Below, piece by piece: positions 1-64,000 of a DNA stretch of 64,000 nucleotides. Numbering within the stretch: the first letter of the stretch is position 1; each line of letters begins with the position of its first letter. This DNA comes from Sacculina carcini. Lineage: Eukaryota; Arthropoda; Thecostraca; Sacculinidae. A program made the translations under genes and the position numbers. Below the pieces are notes generated by a model, which saw nothing but the letters and a program-made list of their open reading frames with translations, was not told the origin of the DNA and searched no databases. The stretch covers positions 716,001-780,000 of the forward strand of contig OU696594.1 of NCBI GenBank assembly GCA_916048095.2. Reading direction: 5' to 3'.

Positions 1-2380
1 AGCATTTGTATTTGTGGGAGACATGAACGCCCATCACCGTGAGTGGCTCTTGTCGACATCTCCTACAGACGCTCATGGTAGAGCAGCATATGATTTCTGC
101 AACATTTCTGGCTGCTCCCAAATGGTGTCCGGTCCCACACATCAAGCGGGAAACTGTTTGGACTTGGTTATGACAGACGTCTCAGATATCGTGAGTGTAA
201 GCGTGGAAGCTCCAATAGGAAGTTCAGATCACTCGTCGCTGTCCGTGAAGTTGACATTGAGACAGAAGGTTTCTCCTTACACGATTTCAAGGCTCGTGCA
301 CATGAAGAACAATGTTGACTGGGTGAAGGTGAATGATAAATTGAAAGCAATTAAAGTTTCAAATCTGCAGCAGAAGGAATGCCCCATCGATGCATTGAAC
401 AAATACATTACCGATGTCATCTCAAGGAGAGTGCCTACTAAAAAACTACGTTTTCGCTCTGATGACAAAGCCTGGTTCACCAACGAATGTCGCAGCGCTC
501 GTGAATCCAAGCAGGAGGCTTACCACAAGTGGCTCCAATCACGCTCAGCCGATTCATGGAATGTCTACACTGAGGCCAGACGGCATGCTGAGCATGTGTA
601 TTCAGAAGCGGAAACACGTCACTCAAAGAAACTTGCTGAAAAGCTAACATCTGCCAATGACGCCCACAAATGGTGGTCAACGTTGAAATCGTCAGTGTTT
701 GGACATGACCTGTCTGTCCCTCCTATATTTTCAGCGAACGGTGAGCTCAAAATCAACCCAACAGAGAAGGCAGAGTTGCTTATGGATTACTTCAATACCA
801 AGCAATGTCAAGGGTCCATTCCGTCTGACGATTCATCTGTCCTCGCCCCGAAAATCAAAGGCATTGCCTTCCGATCAAAAGAAGTGGCAAATCTCATGAA
901 AGACCTTGATGCCCACGGAGGAACAGACCCTCTGAATATGTTTCCGCTATTTTTCAAGAACACGGCAGATACTCTAGCTCCGAAGCTCAGTGCTCTTTTC
1001 AGGCGCTTGATGAAGACTGGTTCGTTTCCATCATGTTGGCGGGTTGCGAATATCACGCCCATACCAAAAGGAACCAATTCTGCTGATGTTGCAAACTACC
1101 GGCCAATATCAATTACGCCGATTCTGTCCAAAATATTCGAGCACTTGATATCTTCCAGACTGTCCAAGTACCTGGAGAGCAACAATCTGCTGTCGGAAAA
1201 CCAATTTGCATACCGCAAAAAACTCAGCACGACTGACGCTCTGCTTACTATCACGCATGAGCTCCAGCAAGTGCTAGACAAAGGCAGTGAAGCCTGGATT
1301 GTGCAGTTGGATTTCTCGGCAGCATTTGACCGTGTGAGCCACCAGGGCTTGTTGCAAAAACTGAGAAAGATTGGAGTCGGCGGCCGTTTGCTAAGTGTTT
1401 TGCATCAATTTCTATCCAATCGCGTACAACGTGTTGCCATCGATGGAGCATACAGTGGCTGGCAGAGCATTGCGTCCGGTGTCCCGCAGGGAAGTGTGTT
1501 GGGTCCTATTTTGTTCAACATTTACACCGCTGACCTGTACACAACCACACGCAACCCTGTATATGGATATGCTGATGATATCACCTTGATGGCTGTAATT
1601 TCATCTCCTTCGGACAGACCACAGGTGCGTCAAACGGTCAACGACGATCTCAGCAGCGTCCTGAAGTGGTGTGAGAGGTGGAATATGATGCTGAACACTT
1701 CGAAATCTAAATGCTTGTTGGTTTCTAGGTCACGTACCGTTCAGCCTTCACATGGAGCTATCCTCATAAATGACGCCCAACTCAACGTGTGTGATGAGCT
1801 CAAAATATTGGGAGTACATGTAGACTAAAAGCTCACGTTTGAGAGTCACATTCGGAAGCTAGTTTGTTCGGCATCGCGGAAACTGGGAATTATAAGAAAG
1901 GCATATCGGATGTTCGGTAGCAGCACAATCTCAAAAAGTTGTTTTCGCTGTTTCATTTTGCCAATTCTGGAGTACTGCGCCCCCGTGTGGTCTTCTGCTG
2001 CGGATTGTCACCTCAATCTCATCAACAGAGTTGTTAGAACTTGCAAGTTCCTTTTTGGTGACTTGGTTCTTGGTGATCTTTGCCATCGTCGAAAGGTCAG
2101 CAGTGTGTGCATGTTGTACAAGATCAAGCACAACGACCATCATCCGATGAGCAAGTCAATTCCTGATGATTTCGTGGCAGCAAGAAGCACACGGTTTACA
2201 TCCAAACAGCATTCCCAGTGCATGGCTCCAATTCGTTGTCGTACAAAACAATTCCAACGTTGCTTTCTTCCGGCCACTGTGTCTACTTGGAACACGTTGA
2301 AGGAGGAGGCTTTCTTGCAGAGCAATTTGAACAAATTCAAGGCCAAAGTAAATGAAATGCTACTGAAAGAGCGGAATTGA
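1..2380 (+). pseudogene. LINE (Jockey/CR1-like) endonuclease-reverse transcriptase, cut by the window edge and broken by one stop
   Basis: Open from the window edge to an in-frame TAA at 1826-1828, then open again in the same frame to a TGA at 2378-2380. The N-terminal part is the end of an APE-type endonuclease: GDMNAHH lies near the start and SDH at about residues 71-73 (counting from the ATG at 14). The RT follows, with QLDFSAAFD (about 431-439), SGVPQGSVLGP (488-498) and YADD (519-522). The C-terminal stretch after the stop carries the usual thumb-type motif EYCAPVWS. Such proteins nick target DNA and copy their own RNA into it (target-primed reverse transcription). The single nonsense codon, just after an LGV-type motif, means the copy is probably dead but young. 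The clade call is by motif resemblance only. Confidence 0.88.
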
Positions 2381-3120
2381 CTGTTGAGTCTTATTAATTG
2401 TATATTTATTCATATTTATTGTTATTTATTCATGCTTATTGTTATTTATTTTCTATTTATTTATATTTATTCCTATTTTGCTCTCTATTTATTACTATTT
2501 ATCATTGGTTGTTGTTATTTATTAAATTATACTTTTACTCAGTGTTGGCTGTTGTTGTCTATTGAATCATATTTATTGTTGTTGCTGTTTATTGAGTCAT
2601 ATTTATTGTTGTTGTTGTTTATTGAATCATATTTATTGTTGTTGCTGTTTATTGAATCATATTTATTGTTGTTGTTGTTTATTGAATCATATTTATTGGT
2701 GTTATTGTTTATTGAATCATATTTATTTGTGTTGTTGTTACTTATTGAATCATATTTATATTTATTGTTGGATGTTTCTTTTTTGAATCATATGTATTGT
2801 TCTTGATTGTTATTTATTACTTATTTATTAATATTTATTCTTATTTATTGATGGCTGTTTTTTAATGAATCACATATTTATTGTTGATTGTTATTATTTA
2901 TTGAGGAACGTGGGCGGAGTGACATTATGGATTGTTATCGGATGATGGTTTATTATTTATTGTTATTTATTTATTATTTTCTTTCCAACTCTCTTTCTAG
3001 ACTTATTTCTCTTCGAACTCTCTTTCTCTCTTAATCTTTTGGGCGCTTCCGGTACATGGGGCCACCTTAGGGTGGTAATAGTGCTTGCACTTTTCCTATG
3101 CTACTGGATTTGCCTGTAAT
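2381..3120 (+). other. 3' UTR of the LINE, AT-rich
   Basis: After the stop codon the sequence is low-complexity TATTTATT DNA with a 30-bp minisatellite. A short GC-richer block follows (about 3038-3115) and leads into an (AAT)n run. This is how Jockey/CR1-type LINEs end. No coding potential was recognised. Long open frames here come only from the repeat length being divisible by three. Confidence 0.6.
2561..2757 (+). repeat. 30-bp minisatellite in the LINE 3' UTR
   Basis: About 6.5 copies of a 30-bp unit containing ATTGAATCATATTTATTGTT start at 2561, 2591, 2621, 2651, 2681 and 2711, with a few substitutions. Because 30 is divisible by three, two overlapping frames stay open and look like cysteine/leucine-rich proteins. 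I regard these as artefacts. Confidence 0.9.
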
Positions 3121-3142
3121 TAATAATAATAATAATAATAAT
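3121..3142. repeat. (AAT)n microsatellite at the LINE-LINE junction
   Basis: About seven AAT units lie where the plus-strand LINE ends and the minus-strand LINE begins. They can be read as the tail of either one. A LINE integrating into the A/T-rich tail of another is a plausible origin. Confidence 0.8.
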
Positions 3143-3318
3143 TTGTATAGCGCTCACACAGAAACAAGCGCCAAAGAGACAACAATTAGAAACAACAGTA
3201 CACGATATCAAGATGTGAGAAAAGAAGTAGAAAATTCACAGAAAGGAATTTTTTTTAAATAATAAAGTAGATAAATAAAATGAAAATAAGTAAAAACATA
3301 AGTAATTGTAAATTAGAG

Positions 3319-3751
3319 TCATAGGGAAGCGTAAGGTGTAAGAGTGCGAGAAGTGGGATCAAAAGATTTAGCAAAAAGATATTTACGAAGTGAGGAGGAA
3401 AATCTACTAAAGGATGAAGAGGAAGTGATTGAGGAAGGAAGATCATTGTAGACCCGAGGCGCATAGAAAGAAAATGATTTTGCGGACCAAGGTGACTCGT
3501 TGATAGCGCGAGGACAGGATAAAGGACGATGAACACGAGAATTATAGTCATTAGAAGAGACTAGAAGATAAGAAAGATAGGACGGGGAAGAGCTATTGTG
3601 CAGAATTTTATATATGAGACAACATAACCGAAAATGAATCCTAGGAATGATGGGAAGCCAGTGGAATTGGAACAAGAATTGAGAGGTATGGCGGCAAGGT
3701 GTAGGATGGAGCACAAAACGACAGGATTGATTAATTATTTTTTGAAGGATT
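3319..3751 (-). pseudogene. LINE copy A, C-terminal RT region
   Basis: Encodes the C-terminal domain after the RT, beginning at ILQKIINQSCRFV and ending TPYASL, colinear with the end of the copy B protein. It keeps two residues (FH before WLPI) that copy B lacks. The TRIM insertion separates it from the rest of the ORF, so it cannot be made as part of a working enzyme. Confidence 0.85.
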
Positions 3752-3979
3752 TGTGGTGCGCCACGTGTAACTGCGTCTCGCTCCACCTGGCGGTACCTGC
3801 CAGAAGCGCAGTGACCTGTGTGTCGTGTTGCGTTTGACCATCATTGTGTTCGTGTTTGACCAATTGTATGTTTGTCTGTATGTGTGACCTGTTCGTTTCG
3901 TCCTCTTGTATTAAATACAGTCGGTCCATAGAACTCGTCCTGTTTGCGTGTAACGCTCCGTGGTGAGCCAAACCCCACA
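3752..3979 (+). repeat. TRIM 5' LTR
   Basis: A 228-bp repeat running TGTGGTGCG...CCCCACA with 5-bp terminal inverted repeats (TGTGG/CCACA). It is about 98% identical to the 3' LTR. An ATTAAA at about 3910 could act as a polyadenylation signal. Confidence 0.92.
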
Positions 3980-3997
3980 TTGGTGACCCCGACGTGA
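3980..3997 (+). promoter_or_regulatory. Putative primer-binding site of the TRIM
   Basis: TTGGTGACCCCGACGTG lies immediately inside the 5' LTR. The TGG would pair with the CCA end of a tRNA, as in Ty3/gypsy elements. The tRNA itself is not identified. Confidence 0.75.
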
Positions 3998-4590
3998 TGA
4001 TGGTGTGATGCTGAGTGATTTTGTTTTGACTCTGTCTCATCTGCCTGTGATTTTGCCTCGTTTTTCCGCGCATCGCCTATCCGTCTGAGTCGCAGCCTTC
4101 TGTGCCTCGCTACGATCGACGCACTCTCAGCTGCTGACCAGACGCACCAGCATCACACCATCCAAGGCCGACTCCGTCCGGTGCCGTACTCAATCGTGTT
4201 TTTCTCATACGGACGCCGGACGTAAAACCACCGAATAGGAAACGCCTGCGCAGCAAGAAGACAACACAATAATATTGCCTCGTCTTCTTGCTGGATGCAG
4301 TTTCCGCTAACCTACGCCAAACTTTGCCTCACTGAACAGCAAATGTCTGCGCAGCAAGGGGTCAACATAATTTCGTCAGGATTGGCTCGACTCCTTGCTG
4401 GATGCAGTTTCTGCTCAACAACCTCGCCACCGAACTGCGCAGCACGAGGTCGACTTCATTGTGTGAAATCTACTTGGCCTCGTGCTGCCGTGCAGTATGG
4501 CGCGCCGGTCTACCATACCGGCGAAGCTTCACCGACATCATCGAAATCCGACACCATCATCATCGAAGCTCATCAATACCGCTCCGCTTC

Positions 4591-4604
4591 TGGTGGGGGA
4601 GTCC
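4591..4604 (+). promoter_or_regulatory. Putative polypurine tract of the TRIM
   Basis: TGGTGGGGGAGTCC sits just before the 3' LTR. The purine run is nearly continuous but ends three bases short of the LTR, so it is an imperfect tract. Confidence 0.6.
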
Positions 4605-4832
4605 TGTGGTGCGCCACGTGTAACTGCGTCTCGCTCCACCTGGCGGTACCTGCCAGAAGCGCAGTGACCTGTGTGTCGTGTTGCGTTTGACCATCATTGT
4701 GTTCGTGTTTGACCAATTGTATGTTTGTCTGTATGTGTGACCTGTTCGTTTCGTCCTCTTGTATTAAATACAGTCGGTCCATAGAACTCGTCCTGTTTAC
4801 GTGTAACGCTCCGTGGCGAGCCAACCGCCACA
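4605..4832 (+). repeat. TRIM 3' LTR
   Basis: Second 228-bp LTR, starting TGTGGTGCG and ending CCGCCACA. It differs from the 5' LTR mainly in its last 30 bases. It is followed by the GATT duplication and resumed LINE sequence. Confidence 0.92.
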
Positions 4833-4839
4833 GATTTTC

Positions 4840-6061
4840 AGGGATTTGTTGGTAAGAATGTAGTGGAGTGAGCTGCAATATTCAAGACGAGAAAGAACAA
4901 GAGACTGTATTAATTTAATAGAAAAAGGCTGGTCTAAACAGGATCGAATAGGGTATAGACTGCGTAAAATCAAACGACAGGTGCGCGAAATAGAGACAAC
5001 ATTGTTTGAAAAGGACAAGTTGGAATCGAAGATAGCACCCAAGTTTCGAACAGAGGAAGCTACAGCGATTGGGAGTAATGGAGGAGAAATGCGCGGAGGG
5101 TGGAGGATAAGAAATTCAGACTTAAAAGTGTTGAGAATGAGCCAACGAGAGGTGGTCCAGGACGTAATATCAGAGAAGCGAAGAGAAGAGATTTTGAGAA
5201 GCAGAGAAGCAGATTTTGAGAAGCAGATTTTGAAAAAGTTGAATTGAAGTTTACTGAAAAAGTGCGACCAGAGAGATAGGATTTGAGGAGAGACAATGCT
5301 GACGAGGATAGACCCAGAGAAGAAAGATAATTGATGAGAAAGGCATGATTGACAAGATCGAAGGCTAGAGACATATCGAGAAGAACAAGGAGAACTGATT
5401 GACGATAGGAAAATTTAGATAAGATTTCATGAGTAACTGAAATAAGGACGGATTCCGTAGAGTGACAGGAGCGAAACCCAGATTGGAAAGGGTGAAGGAC
5501 CTGGAAAATAAGGGGAGACAACTGGGAAAAAATAGCTGATTCAAGGAGTTTTGAAGGAAAGCTGAGAAGAGATATAGGACGGTAATTAGCGCATTCAGAC
5601 GGATTTAATGTAGGTTTTTTAAGGATAGGATGGACGATGGCATGTTTATCAGATAGGAATTGGCCATGAAGAAATGATGAATTAATGAGATGTGATAGAT
5701 AAGGAACAAGAGAAAATATTGAAGGGGAGATAGCTCTAAAATTAATAGGATCAGCCGGAGAGGAGGAAATTTTGAGGGAAGATATCATGGTAAGAATATC
5801 TGAAAGATGTATTTGCGAGAATGAAGTGAATTGTAGAGACACACGAGTATGTGTAACAGGGATATTGGAAGAGGGGAGTTTAGATTGAACAGTTAGGACT
5901 ATATTAGTGAAATGAGAAGATAATTGAGAGGCAGTTAGATTAGATAAAGAGGAGTTAGATCGAGAGCCAGTGAGAAAGTTTAGAGTTGTCCAAAGAGACT
6001 TAGGGGATCGGGAGAGCGAAGAGAGACGGGAGGAGAAGTAATTTTGTTTCGCTGCAGACAA
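4840..6061 (-). pseudogene. LINE copy A, reverse transcriptase, catalytic core deleted
   Basis: An RT fragment with YRPISLLSFPSKLLE, DMSLAFDLVNHA and a partial SGRTFSVNF region. Compared with copy B, the segment holding SGVPQGS and YADD is gone. In its place (plus strand about 5180-5237) are three imperfect copies of GAGAAGCAGATTTTGA. The reading frame is then shifted and runs out into nonsense residues. After the deletion the downstream region resumes (GAIFDSNLSFSNN). It cannot be a working polymerase. Confidence 0.85.
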
Positions 6062-6068
6062 GGCCGAG

Positions 6069-6296
6069 ATATATGGTGATATATGTGGTTACCTTGTCCA
6101 CATCCAACTGGTCTGAGTCAGAGAGTCTGTCTACCACAGCATAAGCATCTCCAGACAGCCTCATCTGAATAACTGTGGCGATGTCAGAAACTTTCCTGAG
6201 TTTGCATATTTTCTTCACTTTGCTGATCCACTGAACAACATCCTCTTTTCCGTCGAACTCAGGAATATGTCTAAGGATAAACTCTTTCTCCGTCAT
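6069..6296 (-). pseudogene. gag N-terminal fragment of an LTR retrotransposon
   Basis: The predicted peptide contains IPEFDGKEDVVQWISKVKKI and MRLSGDAYAVVDRLSDSDQLD. This aligns with the start of the gag at 44785-45561 (IPEFRGNDDCSVSEWFSKL, LRLTGNAYRVYDQLSDQSKLD). Gag forms the particle that packages the element RNA. The fragment breaks off after about 75 residues where LINE copy A begins. Just before its ATG is GCTATTTCTGCA, almost the same as the sequence before the other gag. Confidence 0.75.
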
Positions 6297-6526
6297 ATTG
6301 CAGAAATAGCTTGTACGAACACCAAATATAAATCAACGCTATATTATTACACCAAAGAGCAGCACAGAACTAAACACCTCCGGCCCACCAGAAATCCCAA
6401 ACACCAATCCCACACATATTCACATTCACGCTACACTTCCACACACACACACACACACATACGTACATACATACATACAAACATACACACATACATACAT
6501 ACATACAAAGGCAAGAACGGCCTTTC
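6297..6526. other. LTR-element flank and AC/ATAC microsatellite
   Basis: Upstream (minus strand) of the gag fragment, presumably LTR or leader sequence, with a run of (AC)n and (ATAC)n at about 6440-6508. No second LTR copy was found to set its limits. Confidence 0.5.
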
Positions 6527-7154
6527 TGGAGGTACAAGTTAAAAGATATTGAGCTAAAGGACGTCTCCAAAGAGAAAGACCTCGGAATTATAGTTCACAG
6601 CAGCCTTTCACCAGAAAGTCACATTTCAAATATAGTCAAGAAAGCGAATAACAGGATAGCGAACATAAAAGCAGCATTTTCGTACATTGATGAGGGGATT
6701 CTAGCGAAATTGATTACATCCACCATTCGGCCAACATTGGAATATGCAGAAATTGTTTGGAGTCCACATTTACAAAAACATATTAAAAAACTGGAGAAGG
6801 TACAGAAATCAGCCACAAAAATTTTAGGAAGCATCAAACATTTGGCATATTTCGACAGACTAAAAAAGTTAGGTTTGACAACGCTAGAAGAAAGGAGAGT
6901 TAGAGGGGATTTAATCTCAGTTTATAGATGTCTTACAGGGAAGGATAAAATGGAAAATCAGAAGTTGTCTCAATTCTCAAAATCTAATAGGAATCACAGT
7001 TTGGGCCTACAAAAACGCAGGATTAAAATGGACATCCAAAAATATAGTTTCCCAAATAGAGCAGTAGATAGATGGAATAGGTTGCCAAGCGACATAGACA
7101 CAACTGTTTAAGAAGACATATGACAAATGGAAGGCGGGAGTCACGCGCCTCTGA
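6527..7154 (+). pseudogene. CR1-like LINE, C-terminal fragment
   Basis: In frame from about 6527 to a TAA at 7109-7111, with the C-terminal signature of CR1/Rex-type LINEs: EKDLGIIV, IRPTLEYAEIVWSPH, LEKVQKSATKI, RLKKLGLTTLEERRVRGDLI and RWNRLPSDI. A one-base frameshift at the TAA hides the natural end, which continues as KKTYDKWKAGVTRL to a TGA at 7152-7154. The RT core is absent, so this is a 5'-truncated copy. Its last part (from 6814) is repeated in inverted orientation at 10025-10365. Confidence 0.88.
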
Positions 7155-7407
7155 CTCATTCCTGCGAAGACAACTAGTAAGACAACTAGTAAGAACACAA
7201 AGCAAGCAGTTCCATAAACACCGAATACGTGTAACAGCACATGAACACGCGCACGCACATGCACCCTCTTCTACAGTTGTGAACACACGCGCATACACAC
7301 AGCGCAAGCACACATACACACGCACACATCATTTCAACAGTGCCGCTCAAACAAACGCCAACACTAATACACTAACACTCCGCTCAGACAACACTACCCA
7401 TGTTGTC
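7155..7407 (-). other. LTR-element 3' flank, possible LTR piece (left arm)
   Basis: Between the LINE end and the integrase C-terminus is AC-rich sequence that is the inverted copy of 9773-10024. By position it is 3' UTR or partial LTR of the element whose pol ends at 7408. No second copy is present to set LTR edges. Confidence 0.5.
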
Positions 7408-7820
7408 TCAACTACAACAATACCGTAGAGGAGAACGCCTTTCCCTCCCGGAACGTCTCAGCACTGGTTCTTCCACGTGGTCATTCACACCTTCATCGGA
7501 ATGATCCAAAGTGATAAACAGTCTGTCTTTGTTCATATTAGCAACGTTGGCATGCTGACCATCTTCTCCTTCTGTCCTGGGTCTTAGATCGCGCACGTGG
7601 CGCGGCACACCACCAACTTCGACAGCGTTCTCTGATACTATTCCAGTCACAAGCCCTTTCTCGTACCGTTCATTGCACCTGGCTCCCGACGGTCGCACCC
7701 ATACAGCATCACCAATTGAATACCGATATTTACCTCCTATATCTTCACTCAACTCTTGATTTGCGCTGTCAACGTCTCGAATTTTAACCTGGTACCTAAA
7801 AAGAGCATCTGCAGGAGATA
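7408..7820 (-). pseudogene. Integrase C-terminal fragment (inverted copy)
   Basis: Encodes the last ~135 residues of the pol that is complete on the plus strand at 9360-9772, differing at a few positions (for example DHSDEGVNDHVEEPVL). It includes the chromatin-binding-like C-terminal region with GDAVWVRPSGARC and GGVPRHVRDLRP. It starts abruptly at the inversion breakpoint (7820), so it is a duplicated tail and not a gene. Confidence 0.9.
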
Positions 7821-7945
7821 GCGCAAGCACAGCGCAAGCGCAAATCAAGGGTTGATCTGCAAGTCGATTTGGATTCATTTGAATTCGAATTTGATTTGGA
7901 TTCATTTGGATTATTTTGATTCGATTTGGATCATTTGGATTGATC
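7821..7945. repeat. Low-complexity filler at the inversion breakpoint
   Basis: GCGCAAGCACAGCGCAAGCGC is followed by AAATCAAGGGTTGATCTGC and then a GATTTGGATTCATTT-type repeat. TTGATCTGCAAGTCG occurs at both ends (about 7852 and 7940). AGCGCAAATCAAG also occurs at about 9413 in the right arm. It looks like templated filler plus slippage. Confidence 0.65.
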
Positions 7946-9772
7946 TGCAAGTCGCCTGAGCGCTTGAGCGAAGGGGCGAAGGCATTGGGAGTGCAAGTAA
8001 GAAGTGAGAATGGAAATATCATTTGGAGAAGAGCTAAAGAAATTCTTCCTGTGCCGTCCAGATTGAGCAGAAGAGTGGTGTTTTCATGGTGCGACCAAAT
8101 TACCGGACATTTGCCTGTTTGCGCGTATTTGAGACCGGCAGCTTCATATTTGAAACGTAGGGTCGCTGCAATAACTAATAATTGGGATGATGAGATTACT
8201 GATGAAGGTTTACGTTCAATGTTAGGGGATGTCTATCAGAGGTGGAAAAAGAACGATCCCTCGAAAGGAAGGTGGAGTGTGCTGGGCGATGAAGCGGTGG
8301 TTTGGGTGGACGCTAGTTCACTGGCAGTAGGGGTGGCTTTAGAGGTAGACGGCAGTATTGTTGAAGATTGTTGTTGGTTACGCAAGGACTGTGAATCACA
8401 TATTAACATCGCTGAGCTGGATGCGGTGCTAAAAGGCATGAATTTGGCGGCTGCATGGAAGATGGAAAGTATTCGACTAATGACAGATTCGAGATCAGTG
8501 TTTCATTGGCTGAGTGACTCACTCTCCGGAAGAGCAAGACTGCGTACCAAGGCGTCCAGCGAATTGTTAATCAGGAGACGGATCTCAACCTTTCAGACCA
8601 TAGTGCAAGAATATGCCTTGTCGGTTAGTGTTCATTGTGTGGGCTCGGCTTTTAATCGTGCAGATGCTTCGACAAAAGTGCCGCAAATGTGGTTGCGAAG
8701 AGAAGTCTGCTCGGAAGGTGGAAAAACAGCGCCACCTGCATCAGTTGCGTGTGCTGTGGGAGACGTCGAGCCTTTGAGAGAAAAGCTGCATCGCGAGACT
8801 GGTCATCCGGGCGTCAGACGCACGCTGTATTTCACCAAGCGGGCAAAACTACCGGCAACCAAGCGTCAAGTTTTGTCTGTTGTGTCCCGGTGTCAGGAGT
8901 GCCAGTCCATTAATCCTGCACCGGTTAAATGGAATCACGGAGGCCTTGGTGTAACAAAGGCATGGCAACGAGTGGGAGTTGACATCACTCATGTGAGAGG
9001 CGAACATTTTCTCACGATGATTGACCATGGCCCGTCACGCTATGCAATATGGCGGAAATTGAGATTCCAGAGTATACCGTATATCGTGCAGCAGTTGGAG
9101 GATGAATTTTTTGAGCGTGGAGCACCAAAACAGCTACTACTAGACAACGACACTGCATTTCGTAGTCAAAGATTCATGGCATTTTCTCGTCAATGGCAGA
9201 TACATTTACGGTTCAGGTGCGCGTATCAACCATCTGGTCATGGAATAGCTGAACGCTGCCACCGCACTGTAAAGTCAATAGCGGCTAAGAAGAACTGTAC
9301 AATCGCTGAGGCCGTCTATCGATACAACGTGGCGCCCAGGGACAGGCCAGAGTTAACGTTATCTCCTGCAGATGCTCTTTTTAGGTACCAGGTTAAAATT
9401 CGAGACGTTGACAGCGCAAATCAAGAGTTGAGTGAAGATATAGGAGGTAAATATCGGTATTCAATTGGTGATGCTGTATGGGTGCGACCGTCGGGAGCCA
9501 GGTGCAATGAACGGTACGAGAAAGGGCTTGTGACTGGAATAGTATCAGAGAACGCTGTCGAAGTTGGTGGTGTGCCGCGCCACGTGCGTGATCTAAGACC
9601 CAGGACAGAAGGAGAAAATGGTCAGCATGCCAACGTTGCTAATATGAACAAAGACAGACTGTTTATCACTTTGGATCATTTCGATGAAGGTTTGAATGAC
9701 CACGTGGAAGAACAAGTGCTGAGACGTTCCGGGAGGGAAAGGCCTTCTCCTCTACGGTATTGTTGCAGTTGA
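7946..9772 (+). pseudogene. LTR retrotransposon pol, 5'-truncated: RT end, RNase H, integrase
   Basis: Open frame to a TGA at 9770-9772. Numbered from an upstream ATG at 7916, the parts are: end of RT/connection (CKSPERLSEGAKALGV), RNase H with D132 (VDASS), E167 (AELD), D191 (TDSRSVFHW) and D250, then integrase with an HH-CC zinc finger (H292, H297, C326, C329) and the DDE triad D356, D410, E446 with 35 residues between the last two. The order RT-RNase H-integrase and the motifs fit Ty3/gypsy. It is a close homologue of the pol at 41792-43981. RT catalytic residues, protease and gag are missing. The start is the rearrangement breakpoint, not a real initiation site. Confidence 0.88.
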
Positions 9773-10024
9773 GACAACATGGGAGTGTTGTCTGGGCCGA
9801 GTGTTAGTGTATTAGTGTTGGCGTTTGTTTGAGCGGCACTGTTGAAATGATGTGTGCGTGTGTATGTGTGCCTGCGCTGTGTGTATGCGCGTGTGTTCAC
9901 AACTGTAGAAGAAGGTGCATGTGCGTGCGCGTGTTCATGTGCTGTTACACGTATTCGGTGTTTATGGAACTGCTTGCTTTGTGTTCTTACTATTTGACTT
10001 ACTAGTTGTCTTCGCAGGAATGAG
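9773..10024 (+). other. LTR-element 3' flank, possible LTR start
   Basis: Fourteen bases after the pol stop, GACAACATGGGAG is followed by TGTTGTCTGGGCCGAG, a plausible purine tract and LTR start (9786). The region then becomes GT-rich and runs into the LINE end. The far LTR edge is lost, so the call is tentative. Confidence 0.45.
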
Positions 10025-10365
10025 TCAGAGGCTCGTGACTCCCGCCTTCCAGTTGTCATATGTCTTCTTAAACAGTTGTGTCTATGTCGCTTGGCAACCT
10101 ATTCCATCTATCTACTGCTCTATTTGGGAAACTATATTTTTGGATGTCCATTTTAATCCTGCGTTTTTGTAGGCCCAAACTGTGATTCCTATTAGATTTT
10201 GAGAATTGAGACAACTTCTGATTTTCCATTTTATCCTTCCCTGTAAGACATCTATAAACTGAGATTAAATCCCCTCTAACTCTCCTTTCTTCTAGCGTTG
10301 TCAAACCTAACTTTTTTAGTCTGTCGAAATATGCCAAATGTTTGATGCTTCCTAAAATTTTTGTG
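10025..10365 (-). pseudogene. CR1-like LINE C-terminus (inverted copy)
   Basis: Carries KILGSIKHLAYFDRLKKL through RWNRLPSDIDTTV, the same peptide as 6814-7111 including the terminal frameshift. Sharing that defect shows the duplication happened after the LINE had already decayed. Confidence 0.88.
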
Positions 10366-10411
10366 TTTTTATTTTTTGTGTCCAAATTTTTTAAATTTTT
10401 AAATTTCAGGC
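10366..10411. other. Short A/T filler
   Basis: An AT-rich stretch joins the end of the inverted arm to the next LINE fragment. Nothing is recognised in it. Confidence 0.4.
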
Positions 10412-10535
10412 CGAGACTGGAGATCGGAAGGGCGGACAACCAGGCGCCGCTGTGAGGTGCGGCCGCAGCCAGAAGGCGAGCTCGGTCGACCTGGTTAGCT
10501 CTCTGGAGCAGATTATTCCAGCGGAGCTCTGACGC
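10412..10535 (-). pseudogene. LINE C-terminal domain fragment (RARLLAAAAPHSGAWL type)
   Basis: The minus strand reads ASELRWNNLLQRANQVDRAR, then LLAAAAPHSGAWLSALPISSLGL. This resembles the region after the RT in a group of animal LINE ORFs that continue with DDEAVRVAVGLRLG. Only about 40 residues remain. The fragment at 36305-36574 may be the distal end of the same LINE type. Confidence 0.6.
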
Positions 10536-11531
<996 letters not shown>

Positions 11532-11543
11532 GTATACATTATA
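11532..11543. repeat. Target-site duplication of the RTE LINE (left)
   Basis: GTATACATTATA is repeated exactly at 13193-13204, just past the (CAT)n tail. Confidence 0.88.
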
Positions 11544-13192
11544 CGTCTGTTATAGAGTTACAGCAGCCTGCTTCACTACCAGATATGCCTGTCATGTCAC
11601 ATCACGAAGTATCACTCTGCGAGCTGACTTCGGCTGTCAATTCTGCGGCGTGCGGTAAATCAGCAGGGTTCGACGGCATCCCAGTGGACGTTTGGAAAGT
11701 CGACGAGCTGACGCATCTGCTGCTGCCCTTTGTGAACAGCGTTGTAAACTACGCATGCCCACCAGAAGAATGGCTCAGGTCAGTAATAACAACCATTCCG
11801 AAGAAATCTGGCCACATGGAGCTGCATAACCTCCGAGGAATCTCGCTGATGCCATCTGCCACCAAACTCTATAATCGAGTGATGTTAAACCGTTTACGCG
11901 AGCATATCGACAGCAATATTCTACCCGCACAGTCTGGTTTTCGTCCCAACAGAGGCACAACAGAACAAATTATCTGTCTCAAAATGTGCATGGAGGACGC
12001 CACTGTGAGGAAAAAGTCGTTATGTGCGATTGCATTAGATTTCCAAAAAGCATTCGATAGCATCAACCGTTTTGCAATGAAACAGGTGCTCCAGTTTTAC
12101 TGCCGCAACAGTGTCCTGGTCGACAGCATAATGTGTTTGTATAATGGATCAACCGCCACTGTGCGCACAGCGCTCGGCGAGACAGCACCGTTTAACACCA
12201 CTTCTGGGGTGTTACAGGGCGATACATTGGCGCCCTATCTTTTCGTGTTATGCATTGACTACGTGCTCAGGAGCAGCCTGACCGAGGAAGACGGTTTCAC
12301 AGTGCGTCGGCGCCTCTCATCACGACACCCAATGGTCAAGATCACGGCGCTGGCATACGCTGACGATGTTGTAATTCTTGCCGACACTCCCGCCGCTGCT
12401 CAGCGCCAGATGCACCGCTACGAGCGCGCAGCTGTTTCTGTCGGCCTGACTCTGAACGAGAAAAAATGCACGGTCTCGCTGATTGGATGCAGTGTATCAG
12501 GTAGCCCTGTTGTACACACAAGCTCGGGTGCGCCACTGCCGACAGTCTCCGAGTGTCGCTACCTGGGCAGTGATGTTCCCAACAGCAAGAGTGCATTCCA
12601 CCACAGACGTCAGCTGGCGTGGGCTGCAGCTCGAAAGTTAAGTGCAGCGTGGAGATCTGACATTTCAACGGCCTGCAAAGTGAAGCTTTTTCGCGCGTGT
12701 GTACAGACCGTACTGTTGTACGGCGGTGAAAGCTGGTCGCTGACGAAAACTCAGGAGACAGAAGTCAACGCCGGACAGCGGGCACTGTTGAGGTATTGTA
12801 TTAATATGCGCTACCCACAAACTATCTCCAGTGCAGCCCTGTACGCCACCAGCAAGTTGTCGGCCGCCAGTGTTTTGTTGCGTCGGAGGCGACTCCAGTT
12901 GCTTGGGCATATACTGCGCCGACCCGAGTCGCCGATGGCAATCGTTTTTGTCAACGCACCAACAGAACCCCTGCGCAGAGGCAGAGCCAGTCGCCAAACC
13001 CTGCGTCAAGTGCTGGACGACGACCTCACAGAGATAGGCATCACGACAGCAGAGGCGGAGACTCAGGCCAAAGACAGTGTCCGGTGGGCCAACCTCCTCA
13101 AAACGCTGTAACACGGCTGATCTGATTGTTGCTAAGGGCGAGATGTGTGCCTTTTTGCATATGTCACTCTTCGCATCATCATCATCATCATC
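11544..13192 (+). mobile_element. 5'-truncated RTE-type LINE insertion
   Basis: Bounded by a 12-bp target-site duplication and ending in (CATCAT)n, the short trinucleotide tail typical of RTE-clade elements. It interrupts the decayed LINE of inverted duplication 2, and the other arm lacks it, so it arrived after that duplication. Confidence 0.9.
11585..13111 (+). CDS. RTE-type LINE reverse transcriptase, 5'-truncated but uninterrupted
   Basis: 508 residues from the first ATG; the frame is open upstream to about 11543, so the true N-terminus and endonuclease are missing. In order: KSAGFDGIP (about 25-33), SGFRPNRGT (117-125), ALDFQKAFDSI with catalytic D152, SGVLQGDTLAPYLF (207-220), AYADDVVIL with the YADD at 258-261, the LG motif (CRYLGSDV), LLYGGESWSLTK, and RRRRLQLLGHILRRP near the end. 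These are hallmarks of RTE/BovB-like RTs. The enzyme would copy its RNA at a nicked target. No stops or frameshifts, so this is a recent insertion. Without the endonuclease it is not self-sufficient. Confidence 0.88.
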   Translation: MPVMSHHEVSLCELTSAVNSAACGKSAGFDGIPVDVWKVDELTHLLLPFVNSVVNYACPPEEWLRSVITTIPKKSGHMELHNLRGISLMPSATKLYNRVMLNRLREHIDSNILPAQSGFRPNRGTTEQIICLKMCMEDATVRKKSLCAIALDFQKAFDSINRFAMKQVLQFYCRNSVLVDSIMCLYNGSTATVRTALGETAPFNTTSGVLQGDTLAPYLFVLCIDYVLRSSLTEEDGFTVRRRLSSRHPMVKITALAYADDVVILADTPAAAQRQMHRYERAAVSVGLTLNEKKCTVSLIGCSVSGSPVVHTSSGAPLPTVSECRYLGSDVPNSKSAFHHRRQLAWAAARKLSAAWRSDISTACKVKLFRACVQTVLLYGGESWSLTKTQETEVNAGQRALLRYCINMRYPQTISSAALYATSKLSAASVLLRRRRLQLLGHILRRPESPMAIVFVNAPTEPLRRGRASRQTLRQVLDDDLTEIGITTAEAETQAKDSVRWANLLKTL

Positions 13193-13204
13193 GTATACAT
13201 TATA
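13193..13204. repeat. Target-site duplication of the RTE LINE (right)
   Basis: Exact second copy of GTATACATTATA. Confidence 0.88.
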
Positions 13205-13620
13205 GTGGGACTAGCGACAATCACTGAACGTGTTACAAGCGTGAAGTAAGAACGTGTTTTGGTCAATATTTCGCTATCTATTCCTCATAAAACAGCAAAG
13301 CTAGAGCTATAAAAATTATACTATTGTGTAGAAAATTTTGTGTTCTACGAGAAAAAAATTTATACCCGCAAATGATACAAAAAATGTGTATAATTGGCAA
13401 AATTCTCAAATACATCCAAAATTACACTTGGGCACCGGGCGATAAAAATTTATTAATCTTTCTACTATTTATCGGTAAATATTTGCTACAAATAAAAATA
13501 AATTTTACCATCGTGCTGAAAATTGTGTTTTATACAATGCGGTATAATTTTTTATTTCCCAAAGTGTATCTAAAGCTGTTTTGGGCTGTTTTTATTACAA
13601 AGAATAAACATGGCAGGTAA
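13205..13620 (+). repeat. Helitron satellite monomer fragment
   Basis: From about 13247 this matches the ~341-bp monomer found inside the Helitron-like units (TTTGGTCAATATTTCGCTATC, GTGTTCTAC, TTATACCC, ACACTTG, GGTATAATTTTT). It is more diverged than the other copies. Confidence 0.8.
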
Positions 13621-13790
13621 ACTTGCCACCCGGCGTTGGCGACAAGGGTTTGATCAATTTTGAATGTACCGCTGCTTACGTGCAATGATATATTTTTATC
13701 TTGATTTCAGGATGTCCCTGATATAAATACATGACCTTATGATGGAAGAGGAATCAGATGAGCAAACTGAAGTCAGAATAGCTTAGCCTA
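13621..13790. other. Unrecognised spacer
   Basis: Mixed-composition sequence with no repeat match elsewhere in the window and no convincing reading frame. Confidence 0.4.
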
Positions 13791-14226
13791 GCAGAACCAC
13801 TTAAAACAAAGCGACGAAAAAATTTGCCTACAAGTGGCATGATGATATTCATCAGGTGGTAAATCTGGTCCCCGATTATGATCAAGTTTCAATAGCTCAG
13901 TGTGGACACTTAAAGGATCGATAAAAGATTTGGTCTTGGTGGGAGTGTAGTGCTTCAAATGATTGAAAGTGTGAATATGCAACCTGGTCAACACGCTGTC
14001 TTTGACAATTTTTTTTGGGTCAGCTGCATTACTTGAAAAAATAGCATAAAATAAAATAGCAGCCACCTGCACACTCAGAGACGAACAGACGAGCTAGTCA
14101 AGTGCTTGCCGCCGCGGGGCATGAACACCTAACAGCATGACATGCGCACACACATACAAACACATACAAACACACGCTCATACGCACAGTAAACTACTCA
14201 AAGCGCAAATGCAAATCACACACACA

Positions 14227-14271
<45 letters not shown>

Positions 14272-14807
14272 ACACACACACACACACAGTAAACCATAGC
14301 CAATCACAGAACAACTAATTTGGGCTATCAATGTCATTGGTGGGGTCGGGAATGGTACGGGTTTTTTTTTATAAATAGCGCTCTTCCTAAGAGCAAATTT
14401 TTAAAACGTTTCATTGTATCAGTGAACTTACCAGCACGACATTTAGTTGAAATTTGGCAAGAAAGTATCTTAGATTAAATAAAGTTCAATAACAATTTGA
14501 AATTGTCTATGAATAACATGTGTGTGTTTTCGTGTTGAGTCACGTTTGTTTGGCTGTTCAGCACAGAAGTGGTATGACGCACGCCCTGGTGCCGGCTGCA
14601 TCGCCTGTTTTGGGCGTTTTGTTTTGTGTCGTTGTTTTTTGCACTCTGCAACAAACGCTGCAGGGCGGCGGCTCATGCACACCATGTTTGTGCGTGTGTG
14701 TTTGTGCAGTGTGCTGTCCACGTGCTGGCGGATTAAGCAAACAGGGGGCACTGACAAACAGAGGAGCTTCAAAGAAGCCATCCCTAAATTATCTTGATTG
14801 ATTTGAC
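13791..14807 (+). repeat. Duplicated block A (inverted copy at 35228-36238)
   Basis: About 1 kb present again in reverse orientation 21 kb away, differing by few bases. It contains an AC-rich tract (about 14215-14290), a TATAAATAGCG box (14372), an AATAAA (14478) and GCCGCGGGGCATGAAC, which resembles part of the LTR at 45562-45880. I suspect LTR-derived sequence but cannot define edges. Open frames in it (for example 13788-14072, minus) match nothing I recognise. Confidence 0.75.
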
Positions 14808-14810
14808 TGT

Positions 14811-15678
14811 TATATAGTCAAGCTTTCTTGTATATGTAAAAATTCGAGCACAAAAATTCAATATTTTCTGTAGCTTGTGTTGATGATCAGAGCACGCGGT
14901 CCCACATACACTTATAAAATATGTTAAAATCGACGTGATGAAAGCCTTGATCAGCGATCTGTTAATTTGCATGATCATTGTTGCTAACGATTTGTGTGCC
15001 AGATTGTCGATATGCTGCTTAAAATTCAAATGCTTGTCTATTGTCACGTAATTTTATATAATTTTGCACTGCTAAAATCGTTCCCATGGATCTTATTATT
15101 ATTTTCGGAAAAGTGGACAATATATAGTTTGTGCCCGCTAGTAGAAATTGGGTTTTTCAGGATTTATTTTCATCTTGTTAGAAGAGAAATAGTCATACGC
15201 GTGCTGCAGTTTTCGCTCGAGACTTTCTACATTGATACCCAATTCAATTCGGCTCGAAGTAAGTATAAAAGTCGTGTCGTCAGCATATTGTAATCTGTAG
15301 ATGCGTGTGGTCGTCTGATATGTGCCATGCTAAGTTGTTGGAGAATATCAAAAACAGTGTACAGCTCAAACTACCTCCCTGAAATATCGACATGTTACCA
15401 CCTGGTAACGACGGTAACCACCTGCAGTAGCTGCTATCTTCACCTGTTGTGTGTGTCCGCTTAAATAATTCTTGAATCATCGCTCATCAATGTTACACGC
15501 TGACATTTTTCCAGCAGCAAGTTATGGACGACTATGTGGAAAATTTTTGTCAAATCGATCGATGTTAAAATGGTGACTGTCCTGTCTTATATCGCACTAT
15601 ATATCGTGTGTATCACATTGATAGTGCATCGAAGGCAGCAGTGACACACATTTGTTTGTTGAGTGTTGGTCGCTTTGC
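14811..15678 (-). pseudogene. Decayed LINE reverse transcriptase, copy 2 (inverted arm)
   Basis: Inverted partner of 10682-11525. The minus strand reads MSIFQGGSLSCTLFLIFSNN and then, separately, MTIDKHLNFKQHIDNLAHKS and SILTYFISVCGTACSDH (14784-15047). It shares the frame breaks of copy 1 in part. It begins within 4 bp of the edge of block A, so two duplications share a breakpoint. Confidence 0.8.
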
Positions 15679-15720
15679 ACACACACACATACACACACAC
15701 ACGCACACACACACTCACAC
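15679..15720. repeat. (AC)n microsatellite
   Basis: Short AC tract next to the inverted arm, mirroring the (TG)n at 10536-10681. Confidence 0.9.
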
Positions 15721-16130
15721 TGATACACCACCGCCTCCCAATATCCAGCTCGTACACACTGCAGCCGGTTCAAGCCGGATATTTCTGGATATGCCGTCAC
15801 GAGTGGGCGAAAACAAGCAGCGGCCAGCAGCACGCACGCTGCACGTGACAGAGGCGATTCCAAAAGTCTGACACACACACACACACACGAAGCATCAACC
15901 ATGCCGTGTATGTAAAGTAAAGTAAATTGCATTTATTGCTCCTCCACCAAGATATACATCATCAGGCTTTTCAGTACAATATGAACAGTCACACGCTCAC
16001 ACACACACACACCCAAACCACCCATGATTAACTACATATGTATGCACATTCACAACATTATCATATATACATACATACGCAACATATACACATATATCAT
16101 AACTCAAAAGGTTTGTGTGAATGCAATTTT
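15721..16130 (-). repeat. Duplicated block B (direct copy at 36820-37226), with a LINE-like 3' end
   Basis: About 410 bp, nearly identical to 36820-37226 in the same orientation. On the minus strand, GGAGCAATAAATGCAATTTAC is followed by two more TTTAC units (about 15912-15935). This is a typical LINE or SINE 3' end with a (TTTAC)n tail, so the stretch to the right is probably the tail end of such an element. The left half is unrecognised. Confidence 0.75.
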
Positions 16131-16173
16131 CGAGTTGTGTTCGTGACAAAGTGTGTTTTCATGTAAATGTTCC

Positions 16174-16368
<195 letters not shown>

Positions 16369-16369
<1 letters not shown>

Positions 16370-16790
16370 TAGCATTAAAACCCGCCCGTTGTTCAAAATT
16401 CATAAAAATTTTGCAAATTAAAAAATAAATGAGGTAAACTCATAAAAACCTTAATCAATTCAAAAGTCTAAATTTCCTTATTTTTTATTTTATTTGGACA
16501 AAACATTTTTCCTCAGCCCGCCTCATATTTAAACCCGCCCGACGTGCGGAATAATTCAGAACTCGAACACGATCCGTTCTGGTTCTTGAAGTCAAATCCG
16601 ATAGTTTTGTATATGAATTCATTCTATATGGTGAAATTGAACGTTTTATTGTCTATAGTTGCTGACCGTGTTATCGCTTCGTTTGCGCTTGAAGCCCCTG
16701 ATCTATACCATTGAACCCGCGCAATTATGTCACCTCATATCCAAGCATACATATACAGACAGAGAGATCATTTTTTATATATAGATAAAA
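16369..16790 (-). mobile_element. Helitron-like 3' part, reversed
   Basis: Starts ACTAGCATTAAAACCCGCCCGTTG, the reverse complement of the unit 3' end with CTAG, then runs through two reversed 3' modules to about 16790. The 5' part is missing. Confidence 0.8.
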
Positions 16791-16806
16791 TATATATAAA
16801 TATTTA

Positions 16807-19030
16807 TCTATATATATATATATATATATAACAGATCCTCTGTGTGTCTGTGTGTGTGTCTGTCTGTTTGTCTGTCCCACCCTCTTTGGTCCATTTTCTG
16901 CAAGCTGCTACTCGGCCACAACTTGGCCTACCCGCTAACAATTCATACCATTATGTTGGAAATTCTCTTGTCTACACTTAAAATTAAATTTTAAAAATGA
17001 AACCAAAAAAAGTTATAATGGTGAAAAGACAAAATGCACCCTGAAAAATGCGAAAATTTTGGTCAGTTTTCTGAAGATTACTCCTCCTAAACCAGCAATG
17101 GTATAACTATACAAATTATACCACTGTGTAGTAAATCTCCTGTTCTACCCCACAAACGATAATTTATACCCAAAAATTAAATAAAAACATGTAAAATGGA
17201 AAAAAATTCAATTCACATTCAAAATTTTATTTAAACTCCACGCGTCCGATTTTCTATGTTTTTCTTATCTATTTCTCAAAAACTAATTATCACACATCTA
17301 AATAAATAATACCATCATGCTGGGAATTTTGTTATCTATAACACGGTATAATTTTTGATTTTCCAAAGTGTATTAAAAAAAGTTAAGGCGGTGTGAAGTG
17401 AAAATGACAAAGTCAAAAAAGCAAAATTAGTACACAAAAACGTGAATATTTTGGTCAATATTACGCTATCCATTCCTCATAAACCAGCAATGGTACAGCT
17501 ATTAAAATTATACTATTGTGTAGATAATTTGGTGTTCTACAAGAAAAGTTGTAATTTATACCCACAAATGATACAAAAAACGTGCAAAATTGGCAAAATT
17601 CTCAAATACATCCAAAATTACACTTGAACACCGGGTGACTAAAATAAATTCATTTTTCTACTATTTTACAGTAACTATTTGCTACACAAAAAAATTAAAT
17701 TATACCATCGTGCTTGAAATTTTGTTTTCTACAATGCAGTATAATTTTTAATTTTCCAAAATGTATCTGAAGGAAGTTACGGCGGTGTAAATTCAAAAGG
17801 ACATATTGCCAATTTGACAGCTATTATGCGCACTTGCGATTTCACAGGAATATACTACTGTGTAAATAATTTTGTGTTCTACAAGAAAAGTTATAATTTA
17901 TACCCACAAATGGTACAAAAAACGTGTAAAATTGGCAAAATTCTCAAATACATCCAAAATAACACTTGAACACCGGGCGACTAAGATAAATCCATTTTTC
18001 TAATATTTCTCAGTAACTATTTGTTATACGTAAAAATAAATTATACCATCGTGCTAGAAATCTTGTTCTCTACAATACGGTATAACTTGTAATTTTCCAA
18101 AGTGTATCTGAAGGATGTTACGGCGGTGTAAATTTAAAAGGACATATTGCCAATTTGACAGCTATTATGCGCACTTGCGATTTCACAGGAATATACTACT
18201 GTGTAGATAATTTTGTGTTCTACAAGATAAGTTATAATTTATACCCACAAATGATACAAAAAACGTGTAAAATTGGCAAAATTCTCAAATACATCCAAAA
18301 TTACACTTGAACACCGGTTGACTAAAATTTATTCATTTTTCTACCCATTTATCAGGAACTGTTTGTCATACATTGAAATTAATTATACCATCGTGCTATA
18401 AATTTTGTTTTCTACAATACGGTATAATTCTTAATTTTCCAAAGTGTATCTGAAGGAAGTTACGGCGGTGTAAAGTCAAAATGTCATGTTGCCAATTTGA
18501 CATATATTATGCGTACTTGCGATTACACATGAATATACACTGATTTAATTTCACTGAAGTCCAATCACAATTTACGCACTTGCGATTACACAGGAATATA
18601 CTACTGTGTAGATAGTTTTGTGTTCTACAAGATAAGCTACAATTTATACCCACAAATGATACAAAAAACGTGTAAAATTGGCAAAATTCTCAAATACATC
18701 CAAAATTACACTTGAACATCGGGCGACTAAAATAAATGCATTTTTCTACTATTTCTCAGTAACTATTTGTTAAACATAAAAATAAATTATACCATCGTGC
18801 TAAAACTTTTGTTTTCTACAATACGGTATAATTTTTAATTTTCCAAAGTGTATCTGTAGGAAGTTACGGCGGTGTAAAGTCAAAAGCACATATTACCAAT
18901 TTGACAGCTATTATGCGCACTTGCGATTAAACATGAATATTCACTGATTTAATTTCACTGAAGTCCAATCACAATTTACGCACTTGCGATTACACAGGAA
19001 TACACTAAAGTGTAGAGAATTTTATACCTT
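16807..19030 (+). mobile_element. Helitron-like unit, 5' part with four satellite monomers
   Basis: Starts TCTATATATATAT, then CAGATCCTCTGTGTGTCTG and CCACCCTC, the unit leader (to about 17400), then four copies of the satellite monomer (17445-18940). The 3' modules and CTAG end are missing. Non-coding throughout. Confidence 0.82.
17445..18940 (+). repeat. ~341-bp satellite array (4 monomers)
   Basis: The landmark TATACTACTG occurs at 17851, 18192 and 18597, giving periods of 341 and 405 bp. The longer one carries an extra 64-bp partial duplication. Each monomer contains GTGTTCTACAAG, TTATACCCACAAATGATACA, ACACCGGGCGACT and an AATTATACC...GGTATAATT inverted repeat. Confidence 0.93.
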
Positions 19031-19240
19031 TTGTATATACCTTTTGAGCACCAGAAACGAAACCGATTTGAAACCTCATTATTCCATGTGTGCCCTAAAG
19101 TGACCACAACAAAAAACAGCTGACATATAGTATATTCATGGATAATAGGTGTTTTCTGTATATATAAATGTGCTGTGTTTTTACACTACGCCACAAAAGG
19201 TTCTATTTTTAGACGCGGTGGCTTGGAAATACCTGGAAAA
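19031..19240. other. Unrecognised spacer
   Basis: AT-rich unique sequence between the satellite and the hairpin. No gene or repeat is recognised. Confidence 0.4.
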
Positions 19241-19352
19241 AACATCAAAACAACTGTATGTGGAAGTCATGTGCTTAGCACATGTGTGCAGCTGCAGTTT
19301 GAAAAATTCACGTGTCAAGCACATGACTTCCACACACAGTTGTTTTGATGTT
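19241..19352. repeat. Near-perfect hairpin: 36-bp arms, 40-nt loop
   Basis: 19241-19276 and 19317-19352 are reverse complements with a single mismatch (core GGAAGTCATGTGCTT / AAGCACATGACTTCC). The size is like a pre-miRNA or a small fold-back element. There is no second copy in the window and no evidence of transcription. Confidence 0.9.
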
Positions 19353-19504
19353 TTGATATACACACGTTATTTAATATAGAAATAAATATAAAAAACAACC
19401 AAGGTCGTGCTCGAAAATGTTTTTGCTCAAACACAAGTTTTCATCGGCAAAGAGTTTCAGTAACAATTGCATCGCCAAATGGCTGCTGTAAAAATTGAGC
19501 TGCT

Positions 19505-19628
19505 GATTAGATTCATCATGACACCCAGGACGTTGAGATTAGATTTATCATGACACCCAGGACGGTGAGATTAGATTCATCATGACACCCAGGACGGTCA
19601 GATTAGATTCATCATGACACCCAGGACA
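19505..19628. repeat. 32-bp minisatellite
   Basis: About 3.9 copies of a unit containing GATTAGATTCATCATGACAC start at 19505, 19537, 19569 and 19601. Confidence 0.95.
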
Positions 19629-20050
19629 CGAACCACGCAAATCGTCTGTACTATTTCACCGCCAATTTTATACTCGCACGAGCACAACTGCTTTCTGAGT
19701 GTAACGCTGAGCTTTCAACATTTGATTGAGTCAAGTCTCAACTCGCATTCACCGCAGCAGGTACAAAAACGGCCAATTAGACACTGTAGAATCTGGCCAT
19801 CTGTAGCCATCTCGACACAATGAAGAATTGATGATATCGTCAGCGTAGAGTAGCGCCGAGTCTCCCAAGCTCACTGCTAGGTCATTGACGAGTATGTCAA
19901 ACAGGAGCGGACTCAGTACGGACTCAGTATGGATCCCTCCGGCACTCGGCTGGTTACATCGGACCCCTGTGACGTTCTACCGTTGAGCAACACGCGCTGT
20001 TTACGAGAAAAGACAAACAGAAACGACTGCAGCATTTTCCAATTCGGCCC
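19505..20050 (-). pseudogene. LINE reverse transcriptase fragment with internal minisatellite
   Basis: On the minus strand SRVPEGSILSP, then after an 11-bp duplication LLFDILVNDLAVSLGDSALL and YADD (plus strand 19836-19847), then LSVTLRKQLCSC and the LGV motif RVLGVMMN. These are the central and late RT motifs. Stops and a frameshift near 19935 disable it. The LGV-coding stretch has been amplified into the 32-bp repeat at 19505-19628. Confidence 0.78.
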
Positions 20051-20089
20051 GAAGGTCCAAATTGATGGTTGTTTTGCCCTGCACTGATT

Positions 20090-20535
20090 GCAAATTTTCT
20101 AAATGTCTGTTTGTATCCTATCTCTTCCTAAACCATTGGACCGATTTTAATTAAACTTGGTGCCTAGGGGTAAAAGGATGCAAGAAGGTCATAGGTTGGG
20201 TTTCGTTGACATCCGAGGTCATTTTCAAGGTCATTGAGATAATTTGTGTATGTTTACCATATCTCCTCCTAAGCCACTGGACCGATTTTGATGAAACTTA
20301 GTCCCTAGCGGTAAAATGGATGCAAGAAGGTCATAGGTTAGGTTTTGATGACCTCCGAGGTCATTTTCAAGGTCATTGAGGTTATTTGTGTCTGTTTACC
20401 CAATATCTTTCTAAACCACTGTACCGATTTAGATAAAACTTGGTCCATAGGGGTAAAATGGATGCAAGAAGGTCATAGGCTTAGTTTTCTTGATCTCCGA
20501 GGTCATTTTCAAGGTAATTGAGGTCATTTGTGTCT
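20090..20535 (+). repeat. ~141-bp tandem repeat, 3 copies
   Basis: Starts TATCTCTTCCTAAACC, TATCTCCTCCTAAGCC and TATCTTTCTAAACC at 20119, 20260 and 20404. Each has GGACCGATTTTGATGAAAC, AAAATGGATGCAAGAAGGTC and GAGGTCATTTTCAAGGTCA. The TCTGTTTG...AACCACTGGACCGATTTTGATGAA pattern is reminiscent of animal Helitron 5' regions. Two further copies are at 38050-38305. Confidence 0.88.
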
Positions 20536-20730
20536 GTTTGAGGACTTTTTTTGCTTGTTTGTCGAAGGATTTTCCGTCGTTCCCGTTTTCCGCCACACGC
20601 TGCCGATTTTCGTTTTTTCGGCGGCAGCTCGCATATCGCATTCACAACAATCTTCAAAAGAAATCTTCGAAGAAGGAAAAACCAAAAGAAATTACAAATA
20701 GACAGTCATCTCCCCCCGCCGGCCTCGTCT
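20536..20730. other. Unrecognised spacer
   Basis: Contains TTCCGCCACACGCTGCCG and GGCGGCAGC stretches but no recognisable gene or repeat. Confidence 0.4.
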
Positions 20731-21040
20731 TGCCAATTTGACATATATTATGCGTACTTGCGATTACACATGAATATACACTGATTTAATTTCACTGAAG
20801 TCCAATCACAATTTACGCACTTGCGATTACACAGGAATATACTACTGTGTAGATAATTTTGTGTTCTACAAGATAAGTTATAATTTATACCCACAAATGA
20901 TACAAAACACGTGTAAAATTGGCAAAATTATCAAATACATCCAAAATTGCACTTGAACACCGGGCGACTGAAAATAATTCCTTTTTCTACTATTTCTCAG
21001 TAAATATTTGTAACAAAAAAAAAATATATCTGTTTATATC
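20731..21040 (+). repeat. Helitron satellite monomer, left of the gag element
   Basis: Matches the ~341-bp monomer up to CAGTAAATATTTGTAAC, then stops at an A-run. The satellite resumes at 22572, so an LTR element lies inside it. Confidence 0.85.
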
Positions 21041-21076
21041 CGTATAAATATATCTGAATCATATAAATATATCTGT

Positions 21077-22018
21077 TCAAATATATCTGTTTTGTGAACT
21101 CTTGGATCCAGTTGCGCGAGATTTCTTCCAACAATCCAGACATGTGTCAAATTGCTTGTGTTTGCCTCTGACAACGCCAAATTTAGGCGTGAGGCGGCCG
21201 CAGCGACACCGCATCATGGCCTGGTAGTTTGTACCTTCACTGACGGTCGAGCCTGGACGAGGGTTGAATCTCCGGCGCGTTGTTTTCTTGTAGGAGCTGG
21301 CGGCGACACCCGCGCTGATGCCCTCCATAGCTCTACACGCAGTCTCCCGGCTGTCCACCAGAGCGAGTGTGTCATTCAGTGTCTTGTTGTCGATGTCCGC
21401 GTTACCTAGGATCTCTTTCCGTATGTCGTTATTTGATAACCCGTTGAGAAGAACGAGTTTAACAATATCTTCTGTGTAATCACAGACGATAGAGCTGGAG
21501 CATCCGCGAGCCCTGCAAACGTTAGACTTCCTCCATTCGCATACATTTGCGGCGCCTTTCAGTCTGGCGACGAAGTGCCGCACGCTCTCTCCCGGATCTT
21601 GAGTCATCTGCAGCAGCGCTGATCGTCTCACACTCAATGGTGCTCTCACCACCGTCAGTCGCTCGATAGCCTGTAACACCTCTTTCTCCGTCCTGCTGGA
21701 AATGTCAGGGTCCTCTCTGAACAAAGCCGACTCTCGTTCGGCCTCACAGCAGGCCAGCAGCTGGGCGTTGACTTGACCTCCAATTAGATCCGTCCCATCC
21801 TTAAACAACTGCCATTTTCTGGTGAATGCAGCCCATTCGTTTTCCCTGACATTTTGTTGAATCGTTGGGCGGTTTATCTTCGGCGGTTTCTGTCGTGAAT
21901 GGTTGACGTCATGTACGTTCTTCTGATGTAGTTGCATCAGTGCGATACATGTAGACATGTCGTCACCTGTCTTGACTTCTCCGCACCCGGCTGATTCACA
22001 CGTGAGAGAGACTGGCAT
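21077..22018 (-). pseudogene. LTR retrotransposon gag with N-terminal zinc-finger-like motif, 3'-truncated
   Basis: A 313-residue open frame. It starts with a possible C2H2 finger (C7, C12, H31, H36). A gag capsid-like region follows with RKWQLFKDGTDL, LLACCEAERESALF and DPGESVRHFVARLKGAANVC, which fits the Ty3/gypsy-type pattern. Near the end are CRCG and CLDC cysteine pairs. The last few residues are encoded by A/T-rich sequence that does not belong, so the true C-terminus and all of pol are missing. It is unrelated in sequence to the gag at 44785-45561, so it is a separate element family. Confidence 0.72.
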
Positions 22019-22571
22019 GTTGGATGTTTGTGACGAACTTCTTGACTCAATGGAAAAACATGATCAAAAGTGACATTCGTGGAGATGTATATTCAAACTC
22101 ACGAATGTTTTTCCCTGGAAAATGACACCAATAAAGAAATAAACAACAATTAAGAGATACACTGACACGCACAATATCAATTGAACCCCACACCCAGTAC
22201 AGTACATTAGCGTGATATAAACCCACACGTTCAAGCGTATAGACCGGGTTTACGTACTGAGCTGTGCAACGCAATTATGCACTGACATATTGCTATCACA
22301 GACGCAATCAGGTGAGAGGGCCAATTGATACGATATCAACCACAAACACAATACGAATTCTAATACAGATGTTTACATAACATACTCACATTAAAAAGTC
22401 GAAATATCGTACTAACGCACACACTCGCCGTTCCACTGATAGTACACAAATTGAACTGGGTTACACCAATACAAGTTCACATTCACTGGTCAAGTTCAAG
22501 TTCATTCACCCGTTGTGATTCACCCGTTGAAACTAACGCCATCTACCGTTGGAGTTTTCATTATTCGACAA
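22019..22571 (-). mobile_element. Presumed 5' LTR and leader of the gag element
   Basis: The outer edge is sharp: satellite sequence resumes at 22572 and the element reads TGTCGAATAATG inward from 22571. About 440 bp in, TGGTGTCATTTTCCAGGG (minus strand from 22130) could be a primer-binding site, leaving a leader of ~112 nt before the gag ATG. The LTR inner end lacks the usual CA, and no partner LTR exists here. Confidence 0.6.
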
Positions 22572-23160
22572 TTATGCGCACTGGCGATTACACAGGAATA
22601 TACTACTGTGTAGATAATTTTGTGTTCTACAAGATAAGCTATAATTTATACCCACAAATGATACAAAAAACGTGTAAAATTGGCAAAATTCTCAAATACA
22701 TCCAAAACTACACTTGAACACCGGGCGACTAAAATAAATAAAAAAAATTACAATTTCACAGTAACTATTTGTTACACGTAGAAATAAATTATACCATCGT
22801 GCTAGAAATCTCGTTTTCTACAATGCGGTATAATTTGTAATTTTCCAAAGTGTATCTGAAGGAAGTTACAGCGGTGTAAAGTCAAAAGCACATATTTCGA
22901 ATTTGACAGCTATTATGCGCACTTGCGATTACACAGGAATATACACCGATTGAATTTCACTGAAGCCCAATCGCAATTCAGAATGCATCATATTAGCTCC
23001 AAGCATGGATGGTGTGGTTTTATTGGGTACAGTTTAATTAATGCTACACTATACTGAATAGAAAGGCTTTATTGTCCTCAATATTTACACATGAATTGTT
23101 TCCCCGACGGGCGGGTAAAATACTACTGGGAAAAAAGTTAACTACTCAAGTTGCATAAGG
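22572..23160 (+). mobile_element. Helitron-like fragment: satellite monomer and first 3' module
   Basis: One satellite monomer (to about 22920), then the CACCGATTGAATTTCACTGAAG / AGCTCCAAGCATGGATGG segment and a GACGGGCGGGTAAAAT module start at about 23105. Confidence 0.85.
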
Positions 23161-23189
23161 ATATGGGTTGTAATATCATGCCATGCCAT

Positions 23190-24204
23190 GTCAAATTGGC
23201 AATATGTCCTTTTGACTTTACACCGCCGTAACTTCCTTTAGATACACTTTGGAAAATTACAAATTATACCGTATTGTGAAAAACAAGATTTCTAGCACGA
23301 TGGTATAATTAATTTTATGTGTAACAAATAGTTATTGAGAAATGGTAGAAAAATGAATAAATTTTAGTCGCCCGGTGTTCAAGTGTAATTTTGGATGTAT
23401 TTGAGAATTTTGCCAATTTTACACGTTATTTTTGTGTCATTTGTGGGTATAAATTATAACTTTTCTTGTAGAACACAAAATTATCTACACAATAGTATAA
23501 TTTTGATAGCTGTACCAATGCCGGTTTATGAAGAATAGATAGCGGAATATTGACCAAAATATTCACGTTTTTGTGTGCTAATTTTGCCTTTTTGACTTTG
23601 TCATTTACACTTCACACCGCCGTTACTTTTTTAATACACTTTGTAAAATTAAAAATTATACCGTGTTGTATCAAACTAAATTTCCAGCATGATGGTATCC
23701 TTTATTTAGTTGTGTGATGATTAGTTTTTGAAAAATACAGAAAAAAGTATAGAAAATCGGACGCTTGGAGTTTAAATATTATTTTGAACGTAGATTGAAA
23801 TTTTTTCGATTTGACTTGTTTTAAATTCATTTTTGGGTATTAATTACAGTTTGTTGAGTAGAACAGAAAATTTTCTACACGGTAGTATATTTTTTATAGT
23901 TGTACCATTGCTGGTTTAGGAGGAGTAGTCTTCATAAAATTGACCAAAATGTTCGCATTTTTCAGGGTTCATTTTGTTTTTTCACCGCTATAACTTTTTT
24001 TGGTTTTGTTTTTAAAGTTTAAAATTTAACATATCGTGTAGACAAGAAAATTTACAACGTAATGGTATAAATTGTTAGCGAGTAGATTGAGTGGTGGTTG
24101 AGTATTAGCTGATAGAAAATGGACCAACGAGGGTGGGACAGACAGACAGACAGACACACACACACACACACACACACACAGAGGATCTCTTTTATATATA
24201 TAGA
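23190..24204 (-). mobile_element. Helitron-like 5' part, reversed
   Basis: Reverse complement of one satellite monomer and the leader, ending in (AC)n, GAGGATCTC and TTTTATATATATAGA at 24204, which is the reversed 5' TC terminus. Its 3' half is absent. Confidence 0.85.
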
Positions 24205-24210
24205 TGATAT

Positions 24211-24294
24211 ATGATATAAGTTGAAGTTGAACTTCTTCAGACACAAGCATGTATTTTTTTACCACAACGTTTCGCCTTACGGCTTTATAAAGCA

Positions 24295-24380
<86 letters not shown>

Positions 24381-24551
24381 GTCAGATATCCAATTCATGT
24401 ATGATCACGTGTTTCAACATATTTTTGTGAATTTGGTTTCTTACAATGGTTGACGATGTGTTATCACTGCTTGATAAAGCCGTAAGGCGAAACGTTGTGG
24501 TAAAAAAATACATGCTTGTGTCTGAAGAAGTTCAACTTCAACTTATATCAT
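24211..24551. mobile_element. 341-bp palindromic (MITE-like) element with 86-bp arms
   Basis: 24211-24296 and 24466-24551 are reverse complements with one mismatch. Each arm includes TTGAAGTTGAACTTCTTCAG and GTTTCGCCTTACGGCTTTAT. The centre is (AT)n at 24297-24376 plus about 90 bp of single-copy sequence. It has no coding capacity and no clear target duplication. It lies 6 bp from the reversed Helitron 5' end. Confidence 0.9.
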
Positions 24552-24591
24552 TTATCCACCAGACACGTTAGTACTCCATACATTTTGGATC

Positions 24592-24642
<51 letters not shown>

Positions 24643-24790
24643 TCATTCAGACAAACGAGATTAAGCTGGATTGCCGCTTTGCAGTTTTCAACTTCTTCTT
24701 TGTCGTCTCTTGATCGCTCGTGCGAGTTTTTGATGATCGCTGTTGAGCTTGTGCAGTAATTCGCCGATGTGATTTTCTTTCATGAATTTA
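24552..24790. other. Unrecognised sequence with (AT)n
   Basis: Holds an (AT)n tract at 24594-24640 and about 150 bp of mixed sequence. Nothing is recognised. Confidence 0.5.
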
Positions 24791-25059
24791 ATACAAATTT
24801 AATATTATGAATTGTTGCGCACGACCTGTGGGCTTATACATATATATATTAACGAAATTATCCGATTGTCTGTGTATATTTGCTTGAATATGAGGTGACA
24901 TAATTGCACGGGCTCAATGGTATAGATCAGGGGTTTCAAACGTAAACGAAGCTATGAATCATGTTCATGAAATAAAAATGTCCCGGGGGCAGCAGCTATA
25001 GACAATAAAACGTTCAATTTCACCGTGTAGAATGAATTCATAGTTCATTCTAGTATATA
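24791..25059 (+). mobile_element. Helitron-like 3' module fragment
   Basis: GAATTGTTGCGCACGACCTGTGGG is a diverged 3'-end hairpin, followed by the CAGGGGTTTCAAACG and TCCCGGGGGCAGCAG segments also seen in the large units. Confidence 0.7.
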
Positions 25060-25080
25060 TCTATATATATAAAAGAGATC

Positions 25081-25121
<41 letters not shown>

Positions 25122-28100
25122 TGTGTGTCTGTTCGACCCTCCTTGGTCCATTTTCTATCAGCTATTATTCGGCCAACACTCAGCCTACCTGCTAACAAAT
25201 TATACCATCACGTTGGAAATTTTCTTGTCTACACTTAAGATTAAATTTTAAATTTCAAAAATGCAATCAAAAAACGTTATAGCGGTGAAAAGACCAAATG
25301 AACCCTGAAAAATGCGAAAATTTTGGTCAATTTTCTGAAGACTACTCCTCCTAAACCAGCAATAGTACAACTATACAAATTATACCACTGTGTAGAAAAT
25401 TTCGGTTCTACTCAAAAAATTATAATTTATACCCAAAAATTAAATATAAAACATGTAAAATGGAAAAAATCAATCTACATTCAAAATTTTATTTAAACTC
25501 CACGCGTCCGATTTTCTATACTTTTTTCTCTATTTCTCAAAAACTAATTATCACACATCTAAATAAATAATACCATCATGCTGGGAATTTTGTTTGCTAC
25601 AACACGGTATAATTTTAAATTTTCCAAAGTGTATTAAAAATAGTTACGGCGGTGTGAAGTGTAAATGACAAAAAGGCAAAAAGGCACAATTAGCACAAGA
25701 AACGTGAATATTTTGGTCAATATTCCGCTATCTATTCCTCATATACAAGCAATGGTACAGCTATAAAAATTATACTATTGTGTAGATAATTTTGTGTTCT
25801 ACAAGATAAGCTATAATTTAAACCCACAAATGTTACAAAAAAACGTGTAAAATTGGCAAAATTCTCAAATACATCCAAAATTACACTTGAACACCGGGCG
25901 ACTAAAATAAATTCATTTTTCTACTATTTTCCAGTAACTATTTGTTACACATAAAAATAAATTATACCATCGTGCTGGAAATTTTGTTTTCTACAATCCA
26001 GTATAATTTTTAATTTTCCAAAGTGTATCTGAAGTAAGTTACGGCGGTGTAAAATCAAAGGGACATATTGCCAATTTGACAGCTATTATGCGCACTTACG
26101 ATTTCACAGGAATATACACCGATTAAATTTCACTGAAGCCCAATCACAATTAAGAATGAATCATATTAGCTCCAAGCATGGATGGTGTGGTTTTATTGCG
26201 TACAGTTTAATTAATGCTACACTATACTGAATATAAAGGCTTTATTGTCCGTAATATTTACACATGAATCGTTCCGCACGACGGGCGGGTAAAATGCTAC
26301 TGAGAACAAAGTAAACTACTGAATTTTACTGTGTAATTTAATTGGTTCAATTTCAAGTTGCATAAGGATACGGGTTGTAACATCATGCAATGCCAGCTAT
26401 ATGCATCTGCTCTTTTAGCGGAAGCATTAATCTGGAATTATAAAGATGAAAGAAAGTTACATTGTTTTGATAGTGTTACACTTCTGAATTACTACACACG
26501 AAGGATGGGTGTGAACTTGAGCACTGTTGAGGGAAAAAACATCGTCAATAATTAAAACAAGAATTTACAAATTTAACTTTTTCTATTGGTCGTTTTTTAT
26601 CAATTTTCTTTGTGTTTGTTTCGTGTTTGAGTTCTGAATTATTCCGCACGACGGGCAGCTTTAAATATGAGTCGGGTTGTGGAAAAACATGTTTTCTAAA
26701 TTGAAACATAAATTTCACATTTGGACTTTTATATTGGCTAAATCTTTTCTATGGGTTTGTTTTTCTTTTTCAATTTGCACTAATTTTCTATTAATTGAAT
26801 ATTAATTATATTTTATGAACTTTTCCGCACGACGGGCGGGCTTGAATGTATCTATAAAGAGTGGGTTTAAATGATAGCGAGGTATATGATATTTTGCTAG
26901 CAGTAAATATTCCAGCGTTAAAAGTAGAATAGCTCTTGAGCAAATGATGGTGGAGAATGATGTGAACCTTCAAATAATTTTGCGATCTGATGACATATGT
27001 ATTAGGAATAATACGTAGCAGAATATAGATTGCATAATATAATATCGGCTGTAATATTAAAGGGCTGTAATATGGGTGTAATCCAAAAAATAACAACTGT
27101 ATGAATATGATGCATTAGTGGAAGCATTAACCGGGAATTATGAGATAATATTATGGAAAAAAGTTCATATATATACTAAAAAATTTATTGGTACTTTGTG
27201 TTTACATTTCGAAATTATCCCTGACGACAGGCGGGCTTAAGTATGAGGCGGGTTAACTGAATAATATGCCGTCAATTATTAGAATAAGAATATGCAAATT
27301 CAGAACAGGAATTTTCTATTGGTATAGATTTTTCAATTTAGAGTTTTCTATTAGACTGGCTGTTTGCATTTAAATATGTATTACTTTTGTTTTATTAATT
27401 GTTCCGCACTACGGGTGGATTCAAACATTCAATTTTACCATGTGGAATCAATCCATATACAAAACTCACGGGCTTGACTTCAAGATCCAGACTCACTAAT
27501 GTAAATGTGACTTAAATGGTGTATAAATATATCGCATTATGCAACAAATGTGAATTTAGCTGTTTGTAACAATTTGGTTCCGATACTATATTGGCGGGTT
27601 GAGAGAAAAGTATTGGTGGGCCGCGTGTTTGGGACCCCTGGGGTAGATAATCTCAGTCTTCTTATAAAAAATTATGATCGAATCAGTATATTTTGTGATC
27701 ACAAACAAATAAGTTAAATCACCTCAGACTAGGCTGAGTGCGGTCAAGATTGAATGGTTGGGTTGGGTTGGGTAGGTTTGACTCAGGTTATATTGGGTTT
27801 TAATGATAGCGGAAAATATATAACTTTTAGCAATAAAAATTATAGCGGTTAAAGTAAAATAGTGCTTAGGCAAATGATATTGGGGAATGATGTTAAGTAA
27901 TAAATATAGTTTAGAAACATTCTGATGAAAAGATTTCATCATCTTTCATTGTTTGTTTCGTGTTTGTGTTCTGAATTATACCACACGACGGGCAGATATA
28001 TATATATATCAGGCGGGTTGAGGGATAATATTTGTCAAAATAAGAACAAAAATATTCACATTTAGACTTTTCTATTGGTTAAGATATTTATAGGTTACAT

Positions 28101-29357
28101 TTTTTGGATTTCAATTTGTATTCATTATATTTTATGGATTTGATATGAATTTTATTGTATGAATTGTTCCGCACGACGGGCGGGTTTAAAAAAGTGTTTT
28201 CAGTTCATTTTTTCAAATGGTTCATTTAAAAAAATGTAATTTTTTGACAAATAAAAATGTTCCGCGGGCAGCAACTATAGACAATAGAACGTTCAATTTC
28301 CCCTGTAGAATTAATCCATACACAAAACCAATGGATTTGACTTCAAATATGAATTTCATTGTATGAATTGTTCCGCACGGCGAGCGGGTTTAAAAAAAGT
28401 GTTTCCATTTTTAGTTCATTTTTTCAAATGTTTCATTTAAAAAAAGGTATATTTTTAAAAATAAAAAGGCTCCGCGGGCAGCAACTATAGACAATAGAAC
28501 GTTCAATTTCCCCTGTAGAATTAATCCATACACAAAGCCAATGGATTTGACTTCAAGATGCAGAACGGATCGTGTTCGAGCTCTGAATTATTCAGCACGA
28601 CGGGCGGGTTTAAAAATGACTCAGGCGGACTGAGGGGAAATATTTTGTCGAAATAAAAATAATTAAACTTAGAATTTTCAATTGATTATTATTTTTATGA
28701 GTTTACCCTAATTCATTTTTAATTTTCCATATTATTTTATGAATTGAATATGAATTTCATGTTATGAATTGCTCCGCACAACGGGCGGGTTTTAATGCTA
28801 TATATATATATACATAAAGAAGAAATTATCTGTCTGTCTGTATATGTATGCTTGAATATGAGGTGACATAATTGCGCAGGTTCAATGGTATATCTATACA
28901 TAAGGAAGAAATTATCTGTCTGTCTGTGTATGTATGCTTGAATATGAGGTGACATAATTGCGCGGATTCAATGGTATAGACCAGGGGCTTCAAACGCAAA
29001 CAAAGGGATGGCTCATTTTTATAAAATAAAAATGTCCCGCGGGCAGCAATAAAACGTTTAATTTCACCGTGTAGAATGAATTCATATACAAAACTAATGG
29101 ATTTGACTTCAAGAACCAGAACGGATGGTGTTCGAGTTCTGAATTATTCCTCACGTCGGGCGGGTTTAAATATGAGGCGGGTTGAGTGAAAATATTTTGT
29201 CAAAATAAAATTAAAAACAATGAAATTCAGACCTTTTAATTGATTAAGGTTCATGATTCATGGTTCATGGTTCAAAATTCATGAGTTTGCCATATTTATT
29301 TTTAATTTGCAATATTTTTATGAATTGTTCCGCACAACGGGCGGGTTTTGATGCTAG
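25060..29357 (+). mobile_element. Complete Helitron-like unit 1 (4298 bp, 1 satellite monomer)
   Basis: Begins TCTATATATATAAAAGAG, then a TG/TCTG-rich leader (to about 25690), one satellite monomer (about 25735-26090), then a run of about 11 modules each opening with a CCGCACGACGGGCGGG-type motif (26276, 26825, 28167, 28776, 29333 and others). It ends GGGCGGGTTTTGATGCTAG at 29357. The CCGC...GCGG hairpin ~12 nt before a CTAG end, and the 5' TC, are Helitron hallmarks. No Rep/helicase is encoded, so it is non-autonomous. Short ORFs in it repeat between units without recognisable homology. Confidence 0.85.
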
Positions 29358-32300
29358 TCTATATATATAAAAGAGATCCTCTGTCTGTCTGTCTGTCTGT
29401 CTGTCTGTGTGTTTATCTGTCCCACCCTCCTTGGTCACATTTTCAGAAAGCTGCTACTCGGTAACCACTTAATGTACCCGCCAACAATATATACCATTAC
29501 GCTGGAAATTTTCTTGTCTACACCATAGGATAAATTTAAATTTTAAAAATTAAACCAAAAAAAGTTATCGCGGTGAAAAGACAAAATGAACCCTGAAAAA
29601 TGCGAAAATTTTGGTCAATATTCCTACATCTACTCCTCATAAACCAGAAATGGTACAGCCAAAGAGATTATACCACTGTGTAGAAAATATTCTGCTCTAC
29701 GCGATAGGCTATAATTAATATCCAAAAATTAAATATAAAAAATATAAATGACAAAACTTCAGTCTACATTCAAAATTATATTTAAGCTCGACGCGTCCGA
29801 TGTTTTGTACTTTTTCTCTATTTCTCGGCAACTAAACATCACACATCTAAATAAATATTACCATCATGCTGGAAATTTCGTTTTCTACAGCACGGTATAA
29901 TTTTTAATTTTCCAGAGTGTATTAAAAAAAAGTTACGGCGGTGTGAAGTCAAAATGACAAAGTCAAAAAGGCACTGAAAAACGCGAACATTTTGGTCAAT
30001 ATTCCGCTATCTATTCCTCTTAAACCAGCAGAGTTACAGTTATAAAAATTATACTATTGTGTAGAAAATTTTGTGTTCTACAAGAAACGCTATAATTTAT
30101 ACCCACAAATGATACAAAAAACGTGTAAAATTGGAAAAATTCTCAAATACGTCCAAAATTACACTTGAACACCGTGCGACTAAAATTAATTCATTTTTCT
30201 ACCTATTTCTCAAGAAATATTTGTTACACATAAAAATCAATTATACCATCGTGCTGGAAAGTTTGTTTTCTACAATACGGTATAATTCTTAATTTTCCAA
30301 AGTGTATCTGAAGGAAGTTACGGCGGTGTAAAGTCAAATGGACATATTGCCAATTTGACAGCTATTATGCGCACTTGCGATTACACAGGAATATACTACT
30401 GTGTAGAGAATTTTGTGTTCTACAAGAAAATGTATAATTTATACCCACAAATGATACAAAAAACGTGTAAAATTGGCAAAATTCTCAAATACATCCAAAA
30501 TTACACTTGAACACCGGGTGACTAAAATTAATTCATTTTTCTACCCATTTCTCAGGAACTGTTTGTCATACATTAAAATCAATTATACCATCGTGCTAGA
30601 AATTTTGTTTTCTACAATACGGTATAATTTTTAATTTTCCAAAGTGTATCTGAAGGAAGTTACGGCGGTGTAAATTCAAAAGCACATATTACCAATTTGA
30701 CAGCTATTATGCGCACTTGCGATTACACAGGAATATACACCGATTAAATTTCACTGAAGCCCAATCACAATTAAGAATGCATCATATTAGCTCCAAGCAT
30801 GGATGGTGTGGTTTTATTGGGTACAGTTTAATTAATGCTACACTATACTGAATATAAAGGCTTTATTGTCCTCAATAACGTTCCGCACGACGGGCGGGTA
30901 AAATGCTACTGGGAACAAAGTAAACTACTGAAATTTACTGTATAATTTAATTGGTTTAATTTCAAGCTGCATAAGCTTAAGCTGCATAAGGATATGGGTT
31001 GTAATATCATGCAATGCCAACTATATGAATATGCTGTTTTAGCGGACGCATAAATCTGGAATTATAGAGATGACAGAAAGTTTCATTGTTTTGATAGTGT
31101 TACACTTCTGAATTACTACACACGAAGGACGGGTGTGAATTTGAGCAGTGTTGAGGGAAAAACATCGTCAATAATTAAAACAAGAATTTACAAATTTGAC
31201 TTTTTATGTTGGTCGTTTTTCATCCATTTTCTTTGTGTTTGTTTCGTGTTTGAGTTCAGAATTATTCCGCACGACGGGCAGCTTTAAATAAGAGGTGGGT
31301 TGTGGAAAAACATGTTTTCTAAATTGAAACATAAATTTCACATTTCTACTTTTATATTGGCTAAAACTTTCCTATGGGTTTGTTTTTCTTTTTCAATTTT
31401 CACTAATTTTTTTATAAATTGAATATTAATTATATTTTATGAACTGTTCCGCACGACGGGCGGGCTTAAATGTATCTATAAAGAGTGGGTTTAAATGATA
31501 GCGAGGTATATGATATTTTGCTAGCAGTAAATATTCTAGCGATAAAAGTAGAATAGCTCTTAAGCAAATGATTTTGGAGAATGATGTGAACCATTAAATA
31601 TATTTTGCGATCTGATGATATATGTATTAAGAATAATACGTAGCAGAATATAGATTGCATAATATAAAATCGGCTGTAATATCAAGGGCTGTAATATCGG
31701 TGTAATCCAAAAAATAACAACTGTAGGAATATGATGCATTAGTGGAAGCATTAACCGGGAATCATGAGATAATATGATAATGGTGTATAATTATATCGCA
31801 TTATGCAACAAATGTGAATTTAGCTGCCTTACAGTTTGGTTCCGATACTATATTGGCGGGTTGAGTATTGGGTACTATATTGGCGGGATAAGTATTGGTG
31901 GGCCGCGTGCTTGGGACCCCTGGGGTAGATAATCTCAGTCTTCTGATTACAAATTATGATCGCATCAGTATATTTTGTGATCACAAACTAATAAGTTAAA
32001 TCACCTCAGACTAGGCTGAGAGCGGTCAAGATTGGATGGTTGGGTTGGGTTGGGTAGGTTTGACTCAGGTTATATTGGGTTTTAATTATAGCGGAAAATA
32101 TATAAATTTTAACAATAAATATTATAGCGGTAAAAGTGAAATAGTACTTAAGCAAATGATATTGGGGAATGATGTTAAGTAATAAATATATTTTGGAAAC
32201 ATTCTGATGAAAAGATTTCATCATCTTTCATTGTTTGTTTCGTGTTTGTGTTCTGAATTATACCACACGACGGGCAGATTAATATATCAGGCGGGTTGAG

Positions 32301-33737
32301 GGATAATATTTGTCAAAATAAGAACAAAAATATTCACATTTAGACTTTTCTATTGGTTAAGATATTTATAGGTTACATTTTTGGGTTTTCAATTTGTATT
32401 CATTATATTTTATGGATTTGATATGAATTTTATTGAATGAATTGCTCCGCACAACGGGCGGGTTTTGATGCCATATATATACATAAAGAAGAAATTATCT
32501 GTCTGTCTGTGTATGTATGCTTGAGTATGAGGTGACATAATTGCGCAGGTTCAATGGTATATATATACATAAAGAAGAAATTATCTGTCTGTCTGTGTGT
32601 GTATGCTTGAATGAGGTGACATATTTGCGCGGGTTCAATGGTATAGATCAGGGGCTTAATTGTTCCGCACGACGGGCGGGTAAAATGCTACTGGGAACAA
32701 AGTAATCTACTGAATTATTGTACCATATAGAACCATTAAATAAAAAACCATTATTATATAATAAAGAACCATTTGAATATTAGTTAGTAAGTTGTCATTA
32801 GTTGGTTTATATATAAAGAACCATTGGTGTTGGGCCTTAATTGTTCCGCACGACGGGCGGGTTTAAATATGAGGCTGTTCGAGAAAAAATGTTAAATGTT
32901 TTGCTTTTTAATTTGTATTCAGTTTATTTTATGGATTGAATATGCATTTTATTTTATGGATTGAATATGCATTTTATTTTATAAATTGTTCAGCACGACG
33001 GGCGGGTTTAAATATGAGACGGGCTGAAGGAAAATATGTTGTCAAAAATATAATTGAATTTAGACTTTTCAATTGAGTAAGATTTTAATGAGTATATCTG
33101 TTTTCTTATTTAATTTGCAATATGTTTATGAATTAAATATGAATTTCATCTTATGAATTGCTCCGCACAGCTGGCGGGTTTCAATGCTAGACGGTGATAT
33201 TAAGTTATTAAAATATTTTGGAAACATTATGATGAAAAAGTGTAGTCATTTTTCATTGTTTCGTGTCTGAGTTCTGAATTATTCAGCACGACGGGCATGT
33301 ATAAATATGAGGCGGTTTAGGCAAACTATTTTGTGAAAATAAATATGAAAATATAGAAATTTAGACTTTTGTATGGGTTTACTCAACTCTTTTTTAATTC
33401 ATATTCCTTTTCTCTCATGAATTGAATACAAATTTAATAGTATGAACTGTTTCGCACGACGGGCGGGTTTACATGCTAGGATTTTCATTGTTTGTTACGT
33501 GTTTGTGTTCTGAATTATTCCGCACAAAGGGTTGGTTTATATATGAGGCGGGTTGAGGGAAAATATTATGTCAAAATAAAAATAAAAATATTCACACTCG
33601 GACTTTTCTATTGAGTAAGACACTGATGAGTTTTCATTTTCTTTTTTAATTTGGAATATTTTTATGAATATGAATTATTATGAATATTAATTCCATTTTA
33701 TGAATTCCTCCGCACAACGGGCGGGTTTTAATGCTAG
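29358..33737 (+). mobile_element. Complete Helitron-like unit 2 (4380 bp, 2 satellite monomers)
   Basis: The 5' TCTATATATATAAAAGAG directly abuts the CTAG of unit 1. It has a leader with (TCTG)n to about 29990, two monomers (30000-30355, 30370-30700), and the same ordered 3' modules, including the GGGACCCCTGGGG segment (about 31912). It ends GCTAG at 33737. The order of modules is the same as in unit 1, with some lost or duplicated. Confidence 0.85.
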
Positions 33738-33890
33738 TATATATATAAAACAGATCCTCTGTCTGTCTATCTGTGTGTCTGTCCCACCCTCCTTGGTCCA
33801 TTTTTCTGCCAACTACTTCTCGGCAACCACTTGGGGTACCCGCTAACAATTTACACCACCATGTTCAAAAAGTTCTTGTTTACACGATGT
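33738..33890 (+). mobile_element. Helitron-like unit 3, 5' end only
   Basis: TATATATATAAAACAGATCC and the (TCTG)n leader start right after the CTAG of unit 2, but sequence matching stops at about 33890. Confidence 0.82.
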
Positions 33891-33894
33891 AAAT

Positions 33895-34370
33895 TGTCTA
33901 ACTTAACCTAGTCTAACCTGTTTTAATTATTGACGGAGTTTTTTTCCTTCAACACTCCTCAAATTTAAGCCCGTCCTTCGTGCGCAGTTATTCAGAAGTG
34001 TAACACTATCAAAACAATGAAGCTTTCTGTCATCTCTATAATTCCAGGATAATGCTTCCTCTGAAGCAACATATGCATATAGTTGGCATTATATGATATT
34101 GCAGCCCATATGCATATGCAACTTGTAATTAAACCAATTACATTACACAGTTATATTCAGTAGTTTACTTTGTTGCCAGTAGCATTTCTCCCGCCCTTAG
34201 TGCGGAACAATTCATGTGTAAATATTGAGGACAATATAACCTTTCTATTCAGTATAGTGTAGGATTAATTACAACGTACGCAATAAAATCACACCATCAA
34301 TGATTGGAGCTAATAATATGCATTCTTAAAAGTAATTGCACTTCAGTGGAATTAAATCCGTGTACAGCGG
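33895..34370 (-). mobile_element. Helitron-like 3' modules, reversed
   Basis: Reverse complement of the module carrying CTTCTGAATAACTGCGCACG-type and AGCTCCAATCATTGATGG-type sequence. It is more diverged than the plus-strand copies. Confidence 0.75.
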
Positions 34371-35227
34371 ACACTGTGTTCATGTGTACATGTGGACAGC
34401 GGTATAATCAGTGTACATGTGGACAGCGGTTCGCTTCTTGATGCGCTCCAACAATTTCTTCCTCTGAAAAAACCTAGCCAGTGAATTGTCTGTGACAAAC
34501 ATGCTAAAATAGCTTAAAGCAATAGCAATAGCTTAAAGGATTGCATGAATGACCTGTTGAAGCGCTCATTGTTTCAATTGTCCACTGCAGCTGCTGATTT
34601 GTCGGTATCTTTGTGAATGCGAGTCGTAGGTACACGCTCAGATACTCATAAATATTTCTGCCAAATCATCCGGACTTTTTCTTTCTTTGTTTTTCTTTGT
34701 GCTTCTGATTATGATGAAGAACTTCATTGGCTGCATCTGTATCCAAACACTTGACGGAATTGTATACTCAAATTATTGCATTGTTGATTGTTAATCAAGT
34801 ATTGGTACTTTTGTCCAAAACAACATTTTCAACCACAAATATTTCAATTGGATATTGGAAACATACACTGATTAGACCCAAACTTGTACGATTTCTGAGA
34901 TGAATGACAAACCACTTGAGGATATATCAGCGTGCACACCATTACATGCATTGAACGAGGATTGAATGTCAACTGGAAAACGTAATCTGTGCTATCTCAC
35001 ATTATGAGTGTTTATTGAGAAACGGCTGACTGTCACGACAGTTTAATCCATTTGGACATGGTTGAGATGACGTTTTTGCCTCGAGCAGAGTATGTCAGTA
35101 TGTCGAAAACGGCAAGCGTAAAATTCCTTTCTAAGTCATCAGCAATGCTTGGAAAAGTAAACGGCCCATGCACGAATGCTAGCAAAACACTATTTGCAAA
35201 TGAGAACAGAAGGGCAATGCTTAAAGG
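34371..35227. other. Unrecognised region (~860 bp)
   Basis: A short direct repeat, GTGTACATGTGGACAGCGGT, occurs twice at about 34385-34430. The rest is single-copy, with many stops in all frames. The minus strand could be a decayed ORF (for example SMHVMVCTLI, SSQKSYKFGSNQ), but I recognise no family. Confidence 0.4.
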
Positions 35228-36238
35228 TCAAATCAATCAAGATGATTTAGGGATGGCTTCTTTGAAGCTCCTCTGTTTGTCAGTGCCCCCTGTTTGCTTA
35301 ATCCGCCAGCACGTGGACAGCACACTGCACAAACACACACGCACAAACATGGTGTGCATGAGCCGCCGCCCTGCAGCGTTTGTTGCAGAGTGCAAAAAAA
35401 CAACGACACAAAACAAAACGCCCAAAACAGGCGATGCAGCCGGCACCAGGGCATGCGTCATACCACTTCTGTGCTGAACAGCCAAACAAACGTGACTCAA
35501 CACGAAAACACACACATGTTATTCATAGACAATTTCAAATTGTTATTGAACTTTATTTAATCTAAGATACTTTATTGCCAAATTTCAACTAAATGTCGTG
35601 CTGGTAAGTTCACTGATACAATGAAACGTTTTAAAAATTTGCTTTAGGAAGAGCGCTATTTATAAAAAAAAACCCGTACCATTCCCGACCCCACCAATGA
35701 CATTGATAGCCCAAATGAGTTGTTCTGTGATTGGCTATGGTTTACTGTGTGTGTGTGTGTGTGTGTGTGTTCGTGTGTGTGTGTGTGTGTGTGTATGTGT
35801 GTGTGTGTGTGTGATTTGCATTTGCGCTTTGAGTAGTTTACTGTGTCTATGAGCGTGTGTTTGTATGTGTTTGTATGTGTGTGCGCATGTCATGCTGTTA
35901 GGTGTTCATGCCCCGCGGCGGCAAGCACTTGACTAGCTCGTCTGTTCGTCTCTGAGTGTGCAGGTGGCTGCTATTTTATTTTATGCTATTTCTTCAAGTA
36001 ATGCAGCTGACCCAAAAAAATTGTCAAAGACAGCGTGTTGACCAGGTTGCATATTCACACTTTCAATCATTTGAAGCACTACACTCCCACCAAGACCAAA
36101 TCTTTTATCGATCCTTTAAGTGTCCACACTGAGCTGTTGAAACTTGATCATAATCGGGGACCAGATTTACCACCTGATGAATATCATCATGCCACTTGTA
36201 GGCAATTTTTTTCGTCGTTTTGTTTTAAGTGGTTCTGC
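35228..36238 (-). repeat. Duplicated block A, inverted copy
   Basis: Reverse complement of 13791-14807, including the TG-rich tract, the TATA-box segment and TTCATGCCCCGCGGCGGC. Homology stops sharply at both ends. Confidence 0.85.
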
Positions 36239-36304
36239 TGCAAGACATTGAGTTGATTTAATGTGAGGGTGATCATCATCTGCATCACGACTCAAACCAT
36301 TGCT

Positions 36305-36574
36305 GAGTAAAATTCTCCTCGGAAAGCGGCTCGGGCGGCCGAGGAGACTAAAAGACGGCGCTACTTGGACCTGAGCCAGCGGTATGACTTCGCGCCGCTG
36401 GCCGTCGAAACGACCGGCGTGTTGGGGTCCGCATTCGACGACCTCATCAAGATCATCGGTCGTCGAATAACAGAGCGTTCTGGAGAGCCGCGCGAGACGG
36501 CCTGGCTCAGACAGAGGGGCAGTCTGGCGGTCGTGCGCGGCAACGCGGCAGCTATCACCGGGCTGCTCAACTGA
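36305..36574 (+). pseudogene. LINE ORF C-terminal fragment
   Basis: Reads KAARAAEETKRRYLDLSQRY, then DFAPLAVETTGVLGSAF, LIKIIGRRITERSGEPRET and QRGSLAVVRGNAAAITGLLN to a TGA at 36572-36574. This resembles the extreme C-terminus of animal LINE ORFs (pattern F-PLAVET-G, GRRI--ATGE-RE, QR-SVA-QRGNA). It is GC-rich, unlike its neighbours. Only ~90 residues remain. It may belong to the same LINE type as 10412-10535. Confidence 0.68.
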
Positions 36575-36742
36575 TGTGTTTGTGTGTGCGTGTTTGTCAG
36601 TTTTATATCGTGTTTTGTATGAGTGTATGATTGTGTATGTATAATATAATGTGTGTGCATGTACACAAAAAAAACACAAAAAAAACACACACACACACAC
36701 AAATGGCACAGCAATATACCACTTTCTTCCTGAATAAAAAAA

Positions 36743-36819
<77 letters not shown>
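36575..36819. repeat. TG-rich stretch and (AC)n microsatellite
   Basis: TG/TGTA-rich sequence, A-runs, then (AC)n at about 36746-36818. Confidence 0.9.
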
Positions 36820-36821
<2 letters not shown>

Positions 36822-37226
36822 ATACACCACCGCCTCCCAAAATCCAGCTCGTACACACTGCAGCGGTTCAAGCCGGATATTTCTGGATATGCCGTCGCGA
36901 GTGGGCGAAAACAAGCAGCGGCCAACAGCACGCACGGTGCACGTGACAGAGGCGATTCCAAAAGTCCGACACATACACACACACACGAAGCATCAACCAT
37001 ACCGTGTATGTAAAGTAAAGTAAATTGCATTTATTGCTCATCCATCAAGATATACATCATCAGGCTTTTCAGTATAATATGAACATTCACACGCTCACAC
37101 ACACACACCCAAACCATCCATGATTAACTACATATGTATGCACATTCACAACATCATCATATATACATACATACGCAACATATACACATATATCATAACT
37201 CAAAAGGTTTGTGTGAATGAAATTTT
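36820..37226 (-). repeat. Duplicated block B, second copy
   Basis: Direct copy of 15721-16130, including the TAAAGTAAAGTAAATTGC segment that reads as a LINE 3' tail on the minus strand. Confidence 0.82.
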
Positions 37227-37271
37227 GTTCAATGTGTGAGTGAATTTTATTTTGTGATCTCAGTTGAATTT

Positions 37272-37583
37272 GTGTGCACAAGTATCGAAAATGACCGATT
37301 TCGGTCAATTTTGACGTTTTTGGGGTGTCAGTGACATATGTGTGCACAAGTATCGAAAATGACCGATTTCGGTCAATTTTGACGTTTTTGCGATGTCAGT
37401 GACTACGTGTGCACAAGTATCGAAAATGACCGATTTCGGTCAATTTTGACGTTTTTGGGATGTCAGTGACATACGTATGCACAAGTATCAAAAATGACCG
37501 ATTTCGGTCAATTTTGACGTTTTTGAGATGTCAATGTCATACGTGTGCACAAATATCGGAAATGACCAATTTCGGTCAATATG
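37272..37583 (+). repeat. 68-bp tandem repeat with internal dyad, ~4.5 copies
   Basis: The unit starts GTGTGCACAAGTATCGAAAA at 37272, 37340, 37407, about 37474 and 37542. Each contains TGACCGATTTCGGTCA (a 6-bp inverted repeat around ATTT) and TTTTGACGTTTTT. Copies are highly similar, with the last one diverging. Confidence 0.93.
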
Positions 37584-37599
37584 GAAAATTACACTTTGG

Positions 37600-38010
37600 A
37601 ACATTTACACTTCGGACACTTATAGCTTTTCTTGTAGAACACAACATTATCTACACAATAGTATAATTTTTATAGTTGTACCATTGCTGATATATGAGAA
37701 ATAGATAGCGGAATAATAACCAAAATATTCGCGTTTCTCAGTGCTAATATTGCTTTTTTGACTTTGTCATTTTGATTTCACACCGCCGTAACTTTTTTTC
37801 AAAACACTTTGGATAATATAAAATTATACCGTGTTGTAGAAAACAAAATTCCCATCATGATGGTATAACTTATTTAGATGTGTGATATTTATTTGTTGAG
37901 TGATATTTGTTGAGAAATAGAGAAAAAAGCAAATAAAATCGGTCGCCTCAAGTTAAAATGAAATTATGAATGTAGATTCTAATTTTGTCATTTTTACATA
38001 TTCCTTAGAT
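37600..38010 (-). repeat. Helitron satellite/leader monomer, reversed
   Basis: Reverse complement of the leader-type monomer (CTTGTAGAACACAACATTATC, ACCGCCGTAAC, GGTATAACTTATTTAG). Confidence 0.82.
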
Positions 38011-38029
38011 GTTATTTTTTTTGCCATGC

Positions 38030-38305
38030 ACTGATTGCAAATTTTCTAAATGTCTGTTTGTATCGTATCTCCTGCTAAACCACTGGACCGATTTTTTTTA
38101 TGAAACTTGATCTCTAGGGGTAAAATGGATGCAAGATGGTCATAGGCTAGGTTTTGTTGACCTCCGAGGTCATTTTCAAGGTCATTGAGGTCATTTGTGT
38201 CTGTTTACCCTATCTCCTCCTAAACCACTGGACCGATTTGGATGAAACTTGGTCCCTAGGGGTAAAATGGATGCAAGAAGGTCATAGGCTAAGTTTTGTT
38301 GCATA
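38030..38305 (+). repeat. ~141-bp tandem repeat, 2 copies
   Basis: Same family as 20090-20535, with the same flanking TGCACTGATTGCAAATTTTC at the left. Confidence 0.87.
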
Positions 38306-38930
38306 TAAACATATAAACTAGCATATAAACCCGATAATAATCAAAACGTTATTCTGTCTGTGTGTGTGCACAAACGAGTTTTTCACATTTTGGGGATTTT
38401 ATGCCACGGGTTAGAGAAAAACTGCTCAACAGAATTGACAGGTTTTATATCCACAGAATGAAAATTTTGTCTTCTACAAGATGATATATTTTTAAAATAT
38501 GTAGTGCCAACATTCAAAAAGATATAACCGTTTATTCAAGACTATGTCATTTCCACATTGCAGGGGGGCTTAGCCTCTTTGAAATACGTTTATAAAAATT
38601 TCCTTCACATGCAATGTTTACCCCTAATTTGATATATCTTCTAAAAACATTTTCAACAAACCAATATAAAATATTCAGCCCCAATATAAATATTCACTTC
38701 ATCCGCCTATGATTTCTCGCTGCTGCGAAATCAACATCTGAGTTCATGTGCAAAGCGCATGACGTAGGGCGCTAGCGTTCAGGACAAAATCTAGCTAAAA
38801 ATCTAAAATATAAACATTCAAATATTTAGACTTTTCTATTGGCAAATAGTTGTTGTTTGTTTACATTTTTCTATTTAAATTTGTATTTGTTTGCTTTTAT
38901 TAATTCTATATTTATTTTATTTATATAATA
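38306..38930 (+). other. Possible second Helitron-like family, otherwise unrecognised
   Basis: ACTAGCATATAAACCCGATAA is followed by AAACGTTATTCTGTCTGTGTG and CCACGGGTTAGAG, the layout of a rolling-circle element 5' region but different in sequence from the main units. The rest of the stretch has no recognisable gene. Confidence 0.4.
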
Positions 38931-39768
38931 CTAGCATTAAACCCGCCCGTTGTGCGGAGCAATTCATAATATGAAATTCATATTCAATTCATAAAAAATA
39001 TAGAAAAATAAAAATGAAATAGGGTACACTCATAAAAATATTAAACAATTGAAAATTATAAGTTTAATTAACTTTATTTCGACAAAATATTTCCCCTCAG
39101 TCTGCCTTAGTCATTTTTACACCCGCCCGTCGTGCTGAATAATTTAGAACTGGAACACGATCCGTTCTGGATCTTGAAGTCATATACATTGGTTTTGTGT
39201 ATGGATTAATTGTACATGGGAAATTGAACGTTCTATTCTGCTGCTCTGTAGCTGCTCTTCGTGCGGAATAATTCAGAACTCAAACACGAAACATATTGAC
39301 GAAGTTTTTTCCCTCAACACTGCATAAATTCACACCCGTCCTTCGTGTGTAGTAATTCAGAAGTGTAACACTATCAAAACAATGAAACTTTCAGTCATCT
39401 CTATAATTCTAGATTAATGCTTCCGCTAAAACAGTATATGCATATAGTTGGCATTGCATGATATTACAACCCATATCCTTATGCAGCTTAAGCGTATGCA
39501 ACTTGAAATTAAACCAATTAAATTACACAGTAAAATTCAGTAGTTAACTTTGTTCCCAGTAGCATTTTACCAGCCCATCGTGCGGAACAATTGAGGTGTA
39601 AATATTGAGGACAATAAAGCCTTTCTATTCAGTATAGTGTAGCATTAATTAAGGTGTACGCAATAAAACCACACCATCCATGCTTGGAGCTAATATGATG
39701 CATTGTTAATTGTGAGTGGGCTTCAGTGAAATTTAATCGGTGTATATTCCTGTGTAATCGCAACAACA
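38931..39768 (-). mobile_element. Helitron-like 3' part, reversed
   Basis: Begins with the reversed CTAG end (ACTAGCATTAAACCCGCCCG) and runs through reversed 3' modules to the CGGTGTATATTCCTGTGTAATCGC segment, where the LINE tail (CAA)n begins. Confidence 0.82.
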
Positions 39769-41576
39769 ACAACAACAACAATGTATTTGTATAGCGCTCA
39801 CACAGAAACAAGCGCGAAAGAGACAACAATTAGAAACAACAGTACACGATATCAAGATGTGAGAAAAGAAGTAGAAAATTCACAGAAAGGAATTTTTTTT
39901 TAAATAATAAAGGAGATAAATAAAATGAAAATAAGTAAAAACATAAGTAATTGTAAATTAGAGTCATAGGGAAGCGTAAGGTGTAAGAGTGCGAGAAGTG
40001 GGATTAAAAGATTTAGCAAAAAGATATTTACGAAGTGAGGAGGAAAATCTACTAAAGGATGAAGAGGAAGTGATTGAGGAAGGAAGATCATTGTAGACCC
40101 GAGGCGCATAGAAATAAAATGATTTTGCGGACCAAGGTGACTCGTTGATAGCGCGAGGACAGGATAAAGGACGATGAACACGAGAATTATAGTCATTAGA
40201 AGAAACTAGAAGATCAGAAAGATAGGACGGGGAAGAGCTATTGTGCAGAATTTTATATATGAGACAACATAACCGAAAATGAATCCTAGGAATGATGGGA
40301 AGCCATTGGAACAAGAATTGAGAGGTATGGCAGCAAGGTGTAGGATGGAGCACAAAACGACAGGATTGATTAATTATTTTTTGAAGGATTTTCAGGGATT
40401 TGTTGGTAAGAATGTAGTGGAGTGAGCTGCAATAATCAAGACGAGAAAGAACAAGAGACTGTATTAATTTAATAGAAGAAGGCTGGTCTGAACAGGATCG
40501 AATAGGGTATAGACTGCGTAAAATCAAACGACGGGTGCGCGAAATAGAGACACCATTGTTTGAAAAGGACAAGTTGGAATCGAAGATAGCACCCAAGTTT
40601 CGAACAGAGGAAGCTACAGCAATTGGGAGTAATGGAGGAGAAATGCGCGGAGGGTGGAGGATAAGAAATTCAGACTTAGAAGTGTTGAGAATGAGCCAGC
40701 GAGAGGTGGTCCAGGACGTAATATCAGAGAGAATATCATTGAGAAGAGTGGCATGAGAGAAAGGACAAGGAATTATGAGTTGTATATCATCGGCATAAAT
40801 ATGGAAAGGAATGTTGTATTTACAAAGGACAGGACAGAGAGAAGACATGTAAAGATTGAAAAGAGTAGGACCCAAGATAGAACCTTGAGGGACACCAGAA
40901 ATAAGAGAAGCAGATTTTGAAACAGTTGAATTGAAGTTTACTGAAAAAGTGCGACCCGAGAGATAGGATTTGAGGAGAGACAATGCTGACGAGGATAGAC
41001 CCAGAGAAGAAAGACCATTGATGAGAATGGCATGATTGACAAGATCGAAGGCTAGAGACATATCGAGAAGAACAAGGAGAATTGATTGACGATAGGAAAA
41101 TTTAGATAAGATTTCATGAGTAACTGAAATAAGGACGGATTCCGTAGAGTGACAGGAGCGAAACCCAGATTGGAAAGGATGAAGGACCTGGAAAATAAGG
41201 GAAAAAATTGCTGATTCAAGGAGTTTTGAAGGAAAGCTGAGAAGAGATATAGGACGGTAATTAGCGCATTCAGACGGATTTAATGTAGGTTTTTTAAGGA
41301 TAGGATGGACGATGGCATGTTTATCAGATAGGAATTGGCCATGAAGAAATGATGAATTAATGAGATGTAATAGATAAGGAAAATGAGAAAATATTGAAGG
41401 GGAGATAGCTCTAAAATTAATAGGATCAGCCGGAGAGGAGGAAATTTTGAGGGAAGATATCATGGTAAGAATATCTGAAAGATGTATTTGCGAGAATGAA
41501 GTGAATTGTGGAGACACACGAGTATGTGTAACAGGGATATTGGAAGAGGGGAGTTTAGATTGAACAGATAGGACTT
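39769..41576 (-). mobile_element. 5'-truncated LINE, copy B
   Basis: Same family as copy A. The minus-strand 3' end is GCGCTATACAAATACATTG followed by (TTG)n at 39769-39781. Homology to copy A stops at about 41575, where the LTR element begins. Confidence 0.87.
39964..41575 (-). CDS. LINE reverse transcriptase, 5'-truncated, uninterrupted
   Basis: Open through the whole retained LINE. It begins around VLSVQSKLPSSN and ends TPYASL. The frame also runs on upstream into LTR-element sequence to 41748, which is accidental. In order: CANYRPISLLSFPSKLLE, DMSLAFDLVNHA with the first catalytic Asp, SGVPQGSILGP, IYADDIQL, LGAIFDSNLSFSNN, then a C-terminal domain with QKIINQSCRFVLHPTP. The endonuclease and RT fingers are missing. 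Small in-frame losses relative to copy A (SQLSP; FH before WLPI) show that the two copies changed independently. No stops, so it is fairly young. Confidence 0.85.
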
Positions 41577-41791
41577 TAACACTACATGCACACCTGGCTT
41601 CAAGAGCCAAACGTAAACGTATAAATCTACAAGCGGTATCACGCGGTAAAGTGGAAACGCTGCACAGACAAACATGCGGTAAAGTGGAAACGCCATTGTA
41701 TGACGAATGACAATAACAATGACGAATGCGTATCGACTGAGCACGCACTCACACATGCATACTCACACGCACTCACACAATAGCATGAACA

Positions 41792-44700
41792 TCAATATTG
41801 AAATAATTGACGCGGCGCAGGATTGGCCCGTAATAAACGCACAGCAGAGCGACTAGGCAAGTCATTCGGTTGTTCATTCATCCGCACCGGTTCAACAACT
41901 CTTTCAGGCTGAACTGCAGCAGGCGGAACTGTCACGAGAGCCGGACGACGTTCTTTTTCCTGCTGCTGCTGCACACCAGGCGGCACACTGACAGCCACGC
42001 GTCGATTGCACGGCCTCAGACTTCTCACGTGACGAGGCACTCCGTCGACTTCGACGCTGAGCTGAGAGGTCACACCAGTCACAGTGCCGATGTGTGACCT
42101 GGTGTGACAACTTGCACCTCGCTGCCGAACCAACACAACAACTCCAAGTTTGAACTTGCAGCGCACAGAAGCGTTGTTAACTTGAGCGTTGCCAGAATGT
42201 GGCGGCGTCGGGATTGGCCGCGACCGCACGCGATATTTATATATCTGCATGGCAGGCGCGGAACTGTCTGTGCGGCTGTCCTTTGGAGTCATGTTGTACC
42301 AATGTACAGCTTCCGATACAGAGCAGTTCGACCTAGCAGCGATTGTTTTGATGGTGCGATGGCTGCGCTCAGCGATGGCATTTCCAGTGGGCTCATATGC
42401 GCACCGAAAAATCAAATTGACACCCCATTTTTCGAGCATGCTTCTGAAAGCAGCGCTGCGAAACACAGTTGCGTTATCGGCCAGAACTTCCGCTGGTGGA
42501 CCGCGCTCATAAAAAATGTTCTCCAATTGCATGATGACATTCACACTGTCTTGCTGTCTCAGGTGACGCCACAGTGAGAATCGCGACGGGCCACAGTCGA
42601 TCACAGTGAGGTAATGGTGAAGCCCTGCGTGCGTCACGTCGATGGCCAGACGATGCCAGTTGCGCTTTACGTGCAGCTTGACTGCTGCCCACCGCACAGG
42701 AGCAGGATCAACTGACTGGCATGCATCACAATTTCTCACCACCGTTTGGGCCATCCTTCTGCTCACACACGGGTCTTTCTTCTTCGAGAAATACAGTGTT
42801 CGCCTCACACCAGGGTGACCAGAGGCCTCATGCACGGCTCGCACGACAGCGAGAGGATCATGCGGTGAAGTACACGGTGCTGTCGCTGCTGCTGCCACTG
42901 ACACGGCTGCATTAGGTTGCTTTCTCAGCCAGGCGGTGGGCACACGAGTCAGCTGGTCCGCCAGATTGCAACTTGAGCTGACGAATGCGACGTTAACGTC
43001 CAACTGGTACTCTGCCACCAGAGACGTGAGAACAGACAACCTCCTGCGAATAAGCATTTCACTGGCGGCTTTTGTTTGAAGCCTCGATTGCCCACTCAAT
43101 GCGTTGCTTATCCAGTGGAAGACTGTGCGGGAATCAGTAACTAGACGGAATTTTTTCAGCTTCCAAATAAGCGCCAGGTTCACACCTTTGACAGCAGCAT
43201 CGAGTTCCGCCATATTAATATGAGCCGCATCCTCAGTGCGCAACCAGCATCCGTCTTCAATCACTGACCCGCTGATCTCCAATACCGCACCCATGTCCAA
43301 TGAACTAGCATCGGTCCAAACAGTGGCGTCTCCATCAACCACATCCCAGCGTCCAGTTGCAGGATCAGCATCTTTAACACGGGCCAATATTTCCTCCAGC
43401 ATTTTGCGGACTTCTCCACCATCACGCAGCTTGTCATCCCAGCTTGCAGTTGCAGCATTTGCTCGACGCTTGATGTATGCTGCCGCCACACGCAGCCAGC
43501 CACACACTGGCATGTGCCCTGTCAGTTTGCCACAAACTGAAAACACGTTCCGCCGTGTGAGAACATCCGGTATATCACCAACACAGTTGTCACGGCGCCA
43601 ACGCAGATGACGACCATGGCTGTCCACTCTGACACCAAGGACACGAGCGCCGTCTCGCAGTCGCTCGGGAGCTTTGCACACGAGGCCGTATTTTTCCAGG
43701 TGTGCAACCACCTTGTCCACACCAACGACATTCGCGTTCACAAGCACATCGTCGATGTAGGAAGACGTACCCTGAAACACGGTCGGGTCCTGTTTCAACA
43801 CAGTCTCCAGTACGGCTTGCATCACCAATGGGGCGACATTGAGACCGAATCCGAGTCTAGTGAGACAAAAACGGCGGCCCTCGAAATTGACGGTTTGAAA
43901 AGGCCACAAGTCGGAGCTCACGGCGATTTGCAAGTAAGCCTTCCTCAAATCGATCAACACCGCACTGCCTCCAACACGTCTTCACAGACGAATTTTGTCG
44001 GCACAAACGTCACTGTTGGCAGTGAATGGATTTATGAAGTCATTGAGCTCTCTGAAGTCAAGGACTGGCCTGGTTTTGTGCTTATTATTTTGAACGACAG
44101 CCATTAGGGGAATTAACGCTTTCGCAGGTCCGTGCTCTCGTTCATCATATCGTTGCAGCCAGCCACGCTTGATCCAGTCCAATACTTCTCTACGGTATTC
44201 CATTCGAACACTGGGCTTCATGGCGTATTCACGAACTTTGTTTTTTAGAGCACCTGGTGGCCGTCCGTCCGCCCATTTCCACGCAGCTGTCCACTGTTTC
44301 TTGTCAGCACTGAACTTTGCTGTAAAGTCTTGTCGTTCAATGACAAGGTCGGTCAGTTTACCCGGCACTCCACCAGAAGCATCAGCCGCTCCAGCCGTGT
44401 ACTGAGTTCCTGCTGTAGCGTCACAATGCACACCAAGTCTCACATTACCCTCGCCACTGATGCACACACCACCGTAGGACGATACGCCATTCATACCCAA
44501 CACAAATTCAAAATTCAACGGTTTGAAGCTGACAACCATGGCTTCAACAAATTTTGGTGAATGAGCAGCACTTTGTAAGCATACCATTGTCCTGCCAAGA
44601 CTCCTATGCTTGGTGCCGTCTACAGTTACAATAGTGCAAACATATGGTTCCCATGAACCACAACACGACTGATGAATTATGCACTTGGAACAGCCTGAGT

Positions 44701-44818
44701 CGACGAGTACAGATTTCTCACAATCATTTACTCGCATGAGTGTCGTGGGTAACGCGTCATTGGCAAACGAGAAGACGCCGACGATCACGCGTCTTCTCGC
44801 TGTCCGTTTCCCGAACAT
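41792..44818 (-). pseudogene. pol: protease, RT, RNase H and integrase, one in-frame stop
   Basis: Entered by -1 frameshifting from gag. Protease: VLVDSGCSKC with DSG at about residues 40-42 of this frame, and FVLGMNGV. RT: RPVLDFRELNDFI, an in-frame TGA at 43982-43984, then LIDLRKAYLQI and SYIDDVLV. RNase H, numbered from 43960: D217, E252, D276, D335. Integrase: H377, H382, C411, C414 zinc finger and D441, D495, E531 (35 residues between the last two). The end is rich in Gln, Pro and Arg. Domain order and motifs fit Ty3/gypsy. It would make element DNA and insert it. The TGA sits in the RT between conserved motifs, so this copy should be inactive unless the stop is read through. Confidence 0.88.
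44768..44812 (-). promoter_or_regulatory. -1 programmed ribosomal frameshift signal (gag-pol)
   Basis: On the minus strand the heptamer G GGA AAC (44812-44806) lies in the gag frame as TCG GGA AAC. A 6-nt spacer (GGACAG) follows, then CGAGAAGACGC, a 10-nt loop and GCGTCTTCTCG, a perfect 11-bp stem (44799-44789 with 44778-44768). The -1 frame is open from here through the protease. The gag stop codon lies just past the 5' stem arm, in the loop. Confidence 0.9.
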
Positions 44819-45561
44819 TGTGCAGCAAAATGTCCTTTAACGCCACATTTAAAGCAGTAAACATTTCTCGGCTTATGACGGCTATTATAACGCGTATTTG
44901 ACTTGTGGCTTTTCTCACTCAACTGATTGCACGTTTGTGCGCATTTGAATGACTGTTCTTTGGTGGCATTGACACAGGAACAACTGCCACAATGGCGGTC
45001 ACTCGTCACTGAGGTGGAACAAGACATACCTGCAATGGCGGCCTCTTCGTCAGCCAATATTCCGCGAGCGCTCTCCACCAGCTGAGACACGGTCATTTCT
45101 GATATTCGAGCGTTGGCACGGAGTGTTCGACGCACGTAGTCGGGCAGACCGTGGACGAAAGCGCTGTTTATCGCTGCTTCCTGCAGTCCACCAGCGAGCT
45201 GAGCGAGTCGTTTTATATCCGCAAGATACGCGTCAACCGGTTCTCTAGACTGTAGCCGACGCGTCACCAGCTGATCATAAGCAGAAAAAGAATCGACCTC
45301 GAACGCCTTCACCAACGCTCGCTGAACTTGATCCATATCAAGTTTGCTTTGATCCGAAAGCTGGTCATACACTCGGTATGCATTTCCTGTGAGTCGAAGT
45401 GGGATGACGGCAGCAACAAACGAAACGTTGTACAATCTGCATATACAATGCAACTTGCTGAACCATTCAGACACGGAGCAATCATCATTGCCTCTGAACT
45501 CCGGAATAAGTTTGATGTCAAACGCCATCGCACCAGGAGCAACACTCTCAGACTTGGACAT
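44785..45561 (-). CDS. gag with CCHC zinc knuckle
   Basis: Likely start ATG 45561-45559 (MSKSESV); the frame is open further upstream into the LTR. The N-terminal capsid-like region has IPEFRGNDDCSVSEWFSKL, LRLTGNAYRVYDQLSDQSKL and LQSREPVDAYLADIKRLAQL, as in Ty3/gypsy gag. Near the C-terminus is a nucleocapsid knuckle CFKCGVKGHFAAQC (C-x2-C-x4-H-x4-C). It ends at a TGA (44785-44787) inside the predicted frameshift hairpin. Gag assembles the particle and binds RNA. About 259 residues, a normal size. No internal damage seen. Confidence 0.87.
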   Translation of the reverse strand: MSKSESVAPGAMAFDIKLIPEFRGNDDCSVSEWFSKLHCICRLYNVSFVAAVIPLRLTGNAYRVYDQLSDQSKLDMDQVQRALVKAFEVDSFSAYDQLVTRRLQSREPVDAYLADIKRLAQLAGGLQEAAINSAFVHGLPDYVRRTLRANARISEMTVSQLVESARGILADEEAAIAGMSCSTSVTSDRHCGSCSCVNATKEQSFKCAQTCNQLSEKSHKSNTRYNSRHKPRNVYCFKCGVKGHFAAQCSGNGQREDA

Positions 45562-45880
45562 TATGCCGAAATAGCTTGTAATAAACGCACAGACGCTCAA
45601 CTCGCACAGCACCGTATCTCCTCCAGCCGTCAAACCACCAACACGACTCCTCGCTCACACCGTGACACACACACACACGCACACACACAAAGCCTCACCC
45701 GCCGCAGCAACCAATCAGCAGCGAGCCGGTCACTCGCCGCCGCCACGGGCATGAACAATTCACGGCGTGTCAGTCATACTAGTACATACATACATACATA
45801 CAAACATAGTGCACAACACGAGCACAAACGCGAATCACACACACACACACACACTAACACTCCATGCCCATAACACTACA
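45562..45880 (-). repeat. 5' LTR of the gypsy-like element
   Basis: About 319 bp from TGTAGTGTTATGGGC to GCTATTTCGGCA just before the gag ATG, with AC-rich and ATAC-rich microsatellites. The inner edge is inferred: TTCGGCA ends in CA, two bases before ATG. No recognisable tRNA primer-binding site follows. Confidence 0.6.
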
Positions 45881-48717
45881 GGAAGTTACGTCGGTGTAAC
45901 GTCAAAATGACATGTTGTCAATTTGACAGCTATTATGCGCACTTGCGATTACACATGATTATACACTGATTTAATTTCACTGAAGCCCAATCACAATTAA
46001 GAATGCAACATATTAGCTCCAAGCATGGATGGTGTGGTTTTATTGGGTACAGTTTAATTAATGCTACACTATACTGAATAGAATGGCTTTATGGTCCTCA
46101 ATATTTACACATGAATTGTTCCGCCCGACGGGCGGGTAAAATACTACTGGGAACAATGTTAACTACTGAATTTTACTGTATAATTTAATTGGTTTAATTT
46201 CAAGTTGCATAAGCTTAAGTTGCATAAGGATATGGGTTGTAATATCATGCAATGCCAACTATATGAATATGCTGTTTTAGCGGACGCATAAATCTGGAAT
46301 TATAGAGATGACAGAAAGTTTCATTGTTTTGATAGTGTTACACTTCTGAATTACTACACACGAAGGATGGGTGTGAACTTGAGCAGTGTTGAGGAAAAAA
46401 CTTCGTCAATAATTAAAACAATAATTTACAAATTTCACTTTTTCTGTTGGTTGTTTTTCATCAATTTTCTTTGTGTTTGTTTCGTGTTTGAGTTCTGAAT
46501 TATTCCTCACGACGGGCAGCTTTAAATATGAGGCGGGTTGTGGAAAAACATGTTCTCTAAATTGAAACATAAATTTCACATTTAGACTTTTATATTGGCT
46601 AAACATTCCTATGGGTTTGTTTTTCTTTTTCAATTTTCACTAATTTTTTTATGAATTGAATATTAATTATATTTAATGAACTGTTCCGCACGACGGGCGG
46701 GCTTAAATGTATCTATAAAGAGTGGGTTTAAATGATAGCGAGGTATATGATATTTTGCTAGCAGTAAATATTCTAGCGATAAAAGTAGAATAGCTCTTAA
46801 GCAAATGATTTTGGAGAATGATGTGAACCTTTAAATATATTTTGCGATCTGATGATATAAGTATTAGGAATAATACGTAGCAGAATATAGATTGCATAAT
46901 ATAATATCGGCTGTAATATCAAGGGCTTTAATATCGGTGTAATCCAAAAAATAACAACTGTATGAATATGATGCATTAGTGGAAGCATTAACCGGAAATT
47001 ATGAGATAATATGATAATGGTGTACAATTATATCGCATTATGCAACAAATGTGAATTCAGCTGCCTTACAGTTTGGTTCCGATACTATATTGGCGGGTTG
47101 AGAGATAAGTATTTGTGGGCCGCGTGTTTGGGACCCCTGGGGTAGATAATCTCAGTCTTCTGATTACAAATTATGATCGCATCAGTATATTTTGTGATCA
47201 CAAACTAATAAGTTAAATCACCTCAGACTAGGCTGAGTGCGGTCAAGATTGGATGGTTGGGTTGGGTTGGGTAGGTTTGACTCAGGTTATATTGGCTTTT
47301 AATGATAGCGGAAAAAATATAAATTTTAGCAATAATATTATAGCGGTAAAAGTAAAATAGTACTTAAGCAAATGATATTGGGGAATGATGTTAAGTAATA
47401 AATATAGTTTGGAAACATTCTGATGAGAAGATTTCATCATCTTTCATTGTTTGTTTCTTGTTTGTGTTCTGAATTATACCACACGACGGGCAGATTTATA
47501 TGTCAGGCGGGTTGAGGGATAATATTTGTCCAAATAAGAACAAAAATATTCACATTTACATTTTTCTATTGGTTAAGATATTTATAGGTTACATTTTTTG
47601 GTTTTCAATTCGTATTCAATATATTTTATGGATTTGATATGAATTTTATTGTATGAATTGTTCCGCACGTCGGGCGGGTTTAAAAAAAGTGTTTTTAGTT
47701 CATTTTCTCAAATGGTTCATTTTAATATAAAAATGTTCCGCGGCCAGCAACTATAGACAATAGAACGTTCAATTTCCCCTGTATAATTAATCCATACACA
47801 AAACCAATGGATTTGACTTCAAATATGAATTTTATTGTATGAATCGTTCCGCACGAGGGGTTTAAAAAAGTGTTTCCATTTTTTAGTTCATTTTTTCAAA
47901 TGGTTCATTTAAAAAAAGGTATTTTTTTTAATAAAAAAACTCCGCGGACAGCAACTATAGACAATAGACGTTCAATTTACCCTGTAGAATTAATCCATAC
48001 ACAAAACCAATGGATTTGACTTCAAGATCCAGAACGGATCGTGTTCGAGTTCTGAATTATTCAGCACGACGGGCGGGTTTAAAAATGACTCAGGCGGACT
48101 GAGGGGAAAAATTTTGTCGAAATAAAAATAATTAAACTTATAATTTTCAATTGATTAATATTTTCATGAGTGTACCCTATTTCATTTTTATTTTTCCATA
48201 TTTTTTATGAATTGAATATGAATTTCATGTTATGAATTGTTCCGCACAACGGGCGGGTTTTAATGCTATATATATACATAAGGAAGAAATTATCTGTCTG
48301 TCTGTGTATGTATGCTTGAATATGAGGTGACATAATTGCGCTGGTTCATGGTTCGCTGGTTCAATGATCAGGGGCTTCAAACGCAAACGAAGCGATGGCT
48401 CATTTTTATGAAATAAAAATGTCCCGCGGGCAGCAATAAAACGTTCAATTTCACCGTGTAGAATGAATTCATATACAAAACTAATGTATTTGACTTCAAG
48501 AACCATAACGGATGGTGCTCGAGTTCTGAATTTTTCCTCGCGTCGGGCGGGTTTAAATATGAGGCGGGCTGAGTGAAAATATTTTGTCAAAATAAATATA
48601 AAAATAATGAAATTTAGACTTTTTAATTGATTAAGGTTTTTATGAGTTTGCCTTATTTGTTTTTAATTTGCAATATTTTTATGAATTGCTCCGCACAACG
48701 GGCGGGTTTTAATGCTA
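45881..48717 (+). mobile_element. Helitron-like unit, 3' part
   Basis: Begins inside a satellite monomer (the break made by the LTR element), then the full run of 3' modules in the same order as units 1 and 2, ending GGGCGGGTTTTAATGCTAG at 48717. Confidence 0.85.
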
Positions 48718-48725
48718 GTCTATAC

Positions 48726-48777
<52 letters not shown>

Positions 48778-51700
48778 TATATAATATATATAAAAGAGAT
48801 CCTCTGTCTGTCTGTCTGTTTGTCTGTCCCACCCTCCTTGGTCACATTTTCAGCAAGCTGCTACTCGGTAACCACTTAATGTACCCGCCAACAATTTATA
48901 CCATTACGCTGGAAATGTTCTTGTCTACACGATAGGATAAATTTGAAATTTTAAAAATGAAATCAAAAAAAGTTATCGCGGTGAAAAGACAAAATGAACC
49001 CTGAAAAATGCGAAAATTTTGGTCAATATTCCTACATCTACTCCTCATAAACCAGAAATGGTACAGTAATACAGATTATACCACTGTGTAGAGAATTTTC
49101 TGTTCTACAAGATAGGTTATAATTCATATCCAAAAATAGAACATAAAAGATGTAAACATGACAAAATTTCAATCTATATTCAAAATTATATTTAAACTCC
49201 ACGCGTCCGATTTTCTATACTTTTTTCTCTATTTATCAAAAACTAATTATCACACATCTAAATAAATAATGCCATCATGCTGGGAATTTCGTTTGCTACA
49301 ACACGGTATAATTTTTAATTTTCCAAAATTTATTAAAAAAAAGTTACGGCGGTGTGAAGTGTAAATGACAAAGTCAAAAAGGCATAATTATCGCACAAAA
49401 ACGTGAATATTTTGGTCAATATTCCGCTATCTATTCCTCATAAACCAGCAATGGTACAGCTATAAAAATTATACTATTGTGTAGATAATTTTGTGTTCTA
49501 CAAGAAAAGTTATAATTTATACCCACAAATGATACAAAAAATGTGTTAAAGTGGCAAAATTGTCAAATACATCCAAAATTACACTTGATCACCGGGCGCC
49601 TAAATTTATTCATTTTTCTACCTATTTCTCAGGAACTATTTGTCACACATTAAAATAAATTATATCATCGTGCTGGAAATTGTATTTTTTAAAATGCGGT
49701 ATAATTTTTAATTTTCCAAAGTGTATCTGAAGGAAGTTACGGCGTTGTAAAGTCAAAAGGACATATTGCCAATTTGACAGCTATTTTTCGCACTTGCGAT
49801 TACACAGGAATATACTACTGTGTAGAGAATTTTGTGCTCTACAAGAAAAGGTGTAATTTATGCCCACAAATGATACAAAAAACGTGTAAAATTGGCAAAA
49901 TTCTCAAATACATCCAAAATTACACTTGAACACCGGGTGACTACAATTTATTCATTTTTATACCCATTTCTCAGCAACTGTTTGTCACACCTTAAAATTA
50001 ATTATACCATCGTGCTAGAAATTTTGTTTCCTACAGTACGGTATAATTATTAATTTTCCAAAGTGTATCTGAACGAAGTTACGACGGTGTAAGGTCAAAA
50101 TGTCATGTTGCCAATTTGACAGCTATTATGCGTACTTGCGATTACACATGAATATACACTGATTAAATTTCACTGGAGTCCAATCACAATTTACGCACTT
50201 GCGATTACACAGGAATATACTACTGTGTAGAGAATTTTGTGTTCTACAAGATAAGCTATAATTTATACCCACAAATGATACAAAAAACGTGTAAAATTGG
50301 CAAAATTCTCAAATACATCCAAAATTACACTTGAACACCGGGCGACTAAAATTAATTCATTTTTCTACTATTTCTCAGTAACTATTTGTTACACATAAAA
50401 ATAAATTATACCATCGTTCTAGAAATCTTTTCTTCTACAATACGGTATAATTTGTAATTTTCCAAAGGGTATCTGAAGGAAGTTACGGCGGTGTAAAGTC
50501 AAAAGGACATATTGCCAATTTGACAGCTATTATGCGCACTTGCGATTACACAGGAATATACACCGATTAAATTTCACTGAAGCCCAATACCAATTAAGAA
50601 TGCATCATATTATCTCCAAGCATGGATGGTGTGGTTTTATTGCGTACAGTTTAATTAATGCTACACTCTACTGAATATAAAGGCTTTATTGTCCTCAATA
50701 ACGTTCCGCACGACGGGCGGGTAAAATGCTATTGGGAACAAAGTAAACTACTGAATTTAACTGTGTAATTTAATTGGTTTAATTTCAAGTTGCATAAGCA
50801 TAAGTTGCATAAGGATATGGGTTGCAATATCATGTAATGCCAACTTATGCTGTTTTAGCGGAAGCATTAACCTGGAATTATAGAGATGACAGAAGGTTGC
50901 ATTGTTTTGATAGTGTTGTGGAAAAACATGTTTTCTAAATTGAAACATAAATTTCACATTTAGACTTTTAGATTAGCTATAACTTTCCTGTGGGTTTGTT
51001 TTTCTTTTTCAATTTGCACTAATTTTTTTATGAATTGAATATTAATTATATTTTATGAACTGTTCCGCTCGACGGGCGAATTAAATGTATCTATAAAGAG
51101 TGGGTTTAAATGATAGCGAGGTATATGATATTTTGCTAGCAGTAAATATTCTAGCGATAAAAGTAGAATAGCTCTTAAGCAAATGATTTTGGAGAATGAT
51201 GTGAACCTTTAAATATATTTTGCGATCTGATGATATATGTATTAGGAATAATACGTAGCAGAATATAGATTGCATAATATAATATCGGCTGTAATATCAA
51301 GGGCTGCATTATCGATGTAATCCAAAAAATAACAACTGTATGAATATGATGCATTAGTGGAAGCATTAACCGGGAATTATGAGATAATATGATAATGGTG
51401 TAAAATTATATCGCATTATGCAACAAATGTGAATTTAGCTACCTTACAGTTTGGTCCCGATACTATATTGGCGGGTTGAGAGAAAAGTATTGGTGGGCCG
51501 CGTGTTTGGGACCCCTGGGGTAGATAATCTCAGTCTTGTGATTACAAATTATGATCGCATCAGTATATTTTGTGATCACAAACTAATAAGTTAAATCACC
51601 TCAGACTAGGCTGAGAGCGGTCAAGATTGAATGGTTGGGTTGGGTTGGGTAGGTTTGACTCAGGTTATATTGGGTTTTAATGATAGCGGAAAATATATAA

Positions 51701-53372
51701 ATTTTAACAATAAATATTATAGCGGTAAAAGTGAAATAGTACTTAAGCAAATGATATTGGGGAATGATGTTAAGTAATAAATATAGTTTGGAAACAGTCT
51801 GATGAAAAGATTTCATCATCTTTCATTGTTTGTTTCGTGTTTGTGTTCTGAATTATACCACACGACGGGCAGATTTATATATCAGGCGGGTTGAGGGATA
51901 ATATTTGTCAAAATAAGAACAAAAATATTCACATTTAGACTTTTCTATTGGTTAAGATATTTATAGGTTACATTTTTTGCTTTTCAATTTGTATTCATTA
52001 TATTTTATGGATTTGATATGAATTTTATTGTATGAATTGTTCCGCACGACGGGTGGGTTTAAAAAAGTGTTTTTAGATCATTTTTTCAAATGGTTCATTT
52101 AAAAAAAGGTTTTTTTTTTAAAATAAAAATGTTCCGCGGGCAGCAACTATAGACAATAGAACGTTCAATTTACCCTGTAGAATTAATCCATACACAAAAC
52201 CAATGGATTTGACTTCAAGATGCAGAACGGATCGTGTTCGAGTTCTGAATTATTCAGCACGACGGGCGGGTTTAAAAATGACTCAGGCGGACTGAGGGGA
52301 AATATTGTGTCGAAATAAAAATAATTAAACTTATAATTTTCAATTGATTAATATTTTTATGAGTGTACCCTATTTCATTTTTATTTTTCCATATTTTTTA
52401 TGAATTGAATATGAATTTCATGTTATGAATTGCTCCGCACAACGGGCGGGTTTTAATGCTATATATATACATAAAGAAGAAATTATCTGTCTGTCTGTGT
52501 ATGTATGCTTGAATATGAGGTGACATAATTGCGCTGGCTCATGGTTCGCTGGTTCAATTATCAGGGGCTTCAAACGCAAACGAAGCGATGGCTCATTTTT
52601 ATGAAATAAAAATGTCCCGCGGGCAGCAATAAAACGTTCAATTTCACCGTATAGAATGAATTCATATACAAAACTAATGGATTTGACTTCAAGAACCAAA
52701 ACGGATGGTGTTCGAGTTCTGAATTTTTCCTCACGTCGGGCGGGTTTAAATATGAGGCGGGTTGAGTGAAAATATTTTGTCAAAATAAAATTAAAAATAA
52801 TGAAATTTAGACTTTTTAATTGATTAAGGTCTTCATGAGTTTGCCTTATTTATTTTTAATTTGCAATATTTTTATGAATTGTTCCGCACAACGGGCGGGT
52901 TTTAATGCGGTTTTAATGCTATATATATACATAAAGAAGAAATTATCTGTCTGTCTGTGTATGTATGCTTGAATATGAGGTGACATAATTGCGCTGGTTC
53001 ATGGTTCGCTGGTTCAATGATCAGGGGCTTCAAACGCAAACGAAGCGATGGCTCATTTTTATGAAATAAAAATGTCCCGCGGGCAGCAATAAAACGTTCA
53101 ATTTCACCGTGTAGAATGAATTCATATACAAAACTAATGGATTTGACTTCAAGAACCAGAACGGATGGTGTTCGAGTTCTGAATTATTCCGCACGTCGGC
53201 CGGGTTTAAATATGAGGCGGGCTGAGTGAAAATATTTTGTCAAAATGTAAATTAAAAATAATGAAATTTAGACTTTTTAATTGATTAAGGTTTTTATGAG
53301 TTTGCCTTATTTATTTTTAATTTGCAATATTTTTATGAATTATTCCGCACAACGGGCGGGTTTTTATGCTAG
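48718..53372 (+). mobile_element. Complete Helitron-like unit 4 (4655 bp, 3 satellite monomers)
   Basis: TC after CTAG, then an expanded (AT)n (48728-48771), TATATAAAAGAGATCCTCTG and (TCTG)n. Leader to about 49390; monomers at about 49400-49790, 49800-50110 and 50215-50540. The 3' modules follow, ending GGGTTTTTATGCTAG at 53372. One 3' module (about 52440-52900) is repeated almost exactly at 52915-53365. Confidence 0.85.
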
Positions 53373-56300
53373 TATATATATAGAAGAGATCCTCTGTGTG
53401 TCTGTGTGTGTGTCTGTGTGTGTGTCTGTGTGTCTGTTCGACCCTCCTTGGTCCATTTTCTATCAGCTATTATTCGGCCACCACTCAGCCTACCCGCTAA
53501 CAATTTATACCCTCACGTTGGAAATTTTCTTGTCTACACTTTAGATTAAATTTTAAATTTCAAAAATGAAATCAAAAAAGTTATAGCGGTGAAAAGACAA
53601 AATGAACCCTGAAAAATGCGAAAATTTTGGTCAATTTTCTGAAGACTACTCCTCCTAAACCAGCAATAGTACAACTATAAAAATTATACCACTGTGTAGT
53701 AAATTTTCTTTTCTACTCAACGAATTATAATTTATACCCAAAAATTGAATATAAAACATGTAAAATGGAAAACAATCAAACTACATTCAAAATTTTATTT
53801 AAACTCCACGCGTCCGATTTTCTATACTTTTTTCTCTATTTGTCAAAAACTAATAATCACACATCTAAATAAATAATACCATCATGCTGGGAATTTTGTT
53901 TGCTACATCACGGCATAATTTTTAATTTTCGAAAGTGTATTAAACAAAAGTTACGGCGGTGTGAAGTGTAAATGACAAAAAAGCAAAAAGGCAAAATTAG
54001 CACAAAAAACGTGAATATTTTGGTCAATATTCCGCTATCTATTCCTCATAAACCAGCAATGGTACAGCTATAAAAATTATACTATTGTGTAGATAATTTT
54101 GTGTTCTACAAGAAAAGTTATAATCTATACCCACAAATGATACAAAAAACGTGTACAATTGGCAAAATTCTCAAATACATCCAAAATTACACTTGAACAC
54201 CGGGTGATTAAAATTAATTCATTTTTCTACCCATTTCTCAGGAACTATTTGTCACACATTACAATTAAGTATACCATCGTGCTAGAAATTTTGTTTTCTA
54301 CAATACGGTATAATTTTTTATTTTCCAAAGTGTATCTAAAGGAAGTTACGGCGGTGTAAAGTCAAAAGGACATATTGCCAATTTGACAGCTATTATGCGC
54401 ACTTGCGATTACACAGGAATATACTACTGTGTAGATAATTTTGTGTTCTACAAGATAAGTTATAATTTATACCCACAAATGATACAAAAAACGAGTAAAA
54501 TTGGCAAAATTCGCAAATACATCCAAAATTACACTTGAACAACGGGCGACTAAAATTAATTCATTTTTCTACTATTTATCAGTAACTATTTGTTATACAT
54601 AAAAATAAATTATACCATCGTGCTAGAAATTTTGTTTTCTACAATACGGTATAATTTTTAATTTTCCAAAGTGTATCTAAAGGAAGTTACGGCGGTGTAA
54701 AGTCAAAATGTCATGTTGCCAATTTGACAGCTATTATGCGCACTTGCGATTACACATGAATATACACTGATTTAATTTCACTGAAGTCCAATCACAATTT
54801 ACGCACTTGCGATTACACAGGAATATACTACTCTGTAGATAATTTTGTGTTCTACAAAAGAAGTTATAATTTATACCCACAAATGATACAAAAACGTGTA
54901 AAATTGGCAAAATTCTCAAATACATCCAAAATTACACTTGAACACCGGGCGACTAAAATTAATTAATTTTTCTACTATTTATCAGTAACTATTTGTTATA
55001 CATAAAAATAAATTATACCATCGTGCTAGAAATTTTGTTTTCTACAATACGGTATAATTTGTAATTTTCCTAAGTGTATCTGAAGGAAGTTACGGCGGTG
55101 TAAAGTCAAAAAGACATATTGCCAATTTGACAGCTATTATGCGCACTTGCGATTACACAGGAATATACTACTGTGTAGATAATTTTGTGTTCTACAAGAT
55201 AAGCTGTAATTTATACCCACAAATGATACAAAAAACGTGTAAAATTGGCAAAATTCTCAAATACATCCAAAATTACACTTGAACACCGGGCGACTAAAAT
55301 TTATTCATTTTTCTACTATTTCTCAGTCTCTATTTGTTGCACATAAAAATAAATTATACCATCGTGCTAGAAATCTTGTTTTCTACAATACGGTATAATT
55401 TGTAATTTTCCAAAGGGTATCTGAAGGAAGTTACGGCGGTGTAAAGTCAAAAGGATATATTGCCAATTTGACAGCTATTATGCGCACTTGCGATTACACA
55501 GGAATATACACCGATTAAATTTCACTGAAGCCCAATCACAATTAAGAATGCATCATATTATCTCCAAGCATGGATGGTGTGGTTTTTTTGCGTACAGTTT
55601 AATTAATGCTACACTATACTGAATAGAAAGTCTTTATTGTCCTCAATATTTACACATCAAATGTTCCGCACGACGGGCGGGTAAAATGCTACTTGGAACA
55701 AAGTAAGCTACTGAATTTTACTGTGTAATTTAATTGGTTTAATTTCAAGTTGCATACGCTTAAGTTGCATAAGGATACGGGTTGTAATATCATACAATGC
55801 CAAGTATATGCATATGCTGTTTTAAAGGAAGCATTAATCTGGAATTATAGAGATGTTTCATTGTTTTGATAGTGTTAAACCTCTGAATTACTACACACGA
55901 AGGACGGGTGTGAATTTGAGTAGTGTTGAGGGAAAAACATCGTCAATAATTAAAACAAGAATTTACAAATTTGACTTTTCTATTGGTCGTTTTTCATCAA
56001 TTTTCTTTGTGTTTGTTTCGTGTTTAAGTTCTGAATTATTCCGCACGACGGGCAGCTTTAAATATGAGGCGGGTTGTGGAAAAACATGTTTTCTAAATTG
56101 AAACATAAATTTTACATTTAGACTTTTATAGTAGCTAAAACTTTCCTGTGGGTTTGTTTTTCTTTTTCAATTTGCACAAATTTTTTTATGAATTGAATAT
56201 TAATTATATTTTATGAACTGTTCCGCACGACGGGCGAATTAAATGTATCTATAAAGAGTGGGTTTAAATGATAGCGAGGTATATGATATTTTGCTAGCAG

Positions 56301-58784
56301 TAAATATTCTAGCGATAAAAGTAGAATAGCTCTTAAGCAAATGATTTTGGAGAATGATGTGAACCTTTAAATATATTTTGCGATCTGATGATATATGTAT
56401 TAGGAATAATACGTAGCAGAATATAGGTTGCATAATATAATATCGGCTGTAATATCAAGGGCTGTAATATCGGTGTAATCCAAAAAATAACAACTGTATG
56501 AATATGATGCATTAGTGGAAGCATTAACCGGGAATTATGAGATAATATGATAATGGTGTATAATTATATCGCATTATGCAACAAATGTGAATTTAGCTCC
56601 CTTACAGTTTGGTCCCGATACTATATTGGCGGGTTGAGAGAAAAGTATTGGTGGGCCGCGTGTTTGGGACCCCTGGGGTAGATAATCTCAGTCTTCTGAT
56701 TACAAATTATTATCGCATCAGTATATTTTGTGATCACAAACTAATAAGTTAAATCACCTCAGACTAGGCTGAGAGCGGTCAAGATTGAATGGTTGGGTTG
56801 GGTTGGGTAGGTTTGACTCAGGTTATATTGGGTTTTAATGATAGCGGAAAATATATAAATTTTAACAATAAATATTATAGCGGTAAAAGCGAGATAGTAC
56901 TTAAGCAAATGATATTGGGGAATGATGTTAAGTAATAAATATAGTTTGGAAACATTCTGATGAAAAGATTTCATCATCTTTCATTGTTTGTTTCGTGTTT
57001 GTGTTCTGAATTATACCACACGACGGGCAGATTTATATATCAGGCGGGTTGAGGGATAATATTTGTCAAAATAAGAACAAAAATATTCACATTTAGACTT
57101 TTCTATTGGTTAAGATATTTATAGGTTACATTTTTTGGTTTTCAATTTATATTCATTATATTTTATGGATTTGATATGAATTTTATTGTATGAATTGTTC
57201 CGCACGACGGGTGGGTTTAAAAAAGTGTTTTTAGATCGTTTTTCAAATGGTTCATTTAGAAAAAAGAAAAAAACATTTAAAATAAAAATGATCCGCGGGC
57301 AGCAACTGTAGACAATAGAACGTTCAATTTTCCCTGTAGAATTAATCCATACACAAAACCAATGGATTTGACTTCAAATATGAATTTTATTGTATGAATT
57401 GTTCCGCACGACGGGCGGGTTTAAAAAAGGTGTTTCCATTTTTAAGTTCATGTTTTTCAAATGGTTCATTTAAAAAAAGGTATTTTTTTACAAATAAAAA
57501 TGCTCCGCGGGCAGCAACTATAGACAATAGAACGTTCAATTTACCCTGTAGAATTAATCCATACACAAAACCAATGGATTTGACTTCAAGATCCAGAACG
57601 GATCGTGTTCGATTTCTTAATTATTCAGCACGACGGGCGGGTTTAAAAATGACTCAGGCGGACTGAGGGGAAATATTTTGTCGAAATAAAAATAATTAAA
57701 CTCATAATTTTCAATTGATTAATATTTTTATGAGTGTACCCTATTTCATTTTTATTTTTTCATATTTTTTTACGAATTGAATATGAATTTCATGTTATGA
57801 ATTGCTCCGCACAACGGGCGGGTTTTAATGCTATATATATACATAAAGAAGGAATTATCTGTCTGTCTGTGTATGTATGCTTGAATATGAGGTGACATAA
57901 TTGCGCTGGTTCATGGTTCGCTGGTTCAATGATCATGGGCTTCAAACGCAAACGAAGCGATGGCTCATTTTTATGGAATATAAATGTCCCGCGGGCAGCA
58001 ATAAAACGTTCAATTTCACCGTGTAGAATGAATTCATATACAAAACTAACGGATTTGACTCCAAGATCCAGAAAGGATCGTGTTCGAGTTCTGAATTATT
58101 CCGCGCGTCGGGCTGGTTTAAATGTGAGGCGGATTGAGGAAAAATATTTTGTCAAAAAAAGAAAAAAAGATTAAACTTAGACTTTTCAATTGATTACAAT
58201 TTTATGAGTGTGCCCTTTATATTTTATTTTGAATATTATGAATATTTTTTATGAATATGAATTTTTATGAATAATAATTCCATTTTATGAATTCCTCCGC
58301 ACAACGGGCGTAGAAACGGGCGGGTTTTAATGCTATATATATACATAAAGAAGAAATTATCTGTCTGTCTGTGTATGTATGCTTGAATATGAGGTGACAT
58401 AATTGCGCTGGTTCATGGTTCGCTGGTTCAATGATCAGGGGCTTCAAACGCAAACGAAGCGACGGCTCATTTTTATGAAATAAAATGTCCCGCGGGCAGC
58501 AATAAAACGTTCAATTTCACCGTGTAGAATGAATTCATATACAAAACTAATGGATTTGACTTCAAGAACCATAACGGATGGTGTTCGAGTTCTGAATTAT
58601 TCCGCACGTCGGCCGGGTTTAAATATGAGGCGGGCTGAGTGAAAATATGTTGTCAAAATAAAATTAAAAATAATGAAATTTAGACTTTTTAATTAATTAA
58701 GGTTTTTATGAGTTTGCCTTATTTGTTTTCAATTTGCAATATTTTTATGAATTGCTCCGCACAACGGGCGGGTTTTAATGCTAG
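53373..58784 (+). mobile_element. Complete Helitron-like unit 5 (5412 bp, 4 satellite monomers)
   Basis: TATATATATAGAAGAGATCC directly follows CTAG. Leader with TG/TC repeats to about 54000; four monomers at about 54010-54400, 54415-54740, 54820-55140 and 55160-55480. The same 3' module series follows, ending GCTAG at 58784. Confidence 0.85.
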
Positions 58785-61090
58785 TATATATATAAAACAG
58801 ATCCTCTGTCTGTCTGTGTGTCTGTTTGTCTGTCCCACCCTCCTTGGTCCATTTTCAGCAAGCTGCTACTCGGTAACCATTTGGTGTACCCGCCAACAAT
58901 TTATACCATTACGTTGGAAATGTTCTTGTCTACACGATAAAATAATTTTAAAATTGTAAAAATAAAACCAAAAAAGTTATCGCGGTGAAAAGACAAAATG
59001 AACCCTGAAAATGCGAAAATTTTGGTCAATATTCCTGCATCTACTCCTCATAAACCAGAAATGGTACAGCCAAACAGATTATACCACTGTGTAGAAAATA
59101 TTCTGTTCTACTCGGTAGGCTATGATTCATATCCAAAAATTAAATATAAAAAATGTAAAAATGACAAAATTTCAGTCTACATTCAAAATTATATTTAAGC
59201 TCGACGCGTCCGACTTTCTGTACTTTTTTCTCTATTTCTCAGCAACTCACTATGACACATCTACATAAATATTACCATCATGCTGGGAATTTTGTTTTCT
59301 ACAGCACGGTATAATTTTTAATTTTCCAGAGTGTATTAAAAAAGTTACGGTGGTATGAAGTCAAAATGACAAAGTCAAAAAGGCAAAATTAGCACTGGAA
59401 ACCGTGAATATTTTGGTAAATATTCCGCTATCTATTCCTCATAAACCAGCAATGGTACAGCTATAAACAGTATACTATTGTGTAGATTATTTCGTGTTCT
59501 ACAAGAAAAATTATAATTTATACCCACAAATGATACAAAAAACGTGTAAAATTGGCAAAATTCTCAAATACATCCAAAATTACACTTGAACACCGGGCGT
59601 CTAAAAAAATTCATTTTTCTACTATTTCTCAGTAACTATTTGTTATACATTAAAATAAATTATACCATCGTGCTAGAAATTTTGTTTTCTACAATACGGT
59701 ATAATTTGTAATTTTCCAAAGTGTATCTGAAGGAAGTTACGGGGATGTAAAGTCAAAAGGACATATTGCCAATTTGACAGCTATTATGCGCACTAGCGAT
59801 TACACAGGAATATACTACTGTGTAGAGAATCTTGTGTTCTACAAGAAAAGGTATAATTTATACCCACAAATGTTACAAAAAAACGTGTAAAATTGGCAAA
59901 ATTCTCAAATACATCCAAAATTACACTTGAACACCGGGCGAATATAATTAATTCATTTTTCTACTATTTCTCAGTAACTATTTGTTACACATAAAAATAA
60001 ATTATACCATCGTGCTAAAAATCCTGTTTTCTACAATTCGGTATAATATGTAATTTTACAAAGTATATCTGAAGGAAGTTACGGCGGTGTAAGTCAAAAG
60101 GACATATTGCCAATTTGACAGCTATTATGCGCACTTGCGATTACACAGGAATATACTACTGTGTAGATAATTTTGTGTTCTACAAGATAAGCTATAATTT
60201 ATACCCACAAATGATACAAAAAATGTGTAAAATTGGCAAAATTCTCAAATACATCCAAAAATACACTTGAACACCGGGCGACTAAAATAAATTAATTTTT
60301 CTACTATTTCAAAGTAACCATTTGTTACACGTAGAAATAAATTATACCATCGTGCTAGAAATCTCGTTTTCTACAATACGGTATAATTTGTAATTTTCCA
60401 AAGTGTATCTGAAGGAAGTTACAGCGGTGTAAATTCAAAAGCACATATTTCCAATTTGACAGCTATTATGCGCACTTGCGATTACACAGGAATATACACC
60501 GATTAAATTTCACTGAAGCCCAATCGCAATTCAGAATGCATCATATTAGCTCCAAGCATGGGTGGTGTGGTTTTATTGGGTACAGTTTAATTAATGCTAC
60601 ACTATACTGAATAGAAAGTCTTTATTGTCCTCAATATTTACACATGAATTGTTTCGCCCGACGGGCGGGTAAAATACTACTGGGAAAAAAGTTAACTACT
60701 CAAGTTGCATAAGGATATGGGTTGTAATATCATGCAATGCCAACTATATGAATATGCTGTGTTAGCGGACGCATAAATCTGGAATTATAGAGATGACAGA
60801 GGGTTTCATTGTTTTGATAGTGTTACACTTCTGAATTACTACACACGAAGGATGGGTGTGAACTTGAGCAGTGTTGAGGAAAAAAACTTCGTCAATAATT
60901 AAAACAAGAATTTACAAATTTATATTTTTCTATTGGATAAGCTTTTTGCTTTTTGATTCATTATATTCTATTTATAGTTCCGCACGACGGGCGGGTTTAA
61001 ATACGAGGCAGTTCGAGGGAAAATATTTTGCCACATCTAAAATAAAAACATTCACATTTAGACTTTTCTATTGGTTAAGACTTTTTATGG
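58785..61090 (+). mobile_element. Helitron-like unit 6, 3'-truncated (3 satellite monomers)
   Basis: The 5' end abuts the CTAG of unit 5. Leader to about 59400, monomers at about 59410-59790, 59815-60130 and 60150-60470, then the first 3' modules up to about 61090, where hAT-like sequence starts. Confidence 0.85.
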
Positions 61091-61098
61091 GTCTAAGC

Positions 61099-61300
61099 CA
61101 GTGACTCTCAACCCGCGGCACGCGTGCCGCATGCGGCACAGTAAGGGTCTGAGTGCGGCACAGCTAGCACCAACCGATCAGCCAGTTGAAAAATATACTT
61201 CATAAAACAAGACGATAGCATTATTATTATGGAATTGATGAAAAAACATTCAGAGTATCAATACTGCAAAATGGCTATAAAAACGATAAAGTAAAAAATT
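61099..61300 (+). mobile_element. hAT-like terminal fragment
   Basis: CAGTGACTCTCAACC at 61099 resembles the terminal inverted repeat of hAT transposons (CAGTGGTTCTCAAAC). It is followed by a perfect 16-bp palindrome GCGGCACGCGTGCCGC (61115-61130). No matching right end or transposase is seen, so the element is partial. Confidence 0.5.
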
Positions 61301-61301
61301 A

Positions 61302-61374
61302 GAAAAATGCTGGACTCGAACCCTAAACCTCGCAAAATGATGACAGCAACTAGCAACTGCGCTACAATCGCAGT
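61302..61374 (-). ncRNA. tRNA-like sequence with RNA polymerase III A and B boxes (SINE head or tRNA pseudogene)
   Basis: On the minus strand, TAGCGCAGTTG (61364-61354) matches the A-box consensus, GGTTCGAGTCC (61322-61312) matches the B box, and a TTTTT run follows at about 61307-61303 as a possible terminator. A convincing cloverleaf acceptor stem is not evident, so a tRNA-derived SINE head or decayed tRNA is more likely than a working tRNA. Confidence 0.55.
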
Positions 61375-61501
61375 GCAAATCGCATGCTAGCACGATAATC
61401 TGGGTTCGCGATTCTGGCAAGGTTGCAATCCACACGGCAGTTGGGCGTTAGCTGTATAGCTGTGGGCGTTAGCTGTAAAATTATTTAGGTATATTGCTGC
61501 A
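61375..61501. other. Unrecognised junction sequence
   Basis: Contains a short direct repeat of GGGCGTTAGCTGTA (about 61443 and 61465) just before the LINE begins. Confidence 0.45.
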
Positions 61502-62581
61502 AGATTTATCAAACTGCGGTATATTGGAGGTGCACTCTCGCTTCTTCGAGATTACCTCAAAGATCGCTCGCAAACAGTTATTGTGAATGCAGCCCAGAGC
61601 CAGAATTTCCCTCTGATGTCTGGTGTTCCGCAGGGCTCAGTTCTTGGTCCCCTTCTCTATAATGTGTATATATTATCAATAAAACAAGTTATCGACAGAT
61701 ATAATGTGCAATACCAGATTTTCGCTGATGATATCCTTGTATATTTTGAGTTTGACGATCTTCAACAAGCTCATTCAGGTGTCAGCAAAATACTGCATGA
61801 CATAACAACCTGGGCAGCGACAAAATGCCTGAAATTGAACAAGGAAAAGACTAAATTCATGGTTTTAACAAAAAACGAGCTGGCAATCTCCGCTAGTAAT
61901 GACTTTGATGTTGTACATAAAAGCAGACTTCTGGGTGTTACAATTGATAGTCGCCTAACGTTTGAGGCTCATGTGTCTGAACTTGTGAGAACCTGTAATT
62001 ATCATCTGCGCCGTGTGTATTTTATAAGGAAGAATTTAACTATTGGAGCCACTAAAAAACTTGTAGATTCTCTTATCATATCTAGACTGCAATATTGTTC
62101 TGTTTTGTTCTTCAATATCAATCACCGTATTCTACGGAAACTTCAGAGCATTGTAAATAAATCCTGTCGCCTTATATTCAATGTCCCTAGACGAACTTCT
62201 GTAGTGGAATATCTTATCACACTAGCCTGGCTACCGGTCAAGGCTGACATTGAATACAACCTACTGTGTATGGTACATTCTGTCCTTGTATATGAATCAC
62301 CGCTTTATCTAAGAAATATGTTGTCTTATAAACAAGTTTCTGTAGATTATGATTTCCGTCGAAACCATCAGCATCTACTTCATGAGCCAGCGTTTCCCAC
62401 CCGCCACACCCATTATAATCGATGTTTTAGTTACATGGCTCCCATATTATATAACAAATTACCACTCTCCATACGATCGTCCCGATCTGTGGATATCTTC
62501 AAGAACAGGTTGAAAAAACACGTGTTTCAACAATCTTATGATCGTGTAAATTCCTGCATAAAGCCGGAGTATTCGCTGTGA
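61502..62581 (+). CDS. LINE reverse transcriptase, 5'-truncated, uninterrupted
   Basis: Open from about 61502 (GALSLLRDYLKDRSQTV) to a TGA at 62579-62581. Motifs: SGVPQGSVLGPLLYNVY, IFADDILVY with FADD (residues 47-50 from the ATG at 61583), LKLNKEKTKFMVL, LLGVTIDSRLTFEAH, ISRLQYCSVLFFNI, QSIVNKSCRLIF and YNKLPLSIR. This is the palm-thumb half of a Jockey/CR1/L2-type RT. The endonuclease and the AFD motif are missing through 5' truncation. No stop or frameshift is visible. Confidence 0.87.
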   Translation, partial: RFIKLRYIGGALSLLRDYLKDRSQTVIVNAAQSQNFPLMSGVPQGSVLGPLLYNVYILSIKQVIDRYNVQYQIFADDILVYFEFDDLQQAHSGVSKILHDITTWAATKCLKLNKEKTKFMVLTKNELAISASNDFDVVHKSRLLGVTIDSRLTFEAHVSELVRTCNYHLRRVYFIRKNLTIGATKKLVDSLIISRLQYCSVLFFNINHRILRKLQSIVNKSCRLIFNVPRRTSVVEYLITLAWLPVKADIEYNLLCMVHSVLVYESPLYLRNMLSYKQVSVDYDFRRNHQHLLHEPAFPTRHTHYNRCFSYMAPILYNKLPLSIRSSRSVDIFKNRLKKHVFQQSYDRVNSCIKPEYSL

Positions 62582-63243
62582 ATGAAATCATTTTGAATGT
62601 GTATGTTACAATTGTTGTAAATAATTACTATCATTCCATATAACTTGAATTGTCGGATTCGATGCATGTGTATTGACTTGCTTTTACTTTGACCAATGTA
62701 TATTTATTTCGCTTTAAATTTCTAAATGTCGTTTAATTTCGCGCGTCAACATGTTATCATGTTGTATCGCCGCTGTCACTGGCCTTTGTGCATGTGCTAC
62801 CAGTGTGTGTGTATGTATGTATGTGTATGTGTGCGTGTGTGTGTGTGAGGGTTGATTTTATGCTTGTGTGTGTGTGTATGGGTGTGTTGGTGTGATGTTT
62901 TGGTCATGCATGGTGTAAATAACACCTGTTTTGAAACGAAGAAGGATTAGTGGCTGTCAGCGATGTTTTTCCACCTGTCTGTCCGCTTATACCTGTACAT
63001 ATGTGCGTGTGGTCCTTTTGCCCATGTATCATGTTCACCTGCCGGAATGCCGACGAATGCGAGCTGACCTGTCGGTGACAGTGATATATCCGCACTTCCG
63101 CTGAATGTATGTGTGTGTGTTTGTACCCTTGTGAATATTTGTACATGTATGTGTCTGTACAATGCCGCCTTGTAAATATTGCACTGTCTGCGCATCTGAG
63201 ACATTGTGTAGAGATTGCGCAATATAAATGTTTCAATAAATGT
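62582..63243 (+). other. 3' UTR and tail of the LINE
   Basis: GT-rich 3' UTR ending GCGCAATATAAATGTTTCAA with a second TGTTTCAATAAA unit, a short tandem tail typical of such LINEs. The Helitron-like leader begins right after. Confidence 0.7.
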
Positions 63244-63249
63244 TTCAAT

Positions 63250-64000
63250 AAATGAAATGTGTGTCTGTGTGTCTGTCCAACCCTCCTTGGTCAATATTCT
63301 ATTAGCTATTATTTGGCCACCTATAAGCCTACCCGCTAACAATTTATACCATCACGTTGGAAATTTTCTTGTCTACACTTTAGATTAAATGTTAAATTTC
63401 CAAAAATGAAATTAAAAAAAGTTATAGCGGTGAAAAGACAAAATGAACCCTGAAAAATGCGAAAATTTTGGTCAATTTTCTGAAGACTACTCCTCCTAAA
63501 CCAGCCTATGGTACAACTATACAAATTATACCACTGTGTAGAAAATTTTTGTTGTACTCAACAAAGTAAAATTTATACCAAAAATTAAATACAAAACATG
63601 TAAAATGGAAAAAAAATCAATCTACATTCAAAATTATATTTGAACTCAACCCGTCCGATTTTATATACTTTTTTCTCTATTTCTCAAAAATTAATAATCA
63701 CACATCTAAATATATAATACCATCATGCTGGGAATTTTGTTTGCTACAACACGGTATAATTTTTAATTTTCCAAAGTGTATTAAAAAAAAGTTACGGCGG
63801 TATGAAGTGTAAATGACAAAAAAGCAAAAAGGCAAAATTAGCACAAAAAACGTGAATATTTTGGTCAATATTCCGCTATCTATTCCTCATAAACCAGCAA
63901 TGGTACAGCTATAAAAATTATACTATTGTGTAGATAACTTTGTGTTCTACAAGAAAAGTTATAATTTATACCCACAAATGATACAAAAAACGTGTACAAT
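63250..64000 (+). mobile_element. Helitron-like unit 7, 5'-truncated by the LINE, runs off the window
   Basis: Enters the leader at TGTGTGTCTGTCC and CAACCCTCCTTGGTC, with the leader monomer to about 63840 and the start of the first satellite monomer. The TCTATATA terminus is absent. Confidence 0.85.

Follow-up and report, generated by a model that had tools for sequence, protein, structure and literature searches.

Organization of the element

The window (the whole stretch of DNA analyzed, 64 kb in length) contains a copy of an LTR retrotransposon whose gag and pol genes overlap in different frames at a candidate frameshift cassette. Its features, all on the minus strand, are as follows.

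45577..45880, minus: 5' LTR, 304 bp, TGT...ACA
45565..45576, minus: 12-nt sequence AGCTATTTCGGC adjoining the LTR, probably the primer-binding site
44785..45561, minus: gag, 258 aa, with a CCHC knuckle and its stop in the hairpin loop (ORF and Pfam; ATG at 45561)
44806..44812, minus: slippery site G GGA AAC, in phase with gag (of the 111 loci with the layout, 105 have exactly GGGAAAC)
44800..44805, minus: 6-nt spacer GGACAG (length fixed by the scan; fits 111 of 118 loci)
44789..44799, minus: 5' arm of stem 1, CGAGAAGACGC (sequence, shuffles, covariation)
44779..44788, minus: 10-nt loop GTGATCGTCG, with the gag TGA at loop positions 2-4 and the likely 5' arm of stem 2
44783-44779, minus: likely 5' arm of stem 2, CGUCG, in the loop
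44768..44778, minus: 3' arm of stem 1, GCGTCTTCTCG (sequence, shuffles, covariation)
44755..44759, minus: likely 3' arm of stem 2, UGACG, 8 nt past stem 1 (supported by the families jointly, not by F1 alone)
41792..44812, minus: pol in frame -1, with a protease motif, RT, RNase H and integrase; in-frame TGA at 43984-43982
41577..41586, minus: remnant of the 3' LTR, 10 nt, followed by LINE sequence

According to the Pfam analysis, gag contains a zinc knuckle, and pol contains RT, RNase H, the integrase zinc domain and the integrase core in this order, with DUF7047 between RT and RNase H. The knuckle, the integrase core and DUF7047 scored above the curated Pfam cut-off, and several other domains below it. 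The protease was assigned by its DSG motif and by Pfam matches in the related proteins P0002, P0022 and P0026. The solved structures nearest to pol are integrases. The sequence shared with the window extends to approximately 45880 in most sister copies, and two of these (L025 and L030) have two LTRs each (312-318 bp, no mismatches, two gapped bases each) and are flanked by 5-bp target duplications. The TG...CA LTRs, the 5-bp duplications in the two sister copies and the CCHC knuckle bear out the label of LTR retrotransposon given in the initial annotation, and the order of RT, RNase H and integrase is that of Ty3/gypsy elements, as had also been proposed.

No direct-repeat LTR pair was found inside the 64-kb window, because the 3' LTR is cut to 10 nt. 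This truncation and the TGA in the RT frame are both defects of the window copy, which is dead and carries the frameshift signal by descent. The element family itself is young and recently active: among the matches listed (140, obtained with the first 278 pol residues in this genome), 64 were full-length at an identity of at least 95%, the window included, and in 43 of these 64 near copies the match is free of stops and lies in an open frame of 1006-1017 aa.

The neighborhood of the element has several further features. Since the 3' LTR of the window copy stops after 10 nt and runs straight into the LINE, the LINE ORF (39964-41748, minus) begins within the 3' sequence of the retrotransposon. 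The region comprising the element and the LINE sits between inverted repeat copies at 38939-39763 and 45943-48260 (458 nt, 93% complementary, and 293 nt, 94%), which also occur in direct orientation up to ~54 kb. The remains of a second, related pol are located at 7408-9772, with a plus-strand ORF at 7916-9772 and a minus-strand ORF at 7408-8022 that repeats the end of this second pol.

The gag-pol junction in the window copy

The minus strand carries the whole cassette at the positions reported in the initial annotation, which had left the strand unstated; the 6-nt spacer, the perfect 11-bp stem and the 10-nt loop are present exactly as it had described them. The heptamer GGGAAAC is indeed in the gag phase. 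The gag codons at the slip site read ...TCG GGA AAC..., GGA AAC starting eight codons before the gag stop (C-terminal end of Gag, ...QC SGNGQREDA), and frame -1 reads GGG AAA CGG and runs on as pol. The gag TGA (44787-44785) occupies loop positions 2-4, in agreement with the proposed position of the stop just inside the loop. The description of pol holds in part: its frame is -1 relative to gag and overlaps it at the site, but it is open only to the TGA at 43984-43982, 276 codons past the slip site, beyond which it is open again to 41792.

A hairpin of the 11/10/11 form occurs only once in the window, and none of 100 dinucleotide shuffles yielded one, even with three mismatches allowed. In addition, the strand containing the junction folds better than its own shuffles (z -2.92), with 1 of 200 shuffles equally good.

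Conservation of the layout among genomic copies

The initial annotation had suggested aligning the junctions of other genomic copies and looking for compensatory changes in the stem. For this comparison, a 264-Mb assembly of 43 contigs was searched, which is eukaryotic judging by its tRNA genes and its LTR and non-LTR retroelements and which contains many diverged families of the element, and 118 loci were sampled, which correspond to 112 places, six having been fetched twice (L001/L009, L003/L020, L004/L011, L005/L016, L006/L010 and L008/L013). Searches supplied 38 of the loci, and 80 were picked non-randomly, for diversity, from the match lists. The loci were sorted by hand into 15 families, which are related and not independent. 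Pol identity to the window pol went down to 41%; in a second set of families, measured against family F7 only, it went down to 37%.

Both strands were scanned for the layout 7+6+11+10+11 (heptamer, spacer, arm, loop, arm), with up to two changes in the heptamer and at least 7 of 11 pairs, or at least 8 pairs if the heptamer had one change and at least 10 if it had two. Six chance matches were dropped (in L007 and L027, and on the wrong strand of L052, L053, L054 and L056). The layout was found in 111 of the 118 loci, or 105 of the 112 places, in all 15 families; these places have retained the slip site and both stem arms. The heptamer is exactly GGGAAAC in 105 of the 111 loci (99 of the 105 places); the variants are GGAAAAC (twice), GGGAAGC, GGCAAAC, GGGAAAT and GGGGAAC. 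As for the seven loci without the layout, L044 has a changed heptamer and extra sequence ahead of an intact stem, L054 has retained the stem with heptamer and spacing changed, L068 has a changed heptamer, L087 forms just 6 pairs, and in L058, L085 and L086 the junction was not recognised.

Since the scan itself demanded pairing, a control free of this requirement was performed with all 112 occurrences of GGGAAAC on both strands of the sampled loci. At least 7 pairs were formed in 106 of them and at least 9 in 98, compared with 8.6% and 1.0%, respectively, of positions spaced evenly along these loci. The position of the gag stop varies among the 15 family representatives: four of them (F1, F3, F14 and F15) have it in the loop, F2 has it where the stem begins, and in the remaining ten it comes past the stem.

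Some loci showed arrangements of their own. At C29:2801269, 2809286 and 2817195, three copies with equal scores follow one another on the same strand at intervals of ~8 kb and resemble a local array of elements. Locus L007 (C36:4567973) has an open pol frame of 2739 aa that is closed nine codons upstream of the slip site and must therefore extend downstream. Locus L017 (C36:950858-954691) contains two gag ends with the cassette within 3.8 kb, perhaps of tandem elements.

Covariation of stem 1

When each family was represented by a single locus, stem 1 had 141 paired cells out of 165 (11 pairs in 15 families). When the 3' arms were swapped between families, the mean was 121.8, and none of 100,000 trials reached 141; when the partner was slid, 92-103 of the 165 cells paired. 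Expressed as percentages, 85.5% of the cells pair, compared with 74.0% in shuffles (0 of 500 as high) and 56.7-62.4% for slid partners. Cells changed on both sides numbered 23, against 8.5 in shuffles (0 of 500), and the covariation score was 0.446, against 0.245 (0 of 500). The compensatory changes anticipated in the initial annotation are thus present: 7 of the 11 stem pairs have changes on both sides. Two weaker measures were matched by 19 and 17 of 500 shuffles. When all 69 distinct rows were used, no shuffle reached the observed percentage paired or score; the number of pairs with both-side changes and that of further pair types did not exceed the shuffles.

The pairing is not uniform along the stem. 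Counted from the base, pair 8 fails to form in 7 of the 15 representatives and pair 9 in 6, and RNAalifold, run unaided, predicts the lower seven pairs of stem 1. The perfect 11-bp stem is a trait of the family of the window, the other 14 representatives pairing at 7 to 10 of the 11 positions. Taken from these alignments, the signal looks real, and stem 1 appears to have been re-paired when mutated among related elements.

Probable pairing of the loop with the downstream sequence

The initial annotation had also raised the possibility of a pseudoknot between GTCG in the loop and CGAC downstream. A loop-downstream pairing of this kind is probable, but the proposed partner is probably wrong, the best pairing found being CGUCG with UGACG. 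In F1, the family of the window copy, GCGUCG in the loop can pair with UGACGC located 8 nt past stem 1; the window copy retains CGUCG/UGACG, but a T in its loop replaces the G of most family members and makes stem 2 weaker (-8.36 vs -11.78).

Within 24 nt, 10 of the 15 representatives have a 5-7 bp helix with an energy of -10 kcal/mol or lower. The helices of F9 (AGCGCC/GGCGCU), F13 (AGCACC/GGUGCU) and F15 (GAGCGCU/AGCGCUC) are changed in sequence yet complementary. The summed stem 2 pairing energy was -178.1, compared with -158.0 for swapped families, and 56 of 20,000 trials were as low. In a null model of synonymous codons, none of 3,000 versions had a summed energy as low as that observed when the span was 24, 30 or 36 nt; for 21 nt, the observed value was below 2,994 of 3,000.

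The principal competing explanation is that a simple 11-bp hairpin is the only stimulator and that the complementarity between the loop and the downstream sequence arises merely from conserved codons. It agrees with the absence of a significant synonymous-codon result for stem 2 in F1 alone (p 0.73-0.76), and family by family none of the tests was strongly significant. It also agrees with the five representatives of 15 in which no contiguous 5-bp helix at -10 kcal/mol or better exists within 24 nt, and with the MAFFT register, in which 72.2% of the stem 2 cells pair and no both-side changes occur; this last result is due in part to F1 and F2, whose register is two bases off. The helix found in two thirds of the representatives (10 of 15), the codon null (0 of 3,000 for 24-36 nt; 6 of 3,000 for 21 nt) and the changed but complementary helices of F13 and F15 beside that of F9 speak against the hairpin acting alone, which is accordingly considered rather unlikely. 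In the families taken together, though not in F1 by itself, the loop probably also pairs downstream as a pseudoknot, judging from complementarity and its energies.

Copies with gag and pol in one frame

Copies with gag and pol in a single frame, named in the initial annotation as a finding that would speak against a frameshift, do occur, at 7 of the 111 cassette loci; the other 104 have two frames, with a pol-frame stop at most 38 codons upstream of the slip site. The seven loci are L079-L084, which form one branch of F7, and L098, a single copy of F9. Upstream of the slip site, their pol frame runs for 248-286 codons without a stop and includes the gag knuckle. The representative of F7 (L073) has two frames. 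The branch L079-L084 has retained the heptamer and 10 of the 11 stem pairs, and its open frames are 520-646 aa in length, compared with 1005 in the main group of F7; its members may be shortened derivatives. Since seven of the 111 loci have one frame yet carry the cassette, it can persist without need. These reading frames show that the cassette is dispensable and that its presence alone is no proof of its use. The branch also offers a natural comparison, since it carries this cassette although it has no further need of a shift.

Translation of Pol from a pol-frame ATG close to the junction, by internal initiation or by reinitiation, could draw on the ATG found in F1 two codons before the slip site and on the presence of some pol-frame ATG before the next upstream stop in 7 of the 15 representatives. 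The other eight have no pol-frame ATG upstream of the slip site, and this route would not account for the conservation of the heptamer in the gag phase and of a co-varying stem at a fixed distance from it, which makes it highly improbable. Another RNA role of the stem (packaging, dimerisation or a palindrome acting at the DNA level), with the heptamer an incidental Gly-Asn coding sequence, would suit the retention of the cassette in the six one-frame loci of one branch (which may be too young for loss), but is equally improbable given that 104 of 111 loci have a pol frame that begins to be open only a short way ahead of the heptamer and that the heptamer-stem spacing is constant.

Relatives in other species

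The comparison at the DNA level covers one genome, and other species were compared as proteins only; no relatives in viral contigs were confirmed. In an alignment of 14 Gag sequences (10 from this genome and 4 of 7 relatives), Asn is invariant and Gly is present in at least 90% exactly at GGA AAC. Gly-Asn close to the C-terminal end, as GGAAAC would encode, was seen in six of the nine gag relatives read (P0030, P0032, P0034, P0035, P0036 and P0038). P0033 has Glu-Asn and P0037 Gly-Lys at this position, and P0031, a gag-pol relative from another source, is in one frame and lacks Gly-Asn. Judging by the P0031 protein, some relatives may not need the shift.

Among the pol relatives, 13 of 29 were read. 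GKR is at the expected place in P0001, P0002, P0004 and P0005, and is absent from the other nine (P0008 and eight more), most of which start further in. P0008 contains the gag-like sequence CPGNGNGG and continues from it into pol in one frame.

The sequence following the LTR

The sequence AAGCTATTTCG lies directly past the LTR end in 99 of the 118 loci. The variants listed usually begin with AGCTATTTCGGC, followed by sequence that differs between families, and in most families the majority of loci have the 12-mer in near-invariant form. This 12-nt stretch is not complementary to any tRNA 3' end and lacks the CCA complement. Self-priming elements of the Ty3/gypsy group are likewise not known to have a primer-binding site complementary to a tRNA 3' end, and membership in Ty3/gypsy is therefore not decided by its absence. 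The reverse complement of the 12-mer is identical to the first 12 nt of animal tRNA-Phe. A 12-nt stretch that fits no tRNA 3' end is more surprising than the frameshift cassette.

Several searches for the tRNA-Phe gene of the host were performed. Five sequence patterns gave no match over the genome. A further search gave 11 rows at seven places, which by eye were element sequence, and tRNA-Phe was not seen in the 95 rows of another search, which were inspected without folding. At least 51 tRNA places were recognized (63 of 15,013 candidates being scored), and none of the 20 fetched was Phe. At 46 places, the base after the 12-mer is not T; 20 of these places were fetched, and ARAGORN found no tRNA in them. 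To look for self-priming by the LTR, up to 700 nt upstream and 100 nt downstream were scanned in the 99 loci, many of whose sequences do not span a whole LTR, and the complement of the 12-mer was not found there with two or fewer mismatches. At one locus (L157, C24:7233300-7233410), two 12-mers overlap head to head and form the palindrome GCCGAAATAGCTATTTCGGC.

Proposed mechanism

Considering the observed sequence, phase, conservation and covariation, the cassette is very probably (at a probability of about 0.92) a programmed -1 frameshift signal that sets the ratio of Gag to Gag-Pol in a family of LTR retrotransposons. We infer that ribosomes would shift here, how often they would do so, and how the RNA would fold as a pseudoknot. 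According to the proposed scheme, ribosomes would meet the 11-bp stem with GGA and AAC of GGGAAAC in the P and A sites, the stem probably being closed into an H-type pseudoknot by the pairing of the loop with the downstream sequence. Some ribosomes would slip back by one base, pair anew with GGG AAA, read through the loop in a frame that lacks the gag stop and produce Gag-Pol; the remaining ones would unwind the stem and terminate at the gag stop.

A wider and distinctly doubtful proposal is that the whole lineage has kept an IBV-like pseudoknot (GGGAAAC, 6-nt spacer, 11-bp stem 1, 10-nt loop and stem 2) while its proteins diverged to ~40% identity, that one branch escaped through a fusion of gag and pol into a single frame, and that reverse transcription would be primed by the first 12 nt at the 5' end of a host RNA, which its resemblance would make tRNA-Phe, and not by a tRNA 3' end.

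The many natural compensatory variants within a single genome amount to a ready-made mutant series, which could serve the question of which base pairs, and whether the second helix, set the efficiency of frameshifting.

Comparison with known systems

The heptamer G_GGA_AAC of the cassette is also that of the betaretroviral gag-pro sites of SRV-1 and MPMV, and the 11-bp pseudoknot of the coronavirus IBV is similar to it in stem length and geometry. These three differ from the cassette described here in belonging to other genomes. In the literature searched, no paper on the element family was recognised, which by itself does not prove that none exists.

G_GGA_AAC is reported to be among the most shift-prone sites with mammalian ribosomes (PMC5009743). 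The same source cites a 2003 survey of 51 animal elements, of which 28 have pol in frame -1 and many of these show a classical heptamer (PMC5009743); in contrast to the present family, the passages on the survey give no covarying stem for animal elements (PMC5009743). A covarying 11-bp stem is described for plant sireviruses, with a 4-nt loop and pol in frame +1 (PMC5009743). In PEG10, a mammalian gene derived from a Ty3/gypsy element, GGGAAAC is located where two frames overlap and is followed by a 5-nt spacer; a downstream pseudoknot is described as necessary for the shift (PMC2800197). The likeness to PEG10, which exists at the level of this description, comprises the heptamer GGGAAAC, the short spacer and, as a probable feature of the present cassette, the downstream pseudoknot; the differences are that PEG10 is a host gene and not mobile, and that its spacer is 5 nt compared with 6 nt here. 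The mechanism and the heptamer are thus already known, and what is added by the present analysis is a new lineage with a record of covariation.
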